A program made the position numbers and the translations under genes. Below are positions 1 through 64,000 of a DNA stretch of 64,000 nt, piece after piece. Position 1 is the first letter of the stretch. Each line of letters opens with the position of its first letter. Below the pieces are notes generated by a model. That model made no database searches. It saw nothing but the letters and a program-made list of their open reading frames with translations, and was not told the origin of the DNA. Origin of the DNA: Denitromonas halophila (GTDB lineage: Bacteria > Pseudomonadota > Gammaproteobacteria > Burkholderiales > Rhodocyclaceae); assembly GCF_007625155.1 (NCBI RefSeq), contig NZ_VMNK01000018.1:62001-126000 (forward strand), read 5' to 3'.

Positions 1-1
1 A

Positions 2-2758
<2,757 letters not shown>

Positions 2759-2768
2759 GCGCGCGCAA

Positions 2769-3152
2769 TCAATCGCGCTGGATCAGCTCAATCTTGTAGC
2801 CGTCCGGGTCATCCACAAAGGCAATGACCGTGGTGCCATGCTTCATCGGCCCCGCCTCGCGCACCACCTTGCCACCGGCCGCGCGAATCGCCTCACAGGC
2901 CGCGTAGGCATCCGGCACGCCGAGCGCGATATGGCCGTAGCCATTGCCGAGCTCATAGCTCGCGGTGTCCCAGTTGTGGGTCAGCTCCAGCACCGCGCCT
3001 TCCGACTCGGGTTGATAGCCCACAAAGGCCAGCGTGAAGCGGCCTTCCGGGTAGTCCTGCCGGCGCAGCAGCTTCATGCCCAGAATGTCCGTGTAGAACG
3101 CAATCGAGCGGTCCAGGTCGCCGACGCGAAGCATGGTGTGGAGTAAACGCAT
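2769..3152 (-). CDS. gloA: Lactoylglutathione lyase (glyoxalase I)
   Basis: Converts the hemithioacetal of methylglyoxal and glutathione to S-lactoylglutathione in the cytoplasm, the first step of methylglyoxal detoxification. The 127-residue protein has the usual length of the short bacterial nickel-type enzyme. The four metal ligands expected for this family are visible: H5, E56, H74 and E122. It starts [20 protein letters not shown] and ends in the typical [11 protein letters not shown] segment. It is convergent with the hybrid kinase to its left, and the metallopeptidase gene lies 17 bases upstream on the same strand, so the two may be co-transcribed. Confidence 0.96.
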
Positions 3153-3169
3153 GGCTATGTCCTTATTGT

Positions 3170-3931
3170 TCAGTCGATAGAAGATGCGGCCGGCTCGGCC
3201 GCATCGATAAATTCGGGCAGGGCGCGTCCGAGCTGCCGGAGCCGCAAACGTGCGCCGCCCACATCGGGAATCACCTGCGCCACCAGTGCCCAGAAACGCG
3301 GCGAGTGATTCATGTGAACCCGGTGCGCCACCTCGTGCGCCACCACATAATCAATCAGGTCCGGGCTCAAATGAATCAGCCGCCAGTGCAGACGGATCCC
3401 GCGCGCCGAACAACTGCCCCAGCGCGTACGCGCTTGGGTCAACCCGACCGGCGGCACCGGCACGCCGATGCGCAAGGCAAACTCCGCCACCCGGCCTTCA
3501 AAGTAGCTCAGCGCCCGCGCCTGCAGTGCCCGCTTCAAGCACTCGGCCGGCGACTGCCGAGTGGTACAGCGCAGCATCAAGCACGCATTGTCATCAGCAT
3601 CTGCAGCTATCCAGCGCACCTCGGCCCGGCCCCGCGACAGCGTCAAACGGCATGGCGTGCCCATCAGGGGAAACGACAAATCATCGACAACCGCGAGTTT
3701 GGCCGCTTGAGGCCGTGCTGCCAGCGCGGTGAGTTTGTCGAGCACCCAGCGATCATGGGCCTTCAAAAAAGCCTCCACCGCCGAATGCGGGGCACGCAGC
3801 GGTGCCGCCACCGACAGACCGCGCCCGTCGATGGTCAGCCCGAGCGTGCGGCGCGCCGAGCGGCGCAGGTGATAACCGACCGGTCGGCCAAGCAGATGGA
3901 TCTGGTGCTGGCTGCGCAAGGCAGCGCTCAC
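3170..3931 (-). CDS. YgjP/SprT-like zinc metallopeptidase (DUF45, M48-type)
   Basis: Putative cytoplasmic zinc metallopeptidase of the YgjP family (253 residues). The C-terminal half carries the family hallmark: the RWGSC segment near 170-174, then the zinc site HEVAH at 199-203 followed by H209 in MNHSPRFW. No signal peptide is visible. Its start codon overlaps the stop of the upstream CinA-like gene by four bases (ATGA), so they are translationally coupled. Substrates of this family are not established; a role in protein turnover is only inferred. Confidence 0.88.
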
Positions 3932-4677
3932 GCCTTGTCGTCCCAGCTGAAGCCGCGCGCGGCCAGTTCAGCGAGGATCTCGGCCATGGCGGCCGCCACG
4001 CGCTCGGCCGTTCCTTTGACGCCCAGCTCGATACTGCGCCGCCGATCGGCCTCGGCAAAGGCCGGCAGGCTGAACACGGTCACATCCGGGTAGTCGGCGG
4101 TGATGCGCTCCATCAAGGCCACCAACTGACTCTCGTACGCCTCCCACACCGTCACCGCCTGCTCGACATAGTCTTCCGCGTGGAACAGCTCGGCGTAGCA
4201 GGTATCGAGCACCCAGGCCACCATCGGCCAGGCCATCACCGGGAAGCCGGGCACGAAATAGTGCTTGGCAATGCTGAAGCCGGGGACCTGGTTATAGGGG
4301 TTGGGGATGATCGCCGCACCCACCGGGTAGACGCCCATCTGCAAACGATGCGCGGTGGTTTCATCGCCAAACTTGCCACGCAGGATGGCTTCGGCCTCGG
4401 GATGCAGCGCCAGCGGCTGCCCCACCGCTTCGGCCGCGGCCTGGCGGGTGTGGTCGTCCGGCGTTGCGCCGATGCCGCCGAAGCTGAACACCACGTCACC
4501 GGTGGCCATTGTCTCTTGCAGCGTCTTGACCAGAAACGGCCGCGAGTCGGTCACATAGCGCACCCACGACAGCTTCAGACCACGCTCGCCGAGCAACTCG
4601 ATGAGCTTGGCCAGATGCTTGTCTTGCCGACGGCCTGAGAGAATTTCGTCGCCGATGATGATCGCGCCAAAGCCCAT
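3928..4677 (-). CDS. CinA N-terminal/MoaB-like molybdopterin-binding domain protein
   Basis: A 249-residue protein containing a single MoCF-biosynthesis (MoaB/MogA/CinA-N) fold. The diagnostic segment FSFGGIGATPDDHTR is near residues 64-78, and the start MGFGAIIIGDEILSGRRQD is typical of CinA-type proteins. It lacks the C-terminal NMN-deamidase domain of full-length CinA, so a deamidase role should not be assigned. Stand-alone forms like this are common in Betaproteobacteria and have no proven function. The start has little Shine-Dalgarno, and the EI24 gene lies 9 bases upstream. It is co-directional with gloA, the metallopeptidase and the EI24 gene. Confidence 0.85.
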   Translation of the reverse strand: MGFGAIIIGDEILSGRRQDKHLAKLIELLGERGLKLSWVRYVTDSRPFLVKTLQETMATGDVVFSFGGIGATPDDHTRQAAAEAVGQPLALHPEAEAILRGKFGDETTAHRLQMGVYPVGAAIIPNPYNQVPGFSIAKHYFVPGFPVMAWPMVAWVLDTCYAELFHAEDYVEQAVTVWEAYESQLVALMERITADYPDVTVFSLPAFAEADRRRSIELGVKGTAERVAAAMAEILAELAARGFSWDDKA

Positions 4678-4686
4678 GAAAATTCC

Positions 4687-5442
4687 TTAACGGCCGGCCT
4701 GATCCGCGATCACCCAGCCACGCCCGACCCGGTCGCGGCGCAAGGCTTCGAGCAGGTAGTGGACATAGGCCAGGCCGCAGAAAGCCGGCGCAAACAGGTT
4801 AACAATCGGAATGTAGGCCAGCAGGGCGCAACCGGTGCCCAGGCCGAGCAGCGCGGCGCGGTGCTCCTGGCGCAGGCGTGGCATTTCTTCGCGGTCGCCA
4901 TGCAACATCAGCGCATCGTAGCCAAAGGCGCGCTGGTTGAGCCAGGCGGTGAGCAGGATCGAGGCGACCAGGCCAACACCGGGAATCAGCCAGAATGGCA
5001 GGGTCAGCACGATGCCGACAATGAACACCGCCACCGCCGCCACCGCGTTGATGGCGCTACCGGTATTGGAGCCGCCGCGGCGCATTTCGAGATCGCCATA
5101 GCGGATCTTGGCGACCTTTTCGAGCATGATGGGCAAGGCCACCACCGCCACCAGCAAGGCCGCGGTCACGTAGATCACCGGCAGGAACAGCACCGCCAGT
5201 GCGATCTTGACCAGCACCAGCACCGCCGCCGCACCGACCTCGGAGCTGTCGAGCCGCGCCGACACCCAGTCCCACTGGCCGATCCAGCTCATCACGCCGG
5301 CGACCATCGGGTCCCACAGCACGATACCGAGAATCAGCCACACCACCATCGCCAACAGCGTGGGCCACACCAGATGCCACAGCACGCCGCGTTCGGTGAG
5401 ACTCTTCACCGCCCGGGCGTATGCCAGAAAAATGTCCTTCAT
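4687..5442 (-). CDS. EI24 domain membrane protein
   Basis: Polytopic inner-membrane protein of 251 residues from the EI24/CysZ-like family. Long hydrophobic stretches at about 24-46, 70-106, 135-160 and 195-225 fit four or more membrane segments. The pattern near residues 140-165 (LPFWLIPGVGLVASILLTAWLNQRAFGYDAL) matches other bacterial EI24 proteins. CysZ itself is a sulfate transporter, but most proteins of this group have no known substrate and no cysteine-synthesis genes are near, so transport of sulfate is not claimed. It lies just downstream of hrpA on the same strand. Confidence 0.82.
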   Translation of the reverse strand: MKDIFLAYARAVKSLTERGVLWHLVWPTLLAMVVWLILGIVLWDPMVAGVMSWIGQWDWVSARLDSSEVGAAAVLVLVKIALAVLFLPVIYVTAALLVAVVALPIMLEKVAKIRYGDLEMRRGGSNTGSAINAVAAVAVFIVGIVLTLPFWLIPGVGLVASILLTAWLNQRAFGYDALMLHGDREEMPRLRQEHRAALLGLGTGCALLAYIPIVNLFAPAFCGLAYVHYLLEALRRDRVGRGWVIADQAGR

Positions 5443-5480
5443 GCCTGCCTGTCGTTTGAAAACACGGAAATCATTGTAGC

Positions 5481-5503
5481 GCCGTCATCAAAACGATGAC
5501 GCC
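5481..5503. other. Small hairpin between hrpA and the EI24 gene
   Basis: CGTCATC (5483-5489) and GATGACG (5495-5501) pair around AAAAC. There is no T-run behind it on either strand, so it is more likely an attenuator or processing hairpin than a full terminator. The sequence TACAAT on the minus strand (5474-5479) just after it could be a -10 box for the EI24 gene, without a convincing -35. Confidence 0.35.
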
Positions 5504-5516
5504 CGCCGCCCGACGC

Positions 5517-8500
5517 TTAACGGGGTCGGGCGTCCCATATCTTTGAGAGCCGCTTCACCGAGACCGGCATCGGCGTCTTGAGTTCCTGCGCGAACAATCC
5601 CACGCGCAACTCTTCGAGCAGCCAGCGGAACTCCTCCAGGAAGGGGTCGGCCTGTCCGGCGCGCAAACTATCAATCCGCGCGCGCTCCACCGGCCGGGCG
5701 AGCAAGGCCCAGTCGCGCATCAACGCGGCGTCGCGCTCGGCCGCGTTGCGCAGCTTGTCGATGCGCACCACGGCCGCCTTGAGGTAACGCGGGAAGTGCG
5801 TCAGCCGCTCGTAGGGCACCTCGACCACAAAGCGCTTGCTGACCAGCGCCGCCAGCTGCTGGCGAATATCCTCGACCACTTCGGGATAGGTCTTGAGCCC
5901 GCCCAGCCGCTTTTCGAGCGTGGCCCGCTCGACCAGCACCTGATCGACCAGACGCAACAACTCCTGCGCGATCAATGTCATGCGCGGCTTGGCGGCCTGC
6001 GCGCGGGCGGCAAAGCTGTCGCCATCGGTCGGCAGCGGTTCGAGCAGGCAGGTGCGCGCCACCGTGGCCGCCACCAGCTGATCCTGCAATTCGCCCTCGG
6101 TGCCAAAGCTGATGAAGCGCAATGCCACGTCGCGCAGCCCCGGCAGGCGGCGGATTGCCTTGACCTGGTCTTTCAGCGTCAGGCAAAACAGCCGCACCAG
6201 CCCCTCGCGATGCACTCGCGCGGCCTCCTCCGGCGTGTCGTAGGGGCGCAGCGACACGCTGTCGCCGTCGTCGTGCAGTGCCGGAAAGCCGACCACCTCA
6301 CGGCCAGCGACCTTCAATTCGAGCAACTCCGGCAGCGGACCGAAAGACCACTCGGTTAGCCCGTTGAGCGCACCGGCCGGCACGCTGTCGGGCGCCGCCT
6401 TGCCCGGCGCGGCGATCTCTTCGGCCACGGCCGGCAAGTCGGCCGGCTTGACCCGCGCCGCCTCAAAGGCCGCCGCGATCTGCCCATGGAATCGCCCGCG
6501 CAGCTCGGCCAGATTGCGCGACTGAGCCAGCACCCGGCCGTGCGGATCGAGCACACGGAAGTTCATGAAGCAGTGCGGATTGAGGTTTTCCGGGCGAAAT
6601 GACTCCATCGGCAGCTTGAGGCTGACCCGCATCTCGACGAACAGCTGCAAGGCCTTGAGCAGCGGTGTGTCAGCACCCCACTCGCCGGCCTCGACCGCTG
6701 CCAGAAAGTCACTCACGCTCTGCGCCATGGGTTGCAGGCGGTGGCGATGCTTCTGCGGCACGGTACGCAACAGCGCGTGCACCTTCTCCTCCAGCAGGCC
6801 CGGCACCAGCCACTCGCAGCGCGTGGCCGGCACCTGGTTGAGCATGGCCACCGGCACGGTCAGCGTCACGCCGTCGTCGGCCTCGCCGGGGGCGTGCACA
6901 TACTCCAGCTTGAGCCGCTGACCGAACACGCTCAACTGCGGCGGAAAGCGGTCGGTGGTGATGCCCTCGGCCTCATGGCGCATGAGCTGGTCGCGGTCGA
7001 GGTGCAGCAGCTTCGGCGTGGCCTTTTCGGCCGTTTTGCGCCAGCGCTCGAAGCTCGCGAGGTCGACCACGTCCTCGGGCAGATGGGCATCGTAAAAGGC
7101 TTCGATCAGCGCATCGTCGACCAGCACATCGGGCCGGCGCGACTTGTGCTCAAGCCGCTCGATCTCCTTGATGAGACGCAGGTTGTGCTTGAGGAAGGGC
7201 ATGTGGCGCGCCGCCGCCTCGTCGATATTCCCCTGCACCAGCCCTTCGCGGATGAACAATTCGCGGCACAGGGCCGGGTCGGTGTCGCGGTAACCCACCG
7301 ACCGGCGCCCGTACAACACCACGCCATGCAGGGTGCCGCGCTCCCAGGCGCGCACGCTGCCGGCCGACTTGGACCAGTGCGGCTCATAAACATGGCGCTT
7401 GATCAGGTGCGCGCCGACTTCCTCCAGCCACTCCGGCTCGATGCGCGCGATGCAGCGCCCGAACAGGCGACTGGTGTCGATCAGCTCGGCACAGACGATC
7501 CACTTGCCGGCCTTGCGCGACAGGCTGGAGCCCGGATGCGGCCAGAACTTGATGCCGCGCGCGCCATGGTAGCCCCCGGCCTGCGGGCCGCGCGCGCCCT
7601 GCTCTTCTTCCACCTTGCAGCCCAGATGGCCGAGCAGACCGGTGAGCAGCGCCTTGTGCACGGCGTCGTAATGCGCCGGCACCGTGCCTTCTTTCCAGCC
7701 ATGCTCGGCGCACAGGCTATGCAACTGGCCGTGGATGTCGCGCCATTCGCGCATGCGCAGCGGCGACAGAAAGTGCTCCTTGCACCACTGCCGCTGCTTG
7801 TTGCTCGACTGGTGACGGATCACCTCTTCATAGGCTTTCCACAGATTCCAGTACCACAGGAACTCGGACTTTTCGTCCTGCTCGCCGCCGCGGAACAGCG
7901 CATGACGCTGGTCGGCCGTGCCGGCCTGGGCCTGCGGGCGGTCGCGCGGGTCTTGCACCGACAGCGCGGCGGCAATCACCAGCACCTCGCGCAGGCAGCC
8001 GTGGTCGCGCGCGGCGAGGATCATGCGGCCGATCTTGGGGTCGATGGGCAGGCGCGACAGCTCGCGGCCCAGTTCGGTGAGGCGCTGCTGCTCGTCGACC
8101 GCGCCCAGCTCGTTCAGCAGTTGATAGCCGTCGGCGATCATCTTGGGCGGCGGCGCGTCGAGGAAGGGGAAGTCTTCCACCGCGCCCAGGCCAAGCGCCT
8201 TCATGCGCAGGATGACGGCGGCCAGCGAGGCGCGCAGGATCTCCGGATCGGTGTGATCGGGGCGCTGATTGAAATCGTCTTCGTCGTAAAGCCGGAAGCA
8301 GATGCCGTCCGACACCCGGCCGCAACGCCCGGCGCGCTGACGCGCGGCGCTCTGGGCGATCTTCTCGATCTGCAGCTGCTCGACCTTGTTGCGCGCCGAG
8401 TAGCGCTTGACCCGCGCCAGACCCACGTCGACCACATAGCGGATGCCCGGCACGGTCAGCGAGGTCTCGGCCACGTTGGTGGCCAGCACCACGCGGCGCC

Positions 8501-9548
8501 CGCTCGAGCGGCCGAACACGCGCGACTGCTCCTGCGCCGAGAGGCGGGCAAACAGCGGCAGAATCTCGGTGCCGGCGGCGTGATGTGCCTTGCGCAGCGC
8601 CTCGGTGGCTTCGCGGATCTCGCGCTCGCCAGGCAGAAACACCAGCACATCGCCGGGGCCTTCGCGCTGGGCCTCGTCAACCACATCGACCAGACCGTCC
8701 CAAGCGTCAGCGCCGCGACGGGCAGACTTGTCCTCGTCCTCCGGCGGTCGGTAGCGCATCTCGATCGGGAACAGCCGACCGGAGACTTCGATCACCGGCG
8801 CGGGCCGCCCCTTGGCGTCGGCAAAGTGCCGGGCAAAGCGCTCGGCGTCGAGCGTCGCCGAGGTCACGATGACTTTCAGATCCGGCCGCTTGGGCAGCAG
8901 ATTGCGCAGGTAGCCGAGCAGAAAATCGATGTTCAGGCTGCGCTCGTGCGCCTCGTCGATGATCAGCGTGTCGTAGGCGTTCAGGAACGGGTCACCCTGC
9001 GTCTCGGCCAGCAGGATGCCGTCGGTCATCAGCTTGATATGGCTGGTCGGGCCGAGGCGATCGGTGAAGCGGATCTTGTAGCCGACGGCCTGACCGAGCG
9101 GGCTGCCCAGCTCTTCAGCGATGCGCTCGGCGGTGGCACGCGCGGCGATCCGGCGTGGCTGGGTGTGGCCGATCAGCCCGCCGACACCACGGCCCAGCGC
9201 GAGACAGATCTTGGGCAGCTGGGTGGTTTTGCCAGAGCCGGTTTCGCCACCGACGATGATCACCTGATGCGTCTGGATGGCCTCGGCAATCGCCTCACGC
9301 CGCGCGCTGACCGGCAGCGCCTCCGGAAAACTCGGCACCGGCAGGCTGGCGGCGCGCTCGGCAAAGCGTGCGGCGGAGCGGTCGAGCCGGGTGCGAAGCG
9401 CCTCGGGCAAGGCGTCCAGCGTTTTTGGGCGCGGCTTGAGCCTGCGCAGGTCGCGCAGCAGGCGATGACGGTCCGCCAGCAGGCAGCGATCGAGCAAGGC
9501 AAAGGGATCGGCCGGGGCGCCCTCGCCCCGATTCGGCAACTCACTCAT
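5517..9548 (-). CDS. hrpA: ATP-dependent RNA helicase HrpA (DEAH box)
   Basis: Large cytoplasmic DEAH-box RNA helicase, implicated in E. coli in mRNA processing and rescue of stalled ribosomes. With the start chosen here it has 1343 residues, near the normal HrpA length of about 1300. Walker A GGETGSGKTTQ is near 100-110, DEAH in LIIDEAHERS near 205, SAT near 235, and motif VI QRAGRCGR near 400. The HA2/OB region and the long HrpA-specific C-terminal domain follow. The ATG at 9548 lies one base after the crcB stop; a TTG at 9578 would overlap crcB by 29 bases and seems less likely. It is the second gene of a crcB-hrpA unit. Confidence 0.96.
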   Translation of the reverse strand: MSELPNRGEGAPADPFALLDRCLLADRHRLLRDLRRLKPRPKTLDALPEALRTRLDRSAARFAERAASLPVPSFPEALPVSARREAIAEAIQTHQVIIVGGETGSGKTTQLPKICLALGRGVGGLIGHTQPRRIAARATAERIAEELGSPLGQAVGYKIRFTDRLGPTSHIKLMTDGILLAETQGDPFLNAYDTLIIDEAHERSLNIDFLLGYLRNLLPKRPDLKVIVTSATLDAERFARHFADAKGRPAPVIEVSGRLFPIEMRYRPPEDEDKSARRGADAWDGLVDVVDEAQREGPGDVLVFLPGEREIREATEALRKAHHAAGTEILPLFARLSAQEQSRVFGRSSGRRVVLATNVAETSLTVPGIRYVVDVGLARVKRYSARNKVEQLQIEKIAQSAARQRAGRCGRVSDGICFRLYDEDDFNQRPDHTDPEILRASLAAVILRMKALGLGAVEDFPFLDAPPPKMIADGYQLLNELGAVDEQQRLTELGRELSRLPIDPKIGRMILAARDHGCLREVLVIAAALSVQDPRDRPQAQAGTADQRHALFRGGEQDEKSEFLWYWNLWKAYEEVIRHQSSNKQRQWCKEHFLSPLRMREWRDIHGQLHSLCAEHGWKEGTVPAHYDAVHKALLTGLLGHLGCKVEEEQGARGPQAGGYHGARGIKFWPHPGSSLSRKAGKWIVCAELIDTSRLFGRCIARIEPEWLEEVGAHLIKRHVYEPHWSKSAGSVRAWERGTLHGVVLYGRRSVGYRDTDPALCRELFIREGLVQGNIDEAAARHMPFLKHNLRLIKEIERLEHKSRRPDVLVDDALIEAFYDAHLPEDVVDLASFERWRKTAEKATPKLLHLDRDQLMRHEAEGITTDRFPPQLSVFGQRLKLEYVHAPGEADDGVTLTVPVAMLNQVPATRCEWLVPGLLEEKVHALLRTVPQKHRHRLQPMAQSVSDFLAAVEAGEWGADTPLLKALQLFVEMRVSLKLPMESFRPENLNPHCFMNFRVLDPHGRVLAQSRNLAELRGRFHGQIAAAFEAARVKPADLPAVAEEIAAPGKAAPDSVPAGALNGLTEWSFGPLPELLELKVAGREVVGFPALHDDGDSVSLRPYDTPEEAARVHREGLVRLFCLTLKDQVKAIRRLPGLRDVALRFISFGTEGELQDQLVAATVARTCLLEPLPTDGDSFAARAQAAKPRMTLIAQELLRLVDQVLVERATLEKRLGGLKTYPEVVEDIRQQLAALVSKRFVVEVPYERLTHFPRYLKAAVVRIDKLRNAAERDAALMRDWALLARPVERARIDSLRAGQADPFLEEFRWLLEELRVGLFAQELKTPMPVSVKRLSKIWDARPR

Positions 9549-9549
9549 C

Positions 9550-9933
9550 TCAGGCGCGCAGCCACTGGAAAGTGACAATCCCCAGGCCGGTCATGAGCAG
9601 GGAACCGATCAGGTGCAGCCCGGCTGTGGCCAGCGCCCAGCCATATTGCGCGGCGCTGATCATCATCACCACCTCGGCCGAGAAGGTCGAGAAGGTCGTG
9701 AGCGCGCCGAGAAAGCCGGTCACCAGAAACCAGCGCGCTTCCGGCGGCAGCGCCGTGTGATGGGCAAAATACGCCACCGCCACGCCGATCAGATAGCCGC
9801 CCAGCAGGTTGGCCACCAAGGTGCCGAGCGGCAATTGGAGGAACAGCGGGTTGAGTCGCACCCCGAGCCACCAGCGAATCCAGGCGCCCAGGGCCGCCCC
9901 GACCCCGACGGCAAGGAATCCGGCTGGATTCAT
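9550..9933 (-). CDS. crcB: Fluoride channel/exporter CrcB
   Basis: Small four-helix inner-membrane fluoride channel of 127 residues, working as a dual-topology dimer in the Fluc family. It has the family signatures GVGAALGAWIRWWLG near the start, NLLGGYLIG in the middle and GFLGALTTFSTFSAE in helix 3. I start at the ATG at 9933 (MNPAGFLAVG); a longer frame to 10029 runs into the adjacent repeat element and adds a tail unlike the family. The start codon directly abuts the inverted end of that element, so promoter and leader must lie inside it. I do not see a fluoride riboswitch there. The gene is probably co-transcribed with hrpA. Confidence 0.93.
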   Translation of the reverse strand: MNPAGFLAVGVGAALGAWIRWWLGVRLNPLFLQLPLGTLVANLLGGYLIGVAVAYFAHHTALPPEARWFLVTGFLGALTTFSTFSAEVVMMISAAQYGWALATAGLHLIGSLLMTGLGIVTFQWLRA

Positions 9934-10167
9934 CCTAGAAACCGCAGTTGGACGCGCCCGAGTGTGCGTCTGGTGAGTGCGCTGGCAAGGCGCGACGACG
10001 CGCAGCCTGCACGCTGTAAGGAGGAGCAACGCAGCCAGAGCGCTCGCCAGGCGTGCAATCGGGTGTGTAGCGCACCCACCAGCCGGGTGAGCGGCATCGA
10101 AGCCGACTTATTCCGCACAGTCAGCTCCTTGCTGGCAGGCACAAGCGGTCAACTGTGGTTACTAGGA
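9934..10167. repeat. MITE-like element with 17-bp imperfect terminal inverted repeats
   Basis: The left end CCTAGAAACCGCAGTTG (9934-9950) and right end CAACTGTGGTTACTAGG (10150-10166) are inverted copies with 15 of 17 matches. The match extends outward to AT/AT for 17 of 19. The sequence TCAT flanks both sides (9930-9933 and 10168-10171), which could be a short target duplication. The 230-bp interior has no plausible gene but contains local hairpins such as GGGTG/CACCC near 10062-10078. The element sits exactly between the crcB start codon and the ECF sigma gene, so it probably supplies or alters promoter sequence for one or both. No second copy is present in the window. Confidence 0.6.
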
Positions 10168-10292
10168 TCATGGCAAACACACGGGTCGATTCAGATGGGC
10201 GCATTCTACCGCGTCGACCGCGCAGATTGACTCACCGGGTCTGTAAGCTTTTGCCCGGCTCGCGGGTCTGGTCTCTCAGGAGGAGTCGATTG

Positions 10293-10808
10293 ATGTTGCT
10301 TTCCCTGGGAAAACGCCGCGCCTTTGATCAGGTGGTGCGCGCCTACAGTAGCGATCTGTACCGCTTTGCCTACTGGCTGTGCGGCGATCGCTTTGTGGCC
10401 GAAGACGTGGTGCAGGAGGCCTTTGTCCGCGCCTGGCAGCGCTGGGATCAGCTGCGCGACAAGGCCACGCCCAAGCCCTGGCTGCTGACCATCGTGCGGC
10501 GCGAACACGCCCGGCTATATGAGCGCAAACGCTTTGACTATGTCGACGATGCGCCGGAAGATCTGGCCATTGCGGCGGACCACGATCCGCTGGAGATGTT
10601 CGAACTGGAGCAGGTGATCGGCAATCTGCCGCTGAGTCTGCGCGAACCCTTTCTACTGCAGACCCTCGGCGGCTTCAGTTGCGCCGAGATCGCCGAACAA
10701 CTCGAGACCACCGAAGGCGCAATCATGGTGCGACTGACCCGTGCCCGCCAGGCCCTGCGCGGGCTAATGGGCGAATCCGACCGGCCGCGCAAGCGAGGCA
10801 CCCAATGA
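10293..10808 (+). CDS. ECF-type RNA polymerase sigma factor
   Basis: A 171-residue extracytoplasmic-function sigma factor of the sigma-70 family. Region 2 is visible in LYRFAYWLCGDRFVAEDVVQEAFVRAW near residues 20-46, and region 4 with its helix-turn-helix in LREPFLLQTLGGFSCAEIAEQLETTEGAIMVRLTRAR near 115-150. I chose the ATG at 10293 because AGGAGG sits at 10279-10284, eight bases before it; the upstream in-frame ATGs extend into the repeat element and give an atypical N-terminus. It overlaps the next gene by ATGA, the usual arrangement for a sigma/anti-sigma pair. Target genes are unknown. Confidence 0.92.
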   Translation: MLLSLGKRRAFDQVVRAYSSDLYRFAYWLCGDRFVAEDVVQEAFVRAWQRWDQLRDKATPKPWLLTIVRREHARLYERKRFDYVDDAPEDLAIAADHDPLEMFELEQVIGNLPLSLREPFLLQTLGGFSCAEIAEQLETTEGAIMVRLTRARQALRGLMGESDRPRKRGTQ

Positions 10809-11512
10809 GCGACACTCTCTCCTACACCTGCCTGGATTTTCGCCGCGAGAAGCTGGCGGACCCGCGTCGCCTGTCGCCAGCGGCCCGTCTGCACATGCAT
10901 GACTGCCCGATGTGCCGCGCATTTGCTCGCCGTCTCGACGCCAGCGATGCGCAGATCGAACAGGTGCTCGCCGTGCCGGTGCCGGACGGTCTGGCCGACC
11001 GTGTGCTGCTGAATGTGCATCACGGCAAGCGCCGCCCCTGGAGCTTGATGGCGCTGGCCGCCACGGTGGTGCTCAGCCTCGGCATCGGCTTCCAGCAATG
11101 GCAGCCGCGCGCGGAGGTCGATTACGCGCGTCTGGCCATCGAGCATGTGCTGCACGAACCCGAATCGCTGACCGATCACCGCCTCGCCGACCCGAGCCAG
11201 TTCCGCTTCGTGCTGGCCAATTTCGGCGGCCAGATGCACCGGTCTGTCGGCAAAGTGCGCTACATGAAGCTGTGCCCGGTGCCGGAAGGCACGGGCTGGC
11301 ATATCGTGCTCGACACCGAACACGGCCCGGCCACCTTGCTGCTCATCCCGGGCAAGGGCGTGAATGCGCCGACCGGCACATTGCAGATGAAAGGCTATGT
11401 GGCCCGCGCGCTGCCGGGTGGCCAGGGCTATTACGCGATCATCACCGAGTCGCCCCAGGCGCTGGACGCGATCAGCGGGATGCTGTCGGAACGGGTGAGC
11501 TGGCGGACCTGA
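10805..11512 (+). CDS. DUF3379-like membrane anti-sigma candidate with ZAS motif
   Basis: A 235-residue single-pass membrane protein, translationally coupled (ATGA) to the ECF sigma factor. The start MSDTLSYTCLDFRREKLADPRRL matches the DUF3379 type. Near residues 32-40 the segment HMHDCPMC has the H-x3-C-x2-C spacing of zinc-associated anti-sigma domains. A membrane segment follows at about 80-100 (SLMALAATVVLSLGIGF), so about 135 C-terminal residues should be periplasmic. From known ZAS/ECF pairs I infer that it sequesters the sigma factor at the membrane until a periplasmic signal acts. The converging gene begins 12 bases after its stop. Confidence 0.8.
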   Translation: MSDTLSYTCLDFRREKLADPRRLSPAARLHMHDCPMCRAFARRLDASDAQIEQVLAVPVPDGLADRVLLNVHHGKRRPWSLMALAATVVLSLGIGFQQWQPRAEVDYARLAIEHVLHEPESLTDHRLADPSQFRFVLANFGGQMHRSVGKVRYMKLCPVPEGTGWHIVLDTEHGPATLLLIPGKGVNAPTGTLQMKGYVARALPGGQGYYAIITESPQALDAISGMLSERVSWRT

Positions 11513-11524
11513 GGTCGCCGCCGC

Positions 11525-13666
11525 TCACTCGGCGGCACGCCGGAAGCGGTCGGCGCCCGGCAGGCCGTCGCGCAGCGCGGTGCGAAAATCGACCTCCGAC
11601 ATCGGCCGGGCAAACAAATAGCCCTGCATTACCGGGCAGCCATGCGCCTGCAGCACACGCGCCTGCGCCTCGGTCTCGACACCTTCGGCCACCAGCCCCA
11701 TGCCCAGACTGCGCGCCATGGCGATGATCGCCCGCACGATGGCCGGGTCGTGGTTGCCGCCGTCGCAGTCCTGCACGAAGGAGCGATCGATCTTGAGCGT
11801 GTCGACGGCGAAGCGCTTGAGGTAAGCAAGCGACGAATACCCCGTCCCGAAATCGTCCACCGCCAGCGACAGCCCCAGCCCGTGCAGCCCGTGCAGCACT
11901 TCGGCCGTCGCATGGGTGTCGCGCATCAGCGCGGACTCGGTCACTTCGAGTTCGATCATGTCGGCCCCCACTTCGTGGGCGTCGAGGGTGTCGCGGATGC
12001 TGTCGAGCAGATCCTGCCGGCCAAACTGGATCGCCGAGAGGTTCACCGCGATGGGCACCACCGGCACGCCGGCGGCCCGCCAGCGACTGAGGTCATCGCA
12101 GGCCTGGTTAAGCACCCACTGACCAAGATGACCGATCAGGCCCATCTCTTCGAGCAGCGGAATGAAAGCGACCGGGCCGATCACGCCTTCGGTCGGGTGA
12201 TGCCAGCGCACCAGGGCCTCGCCACCGACGATGCGCCCCCGGTCGGCGTCGACCTTGGGTTGATACACCAGCACGAACTGATCCTTGTCGATCGCTTCGC
12301 GCAAGGCACTTTCCATGCTCAAGCGCGACATCGCGTCGACTTTCATCTGCTCGGTGTAACACTGGATGGCGTCGTGCTCGCCCAAGCGACGCAGGGCGCC
12401 GAGTGCCATCTCGGCCGACTTGAGCAAGGTATCGGCGGTGTCGCCATGCTTGGGATAGAAGGCCAGACCGGCACTGAAGGACACATTCAAGGTCTGGCCG
12501 TCCATGTGCACGGCCGAGCCAGCCCGTGACAGCAAAGACTGCACCTCGGCCTCGACCGCCGCACGGCCCGAGGCGCCCTCGACAAACAGGGCAAAATTAT
12601 CGGCATTGATGCGCGCCATGCGCGGCGCGTCCAACCGATCGGGCGCCACACCATCCTCGGTCGTGCCGGCGTGGCCGGCGCCCAGGCGCAAGGCCAGCAC
12701 CTGCAACACCCGGTCGGCCGCATCCTGGCCCAGGGTTTCGTTGATCCGCTTGAACCGGTCGACATTGATCAGCACCACGGCGCAATGCCCGCCCCGGGCT
12801 TGTTCGCGCAGTAGCGCCGATTGCAGGGCTTCGCGAAAGTGCACCCGATTGGGCAGACCGGTGAGGTCGTCAAAATAGGCCAGTTGCCGGATGCGCTGCT
12901 CGGCCGCGACACGATCGGAAATATCCTGCAGCGTGCCCTGCACCTGCACCACCCGACCGTTGGCGTCGCTGAGCGGCACCGCCATTTCATGGGCAGTGCA
13001 CACCTGACCATCGGCGCGCAAGATGCGATATTCCAGCGCGTACCGCTGGCCATCGCAGACGCTGTCGAGCGATTTGCAGACCCGTTCGCGATCGCCCGGA
13101 TGCACCCGCTCGATCAGGGCCGACAGGCCCTTGCCAAACGATGTGGCATCTTCGCCAAACAATGCGCAGTAGTTGTCGGAGCGATGGAAGCGGTCGGTGC
13201 TCAGATCCCACTCCCAACTGCCGATGCGCGCGATCTCCTGCGCCGCGCTCAGGTTGCGTTCGCTGCGCAGCAGGCTATCGACCGCGTCGGCGGCGCGCAA
13301 GGCATAGCGCACCCGGTGACGGAGCAGCGTCCAGTTGATCGGTTTGGGGATGAAGTCGGTGGCGCCGCTGTCGTAGGCCAGCTCGATCGACGCGGTGTCT
13401 TCCAGGCCGGTGAGCATGATGACGGGCACACGCACGCCTTGCTGGCGCAGACGCCGGCAGGTTTCGAAGCCATCAATGCCCGGCATCAGCACGTCGAGCA
13501 GAATCAGGTCGGGGTGGAACTCGCCGAAACGGGTCAACCCCGCCTCGCCATCGGCCGCTTCGGCCACCTGGAAGCCGGCCTCTTCGAGCGCGGCGCACGC
13601 GAGCATGCGCGTTACGTCGTCATCATCGACCACCAGCAGGCGCGCGCTCCGTTCAATCTCGGTCAT
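11525..13666 (-). CDS. Response regulator REC-PAS-GGDEF(degenerate)-EAL, likely c-di-GMP phosphodiesterase
   Basis: Last gene of the five-gene receptor/kinase operon (713 residues, cytoplasmic). An N-terminal receiver has phospho-acceptor D58 (LILLDVLMPG), followed by a PAS domain at about 145-260, a GGDEF-type domain at about 270-435 and an EAL domain at about 450-705. The GGDEF signature is replaced by NADNF (in RINADNFALFVE), so cyclase activity is unlikely. The EAL domain keeps GGEALVRWHH, ELEVTES, VDDFGTGYSSL and AEGVETEAQ, consistent with an active phosphodiesterase. The start overlaps the stop of the upstream hybrid kinase by four bases, making it the probable phosphorelay target of that kinase. 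Confidence 0.92.
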   Translation of the reverse strand: MTEIERSARLLVVDDDDVTRMLACAALEEAGFQVAEAADGEAGLTRFGEFHPDLILLDVLMPGIDGFETCRRLRQQGVRVPVIMLTGLEDTASIELAYDSGATDFIPKPINWTLLRHRVRYALRAADAVDSLLRSERNLSAAQEIARIGSWEWDLSTDRFHRSDNYCALFGEDATSFGKGLSALIERVHPGDRERVCKSLDSVCDGQRYALEYRILRADGQVCTAHEMAVPLSDANGRVVQVQGTLQDISDRVAAEQRIRQLAYFDDLTGLPNRVHFREALQSALLREQARGGHCAVVLINVDRFKRINETLGQDAADRVLQVLALRLGAGHAGTTEDGVAPDRLDAPRMARINADNFALFVEGASGRAAVEAEVQSLLSRAGSAVHMDGQTLNVSFSAGLAFYPKHGDTADTLLKSAEMALGALRRLGEHDAIQCYTEQMKVDAMSRLSMESALREAIDKDQFVLVYQPKVDADRGRIVGGEALVRWHHPTEGVIGPVAFIPLLEEMGLIGHLGQWVLNQACDDLSRWRAAGVPVVPIAVNLSAIQFGRQDLLDSIRDTLDAHEVGADMIELEVTESALMRDTHATAEVLHGLHGLGLSLAVDDFGTGYSSLAYLKRFAVDTLKIDRSFVQDCDGGNHDPAIVRAIIAMARSLGMGLVAEGVETEAQARVLQAHGCPVMQGYLFARPMSEVDFRTALRDGLPGADRFRRAAE

Positions 13667-16434
13667 GAACTCAGATCCTTTCCAGCCGTCGCCCCATCCA
13701 GTTCGACGCCTTCATCCACCAGGGCCTTCTGGTAGGCCACGAAAGCGGGCTGCAACTCGGCCACCTCGGGCAATTCGCTCATATCCTCGCCGGCCTTGAG
13801 GGCGGTGTCCAGCGACCGCGCCAGCCCTGCCAGACGCGACGCGCCCACCGCTGCGGCGGCCGATTTCATTTTGTGCGCCACCCGCTGGGCAGCGGATCGA
13901 TCCTGCTGTGCAAACGCCTCCGCGAGCGCCTGCACCTGCTGACCCGTCTCGCGGACAAACAGCTTGGCCAGGCGCTTGAGCATGGGCGCCGCGCGATCAC
14001 CGCGCACGCCGGGCACCCCAAGCAGGACGGCCATGTCGAGCGCCGGCAGCTCACCCACGACCGCGCTGTCGACAGGCTCGGCCGCCGGCGCGCCCAGCAC
14101 CGCCGGCGCGTCCATGGGGACCGTCGGCGCCCAGCGCATCAGCGCCTCGCGCAGTCGCTCGCCGGAGACCGGCTTGGTGAGGTAATCGTCCATGCCGGCC
14201 GACAAGGCGGCGGCGCGATCATCGCGCTGGGCATTGGCGGTGAGCGCCAGAATCGGCACACGTTCGCTGCCGGTGCCCGAGCGCTCGGCGCGACGGATCT
14301 CGCGCGTGGCTTCGATGCCGTCCATTTCGGGCATCTGAATATCCATCAACACGAGGTCGAACGCGCCCTTGCGATACATGGCCACCGCTTCGCGGCCGTT
14401 GTTCGCCACCGTCACCCGACAACCGCACTCGCCCAGCAGGGCACAGACGATCTCGGCATTGACGGGGTGGTCCTCGGCCAGCAGCACCCGAGCGCGCGAG
14501 CGTAGGGTCGGCGCACTGCTGACTTGCTGCCGCACTTGACGCGACACATCGCCACGCAGCACGGCGAGCAGATCGCTGGCCAAGACGGGCTTGGGCACGC
14601 AGGCTTCAGCGCCGGCCGCTCGAGCGTCTTCTTCATCACTGGCCGAACGCAGGCGAATCAGGGCGACGATCCGCTGGCCGGTTCGAGCCATCTGCGCAAT
14701 GCGCGCAAACCCGTCGCTGTTGGTGCCATGGCGATCCACCAGCACCGCGGTGTAGGGCGCGGCGCCGGCACGGGCCAATGCCTCCGGGTCGGCGTAGCCG
14801 TCGGCCTCGTAGCCGAGCGCTTCGGTCTGCACCATGAGGGCGTCGCGCAACGGCGCACTGCCGGCCACAATCGCCACCCGCCCGGCGGGCTTGAACATCG
14901 GCGCGGGGTCACACAAGCGGGCATCGACCGCAAAGAAAAACCGCGTCCGTTCCTCGGGGATGCTTTCGAACTCCAGCCGCCCGCCCATCAACTCAACCAG
15001 CTGCCGCGAAATCGTCAGGCCCAACCCCGTACCACCAAAGCGCCGGGCCATGGAGCTGTCGGCCTGCGAAAAGGCCTGAAACAGGCGCGGCTGAAGATCT
15101 GCGGGAATGCCAATGCCGGTGTCGGTGACGCTGCCATCGAGCCGAAGCTGTCCGTCCGCCGCAACGCGGGCGTCCAGATCGATCCGGATATACCCCTTGT
15201 CGGTAAATTTGACGGCGTTGGACACCAGGTTGTTGAGCACCTGGCGGAAGCGGTGACCATCGGCGCAGACGCGCTCTGGCACATTGGCCGACACCACCAC
15301 CATCAGCTCAACGTCCTTTCGCTGGGCCCGTTCGGCAAACAGCAAGGCGACGTCTTCAACCGCCTGGCGCGGCGAAAATTCGATCTGCTCGAGCTCGAGC
15401 TTGCCCGCCTCGATCTTGGAGACGTCCAACACATCGTTGATGAGATACAGCAGCGACTCGGCGGAGGCATGCAAGGTGTCGATCAGACGCACCTGCCGGC
15501 TGTTCATCTCGGTGCCGCGCAGCAACTCGACCATGCCCAGCACGCCATTCATCGGCGTACGGATTTCATGGCTCATGTTGGCCAGGAACAGGCTCTTTGC
15601 GCGGTTCGCGGCCTCGGCCTCTTCACGCGCAACATCGGCCTCTTCCTTGGCCATCGACAGTTCGCCGGTGCGCAGGGCCACGTCTTGTTCGAGACGATCG
15701 CGGTGCGCGGCCAGGGCCGAATCGCGTGCCTCGATTTCGGTCAGCATGCTGTTGAAACCGTCGACCAGCTCCCCAACCTCGTCGCGCGGGCCGGCGGGCG
15801 CACGCACATCGTAACGCCCCGAGTTGCGGACATCGCGCACCACGCTGGCCAGCTGCACCACCGGCTGCACAATGGACTGCTCCGCCCGACGCACCAGCAG
15901 GGTCGCGACCAGGCCGCCCAGGCCCAGCCCGACCAGCGCCAGCACAAACCACTCGACCATGTCCGCCAGCATGCCAGCCAGCGAGATTTCCAGCACCAGG
16001 TCGCCCAGGTATTCACCGTCGTGACGCACCGGCCAGGCGCGGAAGTAGCGCGGAAACTCCCAGATGCCGGCCTCATCCACCCGCAGGGTCCGAAGCGGAT
16101 AAAAATTGGGGGCGATGTCTTCAAGGTCGATCGGATAGGTTGCAAACACTTCGCCATTGGCGCGGCGCAACAGCGCGGCACGAATCTGTTCAACATGGCG
16201 CAGCGAGCCGAGCAGGCGCTCGGCACTGCCGACGTCTTCAAACCGCAAGGGGGCCGCGCCGTTCTCGACCACCAATTCCGCGTAGATGGCGGCCTGGTCT
16301 TGAATGCGCTGAACCTCCTGGCGCAACTCGCTCAGACCGATGGCCAGAAACGCCACAACCAAGGCCACAATGATGCTGACCAGCACGATGCTGCGCAGTT
16401 TGCGGCCCAGCGAGCGATGGGGCTTCAAGGCCAT
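13663..16434 (-). CDS. Hybrid histidine kinase with YfiN-like CHASE8 sensor (CHASE8-HAMP-HisKA-HATPase-REC-REC-HPt)
   Basis: Inner-membrane kinase of 923 residues. Two membrane segments at about 15-38 and 160-180 enclose a periplasmic domain resembling CHASE8, the domain of YfiN/TpbB that YfiR represses (QAAIYAELVVENGAAPLRFE and the following lines). Then come HAMP (about 185-245), a coiled region, HisKA with His near 290 ([16 protein letters not shown]), and HATPase with NLVSNAVKF near 402 and GGTGLGL. A first receiver keeps an Asp but lost its acidic pocket; the second is intact (LMDIQMPEMDG near 695). The HPt domain has its His near 853 (AHKMKSAAAAVG). One base separates it from the yfiR-like gene and it overlaps the EAL regulator gene. 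I infer control by the YfiR-like protein. Confidence 0.9.
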   Translation of the reverse strand: MALKPHRSLGRKLRSIVLVSIIVALVVAFLAIGLSELRQEVQRIQDQAAIYAELVVENGAAPLRFEDVGSAERLLGSLRHVEQIRAALLRRANGEVFATYPIDLEDIAPNFYPLRTLRVDEAGIWEFPRYFRAWPVRHDGEYLGDLVLEISLAGMLADMVEWFVLALVGLGLGGLVATLLVRRAEQSIVQPVVQLASVVRDVRNSGRYDVRAPAGPRDEVGELVDGFNSMLTEIEARDSALAAHRDRLEQDVALRTGELSMAKEEADVAREEAEAANRAKSLFLANMSHEIRTPMNGVLGMVELLRGTEMNSRQVRLIDTLHASAESLLYLINDVLDVSKIEAGKLELEQIEFSPRQAVEDVALLFAERAQRKDVELMVVVSANVPERVCADGHRFRQVLNNLVSNAVKFTDKGYIRIDLDARVAADGQLRLDGSVTDTGIGIPADLQPRLFQAFSQADSSMARRFGGTGLGLTISRQLVELMGGRLEFESIPEERTRFFFAVDARLCDPAPMFKPAGRVAIVAGSAPLRDALMVQTEALGYEADGYADPEALARAGAAPYTAVLVDRHGTNSDGFARIAQMARTGQRIVALIRLRSASDEEDARAAGAEACVPKPVLASDLLAVLRGDVSRQVRQQVSSAPTLRSRARVLLAEDHPVNAEIVCALLGECGCRVTVANNGREAVAMYRKGAFDLVLMDIQMPEMDGIEATREIRRAERSGTGSERVPILALTANAQRDDRAAALSAGMDDYLTKPVSGERLREALMRWAPTVPMDAPAVLGAPAAEPVDSAVVGELPALDMAVLLGVPGVRGDRAAPMLKRLAKLFVRETGQQVQALAEAFAQQDRSAAQRVAHKMKSAAAAVGASRLAGLARSLDTALKAGEDMSELPEVAELQPAFVAYQKALVDEGVELDGATAGKDLSS

Positions 16435-16435
16435 G

Positions 16436-16972
16436 TCAGTCGCCCTCCCGCCCGATCAGCCGACGCGCAAGCTTGAGCAGCTGCGCGCTCAGGCGGAGGT
16501 GCTGAGTCGCCACGGTCGAGCGGTTGATGTCGAAGCGGATGCGGTCATCCACCGTCACCAGGCCAATATTGCCGCCGGCTTCGATGAACCCGTCGATATC
16601 ACTGACCGTCAGCACCGGCCAGTCTTCGAGTTCTCGTAAAATCGCGTTCAGCCGTCGCTGTTCCGATGCCGCCACAAAAACCACTTCGCAGCCCTTGGCC
16701 TCCAGCGCCGCCGCCGGATAGTGCACCTTGACCGCCCGTCCCTGCGCCTGACGCGCTTCGAGCCCGCTCAAGTGCTCCCCAAACGGATCACGCCCGAGCA
16801 CGCAAATATCAATCGCATCGCTATCGGCCAGCGCCTCATCGGGCCAGGTCGCGTACCGCGCGAAGTTCAGCAGGAAAACCGCCTTGAGCTGATACTCGGT
16901 CGGCGGCGCCGCACGCAGCGGCGACGCGGCCAGCAAAGCCAGCAGGAAGGGGAGAAGGGCTCGCCAGCGCAC
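16436..16972 (-). CDS. YfiR-like periplasmic protein (DUF4154)
   Basis: A 178-residue secreted protein with a signal peptide (MRWRALLPFLLALLAASPLRAA) and the YfiR/DUF4154 signature YQLKAVFLLNFARYATWP directly after it. Two cysteines in ICVLG and KGCEVV match positions where YfiR has cysteines. In Pseudomonas aeruginosa, YfiR binds and represses the periplasmic domain of YfiN. Here the next gene, one base away, encodes a kinase with a YfiN-like periplasmic domain. The protein likely transmits a periplasmic or outer-membrane signal to that kinase. The start codon is GTG; a TonB-dependent receptor gene ends 11 bases upstream. Confidence 0.88.
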   Translation of the reverse strand: MRWRALLPFLLALLAASPLRAAPPTEYQLKAVFLLNFARYATWPDEALADSDAIDICVLGRDPFGEHLSGLEARQAQGRAVKVHYPAAALEAKGCEVVFVAASEQRRLNAILRELEDWPVLTVSDIDGFIEAGGNIGLVTVDDRIRFDINRSTVATQHLRLSAQLLKLARRLIGREGD

Positions 16973-16983
16973 AGTCGTCCCGC

Positions 16984-18975
16984 TCAGAATGTCCAGCGCC
17001 CGGTCAGCAAGAGCCGACGCCGGTCATAGGCATACGCGGAGGGAAAATAGTCTGAGCTGTAAGCGGTGTAACGTTTGTCGAACAGGTTGGTGACGCTCAG
17101 GGTGAGTTCGGCGCGCCGGCTGAAGCGATAGCCATACCGTGCATCCATCACTGTGTAGGCATCCACGCCCGGCGCCGGCTGCCCCTTGAGCGCACCGACA
17201 TGGCGCACCTGCAGATCGAGTTCCTGACGGCTGGACAGATCAATGCGCGCCTGCAGGCTCAGCCAGTGATTGGCGTTGCGATTGGCGATGGTCGCATTTC
17301 CGCCGTCGAGAATGGCGTCGCCCGTCGTATCGTAGTTTTGGCGCATCAGGGTATAGGCCAGGCCAAGGCGCAAGTCCTGGTTGACGGCCATCTCACCCCC
17401 GAACTCCGCCCCCTCCGTCACCGCCGAGGCCCGATTGTGACGGGTCAGCAAGACATCCGGTGTCGGCGGGAACAGGCCGGGCATCCGAAGCCCGCCGAAA
17501 CTGTTCCCGACCAGATGCGAATAGCGCTGCCGGAACAACACGGCCTCGACACTGCCGCGATCGAGCTGGCGACGATAGCCCAGTTCAAACGCATTCACGG
17601 ATTCGGATCGCAGGTCCTCCTCGGGCAGGGAGATCAGCGTCACCACGGGAAAGGGCCCAAACGCCTGAGCGCCCGCCACCAACCCGGCATAACGCTCACC
17701 GTAGGACGGCGTCCTCGCCGCGCGCGACCAGTGCGTCCAGACCGTGTCCCGATCCGACGGCGACCACAACAAACGCACCGTCGGCTGAAACTCGGGCGTG
17801 CCCATATTGCGCGCTTCAAAGCGCGCGCCCAGCGTGAGCCGCAGCAGCCGGGGCAACAACACGATCTCATCCTGGACGAAGGCGCTGAAGGTTTGTTGCT
17901 CAACTTCATCCTTGTCAAACTCAATGACCGGCACCCGACTCTTGACGGAAATGGACTGGTGCCGGAGACCGAGGCCCCAGATCCACTCATGTGCTCCCGT
18001 CACCGGCAAGCGATGCTGGAAATCCAGGTCGGCCGTGTGCACCGTCGCGTCGCCAAGCCCCCCCTGTACCACATCAGCATAATCGACATACGCGCGCAAC
18101 GAGGTCTGCCCCGCCGCCGTCATCCAGTCCCGCTGGGCCAGGATGTGGGCGCCTTCAAAATCGAAGGGGGTGTAATAGGTCCCAGCCCCCCCCAGGGTCA
18201 GAATTTCGGGGCTGCGCTGCCGGTAGGCTTCACCGCTAATCATCCAGTGATCCGGCTCACCCACATCGCTGTCGAGCCGAAAACCGGTTCGCCAACCGGT
18301 CTGCTCGTCCTGAGAACTGGCGCCGCCCCGGGTTTCGAAGGGCGCACGATTCTCGCTGTGGGCGTACACCCGAAGCGCGGCGCCACCAGTCAACGTCAGC
18401 CCCTGACGCACCGCCACCTCCGGATTGCCGCGATCATCGACACTGGCCCGCACCATGCTGCCGGTCGTCGAAGCCGCATTGCGCGTCACGATGTTGATGA
18501 CCCCATTCACCGCATTTGCGCCCCATAAGGACGCGCCAGGGCCGCGCACCACTTCGATACGCTCAATGTCCTCCATCATCAGATTCAGGCCATTCCAGAA
18601 CACCCCGGAGAACATCGGCGAATACACGCTGCGGCCATCGACCTGAACCAGCAGTTTGGAGGCGAAGCGACTATTGAAGCCGCGCACACTGACCGCCCAG
18701 CGACCTGCGCCAAACTGGGCGACCTGCACCCCGGGCACAAGACGCAGGGCTTCAGGCACGCTACGCGCCCCACTTCGGCGAATGTCATCACGGGCCAGCA
18801 CCGTCACGGCAGCGGCCGTATCGCCCAATCGCTGAGCCTTGCGCGAGACCGACAGCACCTGGATATCAGCCAGTTCCTCAAGGCTGAGATCCATCAAGCC
18901 ATCATCGGCCGCAGCCCCCCCTGACAAGCACACAACAATCAAGGCGGACACGATTTTTCGTGAATTGAGCTGCAT
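16984..18975 (-). CDS. TonB-dependent receptor, second of a paralogous pair
   Basis: Outer-membrane TonB-dependent receptor of 663 residues. It has a signal peptide (about 1-23), a possible TonB-box-like VLSVSRKAQ near 40-48, a plug domain (VPEALRLVPGVQVAQFGAGR, VQVDGRSVYSPMFSGVFW, IEVVRGPGASLWGANAVNGVINIVT) and a 22-strand-type barrel ending in GRWTF with terminal Phe. It is clearly related to the receptor gene 91 bases upstream, and both have equal length. An 11-base gap to the yfiR-like gene suggests co-transcription. The ligand cannot be read from sequence; no siderophore or vitamin B12 genes are adjacent. A Shine-Dalgarno AAGGGT precedes the ATG. Confidence 0.94.
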   Translation of the reverse strand: MQLNSRKIVSALIVVCLSGGAAADDGLMDLSLEELADIQVLSVSRKAQRLGDTAAAVTVLARDDIRRSGARSVPEALRLVPGVQVAQFGAGRWAVSVRGFNSRFASKLLVQVDGRSVYSPMFSGVFWNGLNLMMEDIERIEVVRGPGASLWGANAVNGVINIVTRNAASTTGSMVRASVDDRGNPEVAVRQGLTLTGGAALRVYAHSENRAPFETRGGASSQDEQTGWRTGFRLDSDVGEPDHWMISGEAYRQRSPEILTLGGAGTYYTPFDFEGAHILAQRDWMTAAGQTSLRAYVDYADVVQGGLGDATVHTADLDFQHRLPVTGAHEWIWGLGLRHQSISVKSRVPVIEFDKDEVEQQTFSAFVQDEIVLLPRLLRLTLGARFEARNMGTPEFQPTVRLLWSPSDRDTVWTHWSRAARTPSYGERYAGLVAGAQAFGPFPVVTLISLPEEDLRSESVNAFELGYRRQLDRGSVEAVLFRQRYSHLVGNSFGGLRMPGLFPPTPDVLLTRHNRASAVTEGAEFGGEMAVNQDLRLGLAYTLMRQNYDTTGDAILDGGNATIANRNANHWLSLQARIDLSSRQELDLQVRHVGALKGQPAPGVDAYTVMDARYGYRFSRRAELTLSVTNLFDKRYTAYSSDYFPSAYAYDRRRLLLTGRWTF

Positions 18976-19066
18976 GACCCTTAACCTAGAATTTGCTGGC
19001 CGAATGGTGGCCTGAAGACCCGCTCAGCGACGTTGATTTGCGTCACGCAGAAACACCCTGACACGG

Positions 19067-21058
19067 TTAATCGAGCGCCCACTGCGCGGTAAAGTGCACG
19101 CTTCGCTCAATTTCGTGTGTTGGGGACGGCATGTACAAGCGCCCGAATTCAGCATGTCGGGCATTCAGCAGATTTCGCCCGGTCACCGCAAGCGTGAGCT
19201 TGGGCGACACGCGCCAACCGTACTGAAGATCCAGCTCGGTATAAGACTTGATGGCGGTCGCACCCGGATCACGATTGACCAGCGCGCCCACATGTCGCAC
19301 CACCATATCCATCGCATGTCCGGCGTACGGCTTCCAGGTCACGTGAGCGCTGAACTGATCCGACGGCACGCGCTGCATGTAGAACTCGGCCGCCGCATCG
19401 GTCAGCGAGTTGCCGGCCGACTCGGTCTGGGTATCAAGATGGGAGTAACTCACACGCATGCGCCACCGCGTCGAAGGCTGCCAATCGATCGCCGCTTCGA
19501 CGCCGGTGACCGTGCCATGACCATCGAAACTGAGCGGCGCATCGACGATAAACCAGCCCCCGGAGGCATACACCCCGGCGTTGGACACGTTCCTCAGATT
19601 GCGATAGCGCATCACGAAGGCGGTGACATCGACATGCGTGGTTTCGGTCGGCTGCCCGCGATAGCCCAACTCGTAAGAACGAACACGCTCGGCGGCCAAT
19701 GTGTCCGCGCTCCGGAAGACGATGCGGGTCGGCGGCGAGGCCGAGATGACCTGCGATGCGTACTGCATGTCGTATTCCACCCGCGCCGGTGTCCGAGACG
19801 CCTCCGACACCGCGCCCCACACCAGATGACTTGGCGCCACCTGCCAGGCCAGGCGCAGGTTGGGCTGCCATTCGTTCCCCGTCCAGCTGTGATGCTCGAA
19901 CTTGAGCCCGGCCGTCAGGGTGAGCGCATCGGGAATCAGCGTGATCTCGTCGTGCACAAAGGCGCTGACCAGACCGAACTGCTGCTCGGGTTCGTCCACT
20001 TGAAAGAAGCCACGCCCGACGACCTCCTGGTCGTGATAACGCATGCCGGCACCGACAATCAGATCATGCGCCCCCGCCGAGAAACGGTACTGACCATCCA
20101 GATCCACGGAGCGGCGCAACTCGCTCAGAAAATTGCCAACCTGCGCATCCACGTACTGAAAGCTGCCTTGCAGCGCCCATTCGCGCCCGTTGTCCAGCGG
20201 CCGGTTCAAGCGCACCGTCAATCCGGCACCCTCGTCGCGCTGAACAAACCGGGTGGCTCGCAACAAGGTCGGCGAGGTGATATCCGGCACATTCCACAGA
20301 TCACGGCTGTTGTTGCGGTAGACCTCGCCGACCACGCTCAATTCGCCGGTATCGCCGAGAAACTTCTCCAGTCGCAATCCCAGTCGCTGGGTCTGCCAGC
20401 TGTCTTCCCCCTGGCCCCCGTTGATCTGGCGCGAATCATCACGCGAGCGGCCTTGATAGCTGACACGGTAGTGCCCGTCTTCCAACGTGCCGCCATGGCG
20501 TACGTACACCAGTGCTCGATCCTCCGAACCTGTCGTGATTCGCGCCGCGTCACCTTGCGTGGCGCGCGCCCATTTGGTGATGACATTGACGATGCCATTG
20601 ACCGCGTTGGCGCCCCAGATCGACGCGCCCGGGCCGCGAATCACCTCGATCCGGTCGACCTCGGCCAAGGGAATGTCGAGCGCCTCCCAGAAGGTCCCTG
20701 AGAACAGAGGTGAATACACCGTGCGGCCATCAACCATCACCAGCAGACTGTTGGTAAATCGCCCGTTGAAGCCCCGAACCCCCACTGCCCAGCGATTATT
20801 GCCGATAGCCGCCACCTGCACGCCGGGCACCAGGCGCAAGGCATCCGGCAGCGTCGTGACGCCCATGCGGGCGATATCCTCGGAAGAAACCACATGTACG
20901 GCAGCCGCGACGTCCCCAATATCCTGGCGCTTGCGCGCCACCGAAATGACTTCCTGTGCCACCAGTTCGCCGAGCGAGAAATCCATCGGATCGGTTTGCG
21001 CAAAGGCCGTCGCCTGGCAGGCCAGGATCACGGTCAGCACGTAGGGGCGCAATGTCAT
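19067..21058 (-). CDS. TonB-dependent receptor, first of a paralogous pair
   Basis: Outer-membrane receptor of 663 residues, first gene of the five-gene signalling operon. A signal peptide (MTLRPYVLTVILACQATAFA) is followed by FSLGELVAQEVISVARKRQ and a plug with LPDALRLVPGVQVAAIG, VMVDGRTVYSPLFSGTFW and IEVIRGPGASIWGANAVNGIVNVITK, line by line parallel to the second receptor. The C-terminus is FTAQWALD, without the terminal aromatic residue of most barrels. The operon start is divergent from glnS, with about 210 bases between the start codons. Retention of two paralogues suggests two ligands or a receptor plus a sensor. No substrate is assigned. Confidence 0.94.
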   Translation of the reverse strand: MTLRPYVLTVILACQATAFAQTDPMDFSLGELVAQEVISVARKRQDIGDVAAAVHVVSSEDIARMGVTTLPDALRLVPGVQVAAIGNNRWAVGVRGFNGRFTNSLLVMVDGRTVYSPLFSGTFWEALDIPLAEVDRIEVIRGPGASIWGANAVNGIVNVITKWARATQGDAARITTGSEDRALVYVRHGGTLEDGHYRVSYQGRSRDDSRQINGGQGEDSWQTQRLGLRLEKFLGDTGELSVVGEVYRNNSRDLWNVPDITSPTLLRATRFVQRDEGAGLTVRLNRPLDNGREWALQGSFQYVDAQVGNFLSELRRSVDLDGQYRFSAGAHDLIVGAGMRYHDQEVVGRGFFQVDEPEQQFGLVSAFVHDEITLIPDALTLTAGLKFEHHSWTGNEWQPNLRLAWQVAPSHLVWGAVSEASRTPARVEYDMQYASQVISASPPTRIVFRSADTLAAERVRSYELGYRGQPTETTHVDVTAFVMRYRNLRNVSNAGVYASGGWFIVDAPLSFDGHGTVTGVEAAIDWQPSTRWRMRVSYSHLDTQTESAGNSLTDAAAEFYMQRVPSDQFSAHVTWKPYAGHAMDMVVRHVGALVNRDPGATAIKSYTELDLQYGWRVSPKLTLAVTGRNLLNARHAEFGRLYMPSPTHEIERSVHFTAQWALD

Positions 21059-21267
21059 ATGGGGTTCCAGCGTTTGCGTTCTTCGTTTTTATTGAAAGGT
21101 CTGCCTCACCGACGTTGCCGCCGACAGTGGCACACTCGATGCGTCAACGGCATATGACAGCCGCCCTTTAGCGCCACACAACATACGTCATGGCACAACG
21201 TCGCATGCCATTGCGCACGCCCGCATCGGCTACAATGGCAGGCTACTGTTTTCACTGCCGTTCAACC

Positions 21268-22995
21268 ATGTCCCTCCCCGACAATTCCGACATCGCGCGC
21301 AACGCCCATTTCATCAGCAACCTGATCGAGGTCGATCGCCAGGCCGGCAAATGGGGCGGGCGTGTCGAAACCCGTTTTCCGCCAGAGCCCAATGGGTATC
21401 TGCATTATGGTCATGCAAAATCCATTTGTCTTAACTTCGGCATTGCAGAAAGTTTCGGCGGGGCATGTCATATGCGCTTCGACGACACCAATCCGGTCAA
21501 GGAAGAGCAGGAGTACGTCGACGCCATCATCGAGTCGGTGCAATGGCTCGGCTACGACTGGGGCGAGCATCTGTATTTCGCGTCGGACTATTTTGACACC
21601 ATGGCCGCCTGTGCCGAGCACCTGATCCGCGCTGGCAAAGCCTATGTGGATTCACTCTCGGCCGACGACATGCGCGCCTACCGCGGCACGCTGACCGAGG
21701 CCGGCAAGGACAGCCCCTTCCGCACGCGCAGCATCGACGAAAACCTCGACCTCTTCGCCCGCATGAAAGCCGGCGAGTTCCCCGACGGCACGCACATCCT
21801 GCGCGCCAAGATCGACATGGCCTCGCCCAACATCAACCTGCGCGACCCGGCCATCTACCGCATTCGCCATGCCCACCACCACCGCACCGGTGACACCTGG
21901 TGCGTGTACCCGATGTACACCTTCGCCCACCCCATCGAGGACGCGATCGAGAACATCACCCACTCGCTGTGCACGCTTGAATTCGAAGATCAGCGCCCCT
22001 TCTACGACTGGCTGCTCGAGCAGCTCGCCGAGGGCGGCTTCTTCACCCGCCCGCTGCCACGCCAGATCGAGTTCGCCCGCCTCAACCTCACCTACGTCGT
22101 GCTGTCCAAGCGCAAGCTGGTGCAGCTGGTGGACGAAGGCCATGTCGACGGCTGGGATGACCCGCGCATGCCGACCCTGGTCGGCGCCCGCCGCCGCGGC
22201 TTCACTGCGGCCGGATTCCGCCTGTTTGCCGAGCGCGCAGGGGTGTCCAAGTCCGACGGCTGGATCGACATGAGCGTGCTCGAAGAGTGCATGCGTGAAG
22301 ACCTCAACGACACGGCCGAGCGCCGCGTTGCCGTACTCGACCCGCTCAAGCTGATCATCACCAACTACCCCGAAAGCCAGAGCGAGCAATGCTTTGCGCC
22401 CAACCACCCGCTCAAGCCGGAACTGGGCCAGCGCGAGATGCCGCTCTCGCGCGAACTGTGGATCGAGCGCGAAGACTTCATGGAAACCCCGAGCAAGGGC
22501 TTCCGCCGCCTCTTCCCCGGCAACAAGGTGCGCCTGCGCTACGGCTATGTGGTCGAATGCACCGGCTGCGAGAAGGACGCCGCGGGCAATATCACCGCCG
22601 TCACCTGCGAATACTTCCCCGATTCCAAGTCGGGCACGCCCGGCGCCGACACCTACAAGGTCAAGGGCAACCTGCACTGGGTCAGTGTGCCCCACGCCTG
22701 CGAAGCCGAAGTGCGCCTCTACGACCGCCTCTTCGCCTACCCACAGCCCGGCCAGCGCCGCGAGGGCGATGCCCCCGATTTCGAGCGCGACTTCCTCACC
22801 GACATCAACCCGGACGCCAAGCGCCGCATCACCGCTCAGCTCGAACCGTCGCTGGCGCAAGTCACGGCCGAGTCGCGCTTCCAGTTTGAGCGCCACGGCT
22901 ACTTCGTGGCCGACCGCTTCGACAGCCAAGCTGGCGCACCTGTGTTCAATCGCACGGTCACGCTCAAGGATTCGTGGCAGAAGTCGAAACCCTGA
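21268..22995 (+). CDS. glnS: Glutaminyl-tRNA synthetase
   Basis: Class I aminoacyl-tRNA synthetase that charges tRNA-Gln in the cytoplasm. The 575-residue protein has the HIGH-type site in PPEPNGYLHYGHAKS and the KMSKS-type loop as VLSKRKL, followed by the GlnRS anticodon-binding beta barrels (VSVPHACEAEVRLYDRLF). I start at the ATG at 21268 (MSLPDNSDIARNAHFI), which fits the family. A longer frame from 21190 would add 26 residues without conservation. TACAAT at 21231-21236 could be a -10 box, but the only -35 candidate (TTGCGC at 21211) is spaced too closely to be convincing. Confidence 0.97.
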   Translation: MSLPDNSDIARNAHFISNLIEVDRQAGKWGGRVETRFPPEPNGYLHYGHAKSICLNFGIAESFGGACHMRFDDTNPVKEEQEYVDAIIESVQWLGYDWGEHLYFASDYFDTMAACAEHLIRAGKAYVDSLSADDMRAYRGTLTEAGKDSPFRTRSIDENLDLFARMKAGEFPDGTHILRAKIDMASPNINLRDPAIYRIRHAHHHRTGDTWCVYPMYTFAHPIEDAIENITHSLCTLEFEDQRPFYDWLLEQLAEGGFFTRPLPRQIEFARLNLTYVVLSKRKLVQLVDEGHVDGWDDPRMPTLVGARRRGFTAAGFRLFAERAGVSKSDGWIDMSVLEECMREDLNDTAERRVAVLDPLKLIITNYPESQSEQCFAPNHPLKPELGQREMPLSRELWIEREDFMETPSKGFRRLFPGNKVRLRYGYVVECTGCEKDAAGNITAVTCEYFPDSKSGTPGADTYKVKGNLHWVSVPHACEAEVRLYDRLFAYPQPGQRREGDAPDFERDFLTDINPDAKRRITAQLEPSLAQVTAESRFQFERHGYFVADRFDSQAGAPVFNRTVTLKDSWQKSKP

Positions 22996-23030
22996 GGCAC
23001 GCTCCCTTTTTTATCTGCACCTCGGAACCG

Positions 23031-23768
23031 ATGACGACAGCCCGCACCCTCTACGACATCCTTCAGGTCAGCGCGACGGCCGAGCCGGCCATGATCAAGG
23101 CCGCTCACGTGCTGCTGTCGCGCCGGCTCGAAGCCAAGGGCGACGCCCCGGCCCTGCGCCTGCTCAATGACGCCTTCGCCACGTTGAACGACCCCGCGCT
23201 GCGCGCCGCCTACGACGAGCGCATCGCCGATCACTATGTGGCGCCCGCCAGCCCGCCGCCCCCGGCAAAGACGTCCGCAGCCAGCCCCCCGGCCTGGAGC
23301 CGCGCGCTGATGATCGCCGCCGCCCTTGTGGTGGGCTACGTCGCCGCCGCCATCTGGCACCAGCGCGCACTGACTCAGATGGTGCTCGAACACCAAAGCG
23401 CGATGGCCGAGCAACAAGTCGAACTGTCGCGTTACCAGCTCGAACAGAACGAGCGCCGGCAATCGGCCACGCAGGAGCGCTACGCCACCACGCAAGAGCG
23501 CCGCGCGCAGGAGCGGCAGGCTCAGCAAGAAGCCCGCGAACTGGCCGCCCTGCGCAGCCGGTTGGACCGCGAAGCCTCGGACTACCAGCGCACCAAGACC
23601 CGCGAAGAACAACAACGCGAGCGCGAAGCGCAACGCAAAGTCGAACAGGAGCGCGCCAACCGCGCCGCCGAAGCCCAACGCAACGCCATGCTGGCCGAGC
23701 GCCGACTGGCCGAAGAAAAACGCGAACTCGAGCGCCTGTACCGGGAAAAGTACCCGCAGTATCGCTAA
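23031..23768 (+). CDS. J-like domain membrane protein with coiled coil, HPD motif missing
   Basis: A 245-residue protein starting with a J-domain-like fold (TLYDILQVSATAEPAMIKAA ... LRLLNDAFATLNDPALRAAYDE, residues 4-62). The HPD tripeptide required to stimulate DnaK ATPase is absent; SRRLEAKGDA occupies that loop. A membrane segment follows at about 90-110 (ALMIAAALVVGYVAAAIWH), then a long Glu/Arg/Gln-rich coiled coil to the C-terminus. The topology suggests a cytoplasmic J-like head and a periplasmic coil, or the reverse. The start at 23031 was chosen because the J fold begins there; it lies 35 bases after glnS, so it is probably on the glnS transcript. Confidence 0.8.
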   Translation: MTTARTLYDILQVSATAEPAMIKAAHVLLSRRLEAKGDAPALRLLNDAFATLNDPALRAAYDERIADHYVAPASPPPPAKTSAASPPAWSRALMIAAALVVGYVAAAIWHQRALTQMVLEHQSAMAEQQVELSRYQLEQNERRQSATQERYATTQERRAQERQAQQEARELAALRSRLDREASDYQRTKTREEQQREREAQRKVEQERANRAAEAQRNAMLAERRLAEEKRELERLYREKYPQYR

Positions 23769-23866
23769 GCATCACGGCGATGCTGGCCCGGCGCGACACC
23801 TCGCGCGGTTGCACCGGTCACCGATCGGGCGGATCATTAGCCCTTTTGAATACACAGCCTCGCCCC

Positions 23867-25018
23867 ATGCGCGCACGCACCCTGCTTGTCCTTCTGTGCC
23901 TCATCGCCGCTGGCGCTGCCGCCGTGTGGTGGTTCAAGCGGCCCACGCCGATCCCGGTGGCGCTGGCCACGGTCGACCGCGGCCTCGTCGAAGCCACCGT
24001 CTCCAACACCCGCGCCGGTGAAATCGAAGCCTGCCAGCGCGCCAAGCTCTCTACCATCGCCGGCGGGCGCATTGAATACCTCGGCGTCAAGGAAGGCGAC
24101 AAGGTCGTCGCCGGCCAGGTGCTGATGCGCCTGTGGAATGACGATCAAGCCGCTCAGGTCGTTGTCGCACAGCGCCAGCTCGAAACCGCCCAGCGCCGAG
24201 TCACTGAAATCTGCACCATGGCCGCCAATGCCCGCAGCGAGGCCGCCCGCCAGAGTGCCCTGCATAAGCGCGGCTTCGTCTCCGGCTCGGCCGAAGAAAA
24301 GGCGCGCACCGACGCCACCGCCCGCGAGGCCGCCTGCCGTACCAGCCAGTCCGACATTGCCGCCGCGCGCGCCCAGCTCGACGCGGCCCGCGCCAACACC
24401 GAACGCACCGTGCTCACCGCCCCCTTTGCCGGCACCATCGCCAAGATCGTCGGCGAGTTGGGCGAATACGCCACGCCCTCGCCGCCCGGCGTCGCCACGC
24501 CACCGGCCATCGACCTGATCGACGAAAGCTGCCTCTATGTGAAGGCGCCGATGGACGAGGTCGACGCGCCCAAGATTCACGCCGGTCAGACCGTGCGCAT
24601 CACCCTCGACGCCCTGCCCGGCCGGGTGTTTGCCGGCCATGTGCGCCGCGTCGCACCCTATGTGTTCGCCGTCGAGAAGCAGGCCCGCACGGTCGATGTC
24701 GAGGTCGATTTCGACCACCCCGAAGAAGCCCGCGGCCTGCTCGTCGGCTACAGCGCTGACGCCGAGGTGATTCTCGAGTCGCGCCCGGACGTGCTGCGCA
24801 TCCCCACCGCGGCGCTGCGCAGCAGCGGCGATGTGCTGCGCTACGACGCGGCCACCGGCACGCTGTCTGCCCAGCCGGTCAAGACCGGCATTGCCAACTG
24901 GGCGCAGACCGAAATCACCGACGGCCTGAGCGAGGGCGACCGCATCGTCACCTCGCTCGAACGCGACGGCATCGTCACCGGCGCCCTGGTCACGCCCGAC
25001 ACCGACGCGCCCAAGTAA
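23867..25018 (+). CDS. HlyD/MacA-type periplasmic adaptor (membrane fusion protein)
   Basis: Periplasmic adaptor of a tripartite exporter, 383 residues. An N-terminal membrane anchor (about 4-22, LLVLLCLIAAGAAAVWWF) is followed by a biotinyl-lipoyl half (IAGGRIEYLGVKEGDKVVAGQVLMRL), an alpha-hairpin of about 100 residues, the second lipoyl half (NTERTVLTAPFAGTIAKIVGELGE) and beta-barrel and membrane-proximal domains (EGDRIVTSL). It is the first gene of an operon with an ATPase six bases downstream and two MacB-like permeases, so the partner is an ABC exporter. No outer-membrane TolC-like gene is in the window. The substrate is unknown. The ATG at 23867 gives the expected anchor. Confidence 0.91.
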   Translation: MRARTLLVLLCLIAAGAAAVWWFKRPTPIPVALATVDRGLVEATVSNTRAGEIEACQRAKLSTIAGGRIEYLGVKEGDKVVAGQVLMRLWNDDQAAQVVVAQRQLETAQRRVTEICTMAANARSEAARQSALHKRGFVSGSAEEKARTDATAREAACRTSQSDIAAARAQLDAARANTERTVLTAPFAGTIAKIVGELGEYATPSPPGVATPPAIDLIDESCLYVKAPMDEVDAPKIHAGQTVRITLDALPGRVFAGHVRRVAPYVFAVEKQARTVDVEVDFDHPEEARGLLVGYSADAEVILESRPDVLRIPTAALRSSGDVLRYDAATGTLSAQPVKTGIANWAQTEITDGLSEGDRIVTSLERDGIVTGALVTPDTDAPK

Positions 25019-25024
25019 GCCGCC

Positions 25025-25714
25025 ATGGCACAGATCGAACTGGACAACATCCAGCGCATCTTCCAGCTCGGCGACAGCGAAGTGCATGCCCTGCAGGATG
25101 TGCAATTGCGCATCGACGCGGGCGAATATGTGTCGGTGATGGGCCCGTCCGGCTCGGGCAAGTCCACCCTGCTCAACCTGCTCGGCCTGCTCGACCGGCC
25201 CAACGACGGTCACTACCGCCTCGAAGGGCGCGACGTCACCACGCTCAGCGCCGACGAGCAGGCGCGCGTGCGCCGCGAACGCATCGGCTTCGTCTTCCAG
25301 AGCTTTCACCTCGTGCCACGCCTCACCGCCGAGGAGAACATCGCCCTGCCCCTGCTACTGGCCGGCATCTCGCCACACGATCGCAAGGCCCGCGTCGCCC
25401 AGGCGCTGGACGACTTCGGCCTCGCCAAACGCGGCGACCACCGCCCCGACCAGCTCTCCGGCGGCCAGCGCCAGCGCGTCGCCATCGCCCGCGCCACCAT
25501 CATGCAGCCGGCCATGCTGCTGGCCGACGAGCCCACCGGCAACCTCGACCGCGCCACCGGCGAAGAAGTCACCCAATTGCTCGAAGCCCTCAACGGTCGC
25601 GGCGTGACGCTGATCGTCGTCACCCACGACCCGCACATGGGCGAGCGCGCGCAGCGGCAGATCCGCATGGAAGACGGCCGCATCGATTCGGACTCGAAAC
25701 GCCCCGCGCCATGA
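25025..25714 (+). CDS. ABC transporter ATP-binding protein (MacB/LolD type)
   Basis: Cytoplasmic ATPase of 229 residues that energises the exporter. Walker A GPSGSGKST is near 40-48, the Q loop VFQSFHLVPRLTAEEN follows, the signature LSGGQRQRVAIARA is near 140, and Walker B LLADEPTGNLD near 160; the switch His is in VVTHDP. The architecture is that of LolD/MacB/FtsE-family enzymes that drive FtsX-type permeases. It overlaps the first permease gene by four bases (ATGA). The six-base gap behind the adaptor gene supports one operon. Confidence 0.95.
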   Translation: MAQIELDNIQRIFQLGDSEVHALQDVQLRIDAGEYVSVMGPSGSGKSTLLNLLGLLDRPNDGHYRLEGRDVTTLSADEQARVRRERIGFVFQSFHLVPRLTAEENIALPLLLAGISPHDRKARVAQALDDFGLAKRGDHRPDQLSGGQRQRVAIARATIMQPAMLLADEPTGNLDRATGEEVTQLLEALNGRGVTLIVVTHDPHMGERAQRQIRMEDGRIDSDSKRPAP

Positions 25715-26922
25715 TGCGCAGCCGCGACATCCTCGGCTTTGCCACCCGGGCTGCCACCGCCTACCCCATGCGCACCGGGCTGATGATGCTGGCCATGGCC
25801 ATCGGCGTGGCCGCCGTGGTGTTGCTTACCGCGCTGGGCGACGGCGCCCGCCGCTATGTGGTGCGCGAGTTCTCGGCGCTGGGCAGCAGCCTGATCATCG
25901 TTCTGCCGGGCCGCACCGAAACCGGCGGCGTCGGTGCCGGCAGCTTCGTCACCAACACCCCGCGCGACCTCACCGTCGACGACGCCGCCGCACTGCTGCG
26001 TGCCGGTCGGGTCACCCGTGTGGCGCCGCTGGTGCTGGGCAACTCCGAGATCGCCTACGCCGGCAAACTGCGCGAGGTGATGGTGATCGGCACCACCACC
26101 GCCTTTGCCGACATCCGCAACTATCGCCTCGGCCAGGGCCGCTTCCTGCCCGAGGAAGACTGGCGCCGCGGCTCGGCCGTGGCCGTCATCGGCGCCACCT
26201 TGCACCAGGAGCTATTCGGCGCCGAGCCCGCGCTGGGCCAGATGATCCGCGTCGGCGACAGGCGCTACCGCGTGATCGGCGTACTCGCCGCCTCGGGCTC
26301 GGGGCTGGGCATGAATGCCGACGAGCTGGTGATCATTCCCGTCGCCGCGGCACAAGCGCTGTTCAATGCCTCCAGCCTGTTCCGCATCTTCGCCGAAGCG
26401 CGCGACCGCGACGCCGTGCCCGCCGCCAAGACCCAGATCCTCGACATCCTCAAAGCCCGCCATGACGGCGAGGAGGATGTAACGCTGATCACCCAGGACG
26501 CCGTGCTCGGCACCTTCGACCGCATCCTCGGTGCGCTCACCCTGGCCGTCGCCGGGATCGCCGCCATCAGCCTGGCGGTGGCCGGCATTCTGGTGATGAA
26601 CGTGATGCTCGTCGCCATCACCCAGCGCACCAGCGAAATCGGCCTGCTCAAGGCGCTGGGCGCCACCGGCAGCATCATCCGTCTGGTGTTTCTCACCGAG
26701 GCCGCGCTGCTGTCCATCGCCGGCGCGCTGGCGGGCCTGCTGCTCGGCCATCTCGGCGCCTGGGGGCTGCGGCTGATGTTCCCGGTGCTGCCGGCCTACC
26801 CGCCGGACTGGGCGGTGTTCGCCGGCCTCGGCACCGCCATCGTCACCGGTGTGCTGTTCGGCGTCATGCCGGCCCGCCACGCCGCCACGCTGGATGCGGT
26901 CGACGCCCTGTCCAAGAGGTAA
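25711..26922 (+). CDS. ABC transporter permease, MacB/FtsX type (first)
   Basis: Inner-membrane permease of 403 residues with one N-terminal membrane segment (about 20-42), a large periplasmic MacB_PCD domain (about 45-260) and three C-terminal segments of the FtsX fold (about 275-400; GLLKALGATGSIIRLVFLTEAALLS). The ending RHAATLDAVDALSKR is typical. It is paired with a second, homologous permease whose gene starts at 27564, so the exporter probably uses a heterodimeric membrane part. Immediately after its stop, a foreign-looking gene of low G+C interrupts the operon. Confidence 0.94.
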   Translation: MMRSRDILGFATRAATAYPMRTGLMMLAMAIGVAAVVLLTALGDGARRYVVREFSALGSSLIIVLPGRTETGGVGAGSFVTNTPRDLTVDDAAALLRAGRVTRVAPLVLGNSEIAYAGKLREVMVIGTTTAFADIRNYRLGQGRFLPEEDWRRGSAVAVIGATLHQELFGAEPALGQMIRVGDRRYRVIGVLAASGSGLGMNADELVIIPVAAAQALFNASSLFRIFAEARDRDAVPAAKTQILDILKARHDGEEDVTLITQDAVLGTFDRILGALTLAVAGIAAISLAVAGILVMNVMLVAITQRTSEIGLLKALGATGSIIRLVFLTEAALLSIAGALAGLLLGHLGAWGLRLMFPVLPAYPPDWAVFAGLGTAIVTGVLFGVMPARHAATLDAVDALSKR

Positions 26923-26927
26923 ACCCA

Positions 26928-27527
26928 ATGTATCCCAGCCTCACCGTCCTGTTAAACGACGAGCACTTGGTGACAGTTGCTGCGCACGGCCTGAATATCA
27001 TGCAGGTTTCCGTCTTCGGCAACTGTGTATCCCATGAAATTGGGCACTGCGACGTCAGTGGAGGCCTCTATAACGAAGGGCCAGAGAATGTTTCTCTGTC
27101 CTGGCTTCCACTCCCAGAACTACTGGCCGAAGACGAATTGACCGTTAGATTTCTCGAAGCGGAAGCGTGTTCAAATCCCGGAAGAACGCTGGAGGAACTG
27201 TATCCAGAAGGGCTGTGTTCCGACACCCCTTGGGTTCCTTTCGAGCAGGCTGTGGACAATCTTGCGCAAATGCCGCGCTTACGAGAAGGATTTGATTTCG
27301 AGATAACGATGCCCACGGGTGAGTCTCTCAAAGCAACAACAAAGGCCGGCGATCATAGCTATAGCTTTTCCGTCACGTGGGACTGGACCCGTCCTGCGCA
27401 AGCCCGCGTATCGCTCCGCTCGAACTCGCTCAAGTCTCTTTCAGAGCGCAGCGGCGGACATTCACATGCTCGCGTGAAGTTGAGTTTTGGCGACGAGGTG
27501 CGACTCCGTGTTGAAAGCGCAAAGTAG
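26928..27527 (+). CDS. Orphan hypothetical protein inserted in the ABC exporter operon
   Basis: I do not recognise this 199-residue protein. It lacks a clear signal peptide or membrane segment, is acidic in its first half (LPELLAEDELTVRFLEAEAC), has five cysteines in the N-terminal part, and a beta-rich C-terminal half (FDFEITMPTGESLKATTKAGDHSYSFSVTWDW). Base and codon use differ from the neighbours: 30 of 60 bases at 27121-27180 are G or C, against 44 of 60 at 26761-26820 in the preceding permease, and it uses rare codons such as TTA and AGA. It starts five bases after one permease gene and ends 36 bases before the second. This looks like a late insertion into the operon. No function is proposed. 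Confidence 0.7.
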   Translation: MYPSLTVLLNDEHLVTVAAHGLNIMQVSVFGNCVSHEIGHCDVSGGLYNEGPENVSLSWLPLPELLAEDELTVRFLEAEACSNPGRTLEELYPEGLCSDTPWVPFEQAVDNLAQMPRLREGFDFEITMPTGESLKATTKAGDHSYSFSVTWDWTRPAQARVSLRSNSLKSLSERSGGHSHARVKLSFGDEVRLRVESAK

Positions 27528-27563
27528 CCTGCAGCCGCGTCGGCAAGAGCGTGATCCGACGGG

Positions 27564-28763
27564 ATGAACTGGCGCGACTTTCTCTCGCTGTCGGTTCGGG
27601 CCCTGGTTGCCCAGCGCCTGCGCAGCTTTCTGACCCTGCTCGGCATCGCGGTCGGTATCGCCGCGGTGATCCTGCTGACCTCCATCGGTGAGGGCATCCA
27701 CCAGTTCGTGCTGGCCGAGTTCACCCAGTTCGGCACCAATGTGATCGAGATCGCCCCCGGCAAGAAAGGCGCCCGCGGCGGCCCGCCGGGTCTGCCCAGC
27801 ACCTCGCGCCCGCTCACCCTGGCCGACGCCCAGGCGCTGGAGCGCGTGCCGGGCGTCACCGCGGTCACCCCGGTGGTGTGGGGCAATTCGGAGATCGAAG
27901 GCAATGGCCGGGTGCGCCGCAGCTCGGTATACGGCGTCGGCCCGGCCATGGTGCAGGCCTTCACCATGAGCGTGCGCAGCGGTCAGTTCCTGCCGGACGA
28001 TAACGCCAGCCAGCCCCGCGCGCTGGCGGTACTCGGCGCCACGCTCAAGCAGGAGTTGTTCGGCTCGCAGAACGCGCTCGGCCAACGCATCCGCATCGGC
28101 GGCGAACGCTTTCGGGTGATCGGCGTAATGGAAGCGAAGGGCCAGTTCCTCGGCACCGACCTCGACGACACCGCCTACATCCCCACCGGCCGCGCGCTGG
28201 CGCTGTACAACCGCGAGGGGCTGATGGAGATCAACGTGTCGTATCAGGAGGGCGTGTCATCCGAGCAGGTCAGCGCGAGCGTGACCCGCTTGCTCATCGC
28301 CCGCCACGGCCGCGAAGACTTTGCGCTGACCACCCAGGCCGACATGCTCGACAGCCTGTCCAATATTCTCGACATCCTCACCGCCGCGGTCGGCGCGCTG
28401 GGCGGCATCTCGCTGCTGGTGGGCGGGGTCGGCATCGTCACCATCATGACCATCGCGGTGACCGAGCGCACCGGCGAGATCGGCCTGCTGGTGGCCCTCG
28501 GCGCGCGTCGGCGCACCATCCTCGCGCTGTTTCTCGGCGAGGCCGTGGCGCTGGCGGCGGTGGGTGGATTGATCGGCCTGGTCGCCGGCGTCGCCCTGGC
28601 GCAGCTGGTGGGCCTGCTGGTACCGGCGCTGCCGGTGCACACGCCGTGGGAATTCGCCGTGCTGGCCGAGGTCTCGGCCGTGCTCATCGGCCTCGCCGCC
28701 GGCGTGCTGCCGGCGCGCAAGGCAACCACGCTGGACCCGGTGGAGGCGCTACGGGCAGATTGA
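27564..28763 (+). CDS. ABC transporter permease, MacB/FtsX type (second)
   Basis: A 399-residue permease homologous to the first: N-terminal membrane segment (about 20-45, SFLTLLGIAVGIAAVILLTSIGEG), periplasmic MacB_PCD domain with WGNSEIEGNGRVRR, and the three C-terminal FtsX segments (GGISLLVGGVGIVTIMTIAVTERTGEIGLLVALGARR). The end ARKATTLDPVEALRAD is the usual MacB-type terminus. It completes the adaptor-ATPase-permease-permease set, although an unrelated gene precedes it. A REP-like inverted pair begins seven bases after its stop and may act in termination or RNA stabilisation. Confidence 0.94.
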   Translation: MNWRDFLSLSVRALVAQRLRSFLTLLGIAVGIAAVILLTSIGEGIHQFVLAEFTQFGTNVIEIAPGKKGARGGPPGLPSTSRPLTLADAQALERVPGVTAVTPVVWGNSEIEGNGRVRRSSVYGVGPAMVQAFTMSVRSGQFLPDDNASQPRALAVLGATLKQELFGSQNALGQRIRIGGERFRVIGVMEAKGQFLGTDLDDTAYIPTGRALALYNREGLMEINVSYQEGVSSEQVSASVTRLLIARHGREDFALTTQADMLDSLSNILDILTAAVGALGGISLLVGGVGIVTIMTIAVTERTGEIGLLVALGARRRTILALFLGEAVALAAVGGLIGLVAGVALAQLVGLLVPALPVHTPWEFAVLAEVSAVLIGLAAGVLPARKATTLDPVEALRAD

Positions 28764-28770
28764 TGCATCG

Positions 28771-28906
28771 CCCGGATGCAGCGCAGCGGAATCCGGGATT
28801 CATCGCCTGAACACGCACAAACTCTGGAATCCAAGAGACATCGGATCGTGGCGCAAGCCGTGCCTGTTTCACCACCGGCCCCGGATTCCGCTGCGCAGCA
28901 TCCGGG
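28771..28906. repeat. REP-like inverted pair (BIME-type doublet)
   Basis: Two 27-base units, at 28771-28797 and 28880-28906, are inverted copies with 26 of 27 matches; the core is GCAGCGCAGCGGAATCC. Each unit is itself imperfectly palindromic with CCCGGAT and ATCCGGG ends. Units of this sequence type are widespread between genes in Proteobacteria. It lies between the exporter operon and the convergent pseudouridine synthase gene, a typical place for such elements, and could form a large hairpin at the 3' ends of both transcripts. Confidence 0.8.
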
Positions 28907-28922
28907 GCTACGTTTGCCGGCC

Positions 28923-29957
28923 TTAAAACCCTTCGTTCGGACGCAGATACCGCCACTGCCCCACCGGCAGATCGGCAAGCACGACCTTGCCGATACGCAC
29001 CCGCTTGAGGCCGACGACTTTCAGGCCGACCAGCTCGCACATGCGGCGGATCTGGCGCTTGCGCCCTTCCTTGAGAATGAAGCTGAGCTGGTCTTCGTTC
29101 TGCCAGCGCACCGTGGCCGGGCGCAGGACTTTGCCGTCCAGGCTCAGTCCGTGGTTGAGCAGGGCCAGGCCATCGTCGGACAACGCGCCCGAGACGCGCA
29201 CGAGATACTCTTTTTCGACCGTGGAATCGTCGCCGATGAGCTGGCGGGCGATGCGCCCGTCCTGGGTGAGGATGAGCAGGCCGGTGGAATCGATGTCGAG
29301 TCGGCCGGCGGGGGCCAGGCCCTTGAGGTGGTCGCGCGAGAAGGTACCGCCACCGAACAGGCGGTCGGGGGTGACCAGCGTGACCGCGGCCTGATGGCCG
29401 TCTTCGGGCTGCGCCGAGACAAAGCTCATCGGCTTGTGCAGCACGATGGTGACCCGCTCGGCCTGCTTGGCTTCGCCGCGCTTGTCGAGCGTCACCGTGG
29501 CGTCGGGCGAGATGCGCGTGCCCAGTTCATTGACGCGCTGGCCATCGACAAACACCCAGCCGCGCTCGATCAGCGCGTCGGCCTCGCGGCGCGAGCACAT
29601 GCCGCGCTGAGCCATGACTTTGGACAGGCGTACGCCGTCGGCGGTCGGCTTTTCGGGCACCGGCGGGGTCGGCATGGGTCGCAGCGTCACGCCCTCGGCC
29701 AGAGTGATGACCGCATCGGGCGAAATCCGGGTGCCGAGTTCGGTGATTCGCTTGCCGTCGACAAACACGTCACCGCGGGCGATCAGGGCGTCGGCGTCGC
29801 GGCGATTGCACATGCCGCGTTCGACCATGATTTTGGACAGGCGCACGCCTTGCGGCGCGGCGGTTTCCGACGCCGGTTGCGGTGCGGCGGGCGCGCGTTG
29901 CAGGCGACGAGGGGTGTCGGACGATGGGGTGGCGGGCGCTTGGCGGGTCGGTTTCAT
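28923..29957 (-). CDS. RsuA/RluB-family pseudouridine synthase with two S4 domains
   Basis: RNA pseudouridine synthase of 344 residues. The catalytic Asp lies in [17 protein letters not shown] near 217-233, with [10 protein letters not shown] upstream and [27 protein letters not shown] near the end, as in RluB/RluF/RsuA enzymes. Unusually there are two tandem S4 RNA-binding domains (about 38-93 and 108-163) that are near copies of each other ([21 protein letters not shown] and [21 protein letters not shown]). The N-terminal 35 residues are Pro/Ala-rich. The exact target, 23S or 16S rRNA position, cannot be decided. It is convergent with the ABC exporter operon. Confidence 0.9.
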
Positions 29958-29994
29958 GGCTGCACGGCAAAAGACAATGCCGCAGTTTACCGCC

Positions 29995-31680
29995 TCAGGA
30001 CAGATAGAACAGTGCCAGATACATCATCAGTAGCAAAGCGACCCACATCACCATGCTGCCGGACGGCCAGGTGCGCGCCAGCACGCCGCGCGTGCCGTAG
30101 TGCCGGCGCAAGCTACCGAGCAGATTGGCAATGCCGCGCATGAGTACCAGCACCACCTCGCGAATCTCGATACTGACGCCGTAGACCATCACTTTGACCC
30201 AGCGCGGGCCGAGCGTGCGGTAGAACCAGTCGATGTCGATCAGCGAGCCGAGCATCTTGACCAGGTGCCCGCGCAGCAGAAAGAACACCACCGTGGTGGC
30301 CAGCAGCAGCTGAAGCTGGAAGACCACATGCGAGCCGGTGTAGGGCTGGTAGTCGATCGGGTACGGCAGCAGGTCGTAAAGCAGCGGCGGGTAGCAACCC
30401 ACCGCGAGGCTGGTCAGCGCGAGCAGGCGCATGCCCCAGCGCTGGCTGGGCGGCGCTTCTTCGGCGTCGAGATCGCGGGATTCACCAAAGAAGACGAAGA
30501 CCACCACTTTCAAGCCTGCGGCCAGGAACACGCCCGCGGCGATCACCATCATCGCCAGCCACACCCAAGTCAGGTGCGCGTCGGCCGCTGCCTGCAGCAC
30601 CAGCGATTTGGTGATGAAGCCGGCCGTGAGTGGCGCCGACATGGCCAGCGCGCCGAAGATGGCGAAACCGGTGGTGACCGGCATCTGCCGCGCCAGACCG
30701 CCCAGATCGGTGCAGTCGCGCTTGCCGGTCTGCACAATCACCGCGCCGATCGCCATCAGCAGCAGCGCCTTGTACACAATGTGCGCAAAGGCATGCGCCG
30801 CCACGCCGTTGAGCGCCATCTCCGTGCCAATGCCGATGCCCGCGATCATGAAGCCGACCTGATTAACGATGGCGTAGGCCAGCACGCGCCGAGCGGTGTT
30901 TTCGATGAGCGCGTAGATCAGGCCGTAGCCCGCCATCAGCAGACCAATCGGGATCAACACCTCGGCGCCGGGGAAGCTGCGCATCAGCACATACACCGCC
31001 GTCTTGGTGGTGAAGGCCGAGAGGAACACCATGCCGCTCCACGAGGCGCGCGGATAGGCGTCAGGAATCCACGACCAGAACGGGAAGGCGCCCGCGTTGA
31101 TCAGGACACCGGCGAGAATCAGCCAGTGCGCGACGCCCTCGAGCGCCAGCGGCTCGATGCTCAGGCTGCCGCCGCCCACCAGATGCGCGGTGATGCCGGC
31201 CATGAACACCACGCCGCCGAACAGGTGCACCATCAGGTAGCGCATCGCCGCCGGATAGGCTTCACGGCCGCCGGCCCAGATCACCAGCGTTGAGCCGATC
31301 GCCATCAGCTCCCAGAACAGGAACAGGGTGATCCAGTCGCCCGCCAGCACCGCGCCCACCGCCGCGCCACCGTACACAAAGGCGGCCGGCACTTCGAGCC
31401 GGCTACGCTGGCCCATTGCATACACACTGCCGACAAACAAGGCCAGCATGAACACCAGGGCAAACAGCCGGCCCAGGCGATCGACCTGCAGCACATCGAG
31501 CAGATAGTCGAGAAAGGGCACGCCGCCGTAGATGCCCTCGGGGATCTGCCACAACAGCCACGCAGCGACGAGCGGCAAGCTCAGCGACAGCAGCACCCGC
31601 GGCGCACCGCGCAGGAAGCCCATCACAATGCCGCCGAGAATCAGCCAGATCGCAGGATGGTGGAGGAGTTCAGCGTCCAT
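29995..31680 (-). CDS. MrpD/NuoL-like proton-conducting membrane subunit (third, operon-distal)
   Basis: Polytopic inner-membrane protein of 561 residues in the antiporter-like family shared by MrpA/MrpD and complex I NuoL/M/N. Conserved elements include [48 protein letters not shown] and [18 protein letters not shown], carrying the ion-path charged residues. I start at the ATG at 31680 because GGGAGG is six bases before it. It overlaps the preceding small gene. Last gene of a ten-gene Mrp-type operon that has three such large subunits; its specific role, antiport or assembly, is inferred. Confidence 0.88.
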
Positions 31681-31903
31681 CTTCATCCTCCCGCGGTCCG
31701 AAAATGCGACCCAGGCCACGCGCCAACACCACCAGCACCGCGCAAGCGAGCATCGGGAACCAGGCATTGAAGCCCGGCACGGCATCAATGCCGAAATGCG
31801 GGTGCGACTCAACAAACAGGCCGGCGACCAGCATCAGCAGCAAGGCCGCCAGCAGCGTGTGCCACAGACGTTTGCCCGGAGAAAACAACGCGTTCTGTCG
31901 CAT
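31670..31903 (-). CDS. Small two-helix membrane protein of the Mrp-type operon
   Basis: A 77-residue protein with two hydrophobic segments (about 14-31 LWHTLLAALLLMLVAGLFV and 45-63 NAWFPMLACAVLVVLARGL) and a charged tail (GPREDEDGR). It overlaps the genes on both sides, one base with the upstream subunit gene and eleven with the downstream one, so it is embedded in the operon and most likely translated. I know no named subunit with this sequence. It may be an accessory or scaffold subunit between the second and third MrpD-like proteins. Confidence 0.7.
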   Translation of the reverse strand: MRQNALFSPGKRLWHTLLAALLLMLVAGLFVESHPHFGIDAVPGFNAWFPMLACAVLVVLARGLGRIFGPREDEDGR

Positions 31904-33387
31904 CAGAAGGCCCCCGCCACGGCGCGCGCCAGTCGCAACACCGGCTCGTGATAGAAGAACAGGCCGATCGTCATCGACGCCGTTGCGGTTTGCGCAAACA
32001 CCATCAGCAGCGGCGCCTCGCCATGCGCCGCATGATGCTCGTCGTGGTGATCATCATCGTCACTGGGCGGCTCACGGAAGAAGGCACGCCACACAATCGG
32101 CAGAAAATAGCCGGCGTTGAGCAAGGTGCTGAGCGCCAGCACCCCCACCGCCAGCCAGTGTTCCAGGCTAATCGCCGCGGACAGGATGTACCACTTCGAC
32201 ACGAAACCGGCCGCCGGCGGCAGACCGATCATCGACAGCGCGCCAATCGAGAAGGCCACCATGGTCCAGGGCATGCGTCGACCAATGCCGTCGAGCTGGC
32301 TGACCTCGGTTTTGTGCGCGGCGGTGTAGATCGAGCCGGCCGCGAAGAACAGGGTGATCTTGCCCAGCGCATGGGCGGCGATATGCAGCACGGCACCGAC
32401 AATGGAAATCGGGGCCAGCAAGGTCGCGGCCAGAGTGACATACGACAGCTGACTGACCGTCGAGTAGGCCAACCGCCGCTTGAGGTTGTCCGCGCGCAGC
32501 GCCACGATGGACGCCGAGAGGATGCTGAAACCGGCGATGACGGGCACCCAGTCGGCGCTGCCAAGCGACATCAGGTTGTCGGTGCCGAAGATATACACGA
32601 TCACCTTGACGATGGTGAACACACCCGCCTTGACCACCGCCACCGCATGCAGCAGGGCCGACACCGGCGTGGGCGCCACCATCGCCGCCGGCAGCCAGCG
32701 ATGGAAAGGCATCAACGCCGCCTTACCGATACCGAACATGTAGAGCACCAGCAACAGCGCCGTGCCGGTCGCACCGAGGTGGCCGGCGAGGATGCCGCCC
32801 TGACGGAAATCGAGCGTGCCCGCAATCACCCAGGTGGCCAGCAGGCCGGAGAGCAGGAACGCGATCGAGGTGCCCAGCAACACGCCAAGGTAAGTACGGG
32901 CCGAATTTCGTGCGTGATCGGTGCCATGGTGCGTCACCAGCGGATAGGTGATCAGCGTCATGGCCTCGTAGAACATGAACAAGGTGAGCATGTTGCCGGC
33001 CAGCGCGATGCCTTGGGCAGCAAAGATGGCGCCGGCAAAACACACGAAGAAGCGGGTTTGCTTCTTCTCCTTGTTGCCGCGCATGTAGCCGATCGAATAC
33101 AGGGTGCTGATGATCCACAGGCCCGATGAGATCACCGAGAACACCGCCCCCAGCGGCTCGACCGCCAGGCGCAGGGTCAGCCCCGGCAGCATCTCGATGA
33201 GCGTCAGCCCGGGGCGCGCGCCGCCCAACACGTCGACCGCCAGCTGAATCGACTCGGAGAACAGCACGACGGCGGTGATCAGGGTGATCGCTTCGCGCAC
33301 GTTCGGCCAGCGGCCGGCCAGCGCCAGCAGCAACATGCCGACCAGCGGCGTGAGCAGCAGACTGATCAGTTGGATGTCTTCAGTCAT
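31903..33387 (-). CDS. MrpD/NuoN-like proton-conducting membrane subunit (second)
   Basis: Membrane subunit of 494 residues in the MrpD/NuoM/N family, with FMFYEAMTLITYPLVTHHG (the conserved Glu of the family), FHRWLPAAMVAPTPVSALLHAVAVVKAGVF and AYSTVSQLSYVTL. I start at the ATG at 33387, which overlaps the stop of mnhD by four bases. A longer frame to 33477 reads back into mnhD and is not conserved. It ends with a His/Asp-rich loop (SDDDDHHDEHHAAHGE) before the last helix. The order mnhE-F-G-A'-B-C-D-D2-small-D3 suggests an enlarged Mrp complex. Confidence 0.88.
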   Translation of the reverse strand: MTEDIQLISLLLTPLVGMLLLALAGRWPNVREAITLITAVVLFSESIQLAVDVLGGARPGLTLIEMLPGLTLRLAVEPLGAVFSVISSGLWIISTLYSIGYMRGNKEKKQTRFFVCFAGAIFAAQGIALAGNMLTLFMFYEAMTLITYPLVTHHGTDHARNSARTYLGVLLGTSIAFLLSGLLATWVIAGTLDFRQGGILAGHLGATGTALLLVLYMFGIGKAALMPFHRWLPAAMVAPTPVSALLHAVAVVKAGVFTIVKVIVYIFGTDNLMSLGSADWVPVIAGFSILSASIVALRADNLKRRLAYSTVSQLSYVTLAATLLAPISIVGAVLHIAAHALGKITLFFAAGSIYTAAHKTEVSQLDGIGRRMPWTMVAFSIGALSMIGLPPAAGFVSKWYILSAAISLEHWLAVGVLALSTLLNAGYFLPIVWRAFFREPPSDDDDHHDEHHAAHGEAPLLMVFAQTATASMTIGLFFYHEPVLRLARAVAGAF

Positions 33388-34874
33388 TGGCCGACACCCG
33401 GGTTGTACATGAGCACCTCGGCCACGCGCATGGAAACCTCGCTGGACCAGGTGGCGTCGATACCGAAATACACGCAAGCAGCGATCATCGCCAGCGCCGG
33501 CAATTGCATCGACAGCGGCGCCTCGCCCGGCGCCGGATGGTCGGCCGGCGGTGCGCGGAAGTACGCCACCTCAACAAAGCGCCAGACGTAAATCACCGCC
33601 AGCAGCGAGCTGGCCAGCACCGCGCCCACCAGCCACCACTGCCCCTCATGCATCGCGGCGCTAACGAGGTACCACTTGCTGATGAAGCCGGCCGTGCCCG
33701 GCACGCCGATCAGGCTCAGGCCGCCGACCACCATGGCAAAGGCCGCCACCGGCATGGTGTGACCCAGCCCCGCGAGCCGGTCAAACCCGGCGCCACCACA
33801 GCGCAGCACCACCCCGCCGAGCACCAGAAACAGTCCGCCCTTGGTCAACGCGTGGTTGAACAGGTGCATGGCCGAGGCCATCAGGCCCTCAACCGAGTCC
33901 AGGCTGATGCCGAGCGTGATGTAGCCGATCTGCGACACGCTGGAATACGCCAGCAGCCGCTTCATGTCGTGCTGGAAAATCGCCACCACGGCCGGGATGA
34001 ACATGGCCGCCAGCGACAGCCCGAGCAGGATCGCGCCAGTGGCGCGCGCATCGAACACCTCGGTCGCGCCGAAAATGGTGAAGAAATAGCGCATCAGCAC
34101 ATAGATCGACACCTTGGTGGCTGTCGCCGCCAGAAAGGCGGACACCGGCGACGGCGCGTAGGCATAGGCGTTGGGCAGCCACAGATGCAGGGGGAACAGC
34201 GCGATCTTCAGCGAAATACCGACGGTGATGAAGGCCAGCGCCGCCAGCACGCCGCGCGAATCGCCAACATCGACAAGACGCGTCGCCATGTCGGCAAGGT
34301 TCAATGTGCCGGTTTCGAGATAGAGCAAACCGACACCGACCACATACAGGGTCGCGCCGATGGTGCCCATCAACAGGTATTGATACGCCGCGACCAAGGC
34401 CCGCCGGTCTCGCCCCATGGCGATCAGCACATAGGTGGCCAGCGAGGACACCTCGAGAAACACAAACACGTTGAAGGCGTCGCCGGTGACCAGAATGCCG
34501 AGCAGGCCCGCCAGACACAGCATCATCAGCGCGTAGTAGAGATAGTGCTCTTCGCTGCGCACTTCGGCGGCGATGCCGACACGGCTGTAGGGCATCACGA
34601 TCAGCCCCATCGCGGCCACGATCACCGCCACAAAGGCGCCGGCCGCGTCGATGCGGTATTCGATGCCCAGCGGCGCCTCCCAACTGCCCATGGCGTAGAC
34701 GAGGGTGCCTTCGGACAGCGTCTGGGCCAGCAGGCTGGCTGCGATGCCAAAGGTGATCGCCGTCGCCAGCAAGGCGATCAGCCAGCTTGCCAGCGATCGT
34801 CGAGCAAACACGATGAGCGGCGCGGCCATCAGCGGCACCACCACCAACAAGGCGGGAAAATGCTGTGTCAGCAC
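33384..34874 (-). CDS. mnhD: Na+/H+ antiporter subunit D (MnhD/MrpD)
   Basis: Ion-translocating subunit of 496 residues with about 14 membrane segments. Typical segments are FLEVSSLATYVLIAMGRDRRAL with the conserved Glu, FPLHLWLPNAYAYAPSPVSAFLAATATKVSIYVLMRYF with the conserved Lys, and LLAYSSVSQIGYITLGISL. It lies directly after the mnhC gene (three bases) in the canonical B-C-D order and overlaps the next D-like gene by ATGA. In Mrp antiporters, D and A carry the proton and sodium paths; here a full-length MrpA is missing. Confidence 0.92.
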   Translation of the reverse strand: MLTQHFPALLVVVPLMAAPLIVFARRSLASWLIALLATAITFGIAASLLAQTLSEGTLVYAMGSWEAPLGIEYRIDAAGAFVAVIVAAMGLIVMPYSRVGIAAEVRSEEHYLYYALMMLCLAGLLGILVTGDAFNVFVFLEVSSLATYVLIAMGRDRRALVAAYQYLLMGTIGATLYVVGVGLLYLETGTLNLADMATRLVDVGDSRGVLAALAFITVGISLKIALFPLHLWLPNAYAYAPSPVSAFLAATATKVSIYVLMRYFFTIFGATEVFDARATGAILLGLSLAAMFIPAVVAIFQHDMKRLLAYSSVSQIGYITLGISLDSVEGLMASAMHLFNHALTKGGLFLVLGGVVLRCGGAGFDRLAGLGHTMPVAAFAMVVGGLSLIGVPGTAGFISKWYLVSAAMHEGQWWLVGAVLASSLLAVIYVWRFVEVAYFRAPPADHPAPGEAPLSMQLPALAMIAACVYFGIDATWSSEVSMRVAEVLMYNPGVGQ

Positions 34875-34877
34875 GGG

Positions 34878-35264
34878 TCAGCCGTCCTTAGCTTCGGGTT
34901 CGGGCGAGGTGTCGTCCCGCGCATCCATCAGGAGAATTTCATCCTCATCAATTGAGCCGTAGGCCTCCTTGATCCGCACGACCAGCGCCAGCCCGAGGGC
35001 CAGCGTTGCCACACCGACCACAATCGCGGTGAGAATCAGCACATGCGGCAGCGGGTTGGAATACACCGCGAACTGCCCGCCAACGATCGGCGCCACGCCA
35101 CCGATCAGCTTGCCCGGTGCGATGTAGAGCAAGTACACCGCCGTCTGGAAAATGCCGAGGCCAATCAGCTTTTTGATCAGGTTCTCGCGCGCCATGACGA
35201 TGAACAGCCCGACCATCAACAGCAGGACCGTGACCCAATAGCTGAAATGACTGGCCAAGGTCAT
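34878..35264 (-). CDS. mnhC: Na+/H+ antiporter subunit C (MnhC/MrpC, NuoK-like)
   Basis: Three-helix NuoK-like subunit of 128 residues (YWVTVLLLMVGLFIVMARENLIKKLIGLGIFQTAVYLLYI, then HVLILTAIVVGVATLALGLALVVRIKEAYG). The conserved Glu of the NuoK family may correspond to E27 in the first helix-loop. A short acidic C-terminal extension (DEDEILLMDARDDTSPEPEAKDG) is longer than usual. It overlaps mnhB by four bases. It forms the link between B and D in the Mrp complex. Confidence 0.9.
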   Translation of the reverse strand: MTLASHFSYWVTVLLLMVGLFIVMARENLIKKLIGLGIFQTAVYLLYIAPGKLIGGVAPIVGGQFAVYSNPLPHVLILTAIVVGVATLALGLALVVRIKEAYGSIDEDEILLMDARDDTSPEPEAKDG

Positions 35265-35698
35265 TCTTCAGCCTCCTCGGCATCGCGACGACGCCCGGCA
35301 AACACATAGAAGATCTTGAGCATCACCGACGCCACGGTAATCAGCACCCCCATCTCGACCCAGAAAATGCCACGATGCTGTCCGGACACCGGATCGGCGC
35401 CGAGCACGAAGTAGTCAAGATAGTTGCCGCCCAGCAAAATGGACGCGATGCCCACGCCGGAGTACAGCAGTACGCCAATCGCCATCAAGCTCTGAACCAT
35501 CTCGGTGGGGACGACGCGTCGCGCCGCCGGCAGGCCGTAGATCAGGGCGTAAAAGATCACCGCAGCGGCCACAATCACGCCCGCCTGGAATCCGCCACCG
35601 GGGCCGTAGTCGCCGTGAAACTGCACATACAGGCCAAACACGAGCGCAAAGGGGATCAGCAGCTTGGCCAGCACACGAAGAATGATGTCCAGTCTCAT
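35261..35698 (-). CDS. mnhB: Na+/H+ antiporter subunit B (MnhB/MrpB)
   Basis: A 145-residue membrane subunit with the MnhB signature FALVFGLYVQFHGDYGPGGGFQAGVIVAAAVIFYALIYG near 17-55. Four membrane segments are expected. The C-terminal tail is charged (GRRRDAEEAEE). Start and stop overlap the neighbouring genes by four bases each, so translation along the operon is coupled. Confidence 0.92.
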   Translation of the reverse strand: MRLDIILRVLAKLLIPFALVFGLYVQFHGDYGPGGGFQAGVIVAAAVIFYALIYGLPAARRVVPTEMVQSLMAIGVLLYSGVGIASILLGGNYLDYFVLGADPVSGQHRGIFWVEMGVLITVASVMLKIFYVFAGRRRDAEEAEE

Positions 35699-36288
35699 TC
35701 CTTGCTCTCCTCACGCGACTTGTCGAGCGGCCGCCTCGGCCGGCGGCGCCCCAACAGGGCGATCACGCCAATGCCGGCGGTGAACACCACAAAGGTCTCG
35801 CCGAGCGTGTCAAAGCCCCGATAGCTTGCCAGCACGGCCGTCACCACGTTGGGCACACCGGTTTTCACGGGGCCTTCGGTCAGGTAGCGCGGCGCAACGT
35901 GTTGGTGGATGGGCGCGCCAGGATCGGAGAACGCCGGCAGCCCCAGCGTGCCGTACACCAGCATCGCGCCGGTGGCGACCACCACCAGCAAGGGCAGCCA
36001 CGGCCGATGAATAGGCTTCGACTCGGTGCCGCCGGTGAGATGGATGGCGCCGAACAACAGCACGGTCGAAATCCCCGCACCGACGGCGGCCTCGGTCATG
36101 GCTACGTCGACGGCATCGAGCACCACCATGACGGTAGCCATCAAAAAACTATAGATGCCGCTAAGCAGCACCACGCCGTATAGATTGCGCTGGCGCGCCA
36201 TGCCGATGGCGGCAGCGCCCATGAGTGTCAGCAACACGACGGCAGTCAGTTCTTCGAGGATGATTTCGCTCCTTGATCCGGTTGCCAC
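35695..36288 (-). CDS. DUF4040/MbhD-like subunit, detached MrpA C-terminal region
   Basis: A membrane protein of about 197 residues corresponding to the C-terminal part of MrpA (MbhD-E type). It contains GIYSFLMATVMVVLDAVDVAMTEAAVGAGISTVLLFGAIHL, typical of DUF4040, and a second part with VTAVLASYRGFDTLGETFVVFTAGIGVIALLGRRRPRR, as in the MnhB-like N-terminal extension. The start is uncertain: GTG at 36288 is used here and overlaps mnhG by 43 bases; the frame is open to 36366. The long N-terminal NuoL-like part of MrpA is not encoded with it; the MrpD-like proteins downstream may substitute for it. Confidence 0.8.
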   Translation of the reverse strand: MATGSRSEIILEELTAVVLLTLMGAAAIGMARQRNLYGVVLLSGIYSFLMATVMVVLDAVDVAMTEAAVGAGISTVLLFGAIHLTGGTESKPIHRPWLPLLVVVATGAMLVYGTLGLPAFSDPGAPIHQHVAPRYLTEGPVKTGVPNVVTAVLASYRGFDTLGETFVVFTAGIGVIALLGRRRPRRPLDKSREESKE

Positions 36289-36578
36289 GGGGTGACCCCG
36301 CGCCGATGCGCTGCATTCGCCAGCGAGTGCGACGCGGTCGGCGAGCAGAAGAAAATCAGCAGCCACAGAATCAGCAGCTTGCCGCTCGCCAGCGTGAAGC
36401 CCGACTGCAACAACAAGCCGACAATGATCAGGCTAGCGCCGAGCGTGTCGATCACGCTGGCCGCATGCATGCGCGTGTAGAAGCCCGGCATGCGCAGCAC
36501 GCCAAACGCGCCGATCACGCAGAACACGCCGCCTGCGCCCATCAGGATCATGCTGAGGATATCGATTGCCGCGCTCAC
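36246..36578 (-). CDS. mnhG: Na+/H+ antiporter subunit G (MnhG/MrpG)
   Basis: A 110-residue three-helix subunit with the MnhG hallmark FGVLRMPGFYTRMHAASVIDTLGASLIIVGLLL near 24-56 and PTASHSLANAAHRRGV. It overlaps mnhF at its start (four bases) and the DUF4040 gene at its end. Small accessory subunit of the Mrp antiporter needed for complex function in characterised systems. Confidence 0.93.
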   Translation of the reverse strand: MSAAIDILSMILMGAGGVFCVIGAFGVLRMPGFYTRMHAASVIDTLGASLIIVGLLLQSGFTLASGKLLILWLLIFFCSPTASHSLANAAHRRGVTPWQPDQGAKSSSKN

Positions 36579-36865
36579 AGCCGGTGCTCCTCGTCCGCCA
36601 CGCCGGGCTCGCCCAGATCGCCGTAGCGGAAAAACTTCTGGACCGCGATGGTACCGACGATATTCAGCAGCCCGTACACCAGCGCCAGATCGACGAACTC
36701 CGGGCGGCCGGACACAAACTGGAAGATCGCGAGCAGCAACATCGCCACCGTCCCGACGGCATTCCCCGCCAGCGCCCGATCAAAAACGGTCGGTCCGAGC
36801 AAGGCCCGCACCAGCAGCAAGCACAACGACACCAACAAAGCGCCGACCACCACCGCGTACATCAT
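36575..36865 (-). CDS. mnhF: Na+/H+ antiporter subunit F (MnhF/MrpF)
   Basis: A 96-residue three-helix protein with the MnhF pattern LVRALLGPTVFDRALAGNAVGTVAMLLLAIF and EFVDLALVYGLLNIVGTIAVQKFF. It overlaps mnhE by four bases upstream and mnhG by four downstream. The MrpF family has been linked to solute efflux in Bacillus, but within a complete cluster it is an antiporter subunit. Confidence 0.92.
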   Translation of the reverse strand: MMYAVVVGALLVSLCLLLVRALLGPTVFDRALAGNAVGTVAMLLLAIFQFVSGRPEFVDLALVYGLLNIVGTIAVQKFFRYGDLGEPGVADEEHRL

Positions 36866-37359
36866 GCGCGCGCCTCACACGCACTGACCCGTCGATCCAT
36901 TTCGCCTCCCGCGAGGTCCTCGGCACCGGCCTGAGTCAGGGCGTGCACCAGGATTTCATCGCCCTCAATCGCAACAGAAATCGTGCCGGGCGTCAAAGTG
37001 ATGGAATTGGCGTACATCACCTGCCCGACCGCGCTCGTCTGGCTCATCTTGACGCGCATCATGGTCGGGCTGATCGGCAGGCGCGGATGCACGATGAGCT
37101 TGGAGACTGTCCACGCCGATTTCACGATCTCGACGACCAGCCACGGCCAGTACGACCACACGCCGGCGCGCAACTCGAGCGGATGCCCTTCGCGATCGAT
37201 CACCGACATGCGGTGCGCAAACAACACGACCAGCACGGACGACACCAAGCCCACCGTCACAAGAAACGGCGTGAAATAGCCGGACAGCACCAGCCAGAAA
37301 ACAAACAAAGAGATGACAACGCTGATCGAATGAAACCTGTGCATATGCCTATGGCCCAT
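36862..37359 (-). CDS. mnhE: Na+/H+ antiporter subunit E (MnhE/MrpE)
   Basis: First gene of the Mrp-type operon, 165 residues. Two N-terminal hydrophobic segments (ISVVISLFVFWLVLSGYFTPFLVTVGLVSSVLVVLFAHRM) are followed by the conserved cytoplasmic part VEIVKSAWTVSKLIVHPRLPISPTMMRVK and YANSITLTPGTISVAIEGDEILVHAL, as in MnhE. The start could be the ATG at 37359 or that at 37344 (MHRFHS); neither has a strong Shine-Dalgarno. The 195 bases upstream, to the dehydrogenase gene stop, should hold the operon promoter; I see no clear boxes there. Confidence 0.9.
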   Translation of the reverse strand: MGHRHMHRFHSISVVISLFVFWLVLSGYFTPFLVTVGLVSSVLVVLFAHRMSVIDREGHPLELRAGVWSYWPWLVVEIVKSAWTVSKLIVHPRLPISPTMMRVKMSQTSAVGQVMYANSITLTPGTISVAIEGDEILVHALTQAGAEDLAGGEMDRRVSACEARA

Positions 37360-37554
37360 CGAAACGCGAGAAAAACACCGCGGCGGGAACGGCGCCGTGG
37401 TCGCTTTGAGCGGCTAGTGTGTCAGAAAGCCACGTCCAACGTCGAATGTCATTCGACTTGAGGCAGACGAGTTTATACATATATGGATCGAATTGTCTCG
37501 ATTTTGATTATTTTTCGTCTTCCACAGCCCGATTGGATGCAGTTTTTTGATGGT

Positions 37555-38505
37555 TCAAGGAAGACAGTTTCTCGGCGCACCGCACAGAAACGCGTCAATA
37601 TTTTGTACCACCTGCGCCGCCATCGTCGCCATCGCCTCGCCCGACGCCCACGCCACATGTGGCGTCACGATAAGGTTGGGGATGTCGGGCGCCAGCAAGG
37701 GGTGGTCTGACGGGGGCGGCTCGGCAGACAGCACATCAATCGCGGCGCCGGCGATCAGGCCCTGGCGCAGGGCATCGGCCAAGGCTGCCTCATCGACCAG
37801 CGCGCCGCGCGCCGTGTTGATCAGGAAGGCGCTCGTCTTCATCGCCTGCAAGGCCGCCAGATCGATCATGCCGCGGGTACTCGCATCCAGCGGGCAATGC
37901 AGCGACAACACGTCGGACCGCTTCAGCACCTCGCCAAATTCCACACGCCCCGCACGCACGCGGTCGGCGCCAGGTCGTTCCGACCACAGCACCTGCATGC
38001 CGAAGGCCTCGGCCAGGCGCGCCACACCGCCGCCCAGACTGCCCTGCCCGACCAGACCAAGCGTCGCACCGCGCAGATCGCGAATCGGATGATCCAGAAA
38101 GCAGAAATGGCGCGACTGCGGCCAGCGACCGGCGCGCACATCCTGATGATAGGCCATGAGATTGCGCGACAAGGCGAGCATCAGGGTGATCACGTGCTCC
38201 GGCACCGTGGTGTCGGCATACCCTCGTACATTGCTGACCACAACGCCGCGCGCGCGACACGCCGCCAGATCAACGTTGTCCGAGCCGGTGGCCGCCAACG
38301 CAATCATGCGCAGTGCCGGCAACTGCGCAAGCACCGCCGCATCGATACGCAGCTTGTTGATGACCGCAATCTGCGCATCGCGCAGGCGCTCGATCACATC
38401 CGCCGGCCGGGTATCCGGATAGTCCACCCAGGTGTGCGCCACCGTGGGCCGCGAAAACGCCGCCTTGACCGAATCCCTCTCCAGAAAAACGATCCTCGGT
38501 TCCAT
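37555..38505 (-). CDS. D-2-hydroxyacid dehydrogenase (NAD-binding, HprA-like)
   Basis: Cytoplasmic NAD(P)-dependent dehydrogenase of 316 residues in the glycerate/hydroxypyruvate/lactate dehydrogenase family. The nucleotide site is GLVGQGSLGGGVA near 150-162. The substrate and catalytic residues fall in LAATGSDNVDLAACRARGVVVSN, INTARGALVDE (catalytic Arg) and TPHVAWAS (catalytic His). It is closest in pattern to hydroxypyruvate reductase/glycerate dehydrogenase. The gene is divergent from an IclR regulator with 104 bases between, so that regulator likely controls it. GGAGG lies before the ATG. The exact substrate is not certain. Confidence 0.9.
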   Translation of the reverse strand: MEPRIVFLERDSVKAAFSRPTVAHTWVDYPDTRPADVIERLRDAQIAVINKLRIDAAVLAQLPALRMIALAATGSDNVDLAACRARGVVVSNVRGYADTTVPEHVITLMLALSRNLMAYHQDVRAGRWPQSRHFCFLDHPIRDLRGATLGLVGQGSLGGGVARLAEAFGMQVLWSERPGADRVRAGRVEFGEVLKRSDVLSLHCPLDASTRGMIDLAALQAMKTSAFLINTARGALVDEAALADALRQGLIAGAAIDVLSAEPPPSDHPLLAPDIPNLIVTPHVAWASGEAMATMAAQVVQNIDAFLCGAPRNCLP

Positions 38506-38550
38506 ACCGCCCTACCTCCAGTGAATGCCCTTGCTATGCCACGATACGGT

Positions 38551-38598
38551 ATTTCACTAGGCGAAATCTACGGGAGTCAAGTACCATTCGCCTACTAG
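38551..38598. promoter_or_regulatory. Candidate operator between dehydrogenase and IclR genes
   Basis: The 104-base divergent region contains CTAGGCGAA (38557-38565) and, inverted, TTCGCCTAC (38587-38595), matching at 8 of 9 positions and centred about 30 bases apart. The first lies within ATTTCACTAGGCGAAAT, which has inverted ATTTC/GAAAT ends. Such sites fit autoregulation by the adjacent IclR-family protein; this is an inference from position and symmetry only. Confidence 0.4.
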
Positions 38599-38609
38599 GG
38601 AAAGCCGCA

Positions 38610-39404
38610 ATGAAGATACCGAAAGACCCCAACGCTCCAGAATCCAAAACCTCGATCCAGGTCATCGAACGCATGATGTCGCTGCTCGATGTGCTGGCCA
38701 AGCACCCCGATCCCGTCTCGCTCAAACTCCTGGCCGCGCAGACCGGACTGCACCCATCTACGGCGCACCGCATCCTGGCCGCCATGACCACCAGCGGCTT
38801 CGTCGAGCGCACCGAGAACGGCATCTACCGCCTCGGCATCCGGCTGCTCGAACTCGGCTCCTTGGTCAAATCGCGCATTTCGCTGCGCGAAACCGCGATC
38901 ATCTCCATGCTCGAGTTGCACCAGCGCACCGGCGAGAGCGTCAATCTCGGCATCCGTGACGGCGATCAGATCGTGTATGTCGAGCGCACCTCAAGCGGCC
39001 GCTCGTCCGTACGCGTGGTACACATCGTCGGCGCACGCGCCCCCCTGCACACCACCGCCACGGGCAAGCTGTTTCTTGCCGACGACGGTCTGCCAAAAAT
39101 CCGCGACTACGCCAAACGCACCGGCCTGCCGGGCTCCACCGCCACGTCGATCCGTGATCCTGCGGCGCTGGAAAAAGAACTGGACAAGGTCCGCCGCCAT
39201 GAAGTGGCCTACGACATGGAAGAAGTCGAGGCCGGCGTACGGTGCATTGCGGCGGGCATTCGTGACGATTCGGGTGAGTTGGTCGCGGGCTTGTCTTTGT
39301 CGACACCGGCCGAACGCTTCAACCCCGATTGGGCCCCGCTGATCCTGGAAACCGCCCGACAGATTTCTCGCGCCCTGGGCTACCGCCCGCGCGACGCCGC
39401 CTGA
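38610..39404 (+). CDS. IclR family transcriptional regulator
   Basis: DNA-binding regulator of 264 residues. The N-terminal winged helix is at about 17-75 (MMSLLDVLAKHPDPVSLKLLAAQTGLHPSTAHRILAAMTTSGFVER), and the C-terminal IclR effector domain at about 90-260 (IRDGDQIVYVERTSSGRSSVRVVHIVGARAPLHTTATGKLFLA, YDMEEVEAGVRCIAAGIRD). Effectors of this family are small acids or aromatic compounds; which one here is unknown. The divergent dehydrogenase gene is the likely target. The Shine-Dalgarno is weak (GGGAAAG). Confidence 0.94.
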   Translation: MKIPKDPNAPESKTSIQVIERMMSLLDVLAKHPDPVSLKLLAAQTGLHPSTAHRILAAMTTSGFVERTENGIYRLGIRLLELGSLVKSRISLRETAIISMLELHQRTGESVNLGIRDGDQIVYVERTSSGRSSVRVVHIVGARAPLHTTATGKLFLADDGLPKIRDYAKRTGLPGSTATSIRDPAALEKELDKVRRHEVAYDMEEVEAGVRCIAAGIRDDSGELVAGLSLSTPAERFNPDWAPLILETARQISRALGYRPRDAA

Positions 39405-39417
39405 GCCTGGCGGGCGC

Positions 39418-40332
39418 TCAGCCCGCTGCGCCCTTGCGCGCCATCACCAGCGCATCCCACGGCCGCTGCGCCAACCACTTTTGCAGGCGCCGGGCATCGG
39501 CCGTGCGCGTGCGCGAGCCAAAGGAATCGAGCAGCACCACGAGCACCGGACGGCCGCGCATCCAGGTCTGCATGACCAGGCAACGCCCCGCCTCTTCGAT
39601 GTAACCCGTTTTGGACAGACTGATTTCCCAGTTCGGATCCTTCACCAGCGGATTGGTGTTGCGGAATTCGCGCGCACCCCGCGCCAGCGCCACCGTGTGA
39701 TGGCTATCGGTAGAGAACTGGCGAATCAGCGGATAGCCCGAGGCCGCCTTGAGCATCAGCGACAGATCCCTGGCGGTCGATACATTGCCCGCGCTCAGGC
39801 CGGTGCCTTCGACAAATCGGCTGCGGGTCATGCCCAGCTTGCGCGCTTTGTCGTTCATGGCCCTGGCAAAGGCCTTGTCCCCGCCCGGGAAATATCGGGC
39901 CAGCGCTGCTGCCGCCCGGTTTTCAGATGACATCAAGGCCAGGCGCAGCAGATCTTCACGGCTGACGCGGCTACCAATCGGCAAGCGTGAGCGACTCTTG
40001 CGCAGACGGTCGCGGTCATCTTCCGTCACGGTCAGCATCTCGGACAACGGCTGGCGGGCATCGAGCACGACCATCGCGGTCATCAGCTTGGTGATGGATG
40101 CCACCGGGGCAACACGATCCGCGTTCCGCGCCAGCAAGGCCTCACCGCTGCGCTGATCGACGATCAGAAAGCTCTCGGAGCGCAGCTCGGGGCTATCGGC
40201 GCGCGCGGCCTCGGCCAGCAAGGGTGTCGCGACTTTTTTTGCCACGCTCACCCGCTCGGGCGGCGCAGCGCTCGCCACGCAGATCAGGCTGGCGGCACAA
40301 CAGCACGCGACGAAGAGTCGTCCAGGCTTCAT
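39418..40332 (-). CDS. pbpG: D-alanyl-D-alanine endopeptidase, PBP7/8 type
   Basis: Periplasmic serine peptidase (peptidase S11) that cleaves peptidoglycan cross-links. The 304-residue protein has a signal peptide (about 1-23, LFVACCCAASLICVASAA), the SxxK motif SITK at 79-82, the second motif SSEN (near 135) and KTG in SLSKTGYIEEAGRC near 233. I use the ATG at 40332; a GTG nine bases further upstream is possible. It is convergent with the iclR gene, 13 bases apart, with a GC-rich hairpin (39410-39426) over the junction. Confidence 0.92.
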   Translation of the reverse strand: MKPGRLFVACCCAASLICVASAAPPERVSVAKKVATPLLAEAARADSPELRSESFLIVDQRSGEALLARNADRVAPVASITKLMTAMVVLDARQPLSEMLTVTEDDRDRLRKSRSRLPIGSRVSREDLLRLALMSSENRAAAALARYFPGGDKAFARAMNDKARKLGMTRSRFVEGTGLSAGNVSTARDLSLMLKAASGYPLIRQFSTDSHHTVALARGAREFRNTNPLVKDPNWEISLSKTGYIEEAGRCLVMQTWMRGRPVLVVLLDSFGSRTRTADARRLQKWLAQRPWDALVMARKGAAG

Positions 40333-40365
40333 TAAGTCCACCGCAAGTTGTTTCGCAAATTATCC

Positions 40366-40393
40366 ATAAAAATCCGCCACTCAGGCGGGTTTT
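40366..40393 (-). terminator. Intrinsic terminator downstream of the patatin gene
   Basis: CCGCC (40374-40378) and GGCGG (40384-40388) form a hairpin around ACTCA. Read on the minus strand it is followed by ATTTTTA, and on the plus strand by GTTTTCT, so it could work in both directions. It separates the patatin-like gene from pbpG. Confidence 0.6.
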
Positions 40394-40426
40394 CTAAAGA
40401 AAAATCTCGCCATCTGCCACCTGGAT

Positions 40427-41557
40427 TCACAACCGCAGGAAATCAACCACCGCCTGACGACGCGCCATTGTGTCCTCGTAGCCCAGAGCGATCAGATCGC
40501 GCGTAAAGGCGGGCTCAAACAAGAGGTAGGACAAGAGCGTCGAGCCACTCGGGCGCATTGCCCCGACCCCGCGCAGCACCGTGCGCAAGAGCGGGGGCAG
40601 GCTATGCCGGTGCTGGCCAGCAATCGCGTCGATCCGCCGCGAGGGTGCGATCACCAGGGTTTCAATCGGTCGCAGCGTGAGGCCCGCGGCTTGGCGCTGC
40701 TCGGCGGTGAAGGCGCCAAGCGTGCTGTTGATGCGTTCGAGCCGCTCCAGATCGACCGCCAGACTATCCAGAAAAATGCTCGACATGGCGTGACCGGCAA
40801 TCTGCGCCAACGACGGATAGGTGTGGCCTTGCTGACGCCCCTCTTCCTCCAGCCGGCCCGAGCCAATCACCAGGATGCGGTCGGCGCCCAGGTGCACCGC
40901 CGGACTGATCGGCGCGAGCTGGCGCATTGAGCCGTCGCCAAAATACTCGCGATGGATGCGAACGGCGGGAAAGACAAACGGGATCGCGCTTGAAGCCATC
41001 AAATGCGGCACCGACAGCTCGGTGCGCACCCCCAGCCGCTGCGCACGCCGCCAGGGCAACACCCCGTCGGCCGCCTGAAAAAAGGCGAGGCTCTCGCCCG
41101 AGGTGTAGCCCGAGGCGCTCACACTGACCGCATGCAGGTGGCCATCGCGAATCGCCCGGCCGATCGCCGAAAAGTCGAGCACGCTCTCCAGCAGCCGCGC
41201 CAGCGGGGCGTTGTCGAGCAGCGAGCGCGGCGTCTGGCGGAACAACCAGCCGGTAAGCAAGGCCGAGCCCCAACGCGCACCGGTGCCGGCCAAGGCGGGG
41301 AAATCGGTGCGATACACCTGATCCACATGGAAATTGCGCCAGATGTAGGACATCTTGCGCACGGCCATCGGAAAGTTGTCGGAATACACGGCCAGCGAGG
41401 CGACGTTGATGCCGCCGGCCGAGGTGCCACACAGAATCGGAAAGGGATTGCCCGGGCGCCGCCCCCACAGCTCCCGAATCGCATTGAGCACGCCGACCTG
41501 ATAGGCCGCACGTGCGCCACCTCCGGTCAACACCAGCGCGGCCTTATCCGTATACAT
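40427..41557 (-). CDS. Patatin-like phospholipase
   Basis: Predicted lipid acyl hydrolase of 376 residues with a Ser-Asp dyad. The oxyanion loop TGGGARAAYQVGVL is at 11-24, the nucleophile S46 sits in CGTSAGG, and the catalytic Asp is in FGDGSMRQ near 210. No signal peptide, so probably cytoplasmic or membrane-associated, as for RssA/YchK-type proteins. I chose the ATG at 41557 because GGGGGG precedes it; a longer frame to 41584 is not conserved. The gene stands alone with its own terminator. Substrate unknown. Confidence 0.9.
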   Translation of the reverse strand: MYTDKAALVLTGGGARAAYQVGVLNAIRELWGRRPGNPFPILCGTSAGGINVASLAVYSDNFPMAVRKMSYIWRNFHVDQVYRTDFPALAGTGARWGSALLTGWLFRQTPRSLLDNAPLARLLESVLDFSAIGRAIRDGHLHAVSVSASGYTSGESLAFFQAADGVLPWRRAQRLGVRTELSVPHLMASSAIPFVFPAVRIHREYFGDGSMRQLAPISPAVHLGADRILVIGSGRLEEEGRQQGHTYPSLAQIAGHAMSSIFLDSLAVDLERLERINSTLGAFTAEQRQAAGLTLRPIETLVIAPSRRIDAIAGQHRHSLPPLLRTVLRGVGAMRPSGSTLLSYLLFEPAFTRDLIALGYEDTMARRQAVVDFLRL

Positions 41558-41648
41558 GTGCCCCCCGTCCGTTGTTTTGAACAACGGCCGGGGGACATTG
41601 TGCTTTAGGACAATAAACGCTCAGTAGCGCCACGCATGCGCAGAGGCA

Positions 41649-42044
41649 TCAATGCTCAAGGCCGCGAATCCAGCGCGCAGAGGCGCGCCGAAGCAGTTCT
41701 GCCTCAGACCGAGAAACGTGTCCATCTGCGCCGACGATGCGAAGCATGCCATCCAGTAGTTGCAGCCTCATGCTCGGCGAGACGATTTCGGAGAGCAGCG
41801 AATCAATAAGCGCCGAGCGCGTCGTCGCCTCGCTGACGCTCCACAATGTGCTCGATTGCTGGAGGTCATAGCAAAAATCCTCAAGCACAGCATCAAACGC
41901 GGCCTCATCAAGGCCAAGCGTGGCGAGCAGGCCCGACTCACTCAATTGCCGGCTCTCATCACGATCGAATCCACCGTCGATCAAAATAGCCAGAGAGAGG
42001 ATACGTGCAGCGGCCTGGGGACTATTGTCTGGGTAGCTTCTCAT
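41649..42044 (-). CDS. TerB-like small protein
   Basis: A 131-residue soluble, acidic, helical protein. The pattern AARILSLAILIDGGFDRDESRQL near the start and LRIVGADGHVSRSEAELLRRASARW at the end resembles the TerB/DjlA-N (tellurite-resistance TerB-like) fold with acidic metal-binding-type loops. The function of such stand-alone members is unknown. I use the ATG at 42044 because GGAGAA is five bases upstream; the open frame to 42200 reaches into the A+T-rich region and lacks conservation. No other ter genes are in the window. Confidence 0.7.
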   Translation of the reverse strand: MRSYPDNSPQAAARILSLAILIDGGFDRDESRQLSESGLLATLGLDEAAFDAVLEDFCYDLQQSSTLWSVSEATTRSALIDSLLSEIVSPSMRLQLLDGMLRIVGADGHVSRSEAELLRRASARWIRGLEH

Positions 42045-42397
42045 CACAGTTCTCCGGTCAATGGGTGCTTCGAATTGGCCAGGTCGGGCGAAAATCGCAA
42101 CCGCAGGCCGTTCGCCCAGGCCGAACCACTTTGCTGGTGGTCGCAAGCCCTTGTTGGACGGCTCCACTATAGAAGCAAGGCAAAGATCAAAAAAAGTCAA
42201 ATAAAGTGATTTAAAACATCAATTTTTTTGATCAAAGACCCAAAGACCTATAGGCGCGCTAGAAACTCGGTCATTCCAGATCGTGCCGGTATCCGATGCA
42301 CCCAACGCGAACCACCGCGGCCGCACGACGCTGGCCCATCCAGCGAAGAAGGCATACTGAAACGCAGCCCAAGGCCACGCGGCGAAGACTCACACGC
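42045..42397. other. Gene-free A+T-rich stretch with an 11-bp inverted repeat
   Basis: No credible gene. The strip from about 42175 to 42250 is strikingly A+T-rich for this window. GATCAAAAAAA (42185-42195) and TTTTTTTGATC (42223-42233) are perfect inverted copies 27 bases apart. This may be the promoter/operator region of the TerB-like gene (minus strand) or an end of the psiE transcript. The remainder shows nothing recognisable. Confidence 0.5.
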
Positions 42398-42871
42398 TTA
42401 TTTGTATCTTGAATGGAAGACGTGAACTGCCCCATAGGCAAAGCCCAGCGCAAGCACGATGGCCGCAAGGGACAGCACCTCAGCGGCATCGTGCTTGCCG
42501 AAATCGAGAACAATCGCTTTTCGGGCTACCGCCATCAGCGCCGTGGCGAGCACGAGTTTGACCGGCAACGCCGAACTCTTGAGATAAAGCCGGATGTTGA
42601 CGAATATCTCGATGGCAACAAGCACCGCCAAAAAGGCAGCAAAAGTCTCGAAGATATCGCTGATATTGAGCAGGTATAACGGCGGCGTCATCAGCCGCTG
42701 ATAAATCACGTACACGACATCGCCAATGCCGAACAGCACAACGCCAGTCATCATGACGGCCAGCACGCGAACCGCGAAGCGGATGGTCGCATGACAATAA
42801 TGCAGCACGAGGTCGCTATCTTTTTCGGGCAACTCGGCATGCATTTCAGTGGTGGTCTCTTCAGACGTCAT
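42398..42871 (-). CDS. psiE: PsiE-family membrane protein
   Basis: Inner-membrane protein of 157 residues with four hydrophobic segments (about 32-52, 68-88, 100-120, 130-150) and the PsiE pattern NISDIFETFAAFLAVLVAIEIFVNIRLYL and RKAIVLDFGKHDA. The E. coli member is induced on phosphate starvation but its molecular role is unknown. GAGGGAG precedes the ATG at 42871. It lies downstream of the marC-like gene on the same strand, about 70 bases apart. Confidence 0.85.
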   Translation of the reverse strand: MTSEETTTEMHAELPEKDSDLVLHYCHATIRFAVRVLAVMMTGVVLFGIGDVVYVIYQRLMTPPLYLLNISDIFETFAAFLAVLVAIEIFVNIRLYLKSSALPVKLVLATALMAVARKAIVLDFGKHDAAEVLSLAAIVLALGFAYGAVHVFHSRYK

Positions 42872-42944
42872 GCGTACTCCCTCTCAATATGGAACCGACT
42901 CAGGCCTGTGCAGCATCTGCGCTCCCGAAACGGAGTCACAGGGC

Positions 42945-43553
42945 TTAGCCAAAGTAGGTCTGAACGCCCCTGAATACATGATTGACCGCCATCGCTGCCA
43001 ACAGCAAGCCCATCGTTCGGCTGACAAGCTCCGCACCGGCCTGGCCGATCAGCCGGCCTATCGGGCCGGCGACAAGAAGCAGGCCCAGTGTCGCAGCGAG
43101 CACGAGCGCCAGTAGCCCCCCGGACAGAAACTGCTGCGCCAAATCTCCTCGATGATGATCCATCGCCATGACCACCGCGAGAATCGCCCCGGGCGACGCA
43201 ATCGAAGGAAAGGCAAGCGGACAGATTGCAACATCCCTTTCGCTGCCAATTTGCTCGATTTCGCGCTGCGGCTTGCCTTCGAAAAATATCATCGACATGG
43301 CGAAGGCGAACAGGACGAGCCCGCCGGCCACTTCGAAGGTGGCAAGCGGGATGCCCATTGCGTCCAGGAGCGCCTCGCCGCTCACGGCAAAGAACGTGAG
43401 CAGCGCGGCTGAAACGATCACCGCTCGCACAGCCACGCGACGCCGCTTAGCGGCGTCGAGTCCGGCGGTGGCCGAGAGAAAAACCGGCAAGGTACCGATC
43501 GGGTCGACTACGGCCCAGAACAGGACAAACTCCTGAAGCACCGTCTGCATCAC
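42945..43553 (-). CDS. MarC-family integral membrane protein
   Basis: A 202-residue inner-membrane protein with six hydrophobic segments. The start FVLFWAVVDPIGTLPVFLSATAG and the middle CPLAFPSIASPGAILAVVMAMDHH match the MarC/UPF0056 family. The family has no proven transport activity; the name comes from proximity to the mar operon in E. coli, and a role in antibiotic resistance is not supported. AAGG precedes the ATG. Confidence 0.88.
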   Translation of the reverse strand: MMQTVLQEFVLFWAVVDPIGTLPVFLSATAGLDAAKRRRVAVRAVIVSAALLTFFAVSGEALLDAMGIPLATFEVAGGLVLFAFAMSMIFFEGKPQREIEQIGSERDVAICPLAFPSIASPGAILAVVMAMDHHRGDLAQQFLSGGLLALVLAATLGLLLVAGPIGRLIGQAGAELVSRTMGLLLAAMAVNHVFRGVQTYFG

Positions 43554-43708
43554 TGAACCTTATCGAAGAAACCAAACTTGCGTCAGGGTGCTGCGCCGGC
43601 ACCGCCTGGCGCCCCGCGGGCAAAAAACACCCAGGGATGCGCCAAACGGCTTCGTCATGCGAGACCACACTCGTCGCCGCAGCCTCGCCCAGCAGGCAGT
43701 TAGGGCGA

Positions 43709-45991
43709 TCAGGCCTGCTCGGCCATCGCCTCGACAACGGTCAATGCGGTCATGTTGACGATGCGTCGCACCGTCGCCGTCGGGGTGAGGATATGCGCCG
43801 GCTTGGCCGCCCCCAGCAGGATCGGTCCGACCGTCATGCCTTCGCCCGAGGCCGTCTTGAGCAGATTGAACGCGATGTTGGCCGCGTCCAGCGTCGGGAA
43901 GATCAGCAGGTTGGCGTCTTCCTTCATGCGCGCATTCGGGAAGACCTGCATGCGCGTGGTGGCGTCGAGCGCCGCGTCGCCGTGCATTTCGCCCTCCACC
44001 TCGAGGTCGGGATGCTGTTCGTGCAGCAGGCGCAGCGCCTCGCGCATCTTGGCTGAGGTCGGCGAGTCGTCCGAGCCGAAGCTCGAATGCGACAGCAGCG
44101 CCACCTTGGGTTCGACGCCGAAGCGGCGCATCTCCTCGGCCGCCATCACGGTCATCTCGACCAGCTGCGCCGGCGTCGGATCGTAAGTGACATAGGTGTC
44201 GGCCATGAACACCGTGCGCCCCGGCAGGTTGATCAGGTTCAGCGTGTAGCACTTGCTGACCCCGGGCTTGCGGCCGAGCACATCGTCAATGAACTTGAGG
44301 TGCAGCTGGTGCATCCCGTAGGTGCCGCAGATCAGGCCATCGGCATCGCCGAACTTGAGCAGCAAGGCGCCGATCAGGGTCGAGCGACGGCGCACTTCGC
44401 GCTTGGCGTACTCCACCGACACGCCGCTGCGCTCCATCAGCCCGTGGTAGTGCTTCCACAAGCTGTCGTAGCGCGGGTCGGAGTCCGGGTTGACCAGATC
44501 GAAATCCGTGCCGGCCTGCAGGCGCAGGCCGAAACGCTCGATATGGTTGGCCACGACGGCCGGGCGGCCAATGAGGATCGGCCGCGCCAGGCCCTCGTCG
44601 ACCACGATCTGCACCGCACGCAGCACGCGCTCGGATTCGCCTTCGCTGAAGATGATCCGCTTGGGGTTGCGCTTGGCGGCGGCAAACACGGGCTTCATGA
44701 TCAGGCCCGAACGCCACACGAAGCCATTGAGCATCGTGGTGTAGGCGTCCCAGTCGGTGATCGGCCGCGTCGCCACGCCGGACTCCATGGCCGCGCGAGC
44801 CACCGCCGGCGCGATCAGCACGATCAGGCGCGGGTCGAAGGGGCGCGGAATGATGTACTCACGACCGAAGCCGGCCACTTTCTCGCCATACGCCGCGGCC
44901 ACGATGTCGCTTTGTTCGGCGCGTGCCAGCTCGGCAATCGCCTTGACGGCGGCCATCTTCATTTCATCGGTAATCGTCGTCGCACCGACATCCAGCGCGC
45001 CGCGGAAGATGAAGGGAAAGCACAGCACGTTGTTGACCTGGTTCGGGTAATCCGACCGGCCGGTGGCGATGATCGCGTCATCGCGCACCGCTTTGACATC
45101 CTCGGGCAGGATCTCCGGCCGCGGGTTGGCCAGGGCCAGCACCAGCGGGTTGGGCGCCATCTTCCTGACCATGTCCTGTTTGAGCACACCGCCCGCCGAC
45201 AAGCCGAGGAATACGTCAGCCCCTTCGATGATCTCGCCCAGCGTGCGGGCGTCCGTCGGCTTGGCGTAGCGCGCCTTGATCGGGTCCATCAGCGTCGTGC
45301 GGCCTTCGTAGACCACGCCTTCGATGTCGGTCACCCAGATGTTTTCAACCGGCACGCCGAGCATCACCAGCAGTTCCAGGCAGGCCAGCGCCGCGGCACC
45401 GGCGCCGGAAGTCACCAGTTTGACGGTCTTCAGATCCTTGCCTTGCAGGTGCAGACCGTTGAGCACTGCCGCGCCCACCACAATCGCCGTGCCGTGCTGG
45501 TCATCGTGGAAGACCGGAATGTTCATCCGCTCGCGCAGCTTCTTCTCGATATAGAAGCACTCCGGCGCCTTGATGTCTTCGAGGTTGATGCCGCCAAAGG
45601 TCGGCTCCAGCGCGGCGATCATGTCGATCAGCTTGTCGGCGTCGGGCTCGTTGATTTCCAGATCGAACACATCGATATCGGCAAATTTTTTGAACAGCAC
45701 GCCCTTGCCTTCCATCACCGGCTTGGCCGCCAGCGGGCCAATATTGCCCAGACCGAGCACCGCCGTGCCGTTGGTGACCACACCGATCAGGTTGCTGCGC
45801 GAAGTCAGGTTGGCCGCTTCGGCGGGCGACTCGACAATCGCCTCACATGCCGCCGCCACGCCCGGCGAATAGGCCAGCGACAAATCCTGCTGGTTGGTCA
45901 GCGCCTTGGTCGGCGTGACCGAAATCTTTCCCGGGCGCGGGTAGCGGTGGTAGTCCAGCGCGGCCTCGCGAATCGAATCGTCCATGGGCAT
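43709..45991 (-). CDS. maeB: NADP-dependent malic enzyme with phosphotransacetylase-like domain
   Basis: Oxidative decarboxylation of malate to pyruvate with NADP+, in the cytoplasm. About 760 residues. The malic enzyme N-terminal part is at about 20-150 ([35 protein letters not shown]), the NAD-binding part at about 160-400 ([17 protein letters not shown]) and a C-terminal phosphate acetyl/butyryltransferase-like domain at about 430-755. In known MaeB proteins that last domain is regulatory and has no transferase activity. Starts at 45997, 45991 and 45985 are possible; 45991 has AGGAG six bases before it. It is divergent from pckG, so the two enzymes at the pyruvate/PEP/oxaloacetate node share an upstream region. 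Confidence 0.95.
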
Positions 45992-46379
45992 CCTCATCTC
46001 CTGGTCATTGGGGCAGTAGGCACCGCCCCTAGGGTTTCACCCTATTATTGGAATAAGCTTTCATTTCCATGTCGCTACCACCCCCAAATCAACAAAATCC
46101 TTTCTTGATGTGCACTTTTCCCGCACCAGGATTTTCTCGTCGGGGGCTGACGTGGCATAATCATAGGCTTTCGGAAGCGGCCTTGTCGCTTCGTGGTTTC
46201 CACATGTGCGCACCACCGCTTGTAGCGCGCACTTCAGGGGTAGCACCTGACGCTCGCGTTGTATTGCCCAACGGCCGCGACGCTCGTTCAGATGCACTCC
46301 GAGAGGACCGCTCGCCACGGCTGTATGCCGGTGGCGGGCGTTACGGTTTACAACCTGCAATCCTGGAGAATTCCGCGCC
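45992..46379. promoter_or_regulatory. Divergent control region of maeB and pckG
   Basis: A 388-base gene-free stretch between two central-carbon genes transcribed outward. On the minus side, AATAAT (46045-46050 read in reverse) could be a -10 box for maeB, followed by a small hairpin AGGGT/ACCCT (46031-46043) in its leader. On the plus side, GGAG lies 11 bases before the pckG ATG. I see no convincing -35 boxes or known operators, so promoter positions remain open. Confidence 0.4.
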
Positions 46380-48221
46380 ATGAACCAATTCGCCGAGGCC
46401 GCTCTGTCTGCCGCTCCGGACTACGTCCGCCAAGAAAAGCTCAAACAATGGGTCGCTGAAATTGCCGCCCTGACCGAACCCGACCGGGTTGAGTGGAGCG
46501 ACGGAACGCAGGAAGAATACGACCGCCTCTGCGCTGAAATGGTCGACTCCGGCATGCTGATCAAGCTCAATCCGGAAAAGCGCAAAAACTCCTACCTCGC
46601 CTTCTCCGACCCGTCCGACGTGGCCCGGGTCGAAGACCGCACCTTCATCTGCTCCGCCGACAAGGGCGACGCCGGCCCGACCAACAACTGGGAAGATCCG
46701 GCCGTCATGCGCGGCACGCTGAACGGCCTGTTCAAGGGCGCCATGCGCGGCCGCACCATGTACGTAGTGCCCTTCTCGATGGGCCCGCTGGGCTCGCCGA
46801 TCGCCCATATCGGCATCGAGATCACCGACAGCCCCTACGTGGTCACCAACATGCGCACCATGACGCGCATGGGCAAGGCCGTGTATGACGTGCTCGGCAC
46901 CGACGGCGAGTTCGTGCCCTGCGTGCACTCGGTCGGCGCCCCGCTGGCGCATGGCGAAAAAGACGCCCGCTGGCCGTGCAACCCCGACACCAAATACATC
47001 GTGCACTTCCCCGAGACCCGCGAGATCTGGTCCTACGGCTCGGGCTACGGCGGCAACGCCCTGCTGGGCAAGAAGTGCTTCGCTCTGCGCATCGCCTCAA
47101 CCATGGCACGTGACGAAGGCTGGCTGGCCGAGCACATGCTGATCCTCGGCGTCGAATCACCCGAAGGCGAAAAGACCTACGTGGCTGCCGCCTTCCCGTC
47201 GGCCTGCGGCAAGACCAACTTCGCCATGCTGATCCCGCCCAAGTCCTTCGACGGCTGGAAGATCACCACCGTCGGCGACGACATTGCCTGGATCAAGCCG
47301 GGCAAGGATGGCAAGTTCTACGCCATCAACCCGGAAGCCGGCTTCTTCGGCGTGGCCCCCGGCACCTCCGAGAAAACCAACTTCAACGCCATGGCGACGC
47401 TGAAGGAAAACATCATCTTCACCAACGTCGCGCTGACCGACGACGGCGACGTGTGGTGGGAAGGCATGAGCAAGGAAGCCCCCGCCCACCTGATCGACTG
47501 GCAGGGCAAGGACTGGACGCCCGCGATGGCGAAGGAAACCGGTCGCAAGGCCGCCCACCCGAACTCGCGCTTCACGGCTCCTGCCAACCAGTGCCCGTCG
47601 ATCGACGACAACTGGGAAGACCCCGCCGGCGTGCCGATCTCGGCCTTCATCTTCGGCGGTCGTCGCGCTACCACCGTGCCACTGGTGTACCAGGCCTTCA
47701 ACTGGAACTTCGGCGTCTACATGGCTGCCACCCTGGGCTCCGAAACCACCGCGGCCGCCTTTGGCGCGCAGGGCGTGGTGCGACGCGATCCGTTCGCCAT
47801 GCTGCCCTTCTGCGGCTACCACATGGGCGACTACTTCAATCACTGGCTGAAGATGGGCCACGTGGTCGAGAACACGCCGAAGATCTTCTGCGTCAACTGG
47901 TTCCGCATGAACGAAAGGGGCGAGTTCATGTGGCCGGGCTTCGGCGAGAACATGCGTGTGCTCAAGTGGATCGTCGATCGCTGCAAGGGCAACATCGCCG
48001 CCAAGGAAACCGCGCTGGGCTGGATGCCGCGCTTCGAAGACATGGACTGGACTGACGCCGACGTCACCAAGGCCGAGTTCGAAGCCCTGACCACCATCGA
48101 CGCCGAGGCCTGGAAGAAAGAACTGGCCTCGCACAAGGAGTGGTTCGACAAGCTGCAGGACCGTCTGCCGCGCCAGATGCTGCTCAAGCGCGAACTGTTC
48201 GAACTGGCCCTGTCGGTCTGA
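46380..48221 (+). CDS. pckG: Phosphoenolpyruvate carboxykinase (GTP)
   Basis: Cytoplasmic gluconeogenic enzyme converting oxaloacetate and GTP to PEP, CO2 and GDP. The 613 residues match the GTP-dependent family length. The P-loop and reactive Cys lie in [12 protein letters not shown] (Cys near 276), the Mn/substrate region in [16 protein letters not shown]-like [18 protein letters not shown], and the guanine-binding region in [25 protein letters not shown]. The ATP-type PckA motifs are absent. It is monocistronic, with a strong terminator behind it, and is divergent from maeB. Confidence 0.98.
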
Positions 48222-48259
48222 ACCGCGACACCCGGCCGCCCGCCGGCGGCCTGCACTGC

Positions 48260-48295
48260 CAACAAGCGCCGCCGGTCGGCGCTTGTTGCATTTTC
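48260..48295 (+). terminator. Intrinsic terminator of pckG
   Basis: Perfect 12-bp stem CAACAAGCGCCG (48260-48271) with CGGCGCTTGTTG (48277-48288) around CCGGT, followed by CATTTTC. It lies 39 bases after the pckG stop. Confidence 0.88.
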
Positions 48296-48346
48296 ACGCC
48301 GCCCCGCGCGCCCTATGATGGCAAAACCCCGCCCCGGAACTCCTCC

Positions 48347-49516
48347 ATGACCGCCCCGACTCTGTCCCTCGCCGACCGCATGACCGACATCCGCCCCTTC
48401 CATGTGATGGAGCTGCTGCGCCGCGCCCGCGAACTCGAAGCTCAGGGCCGCGACATCATCCACATGGAGATCGGCGAGCCGGACTTCCCCAGCCCGCCGC
48501 CGGTGGTCGAAGCCGCCACCCGCTTTCTGGCGCGTGGCGATGTGCATTACACGCCGGCGCTGGGCATCGCCCCGCTGCGCGAAGCGATCGCACGTTTCTA
48601 CCAGGACCGTTTCGGTGCCGATGTCGCCCCAGAGCGCATCGTCGTCACCCCCGGCGCCTCGGGCGCGCTCATGCTCGCCCTGGCCGCGACAACCAACCCG
48701 GGCGACAGCTGGCTGCTGCCCGACCCCACCTATCCGTCTAACCGCCATCTGGTGCGCGCTTTCGAGGGCGTCGCCCGCGCGGTGCCGGTCAATGCCGACA
48801 GCGCTTACCAACCCACGGTCGCCGCGGTCGAAACCGCCTGGCAGCCCAACACCCGCGGGCTGATTGTTGCCTCGCCCGCCAACCCGACCGGCACCCTGCT
48901 CACCCAGCCCGAGATCGGCGCCCTGCGCCAGTCCGTGCGAGCGCGGGGCGGCCAGCTGATCGTCGACGAAATCTATCAGGGGCTCACCTACGGTGTGGAT
49001 TCGAGTACCGCGCTAAAGACCATGGACGACGTGTTCGTGGTCAACAGCTTCAGCAAGTATTTCGGGATGACCGGCTGGCGACTCGGCTGGCTGGTCGCGC
49101 CCGAGGGCTATGCGCGCGAGATCGAACGCCTCGCCCAGCACTTCTTCATCTCCGCCTCAACCATCGCCCAGCAAGCCGCGCTGGCCGCGTTCAGCCCGGC
49201 CTGTCTCGACATCCTCGAATCACGCCGCCAGGCCTTCGCCGAACGGCGCAACACCCTGCTGCCGGCACTGCGCGATCTCGGCTTCAAGGTCGCGTCCGAG
49301 CCGCAGGGGGCCTTCTATATCTACAGCGATGTCAGCGCGCTCACCGACGATAGCGAAACCCTCGCCCGCCGGCTGATCGAAGAGGCCGGCGTGGCCGCCA
49401 CGCCGGGCATCGACTTTGGCGACAACCGCCCACGCCAGCATCTGCGCTTCGCCTACACCACCAGCCAGTCCCGACTGGCCGAAGCCGCCGAGCGGATCCG
49501 CCGCGTACTGGCGTAA
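48347..49516 (+). CDS. Pyridoxal-phosphate aminotransferase, class I/II
   Basis: Fold-type I PLP enzyme of 389 residues, cytoplasmic. It has MEIGEPDFPSPPPVVEAA near the start, VTPGASGALMLALA, SPANPTGTLL, VDEIYQGLTYG and the PLP lysine K237 in SFSKYFGMTGWRLGW. The closest patterns are the aspartate/N-succinyldiaminopimelate-like aminotransferases of Betaproteobacteria; the amino-acid specificity cannot be decided. The ATG at 48347 fits the family start (MTAPTLSLADRM); a frame open from 48140 overlaps pckG and its terminator and is not used. An intrinsic terminator follows the stop immediately. Confidence 0.9.
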   Translation: MTAPTLSLADRMTDIRPFHVMELLRRARELEAQGRDIIHMEIGEPDFPSPPPVVEAATRFLARGDVHYTPALGIAPLREAIARFYQDRFGADVAPERIVVTPGASGALMLALAATTNPGDSWLLPDPTYPSNRHLVRAFEGVARAVPVNADSAYQPTVAAVETAWQPNTRGLIVASPANPTGTLLTQPEIGALRQSVRARGGQLIVDEIYQGLTYGVDSSTALKTMDDVFVVNSFSKYFGMTGWRLGWLVAPEGYAREIERLAQHFFISASTIAQQAALAAFSPACLDILESRRQAFAERRNTLLPALRDLGFKVASEPQGAFYIYSDVSALTDDSETLARRLIEEAGVAATPGIDFGDNRPRQHLRFAYTTSQSRLAEAAERIRRVLA

Positions 49517-49544
49517 AAAAGGACGGCGCAACAGCCGTCCTTTT
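49517..49544. terminator. Bidirectional intrinsic terminator
   Basis: AAAAGGACGGC (49517-49527) and GCCGTCCTTTT (49534-49544) form a perfect 11-bp stem around GCAACA. A-runs and T-runs on either side let it work for both the aminotransferase gene and the convergent lytic transglycosylase gene. Confidence 0.92.
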
Positions 49545-49560
49545 CTTGAAGCCTTGATAC

Positions 49561-50292
49561 TCAGGCGTCGGACTTCGCCGCCACCTCAGCAAGGCGTGCC
49601 TGCATCGACAACACCTTCTTGGCGTATCGCGCGTTCTCGTCGCGCAGCGCGCCACCGTAGTACTGCAAGGCGGACTGCAGCGAGCCGTAGCGGCGCAGCC
49701 CTTCCTGGATCACCAGTGCCCCGACCCGCACATTGGTCACGGGGTCAAACAAAGACTCGGGCGTCGCGTCCGGGCCGATCTTGTCCTGATGGAAACGCGG
49801 AATCACCTGCATCAGGCCTTGCGCCCCCACGGTGCTTTCGGCCATCGGGTTGAAGCTCGACTCGATCGCCATCACCGCCACGATCAGCAGCGGATCCAGG
49901 CCCAGCTCTTCGGCCGACTGCTCGGCACGGACCAAGGGGCGCAGCAAGGCCGTTTGCGACACCCGGTAACGACGTGCCACGTAGCTACGCACGCGCTCCA
50001 GCTCGGGGGACAACTCGGCATCGGCCGTGGCCACGACTGGCGGCGCCTGCAACAGGGCTTCGGGTTCATCAGCAAGCTCGACCATGGGGCGCGGGGGCAT
50101 CACGGCTTCAGCATGGGCTTGCGCCAGACTGACGATCGGCAAGCCGCGGGCGGCTGACTGAGGTTCGATGACAGAGGCCACCAGAGCCGCTGCCGACAGG
50201 AGACCCAGGGCGATCAGACTGCCGTGGGCAAAATGCTTCAGAAATGCACCGCTATGAAAAATGGCGCGCTTCATGACCGTTGCGTTCTTCAT
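49561..50292 (-). CDS. Lytic transglycosylase (SLT domain)
   Basis: Periplasmic peptidoglycan-cleaving enzyme of 243 residues. An N-terminal signal/anchor (about 18-38, GSLIALGLLSAAALVASVI) is followed by a linker and a Slt-type domain at about 110-235. The catalytic Glu is in VMAIESSFNPMAES near 145, then GAQGLMQVIPRF, DPVTNVRVGALVI and ALQYYGG as in this family. I use the ATG at 50292, seven bases after GGAGG; the frame is open to 50403 but that part forms the structured leader. Its role in wall growth or in assembling envelope machines is not specified. Confidence 0.92.
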   Translation of the reverse strand: MKNATVMKRAIFHSGAFLKHFAHGSLIALGLLSAAALVASVIEPQSAARGLPIVSLAQAHAEAVMPPRPMVELADEPEALLQAPPVVATADAELSPELERVRSYVARRYRVSQTALLRPLVRAEQSAEELGLDPLLIVAVMAIESSFNPMAESTVGAQGLMQVIPRFHQDKIGPDATPESLFDPVTNVRVGALVIQEGLRRYGSLQSALQYYGGALRDENARYAKKVLSMQARLAEVAAKSDA

Positions 50293-50361
50293 GGTGGTCC
50301 TCCAAGAGGCCCGCCTCTGCTCACCCGTGCCGTCGTCATGAGAATAACGTCGGCACAGCGT

Positions 50362-50460
50362 GGATTCAGGCCGTCCGGATGGCTTGTCAGCCGGCCGGAG
50401 CAACGAATCCTCGGAGAGTCGGGTCGCCAGTGGTGTCCCGCGTGACCGGTAAGATCACGC
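50362..50460 (-). promoter_or_regulatory. Structured leader candidate upstream of the lytic transglycosylase
   Basis: Read on the minus strand, GCGTGA (50455-50460) pairs with TCACGC (50440-50445). Downstream, GGATTC (from 50405-50410) pairs with GAATCC (from 50362-50367), enclosing CCGG/CCGG and the hairpin GGCT-gaca-AGCC. It sits 70-170 bases before the start codon, so it would be in the 5' untranslated RNA if the promoter is in the A+T-rich part at 50520-50600. I do not recognise it as a known riboswitch class. Confidence 0.35.
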
Positions 50461-50640
50461 ACTCACTCGATTTGACGATCCCACCAGGTCGGGGAGCGAT
50501 CGCCACGCATATGCTGCAACGCAGCACGAATCGCACTCTATTGATTCATATGGATTTTGTCAATTTTGAACTGCTAAAAACGGTGGCAAAAATACCACAA
50601 ATATGGCGGCGCGCCAGCAGCGGCGCGGCTTCGGGCGGCG

Positions 50641-50666
50641 AAAAAAAACGGAGCCGAGGCTCCGTC
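50641..50666 (-). terminator. Intrinsic terminator of the BON-LysM gene
   Basis: ACGGAGCC and GGCTCCGT (50648-50665) form the stem; on the minus strand it is followed by eight T (50641-50648 complement). It lies about 35 bases after the stop of the BON-LysM gene. Confidence 0.9.
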
Positions 50667-50700
50667 TTTTCACCATGCACATAGCAGGGTTTTTTGTCGC

Positions 50701-51204
50701 TCAGCCTTGCGCCGGAATCCGCAGCATCTGACCCGGATAAATCTTGTCCGGATGCGACAGCATCGGTTTGTTGGCCTCAAAAATGACCATGTATTTGTTG
50801 GCGCTGCCGTAGTAGGTCTTGGCAATCGCCGACAAGGTGTCGCCACGCGCCACGGTGTGGAACTTGGCCTCCGGCTCCGGGTTGGTCACCACGATGGTGT
50901 CCTGCACCTCGCCCACACCGGCCACGTTGCCGGCAGCGAGCAGCACTTTCTCGCGCGTGGCCTGGTCGGGCGTCGTCCCACCGACCGACACCACGCCGGC
51001 CGCGCCGTCGAAGGCCACCGTCAGCCCTTCGATGGGCAGATTCAGCGTACGCACATAGTTGGCGATCGCCTCGGCCGCTTTGGCATTGGCCGCAGCCACT
51101 TTGTCGGCGGACGGATCCTTGGCGGCAGCCTCTTGGGCGGCCTTCGCCTCACCCGTGCCAAACAGCTTCTCGCCCGCTTCCTTGATGAAGTTGAACAGTC
51201 CCAT
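50701..51204 (-). CDS. kbp: BON-LysM protein (Kbp/YgaU-like)
   Basis: A 167-residue protein with no signal peptide: an amphipathic start (MGLFNFIKEAGEKLFG), an Ala-rich helix, a BON domain (about 45-108, LNLPIEGLTVAFDGAAGVVSVGG ... AGVGEVQDTIVV) and a C-terminal LysM domain (about 114-165, FHTVARGDTLSAIAKTYYGSANKYMVIFEANKP, YPGQMLRIP). This is the layout of E. coli Kbp/YgaU, a K+-binding protein. It has a clear terminator. Function in this organism is by analogy. Confidence 0.9.
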   Translation of the reverse strand: MGLFNFIKEAGEKLFGTGEAKAAQEAAAKDPSADKVAAANAKAAEAIANYVRTLNLPIEGLTVAFDGAAGVVSVGGTTPDQATREKVLLAAGNVAGVGEVQDTIVVTNPEPEAKFHTVARGDTLSAIAKTYYGSANKYMVIFEANKPMLSHPDKIYPGQMLRIPAQG

Positions 51205-51308
51205 AACACCTCCTGCAGTTGGTCAATCGATTCCGGCCATTGCCCGGCTCAGGCCACTTTATACGGCACCCACATGACCCGTGCACGCCGGGACAACAAA
51301 CGTAACAC

Positions 51309-51851
51309 TCAGCGCAGCAGCGGAATGACCACGCGCGACCAGTCGAAACACGGGCCCGGATCGGTCTTGCGACCTGGCGCGATGTCGCTGTGGCCAAGCA
51401 CGTCTTCAATCGGGTGCTGGCGGGCAAGGTCGTCGATCAGCGCGTTGAGTTGCGCGTACTGCGCCTCACTGAACGGCTGGGTATCCGAGCCTTCGAGTTC
51501 GACGCCGATCGAAAAGTCGTTGCAGCGTTCGCAGTCGCGCCAGACGCTGACGCCCGCATGCCAGGCCCGCGCATGCGTCGGCACGCACTGAATCAGCTCA
51601 CCGTCACGGCGAATGAAAAAGTGCGCAGACACCCGCAGATGCGCAATATCCGCAAAGTAGGGATGCGCCGCCGGGTCCAGCCGGTTGCCAAACAGCGCGA
51701 CCACGCCGTCGCCGCCGAACTGTTCCGGCGGCAGGCTGATCGCATGCACCACCAGCAACCGCGCCGTCTGGCCGGCCGGGCGATGATCAAAATTGGGTGA
51801 GGCGATCCAGCGCGCGCCATCGAGCCAGCCCGCGGCGTCGAGCCGTCGCAT
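51309..51851 (-). CDS. ampD: 1,6-anhydro-N-acetylmuramyl-L-alanine amidase
   Basis: Cytoplasmic zinc amidase that removes the stem peptide from anhydro-muropeptides during cell-wall recycling and so sets AmpR/AmpC inducer levels in species that have them. The 180-residue protein has the N-acetylmuramoyl-L-alanine amidase 2 fold: VVHAISLPPEQFGG near the start (Zn His), HFFIRRDGELIQCVP, RAWHAGVS (His) and HSDIAPGRKTDPGPCFDW (Zn His and conserved Lys/Asp). I prefer the ATG at 51851, with AAGGA six bases before; a TTG at 51857 is also possible. It lies directly behind pilR. Confidence 0.94.
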   Translation of the reverse strand: MRRLDAAGWLDGARWIASPNFDHRPAGQTARLLVVHAISLPPEQFGGDGVVALFGNRLDPAAHPYFADIAHLRVSAHFFIRRDGELIQCVPTHARAWHAGVSVWRDCERCNDFSIGVELEGSDTQPFSEAQYAQLNALIDDLARQHPIEDVLGHSDIAPGRKTDPGPCFDWSRVVIPLLR

Positions 51852-51853
51852 GC

Positions 51854-53233
51854 TCAATCCTTCATGCCCAGCCGCTCCATGCGATAGCGCAAAGAGCGGA
51901 AGGTCACTTTCAGCAAGCGCGCCGCGGCGGTGCGATTGCCCTCGGTTTCGGCCAGCGCTTCGACAATGGCCTGGCGTTCGGCGGTGTCGAGGTAATCCTG
52001 CAAGCCGGTGCGCATGGCGTCGCCATGGCCGTTGCCGGCCGTGGGCTCGTTGCCGATCAGCGGCTCCAGCGCCAGATCCTCAACATGAATGATGTCGCCG
52101 GATGACAGCGCCAACGCCCGCTCCAGGATGTTTTCCAACTCCCGCACATTGCCGGGGAAGCTATAGGCCCGCAGCGCCTCGACGGCTTGCGTCGACAAGC
52201 GCGGCAAGGGCATGCCGGCCTCTTCGGCCAGACGGGCAAGCAAGGCCTCGGCCAGCGAGCCGATGTCTTCGCGCCGCTCGCGCAGCGCCGGCATCTTGAG
52301 TTCGATGACATTCAGCCGGTAAAACAAATCCTGCCGGAAACGGTTTTCTTCGACCAGTACGCGCAGGTTCTGGTGCGTGGCGCTGACGATGCGCACATCC
52401 ACCGGTTGCTCGATGGTGTCACCAATCCGGCGAACGCGCTTCTCCTGGATCACGCGCAGCAGCTTGACCTGCATCGACAGCGGCAGATCGGCGACCTCAT
52501 CCAGAAACAAGGTGCCGCCATTGGCCGCCTGGAAGAAGCCATCGCGGTCACTGTCGGCGCCGGTAAACGCGCCTTTGCGATAGCCGAAGAACTCGCTCTC
52601 CATCAGGTTTTCGGGGATCGCGCCGCAGTTGACCCCCACAAACGCCCCCGCCACCCGCGGCCCCAGGCCATGAATGGCGCGCGCCGCGCGCTCCTTGCCG
52701 CTGCCGGATTCGCCCGACACATACACCGGCGCCTGGCTGCGGGCGAGCTTTTCAATCAGCTGACGCGCCTGCTCCATGGCCTGCGACTCGCCGATCAGAA
52801 AGGCGCTGGCGTCCTTGCGGGTTTCTTCGTTGGCCGCGTCGGGCAGGCGGAACACTGACTTGATCAGCGCGCGCAACTGCTCGAGCGACACCGGTTTGGC
52901 CAGGTAGTCGAAGGCGCCGGCCTTGAGCGCGATGACCGCGTTTTCCATGCTGCCATAGGCGGTGATGACGGCCACCGGCAGGTCGGCACAGTGCTCGTTG
53001 ATGTAGCGCACCAGCTCCAGCCCCTCACCGTCGGGCAGGCGCATGTCGGTCAGGCACAGGCGGTATTTGTTCTTGGCAAGCAGCTCGCGCGCCTCGGCCA
53101 CCGAGCCGGCCGAGTGGGAACCCAGGCCCATGCGGATGAGCGTCATCTCCAACAGTTCGCGGATGTCTTCCTCATCGTCGACCACCAGTACATCGGGGCC
53201 GGGTGGGCGGTTGCGTCGTTCAGTCTTGCTCAT
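51854..53233 (-). CDS. pilR: Sigma-54-dependent response regulator PilR
   Basis: NtrC-family activator of 459 residues that, with PilS, drives sigma-54 transcription of type IV pilus genes in characterised species. Receiver with D63 (CLTDMRLPDG) and acidic VVDDEED at 17-23; AAA+ domain with Walker A GESGSGKERAARAIH near 173-187, the GAFTGAD loop for sigma-54 contact near 225 and Walker B GGTLFLDEVADLP; C-terminal Fis-type HTH (GNRTAAARLLKVTFRSLRYRMERLGMKD). It overlaps pilS by four bases. The pilin genes themselves are not in the window. Confidence 0.94.
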   Translation of the reverse strand: MSKTERRNRPPGPDVLVVDDEEDIRELLEMTLIRMGLGSHSAGSVAEARELLAKNKYRLCLTDMRLPDGEGLELVRYINEHCADLPVAVITAYGSMENAVIALKAGAFDYLAKPVSLEQLRALIKSVFRLPDAANEETRKDASAFLIGESQAMEQARQLIEKLARSQAPVYVSGESGSGKERAARAIHGLGPRVAGAFVGVNCGAIPENLMESEFFGYRKGAFTGADSDRDGFFQAANGGTLFLDEVADLPLSMQVKLLRVIQEKRVRRIGDTIEQPVDVRIVSATHQNLRVLVEENRFRQDLFYRLNVIELKMPALRERREDIGSLAEALLARLAEEAGMPLPRLSTQAVEALRAYSFPGNVRELENILERALALSSGDIIHVEDLALEPLIGNEPTAGNGHGDAMRTGLQDYLDTAERQAIVEALAETEGNRTAAARLLKVTFRSLRYRMERLGMKD

Positions 53234-54783
53234 GGCTGGCTCATTCCGGTGAGGCAGAAGTGCGCGCCGGCCGCGCTATCGCGCAGGGACAGCGTGGCCC
53301 GGTTGGCATCCGCCAGTTCGCGCGCGATATACAGCCCCAGGCCGGTTCCCTTGGCATGCGTGGTAAAGAAAGGCTCAAACAGGTGCACCCGATGTTCGGC
53401 GCTGATGCCAGGCCCGTCGTCTTCAATATTCAAACGTGTGCGGCCCCCGTCGCTGTCGGCAGACACACGGATCGCCCCGGGCGTTGGCGGCGCGTAGCGT
53501 CGGGCGTTGACCAGCAGGTTCCACAGGATCTGGTGCAGGTGCGCCCGATCAAAGGCGAGCGTCAGCGATTCAGGGATATCGACCACCACTTGCGCCTTGT
53601 CGGCCTCGCCGTGCAGGGTGAACTCATCGAGCAGTTCGCCGACGAAGGCATGCAAAGGCAAGGCCTCCTGCAAGGCACGATCACGACGCCCCAGCGAGAG
53701 CACGTCGCGCACCAGTTGCTCAATGCGCAGCGCGTTGTTGTTGATGATGCGGATCAGCTTCGCCTGACTTTCGGCGCGCTTCTCCTCGCCCAGCAACTCG
53801 GCCGCTTGCGTGACGGCGGTGAGCGGATTTCGAATTTCGTGCGCAATGCTGGCGGTCAGCCGCCCCAGCGCGGCGAGCTTGATCTGCTGCGCCTGGGCCT
53901 GGATTTCATCGAGATCCTGTAAATAGATGACGGTGTGGCCGGCGTCGCCCTCGGCGCGCACGATGCGGCAGCGCAGCGGCTTGCCGCCCTCGGGAATGCA
54001 TTGATGCCCCTCGCTGGTCGCAGCCGGGTCCGCCAGCGCGCCGGTCAGCGCCGGAAAGAGATCGCTCATTACCTCGCCGATCGGCAAGGGCGTGCCGAGC
54101 AAGGCGGCGGCCTGCGGATTGGCCTGACGGATGCGCAGATTGGCGTCGAGCACGATGGCGCCGTCGTGCATGTCCTCGATGATGCGCTCGTTGATGGCCT
54201 GCTGACGGGCCAGATCCGCGCCGCGCGTGCGCGCCAGCAGCTCATTGGTCAGCGCACGCGTTGCCAGCAGGCGTGCCGTCAGCGCCACGCCGAAGAAGCC
54301 GATGCACACCATGCCGACCACAAAAAAGTCGTTGGCCTCGCCGCGATTGAGGAAGCGCACGCTGTTCTCGGCCAGCACGGCCACCGTCGCCGACGCCGCG
54401 TAAAACAACACCCAACGCCCGTAGCCGACCAGGCCGCCACCGGCCAGCAACACCGTGAGCAACATCGGCAGGCCGCCGCGCGTGCCGCCGCTGACCGCCA
54501 TCATCATCGTCAAGGCGGCGATATCCAGCAGCATCTGCAGGGTCACCACCCGATTGAAGCCGAGCCGCTGCACCGCGTCGGGGAAGCCCAGCGCCAGCAC
54601 ACCAAACAGGTAGAAAGCGGCGAAGGCCAGGAACAGTCCGGGCGCTTCTTCGCCCAGGCCAATGCTCTTGCCGAAGAACAGGAAGATCGCCGCCATGGTC
54701 AGGCGGAACAGATTCAGGTAGCGCAGGGAGCGCCGGCGCGCCAGATCGGCGGAGATATCCTCAAAGCTCTCCGTGGTGGCCAT
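53230..54783 (-). CDS. pilS: Sensor histidine kinase PilS
   Basis: Membrane kinase partner of PilR, 517 residues. Several hydrophobic segments fill residues 24-190, matching the six-helix membrane domain of PilS, followed by a PAS domain at about 205-295 (IIEDMHDGAIVLDANLRIRQANPQAAALLG). HisKA has its His near 315 (ASIAHEIRNPLTAV), and the ATPase domain has NLLVNARRYA, IEDDGPGIS and GTGLGLYIAREL. Four-base overlap with pilR gives coupled expression. In P. aeruginosa PilS senses pilin in the membrane. Confidence 0.93.
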   Translation of the reverse strand: MATTESFEDISADLARRRSLRYLNLFRLTMAAIFLFFGKSIGLGEEAPGLFLAFAAFYLFGVLALGFPDAVQRLGFNRVVTLQMLLDIAALTMMMAVSGGTRGGLPMLLTVLLAGGGLVGYGRWVLFYAASATVAVLAENSVRFLNRGEANDFFVVGMVCIGFFGVALTARLLATRALTNELLARTRGADLARQQAINERIIEDMHDGAIVLDANLRIRQANPQAAALLGTPLPIGEVMSDLFPALTGALADPAATSEGHQCIPEGGKPLRCRIVRAEGDAGHTVIYLQDLDEIQAQAQQIKLAALGRLTASIAHEIRNPLTAVTQAAELLGEEKRAESQAKLIRIINNNALRIEQLVRDVLSLGRRDRALQEALPLHAFVGELLDEFTLHGEADKAQVVVDIPESLTLAFDRAHLHQILWNLLVNARRYAPPTPGAIRVSADSDGGRTRLNIEDDGPGISAEHRVHLFEPFFTTHAKGTGLGLYIARELADANRATLSLRDSAAGAHFCLTGMSQP

Positions 54784-54786
54784 GTC

Positions 54787-55044
54787 TCAGCTTTCGTCGC
54801 GGCCGCGCGCGTGCGCTTCGCAGCAAAAGAACTCACCGCCGACGCGCACGCCTTCGCTCTCGGGCACATGCACACCGCAGCGCTGGCAGGAGAGCATCCG
54901 GGTCGAGGCCTGCGTCTGGCCCGCGCGATTGCGCGAGGCACCCGACCGCGGGCCGGCACCCGGCGGATGCTTGGGTTTGCTCAACATGCGGCGAACCCAG
55001 TAAATGGCAAACAGGACGAGGAGAAAAACGAGGAGTTTCGACAC
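54787..55044 (-). CDS. PP0621-family small membrane protein
   Basis: An 85-residue protein with one N-terminal membrane segment (LLVFLLVLFAIYWVRRML) and a C-terminal cysteine motif (MLSCQRCGVHVPESEGV ... FFCCEAHA) that could bind one zinc ion. This layout and the position just upstream of pilS, three bases from the pilS start, are typical of the PP0621 family in Betaproteobacteria and pseudomonads. The function is unknown; the operon suggests some link to the PilS membrane signal. Confidence 0.85.
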   Translation of the reverse strand: MSKLLVFLLVLFAIYWVRRMLSKPKHPPGAGPRSGASRNRAGQTQASTRMLSCQRCGVHVPESEGVRVGGEFFCCEAHARGRDES

Positions 55045-55112
55045 GATCTCGGTGCGCCGCGAAGGAAGCGAAAAAGTTTAGCACGCGAGGCGACGCGCGC
55101 CCCGCGCTTGGA

Positions 55113-56270
55113 TCAAAGCGCGACCAGGCGCTCGCAGGCCGCGTCCAGCGTGTCGTCATGCTTGGCGAAGCAGAAGCGCACCACGCCCTCATCCTCGGCG
55201 GCGGCGGAAAAGGCCGACACCGGAATCGCCGCCACTTTCTTGTCGCGAGTCAGCCATTCGACGAAGGCCGTGTCCGACTCGTCGCGAATCGCGCGGTAGC
55301 GCGCCAGCTGAAAGTAGGTGCCCGAGCACGGCAGCAACTCGAAGCGCGAGTCGGCCAGCGCGGCGCGGAAACGGTCGCGCTTGGCCTGGTAGAAGGCGGC
55401 CAGGCCGAGGTGGCGCGAAGCATCGGCCATATAGTCGGCCAGCGCGTACTGCATCGGCGTGTTCACGGTAAACACATTGAACTGGTGCACCTTGCGGAAC
55501 TCGGCCATCAGCGCCGCCGGCGCCACCACATAGCCGATCTTCCAGCCGGTGATGTGATAGGTCTTGCCAAAGCCGGACACAATCACGCTACGCTCGGCCA
55601 GCGCCGGGTGGCGGGCGCAGCTCTCGTGCTGGCGGCCGTCGAAGACGATGTGCTCATACACCTCGTCCGACACGATCACGATGTCGGTGCCACGTACCAG
55701 CTCGGCCAGGCGGCTCATATCCTCGGCCGACCACACACTGCCAGTCGGGTTGTGCGGGCTGTTGATCATGATCATGCGGGTGCGCGGGGTAATGGCGGCC
55801 GCCACCGCCGCCCAGTCGGGCCGGTAGTCGGGCGAGTGCAAGGCCAGGCGCACCACGCGGGCGCCCTGCAACTCGATAGCCGGCGCGTAGGCGTCGTACA
55901 CCGGCTCAAAGACGATCACCTCGTCGCCCGGGTGCACCAGCGCCGTGACGGCGGTGAACAAGCCCTGCGTCGCGCCGGCGACGACCGTCACCTCGGTCTC
56001 GGGGTCGTAGGCCGTGCCGTACAGATTGGCCACCTTGGCCGCGATCGCCTCGCGCAGCACCGTCACCCCGGCCATCGGCGGATACTGGTTGTAGCCTTCA
56101 CGCATCCAGTGCGACACCCGCTCGAACAGCACCGGCTCAGCGTTGAAGTCCGGAAAGCCTTGCGACAGGTTGATCGCACCGGCCTCGGCGGCCATGCGCG
56201 ACATCACGGTAAAAATGGTGGTGCCCACGTTTGGCAGGCGGGACGAAACAGCAACGGCGCAATCGGGCAT
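55113..56270 (-). CDS. Methionine-type aminotransferase (YbdL-like)
   Basis: PLP-dependent aminotransferase of 385 residues. Segments INLSQGFPDFNAEP, VVAGATQGLFTAVTALVHPGDEVIVFEPVYDAYAP, NSPHNPTGSVWS, SDEVYEHIVFDG and the PLP lysine K236 in GFGKTYHITGWKIGY match the YbdL/methionine (kynurenine) aminotransferase group. In methionine salvage such enzymes make methionine from its 2-oxo acid. It is divergent from mtnA, 80-90 bases apart, which supports a sulfur-metabolism role, although mtnB, mtnC and mtnD are not visible here. Confidence 0.9.
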   Translation of the reverse strand: MPDCAVAVSSRLPNVGTTIFTVMSRMAAEAGAINLSQGFPDFNAEPVLFERVSHWMREGYNQYPPMAGVTVLREAIAAKVANLYGTAYDPETEVTVVAGATQGLFTAVTALVHPGDEVIVFEPVYDAYAPAIELQGARVVRLALHSPDYRPDWAAVAAAITPRTRMIMINSPHNPTGSVWSAEDMSRLAELVRGTDIVIVSDEVYEHIVFDGRQHESCARHPALAERSVIVSGFGKTYHITGWKIGYVVAPAALMAEFRKVHQFNVFTVNTPMQYALADYMADASRHLGLAAFYQAKRDRFRAALADSRFELLPCSGTYFQLARYRAIRDESDTAFVEWLTRDKKVAAIPVSAFSAAAEDEGVVRFCFAKHDDTLDAACERLVAL

Positions 56271-56359
56271 GACAGTCCAGGCAGCAAAGGCAAAAGCCGA
56301 TTCTCGCAGAGCGCCTCCGGCACGCCAAGCAAAGCCGCGTCAGCGATACAATGGCGGCC

Positions 56360-57418
56360 ATGAGTGTTCCCATCCCCGCCCCCACCCTGAGCCGCGACGG
56401 CGCCCGTGTGCGCATCCTCGATCAGACCGCCCTGCCGCATCACCGCGTCACGCTCGCGCTCGACAGCCTCGATGCCGTCGCCCACGCGATCCGGTCCATG
56501 CAAGTGCGCGGCGCCCCGCTGATCGGCGCCACCGCCGCCTGCGGTGTCGCGCTGGCACTGCAGACGGCCGCCGACGACGCCACGCTGGAACACGCACTCA
56601 CCGAGCTCGGCGCCACCCGCCCGACGGCGGTGAATCTGCACTGGGCGCTCGCGCGCATGGCTCGCGTGCTGCGTCCCCTGCCACCGACCGAACGCCTGGC
56701 CGCCGCCGAACGCGAAGCCGACGCCATCATCACCGAAGACATTGCCACCAACGCGGCCATCGGCCAGCACGGTCTGGCGCTGATCGCCGCCATCGCCCAA
56801 AACCGGCCCGGCCCGGTGCGCGTCATGACCCACTGCAACGCCGGCTGGCTGGCCACGCTCGGCCATGGCACGGCGCTGTCGCCGGTGTATGCCGCGCAGG
56901 CGGCGGGTATCGACATTGAGGTGTGGGTGAGCGAAACCCGCCCGCGCAACCAGGGTCTGCTCACCGCCTGGGAGCTGCGCGAATCCGGCGTCGCCCACCG
57001 TCTGATCGCCGATAACGCCGCCGGCCTGCTGATGATGCGCGGCGAGGTCGACCTGGTCATCACCGGCGCCGACCGCGTCGCCGCCAATGGCGACACCGCC
57101 AACAAGATTGGCACCTATCTCAAGGCGCTGGCAGCGGCCGACAACGGCGTGCCCTTCTATATTGCCGCGCCGGTATCGACCATCGACTTCGCCTGCCCCA
57201 ACGGCGCGGCGATTCCGATCGAAGACCGCGATGGCGACGAAGTGCGTGTACTCCACGGCCGCGACGCCATCGGCGCCACGGCGCAGCTACGCATCGCCCC
57301 GGCAGACACCGCCACCGGCAACCCGGCCTTCGACGTCACGCCGGCCGCGCGCATCACCGGCATCATCACCGAACACGGGGTCATGGTGCCCCACGCACTG
57401 GCCACGCTCGCCCCATGA
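56360..57418 (+). CDS. mtnA: S-methyl-5-thioribose-1-phosphate isomerase
   Basis: Isomerises methylthioribose 1-phosphate to methylthioribulose 1-phosphate, in the cytoplasm. About 352 residues. Family signatures: LDQTALPHHRVTLALDS, SMQVRGAPLIGATAACGVALAL, the catalytic Cys near 158 in MTHCNAGWLAT, and the catalytic Asp near 237 in ITGADRVAANGDTANKIGTY. Start at 56360 or 56351; a TACAAT at 56347-56352 might be a -10 box, which would favour a very short leader, but no -35 is visible. It heads a four-gene operon in which every junction overlaps. Confidence 0.94.
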   Translation: MSVPIPAPTLSRDGARVRILDQTALPHHRVTLALDSLDAVAHAIRSMQVRGAPLIGATAACGVALALQTAADDATLEHALTELGATRPTAVNLHWALARMARVLRPLPPTERLAAAEREADAIITEDIATNAAIGQHGLALIAAIAQNRPGPVRVMTHCNAGWLATLGHGTALSPVYAAQAAGIDIEVWVSETRPRNQGLLTAWELRESGVAHRLIADNAAGLLMMRGEVDLVITGADRVAANGDTANKIGTYLKALAAADNGVPFYIAAPVSTIDFACPNGAAIPIEDRDGDEVRVLHGRDAIGATAQLRIAPADTATGNPAFDVTPAARITGIITEHGVMVPHALATLAP

Positions 57419-58089
57419 GCATGCTCGCCAACGACCTCCTGGCGGTTGCCCGCGGCATGACCGCCGCCCGCCTCTCGGTGGGCACTGCCGGCAACGTCAG
57501 CATGCGTGACGACACGGACGCGGCCAACGGTTTCTGGGTCACGCCCTCCGGCATGATGCCCGAGCGCTGCGAGGCCGCCGACATGACCCGCGTGCGCGCC
57601 GACGGCAGCGCCCACGGTCGTCGCGCGCCCTCCAGCGAATGGCGGCTGCACCGCGACATCTACGCCGCGCGGCCCGACGTCGGTGCCATCCTCCACGCCC
57701 ACGCCCCCTTCGCCACTGCACTGGCCTGCCACCGCCTCGACGTGCCGGCCTTTCACTACATGGTGGCGCGCTTCGGTGGCGACAGCGTGCGCTGCGGCAG
57801 CTACGCCACCTTCGGCACCCAGGCGCTGTCCGACGCCACCGTCAAGGCCCTCGAAAACCGCTGCGCCGCGCTCATGGCCAACCACGGCATGATCGTGCTG
57901 GCGCCCGACCTGAGCACCCTGCTCGACCGCGCCATCGAACTCGAAATGCTGTGCGAACACTACTGGCGCGCGCGCTGCCTCGGCGAACCGCCCTGCCTCG
58001 ACGACGCCCAGATGCGCGAAGCACTGGTGCAGTTCCGCTGGTATGGTCGCCCGCGCCCCCTCGATGCCGACCCGGACGCCCCGCAATGA
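57415..58089 (+). CDS. Class II aldolase, fuculose-phosphate-aldolase-like (possible methylthioribulose-1-phosphate aldolase)
   Basis: Zinc-dependent class II aldolase/adducin-family enzyme of 224 residues. Substrate-binding GTAGNVSMR, WVTPSGMMPE, SSEWRLHRDIYAARPDVGAILHAHAPFATALA (metal His pair and the conserved Glu) and the third His in MANHGMIVLAPDLSTLLDRAIELEMLCEHYWRA are all present. The C-terminal part resembles FucA/Ald2 more than MtnB dehydratase. It overlaps mtnA by four bases. Two roles are possible: the dehydratase step of methionine salvage, or the aldolase of the DHAP shunt giving DHAP and a methylthio aldehyde. I lean to the aldolase. Confidence 0.82.
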   Translation: MSMLANDLLAVARGMTAARLSVGTAGNVSMRDDTDAANGFWVTPSGMMPERCEAADMTRVRADGSAHGRRAPSSEWRLHRDIYAARPDVGAILHAHAPFATALACHRLDVPAFHYMVARFGGDSVRCGSYATFGTQALSDATVKALENRCAALMANHGMIVLAPDLSTLLDRAIELEMLCEHYWRARCLGEPPCLDDAQMREALVQFRWYGRPRPLDADPDAPQ

Positions 58090-58406
58090 CAACACCCCTC
58101 GACGAAGCCGCCGTACGCGACGCCCTCAAGCAAGTCATCGACCCCGAAGTCGGCATGAACATCGTCGACCTCGGCCTGATCTACACCGTCGCACTCACCG
58201 ACACGCAGATCACCGTTGAGATGACCATGACCAGCCCGGCCTGCCCGATGGGCCAGATGATCATGGATGAAGTCGACGCCGCGCTGCACCGCCTCGCCCC
58301 CGACCACACCCCCGCCGTCGAGCTGGTCTGGCAACCCGAGTGGACGCCCGCCATGATGAGCGACACCGCCAAGGCCCACTTCGGCTGGCAGGCCGACGAT
58401 GTCTGA
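58086..58406 (+). CDS. DUF59/MIP18-family metal-sulfur cluster assembly factor
   Basis: Small cytoplasmic protein of 106 residues with the MIP18/PaaD/SufT fold: LKQVIDPEVGMNIVDLGLIYTVAL and the conserved Cys in MTMTSPACPMGQMIMDEV. Members assist iron-sulfur cluster insertion. Its ATG overlaps the aldolase stop by four bases, and its last eight bases overlap the following membrane-protein gene. The pairing with an NnrS-like protein suggests service to a metal/NO-related process rather than to the two sugar-phosphate enzymes. Confidence 0.9.
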   Translation: MTTPLDEAAVRDALKQVIDPEVGMNIVDLGLIYTVALTDTQITVEMTMTSPACPMGQMIMDEVDAALHRLAPDHTPAVELVWQPEWTPAMMSDTAKAHFGWQADDV

Positions 58407-59472
58407 TCTGCCGCCCTGGCAGCGCGCGCCGCTGCTGGTCCTCGGCTTTGCGGGGCTGATCACCGGCGTGCTCGCCGGCCTGTGGCGCCTCGCCTGGCCC
58501 ACGCCCGACTTCGTCGCCGGTGCGCCGCATGGCGCACTGATGATGTGCGCCTTCTTCGGCACGCTCATTGCGCTCGAGCGCGCGGTCGCCGTCGGTCAGC
58601 GCTGGGCCTATCTCGGCCCGCTGGGCGGCGGCCTCGGCAGCGCGCTGCTGATCAGTGGCATCGCGCCCGCCATGGCCACCGTGTGCTTCATCGCCGGCGG
58701 CATCGTGCTGGTGCTCGCCTCGCTGCATGCCCAGCGTAAAGCACCCGCCCTGCACGCCCGCGTGCTCACCCTTGGCGCGGCGGCCTGGCTGATGGGTGTG
58801 CTGGTGTGGGCGCTCACCGGCACGGTCGACCTGGCCCTGTGGTGGTGGGCCGCCTTTCTGATCATCACCATCGCCGGCGAGCGGCTGGAGCTGTCGCGCC
58901 TGATGCGGGTCAGCCCGCGCATGCAGCAGGTTTTTATTGCGCTCATCGCCCTGCTGATTGCCGGCGCCTCACTCGCCGCACTGCCGATCGGCCCGCGCCT
59001 GTTCGGCCTCGGCGCGACCGGCCTGGCGATCTGGCTGCTCAAGCAGGATGTCGCCCGCCGCACGGTCAAGACCACCGGCCTCACCCGCTACATCGCCGTG
59101 TGCCTGCTGTCGGGCTATCTGTGGCTGGCGCTTGGCGGCGCGGTGCTCGCCGTGCTGGCCCCCGGCGCCGGCAGCATCGGCTGGGACAGCGCCCTGCACA
59201 GCCTGATGGTCGGCTTCGTATTTGCCATGGTGTTCGGCCACGCACCTATCATCCTGCCGGCGGTGCTGCGCGTTCGGTTGCCATATCACCGCGGTTTTTA
59301 TGTACCCTTGGCCCTGCTGCACCTGAGCCTAGTCCTGCGCGTGGCAGGCGACCTGTTCGAACACCACGGGCTGCGTGCCGATGGCGCGCTGGGCAACGCC
59401 GCGGCCATCGGCGTTTTTCTGCTGCTGATGATGACTGCCGTCGTGACCCGCCACGGCAGCAAACACCCATGA
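58399..59472 (+). CDS. NnrS-like polytopic membrane protein
   Basis: A 357-residue, very hydrophobic inner-membrane protein with roughly twelve segments. It has histidines in or near helices (PHGALMMCAFFGTLIALERAVAVG, SALHSLMVGFVFAMVFGHAPIILPAVLRVRLPYHR) reminiscent of NnrS, a haem- and copper-containing protein linked to nitric-oxide metabolism in denitrifiers. The match is by overall pattern, so the family call is moderate. Last gene of the mtnA operon by overlap. No nir, nor or nos genes are in the window. Confidence 0.65.
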   Translation: MSDLPPWQRAPLLVLGFAGLITGVLAGLWRLAWPTPDFVAGAPHGALMMCAFFGTLIALERAVAVGQRWAYLGPLGGGLGSALLISGIAPAMATVCFIAGGIVLVLASLHAQRKAPALHARVLTLGAAAWLMGVLVWALTGTVDLALWWWAAFLIITIAGERLELSRLMRVSPRMQQVFIALIALLIAGASLAALPIGPRLFGLGATGLAIWLLKQDVARRTVKTTGLTRYIAVCLLSGYLWLALGGAVLAVLAPGAGSIGWDSALHSLMVGFVFAMVFGHAPIILPAVLRVRLPYHRGFYVPLALLHLSLVLRVAGDLFEHHGLRADGALGNAAAIGVFLLLMMTAVVTRHGSKHP

Positions 59473-59541
59473 CCGCCGTATGCCCACAAGGCCCGGCGGC
59501 ACACACTGGAAGCTGCATCGTATGAATTCGCGACGCGCACG

Positions 59542-62292
59542 ATGCGCGTGATCCGGCCCCTTCGCCGCCTCCTGAAGCACTTCGGCCTCGCCATGCTATT
59601 GGCGGGCGTCCTCGCTGCGGCCACCGAGGCGGTCTACAAGAATGCGCTCGATGCGCAGCGCGACCGCGTCTACGCCGAATTTCAGCTCGCCGCGGGCCAG
59701 CACATCGGCACCCTGCGCAAACGCGTCGAAGCCGTACTCGATCTGCAGCACCTGCTGGGCGACCATGTCGACGTGGCCGGCGCCGGCAGCGCAAAAGACT
59801 TCGAACAGATCAGCGGCTCGCTGATGCGGGTGCACACCTTCATCAAGGCCATCGCGCTGGCTGACGTCGACAACAGCGTCACCCCCCCGCTGCGCTTCCC
59901 CGCCCGCCATGTCGCCACCCGCGCCGCCTGGCCCAGGCCCGGCACCGATCTGGCCATGGAAGGCCTGCAAGCGCAGGAAGCCGTCCAGGCCGCGCTGCGC
60001 ACCGGCGCCATCATCGCCACCCCGCTGCTCAGCCCTGAGGCCGAAAACGGTGAAGGCATCCGCCTGTTCTCACGAGCGGGCCAACATGTACTCGGGATCT
60101 ACATGCACCTGAGCGAGCTGGCGCAAAGCACGCTCTGGGCCGGCATGGACCCCGACGCCCGCAACATGGCCTTCACCATTCTGGACACCACCACCGACCC
60201 GCGCAGCGCGCCCGAGGTGTACCGCGACACCATCGGTGACAACTTCGAGACCGCCTACGTTGAGGTCATCGAATTCGCCGCCCGGCGCTGGCTGATCATC
60301 GCCACCCCCACGCCCAAGCACTTCGAACTGGCGCCCGCCGCATCCATTGAGCGCCAGCGCGCCACCGGCTGGGCCATCACCCTCCTCGCCGCGCTACTGG
60401 TGGCCTTCCTGCAAACCCGCAACGCCGTCATCCGCGACCGGGTGCGCAGCAGCACCGCTGAACTGGCCGAAACCAACCGCATCCTGGCCGACACCAATGC
60501 CACACTGCAGGCCGAGGTCGCCCAGCGCACCGCCTCCGAAGCCGCCCTGCGCACCAGCACCACGCTGCAGCAAGCCATCTTGCACAGCGCCGACTACGCC
60601 ATCGTCCTCACCGACACCGACGGCATCGTCCGCGTCTTCAACCCCGCCGCCGAGAGCATGCTCGGCTGCGCCGCCGACCTGGTGGTCGACAAGCGCACCC
60701 CCATCGATTTCATCAACACGGCCGCCATGGCACGCATGGAACGCGCCACCGGCAAACGCGGCTTTGCCGCCGTGCTCGAGACCGCGCGGGGGCTCGCCAC
60801 GAGCGAACCCGTCGAGCTGGAACTGACCGGCGCCGACGGGCGCAACGTCCCGGCCGCCGTGTCGATCTCCCCGCTGCTCGACGCCCAGGACGGTCGCATT
60901 ACCGGCTATCTGGCCATCGCCTCCGACATCACCCACCGCAAAGCCGCAGAGACCCGTATCCTGCATCTGGCCCATTTCGACCCACTCACCGAGTTGCCCA
61001 ACCGCAGCCTGCTCGGCGTGCGACTCGAGTCCGCCCTCGAAGCCGCCGGTCGCTTCGAACAATCGCTCGGCGTCCTCTTCCTCGACCTCGACCGCTTCAA
61101 GAACGTCAACGACTCCCTCGGCCACCAGGCCGGCGACGCCCTGCTCAAAGCCGTCTCGGGACGCTTCCAGCACTGCGTGCGCGAGCAGGACACCGTGGCC
61201 CGCATGGGTGGCGACGAGTTCATCGTGGTGCTGCCCGAGCTCGAAAGCCGCCAGCACGCCGCCGAAGTGGCCGAGCGCATCGTCGAAGCCCTGAGCGCGC
61301 CCTTCGACATCAAAGGTCACCGCCTCACCGTCACCCCCAGCATCGGCATCGCCATCTACCCCGACGACGGCAGCACGGCCGACACGCTCATCCAGCACGC
61401 CGACGCCGCCATGTACCACGCCAAAGACGCCGGCCGGAACAACTACCAGTTCTACGAATCGCGCCTGTCCACGCTGGTGTCCACCCGACTCACCCTCGAA
61501 AACCGCCTGCGCCGGGCACTCGAGCGGCAAGAGTTCGAGCTCTACTACCAGCCCCAGGTCGACATCGCCTCCGGCGACTTCATCGGCCTCGAAGCCATGC
61601 TGCGCTGGAACGACCCCGACGAAGGCCCGGTCGAACCCGACGTCTTCATCCCGGTCGCCGAAGACAGCGGCCTGATCGTTCCCATCGGCGCGTGGGTATT
61701 GCGTACCGCCTGCGCCCAGGCTGAAGCCTGGCGCAGCAAACACCTCATCGACGTCCCCATGGCTGTCAACCTCTCGGCCCGCCAGTTCGACGAAGCCAGC
61801 TTGCTCGACATCGTAGCCGACGTCCTCGAAGACACCGGCCTGCCCGCCGATCGCCTCGAACTCGAGCTGACCGAATCGCTGATCATGCGCAACCCCGAAC
61901 TCACCGCCGACGTCCTCGACGGCGCCAAGCGGCTGGGCGTCATGATCGGTGTTGACGACTTCGGCACCGGCTACTCCAGCCTCGCCTACCTCAAACGCTT
62001 CCCCATCGACCGGCTCAAGATCGACCGCTCCTTCATCGCCGACATCGAAACCGAACCCGACGACGCCGCCATCGCCGAAACCATCATCGCCATGGCCCAC
62101 ACCCTGCGCATTCAAGTACTCGCCGAAGGCGTCGAAACCGTCGGCCAGCTACGCATGCTCCGCGGCTGGGCCTGCGACGCCTACCAGGGCTACCTGTGCA
62201 GCCGACCGCTGCCCGCGGATGACATGAACGCATTGCTGAAGGGATTGCGGGCAGCGCGCTTGTGCGGTTTGCCGGATGTGGGGCATACGTGA
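59542..62292 (+). CDS. CHASE-PAS-GGDEF-EAL c-di-GMP signalling protein
   Basis: Membrane-bound dual-domain protein of 916 residues. A first membrane segment (about 13-31) and a second (about 275-293, WAITLLAALLVAFLQ) enclose a CHASE-type periplasmic domain (FEQISGSLMRVHTFIKAIALADVD). A coiled segment, PAS (about 345-460), GGDEF (about 475-640) with intact MGGDEFIVVL near 556, and EAL (about 655-900) follow. In the EAL signature, Leu is replaced by Met (GLEAMLRW, near 684), but ELELTES, VDDFGTGYSSL and AEGVETVGQ are kept. Either activity is possible, so the net effect on c-di-GMP is not predictable. It is 70 bases after the NnrS-like gene. Confidence 0.94.
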   Translation: MRVIRPLRRLLKHFGLAMLLAGVLAAATEAVYKNALDAQRDRVYAEFQLAAGQHIGTLRKRVEAVLDLQHLLGDHVDVAGAGSAKDFEQISGSLMRVHTFIKAIALADVDNSVTPPLRFPARHVATRAAWPRPGTDLAMEGLQAQEAVQAALRTGAIIATPLLSPEAENGEGIRLFSRAGQHVLGIYMHLSELAQSTLWAGMDPDARNMAFTILDTTTDPRSAPEVYRDTIGDNFETAYVEVIEFAARRWLIIATPTPKHFELAPAASIERQRATGWAITLLAALLVAFLQTRNAVIRDRVRSSTAELAETNRILADTNATLQAEVAQRTASEAALRTSTTLQQAILHSADYAIVLTDTDGIVRVFNPAAESMLGCAADLVVDKRTPIDFINTAAMARMERATGKRGFAAVLETARGLATSEPVELELTGADGRNVPAAVSISPLLDAQDGRITGYLAIASDITHRKAAETRILHLAHFDPLTELPNRSLLGVRLESALEAAGRFEQSLGVLFLDLDRFKNVNDSLGHQAGDALLKAVSGRFQHCVREQDTVARMGGDEFIVVLPELESRQHAAEVAERIVEALSAPFDIKGHRLTVTPSIGIAIYPDDGSTADTLIQHADAAMYHAKDAGRNNYQFYESRLSTLVSTRLTLENRLRRALERQEFELYYQPQVDIASGDFIGLEAMLRWNDPDEGPVEPDVFIPVAEDSGLIVPIGAWVLRTACAQAEAWRSKHLIDVPMAVNLSARQFDEASLLDIVADVLEDTGLPADRLELELTESLIMRNPELTADVLDGAKRLGVMIGVDDFGTGYSSLAYLKRFPIDRLKIDRSFIADIETEPDDAAIAETIIAMAHTLRIQVLAEGVETVGQLRMLRGWACDAYQGYLCSRPLPADDMNALLKGLRAARLCGLPDVGHT

Positions 62293-62364
62293 GAAATGGC
62301 TGCCGGGCCGGTCGCGGCCTGTTTTGTTCGTCGTCCATCAACCGTTGAACTGACTTCGTCCATT

Positions 62365-62947
62365 CGTTGGCCGGGTCTCGCCCCGGCGGGCGAATGACTT
62401 CTTTGTCGCGACAAAGAAGTCATCAAGAAAACGCCCCCGACTGTGCCGCCGGCTTCGCCGGTGCCCTCTCTACGCCCGGCGCCGGCGGGTCGTGTCGCGA
62501 ACTCGCCCGGCGGGCTCAGACAGGCGACACGACAATTCCCGCCGTCGCCGTTCTCCGTTCGGCGGCACAGAAAGGGAGAAGCACGCGGGCTCGGCTTTGC
62601 CCTCGCCCGCCCCGGGGAGGCGCTTTGTAGGGCGGGTTTCAAACCCGCCATCGGTATTCGTTCGCAGGCCATTGGCGGGTTGAAACCCGCCCGACGCCCC
62701 CCCCTGTCGTTTCCGCTGTTGCCGGCGGGCACCCCATCCCCCTCTGTCGTGCCGAGCGCAGCAAGTGCGGGGCGGAAAAAGCGGCTTCGCTGTCTGAGCC
62801 CGCAGGGCGAGTTTGCGAAGTCGCCCGCCCCGTGCTTGCGGAGGGAGGGGAGCCCGAAGGGCCACGACAGTGGGGTGTGCTTCTTTGCCTATCTTTCTTG
62901 CACAAGCAAGAAAGTAGGTCGCCCGCCGGGGCGAGACCCGGCCAACG
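62365..62947. repeat. Composite palindromic element with perfect 29-bp inverted ends
   Basis: The ends 62365-62393 and 62919-62947 are exact inverted copies over 29 bases, beginning CGTTGGCCGGGTCTCGCC. Just inside the left end is a perfect 30-base palindrome (62394-62423) with arms ATGACTTCTTTGTCG; just inside the right end is CTTTCTTGC/GCAAGAAAG (62893-62914). Further in, GCGAACTCGCCCGGCGGGCT (left) reappears inverted as AGCCCGCAGGGCGAGTTTGC (right). A central pair GGGCGGGTTTCAAACCCGCC / GGCGGGTTGAAACCCGCCC lies at about 62630-62693. The open frames inside are by-products of the repeat composition. It is flanked by the GGDEF-EAL gene and the LEA gene. Confidence 0.75.
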
Positions 62948-62978
62948 TACGCCACCCGAAGCCCACAAAACCATCCTC

Positions 62979-63224
62979 TCAATAGCACTCACATCGCAAC
63001 GCCCCATGCCCTCGCATGCCAGCCGTCTGATTGGGTGGATATACATTGACCAACCGGCCAGCACGATTCTCAGTTGAGCACCGCGCAACACACGAGGCTG
63101 CCTCACTCGGAGCCTCTCTTAGTAAGTACAAAGCCAAAAGAACAACGCCTATCACACCGCCAAAGACCATGGCCACCACGACGCCTACCGGCAATCGGTG
63201 CTCAAGTTCGTGCACCGGCTGCAC
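62979..63224 (-). CDS. Possible small single-span membrane protein
   Basis: An 81-residue frame whose GTG start overlaps the stop of the upstream LEA-like gene (TAGTG), suggesting translational coupling. It has one clear hydrophobic segment (VGVVVAMVFGGVIGVVLLALYLL, about 12-34) and then a polar tail with four cysteines and no recognisable motif. The region is less G+C-rich than its surroundings. It may be real, or the remnant of a larger gene truncated by the adjacent repeat element. No homologue is recognised. Confidence 0.3.
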   Translation of the reverse strand: MQPVHELEHRLPVGVVVAMVFGGVIGVVLLALYLLREAPSEAASCVARCSTENRAGRLVNVYPPNQTAGMRGHGALRCECY

Positions 63225-63715
63225 TAGAACCGACTCGTCCCCGCCGGCACCCCCAGATCCGCAAAATCCACCTCGCCCTTCTGGTCGAAAGGCACGCCGC
63301 CGAACAGCCCCCCAGTGTAGAGCGTGCCGTAAATCCGGTAGTCGATTCGCTCCTGCCCCTTGGCCATGGCGCCGAACTGGCGCAGCAGGCCAGAGAGCGA
63401 ACTGACGGCCTCCACCTCCAGCATGGCTTCGCTGAGTCGCGGCACGGTGACGGCCTTGTTGCTCACCCCTTTGGCGAAGGGCTTGCCGTTGAGCTCGACG
63501 GTGAAGCTCAGGCCGTCGACCGGGATCTCGGCATCGTTGGGGTTGAGCACCCGCAGGCTGAGGCCGAAGCGTTGTTCGAGCAGACCAACGTTGAGCAGGC
63601 GCAGGTCGGACACCGACACCTCGGGCGGCTGCATGTTGAGCGGCAGGCTGGCGCAGGCGGCCAGGCCGAGGGTGGCTAACGCGACGAGTGCGGTACGGCG
63701 AGTGATGTGATTCAT
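63224..63715 (-). CDS. LEA type 2/WHy-domain lipoprotein
   Basis: A 163-residue putative lipoprotein. The signal peptide ends in a lipobox (LGLAAC, Cys near 21); the mature part is a WHy/LEA-14-like beta domain (VSDLRLLNVGLLEQRFGLSLRVLNPNDAEIPVDGLSFTVELNGKPFAKG, VPRLSEAMLEVEAVSS). Such domains occur in desiccation and stress proteins; the bacterial function is unproven. Its start overlaps the stop of the reductase gene by four bases. Confidence 0.87.
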   Translation of the reverse strand: MNHITRRTALVALATLGLAACASLPLNMQPPEVSVSDLRLLNVGLLEQRFGLSLRVLNPNDAEIPVDGLSFTVELNGKPFAKGVSNKAVTVPRLSEAMLEVEAVSSLSGLLRQFGAMAKGQERIDYRIYGTLYTGGLFGGVPFDQKGEVDFADLGVPAGTSRF

Positions 63716-64000
63716 TCGGTCGTCCTCCTGTCCTGCGGTGCCATGGCGTCGAGTACGGTAATCAGCGCGGCGGTGTCTTGCCGGGCGCCGCCGCGGGCCA
63801 TCAGGGCATTGAGTTGTTGTCCGACAGCCGCGGCAATGGGCAGCGGTGCGCCGAGGGCATGGGCTTCGGCCATGATGAGGGCGAAATCCTTGTGATGCAG
63901 GCGGGCGTCAACGCCTTTGTCGAAATCGCCGGAGACCATCCGCTCGCCCATCACTTCAAGCACCCGCGAGCCCGCCGAGCCGCCCATCAGGGCGGTGCGC
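63712..64000 (-). CDS. 3-hydroxyisobutyrate/tartronate-semialdehyde reductase family, C-terminal part
   Basis: Only the last 95 or so codons are present; the frame is open to the right edge and the gene continues outside. The segment RTALMGGSAGSRVLEVMGERMVSGDF, then HHKDFALIMAEAHALGAPLPIAAAVGQQLNALMARGG, matches the C-terminal helical domain of GarR/GlxR (2-hydroxy-3-oxopropionate reductase) and 3-hydroxyisobutyrate dehydrogenase; KD in HHKD is the conserved catalytic-region lysine motif. The substrate cannot be settled from this part. It is translationally coupled to the LEA-like gene. Confidence 0.85.
   Translation of the reverse strand, partial: RTALMGGSAGSRVLEVMGERMVSGDFDKGVDARLHHKDFALIMAEAHALGAPLPIAAAVGQQLNALMARGGARQDTAALITVLDAMAPQDRRTTE

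Follow-up and report, generated by a model that had tools for sequence, protein, structure and literature searches.

Inverted arms of a structured repeat in Denitromonas and its relatives frame swapped genes at some sites

The stretch of DNA that we analysed, here called the window, comprises 64,000 nucleotides of a Denitromonas halophila contig (NZ_VMNK01000018.1, positions 62,001 to 126,000; assembly GCF_007625155.1). Near its right end, a gene for a PAS-GGDEF-EAL protein and a gene for an LEA_2-type protein converge on a structured intergenic repeat unit (Table 1). An earlier note, made from the sequence, had described this unit as 583 bases without a gene, with perfect 29-base inverted ends, a perfect 30-base palindrome in one end, a different hairpin in the other and two further inner inverted pairs. 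All of these features can be read from the sequence: the ends are identical at 29 of 29 positions, the terminal arms as reported extend beyond the perfect 29 to 41 nucleotides at 88%, and the open reading frames of 87–180 amino acids that cross the unit in several frames are, in our judgement, not gene-like. Because about 20 further outer bases are conserved among copies, the limits of the unit lie at about 62345–62967 and not at the 29-bp ends. As a single RNA strand this stretch is predicted to fold almost end to end, 16 standard deviations below 20 dinucleotide shuffles, none of which folded as well (0/20). No Rfam family reached the gathering score between 61500 and 64000.

Table 1. Features of the window unit and its neighbours, in window positions
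Feature	Position	Strand	Description
Left neighbour, PAS-GGDEF-EAL protein	59542..62292	+	Pfam EAL 4.3e-74, GGDEF 3.2e-53
Whole unit	62345..62967	.	583 bases plus about 20 less conserved outer bases per side; CTTCG 62354-62358, CGAAG 62957-62961
Left arm (module Lend)	62365..62610	+	Recurs as a module in own genome and relatives
Left terminal inverted repeat	62365..62393	+	Partner of 62919-62947
Left hairpin 1	62378-62393		TCGCCC-CGGC-GGGCGA, within left terminal inverted repeat
Left hairpin 2	62394..62423	+	Perfect 30-bp palindrome; stem covaries among copies
Purine tract AAGAAAA	62425..62431	+	Near mirror image of 3' purine strand of left hairpin 2; possible third triplex strand
Outer inner inverted pair	62464-62523 / 62790-62849		73% identity
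Middle	62611..62725	.	Holds GTAG-type REP pair 62627-62695; genes or other content here in other copies
Inner inverted pair	62627-62645 / 62677-62695		89% identity
Right arm (module Rend)	62726..62947	-	Recurs as a module
Mirror purine tract of right hairpin 2	62886-62880	-	
Right hairpin 2	62893..62914	-	CTTTCTTGC-ACAA-GCAAGAAAG; 9-bp stem, ACAA loop
Right terminal inverted repeat	62919..62947	-	Hairpin 1 at 62919-62934
Right neighbour, LEA_2-type protein	63224..63715	-	Pfam PF03168 1.3e-20

The window copy is a gene-free member of a larger family. As the earlier note had anticipated, there are other copies: in its own genome (G000; 4.39 Mb in 34 contigs) the 583 bases match five further places over their full length at 76–84% identity, additional partial matches occur as separate left (1–246) and right (362–583) parts, and the middle gives short matches elsewhere. 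A 27-base end pattern with one degenerate base is found 24 times in this genome, 22 copies being exact to TTGGCCGGGTYTCGCCCCGGCGGGCGA and 2 having one mismatch; ends with two or three mismatches were not found there. These 24 ends make up nine two-ended units, one extra partial left arm inside the unit at a site that we call A, and five single arms; none of these units and arms carries a recognised transposase of its own. In the case of contigs C5 and C11, the single arms probably belong to one and the same site, C, which the assembly has cut in two, since their flanks resemble those in the relatives G001, G004 and G006. Each copy consists of two outward-facing arms, with near-invariant ends of 25–27 bp and covarying hairpins, that enclose a variable middle, and the arms are modules found in varied combinations.

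Of 41 genomes searched, 13 contained matches, nine of them in the genus Denitromonas. The arm-richest relative, G008, has 67 arm matches; at four of its loci (L087–L090) the arms form tandem arrays of alternating orientation, with about 80–110 bases between arms. An exact 23-mer was found in the own genome alone among 369 in a class sample and in 4 of 121 in a family sample, and, among the matches listed, in many named Comamonadaceae and Zoogloea records. Twenty genomes from named records, picked for already holding a site, had 1 to 22 sites each with up to two mismatches. Facing end pairs (up to four mismatches) were present in 25 of 80 named loci among the matches listed, some of them from Denitromonas; 22 of these pairs are spaced 397–723 bp apart and three more than 1 kb. 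The unit belongs to a repeat family that is widespread in Denitromonas and related bacteria (Comamonadaceae, Zoogloea). Phages gave zero matches to the unit, and the plasmid search, which returned one weak match of the window unit in Variovorax (29% covered) and two matches over 10–11% of a Rubrivivax stretch, gives no sign of the unit travelling on plasmids. The unit may resemble often misannotated open reading frames of Burkholderiales and Pseudomonas. Searches of open-licence PMC papers found no paper on DUF1534 and no published description of this repeat unit, although the latter is not proof of absence.

The ends are the most constant part of the family. In G000, G001 and G009 the end core begins with 20 bases at 1.8–2.0 bits per base, a value that is partly by construction because ends were selected by the end pattern, and the next 30 carry 1.2–1.6 bits; the 20 bases outside the end carry 0.5–1.1 bits and those further out 0.1–0.4. 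The raised values outside the ends of G008 (0.5–1.3 bits) reflect the repetition of its arm arrays. A wider list of 177 ends was likewise found with the end pattern and includes many orthologues, so that its conservation too is partly by construction. Hairpin 1 occurs as a variant with paired changes in 6 of these ends, and hairpin 2 has at least 9 Watson-Crick pairs in 158, as 74 distinct stem-loops. Among 24 unique ends picked for their loop sequence, hairpin 2 shows changes on both sides at 9 of its 14 pair positions, and 93.5% of cells are paired versus 81.4% with shuffled 3' halves (0/1000 as good). A second class, of 18, has changed on both sides at 7 of 13 positions, again with 0/1000 shuffles as good; a small class of 5 unique sequences gave no covariation support (213/1000 shuffles as good).

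Next to hairpin 2 lies a purine tract that mirrors the purine strand of the hairpin. Across 40 distinct pairs of strand and tract, the mean mirror score exceeded that of all 5000 permutations, whereas the direct-repeat score of the same pairs was reached by 3549 of 5000; pair by pair, the mirror score was better in 19, worse in 7 and tied in 14. Mirror-matched runs of 6–8 bases were present in 141 of 147 scorable ends, the other 30 of the 177 being unscorable (19 with stems of fewer than 9 pairs and 11 without two purine runs); 6 bases is the rule in Denitromonas, and named loci reach 8. The order of pyrimidine strand, purine strand and mirror purine tract is that of a class II intrastrand triplex, and the tract could possibly form the third strand of such a triplex.

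The earlier note had read the perfect identity of the ends as a sign of recent mobility or gene conversion. Identity of the ends is not in itself a sign of recency, since 22 of 24 ends are exact while the arms of the own genome are 82–97% identical to those of the window unit, which points to constraint or homogenisation. Exchange or conversion between units is nevertheless visible, because the window unit is 97% identical to a G001 copy at another site, J, and 89% identical to the G001 copy at its own site (99% to the same-site copy of G009). The earlier note also took the two differing end hairpins as possible marks of recombination between related units; the two kinds of hairpin 2 belong to two kinds of arm, each present in many copies.

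The more notable copies are found at other sites of the genome, where arms of the same kind frame places of gene swapping. Five Denitromonas genomes (G000, G001, G004, G006 and G009) share the position of both arms and similar flanks at each of two sites, A and B, but have a different, AT-richer stretch between the arms; in a sixth, G003, the two sites are visible in part only. By eye, site A follows an RND efflux gene. In 20 of 20 pairwise comparisons, which are between species and between arm-bearing sites and so leave any effect of the arms on turnover rate outside their reach, the two sequences stay similar into the left arm, then lose their similarity, and regain it within or close to the right arm. 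Counting only pieces longer than 60 bases, left-flank similarity runs 243–588 nucleotides into the unit before the break in all 20 pairs; the point at which it resumes lies 207–233 nucleotides from the right end for 16 pairs and 261–414 nucleotides for the other 4. Set against arm lengths of about 245 (left) and 206–222 nucleotides (right), these values place the breaks at or just inside the arm edges. The longer left matches take in the REP pair adjoining the left arm, and in G000 and G004 unit A contains an additional partial left arm with a REP copy, which gives rise to some further inner matches.

The enclosed stretches at A and B have a GC content of 0.44–0.57, compared with 0.62–0.65 for the whole stretches examined. 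An all-against-all BLASTP of 30 proteins from six genomes, assigned to the cargo of sites A, B and C, gave one weak match, between sites (24% over 63 amino acids, E 0.009), and no match within a site. At site A we find an HNH protein in G000 (Pfam 1.3e-10), a PH-domain match in G001 that is weak and falls short of the curated cut-off, a membrane-like protein in G004, a protein without a family in G006 and a TIR-domain protein in G009 (TIR-TM 1.2e-60), and in G003 a BRCT-domain protein runs to the contig end. Site B holds a protein with an HNH region like that of CBASS effectors in G000 (PADLOC 1.4e-28), unclear open reading frames in G001, a very weak AbiC-like match in G004 (E 0.06), a protein without a family in G006, a protein in G009 that combines a zinc ribbon and a CARF-PDDEXK-like nuclease part (PADLOC 4.9e-12) and, in G003, a membrane-like protein adjoining a partial right arm. 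Site C carries a match to MTase_II (5.2e-109); in G000, G003 and G009 this site is seen only in part, owing to contig ends or to the absence of a second arm from the stretch examined. Several cargo open reading frames belong to no recognised family, and some are possibly not genes at all (L062).

Gene-bearing units also occur outside the genus. Four longer end pairs of Curvibacter PAE-UM (1.6–2.2 kb) enclose AT-richer open reading frames (L248, L249), an IS30-type transposase (L247) or both (L250). A 5.3-kb end pair of Rubrivivax M015S1 encloses a 1272-amino-acid MmeI-like type IIG enzyme; a second Rubrivivax pair, of 2.2 kb, has no clear gene. Judged by homology, some of the cargo clearly belongs to defence families. 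We do not claim an enrichment of defence genes, because PADLOC at E 1e-5 matched 9 of 29 cargo-assigned proteins (5/10, 3/9 excluding the armless locus L231, and 1/10 by batch), one of the nine, a Fic gene, sitting outside the arm pair, versus 2 of 10 ordinary window genes.

Trees of the ends do not cleanly track the sites. The left arms of A, B and C fall into two types split at 100/100, and each site holds both types in different genomes. The right arms partly sort by site, with three of five site-B right arms separating at 96/96, and the right arms of all three sites lie inside one 100/100 clade. In G001, the left flank of site B is duplicated around a RhuM/Fic-type gene that adjoins the arm unit (L245:2023-2256 and 3404-3706), as if a cassette had entered carrying a piece of flank.

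The unit also varies at further sites. At the window site, the right arm lies toward the left flank in G001, G003, G004 and G006 and the left arm does so in G000 and G009, an opposite order which indicates that the unit has been turned or replaced; about 500 bases separate the arms in G001 and G004, and G006 retains fragments only. Site J has an arm unit in G001 and, in G000 and G009, a RAYT-type gene with its own REPs and no arms (L258:816-1304 on own-genome contig C26 and L259:818-1324, with REPs of GTAGGGCGGATAAGCG type). A RAYT gene of the L258 type was found by protein search in 8 of 10 genus genomes, with a weak Pfam match in L258 only. Another RAYT-type gene of the own genome (L033:1315-1908, contig C29) is flanked by its own REP, of GTAGGGTGCAATAACCGAAGGGCATTGCACC type, and REPs of this type also lie between the left arm and the cargo in several arm units (L020, L021). 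Arms are absent from site F in G005 and G007, where the flank pieces are 61 and 28 bases apart, and from site K in G000, G002, G004, G005, G007 and G008, the armless state at both sites being recognised by the short spacing of flank pieces. By eye, site F lies between two genes of the same direction and site K between convergent genes; in G005, site K is a short spacer with a terminator-like hairpin. Searches with joined flanks found no match across the W, A, B or F junctions in 13 genomes and, for K and J in 10 genomes, nothing beyond overlaps of a single base where the element ends in G001 itself.

We consider it on balance likely that the family is a non-autonomous structured repeat whose arms serve as borders for the exchange of gene cassettes, as in the minimal mobile elements of Neisseria. 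In all five genomes the gene-bearing units occupy the same two sites, A and B, and similarity breaks at the arm edges, which fits exchange in place. Dispersed arms would act as borders for cassette exchange by homologous recombination, the ends, whose two hairpins and potential third strand (the purine tract) are structures of single-stranded DNA, might stall replication and invite repair, and the gene-free unit could be copied between sites by gene conversion or by an enzyme acting in trans; this border role, the enzyme and the route are inferred. In the Neisseria elements, as outlined in the relevant passages of PMC3898611, different whole-gene cassettes lie between conserved genes and are incorporated solely by homologous recombination. 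Sites A and B similarly have a fixed place between conserved genes and whole-gene cassettes that differ among relatives, an arrangement that the cargo-free window copy does not share. Unlike the elements described in those passages, the border here includes a dispersed, inverted and structured pair of arms, and recombination is the probable rather than the observed route.

A bolder form of this explanation, which we regard as unlikely as it stands, would make the family an integrase-free platform for cassette exchange, in which inverted arm pairs with ends folding as single strands, into hairpins and an intrastrand triplex, are specific exchange sites at which Burkholderiales swap single genes in place, defence genes included. 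The closest structural parallel is the class II purine intrastrand triplex TM_ECO, whose sites have been linked to local genome variability in E. coli by a mechanism not known, to go by the parts of Holder et al. 2015 (PMC4666352) that treat it. Both have a pyrimidine strand, a purine strand and a mirror purine tract, are intergenic and sometimes form inverted pairs. In contrast to TM_ECO as characterised there, the ends here are A/G-rich rather than G-rich, have 6–8 matched positions known from sequence, and sit in a 0.6-kb unit able to frame genes; in the Comamonadaceae type the first loop, between the pyrimidine and purine runs, is 8 nucleotides long, whereas the TM_ECO search used loops of 1–6.

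It is possible, though we find it doubtful, that a transposase encoded elsewhere recognises the ends and moves both empty and gene-bearing units, as with a MITE or mobile insertion cassette. The unit does have terminal inverted repeats without a transposase of its own, its ends are near-invariant while the arms diverge, units are present or absent at F, J and K, and the nearest relative of the window copy, outside its G009 sister, is a copy at a different site. The likeness extends to Correia elements, with 26 bp terminal inverted repeats and a length of 100–155 bp in the account within PMC3898611: inverted repeats of similar length, no transposase gene and an intergenic place; the unit differs from that account in its length of about 580 bp, in showing no target duplication and in framing genes at some sites. 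In the mobile insertion cassettes MIC231 and qnrD mic, as sketched in PMC3913671, inverted repeats likewise bracket a passenger gene without a transposase, but here neither a target duplication nor a helper IS with matching ends was found in the sequences examined. Target duplications are not visible in the flanks or by comparison with the armless site F, although the bases beside the ends have diverged. Gene-bearing units remain at A and B in five genomes. Transposase genes do lie between some ends, each in a single unit, and look like later insertions; we take them to be of IS3 type (L230, L064) and IS30 type (L247, L250), with Pfam domains in three of the four. The two IS30-type genes of Curvibacter (L247:4799-5920 and L250:1514-2656) lie directly at the end hairpin of their arm units, and this IS may target hairpin 2. 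For the gene-free unit, transposition in trans is possible.

That the family is an ordinary structured intergenic repeat, such as a terminator, a processing site or a decaying repeat, with turnover between the arms coincidental in busy intergenic spots, seems to us improbable. The window unit does lie between convergent genes, as by eye does site K, and it folds strongly. Site B also varies without arms: the armless G005 has an unrelated gene there, an HTH/IrrE-type gene (L231:89-1264) matching RmrA in PADLOC at 5.6e-25. Against coincidence, breakpoints lie at or near the arm edges in every pair compared at A and B, and the right arms of A, B and C share one clade; site F, moreover, lies between genes of the same direction, and the window unit has no Rfam match.

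The REP/BIME-type element driven by a RAYT, proposed in the earlier note, is very improbable: the ends are palindromic, the arms of G008 alternate in arrays, a REP pair is nested in the middle of the window unit and a GT(A/G)G head lies one base inside of hairpin 1 in 30 of 177 ends (the window right end included, other heads being found in the rest), but the flanks examined of the three own-genome RAYT-type genes contain no arm (L032, L033, L258, L262), RAYTs occur in G002 and G005, where arm matches are few or absent, the unit exceeds a REP about 20-fold in length, and a RAYT is unlikely as the mover since the arm-richest G008 has none by Pfam or protein search. A REP as defined in PMC2817692 has a GT(A/G)G head in front of a GC-rich palindrome, and GTAG-type REPs are nested within the far longer unit, which resembles REP/BIME in its interspersed palindromes.

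If the arms are indeed borders for cassette exchange, as we favour, they would provide a sequence tag with which to find, in Denitromonas, Curvibacter, Rubrivivax and their relatives, sites of gene swapping and candidate defence genes of unknown type. They would also make testable the proposal, as put forward in the part of PMC4666352 concerned, that intrastrand triplex repeats are a source of local variability in bacterial genomes.
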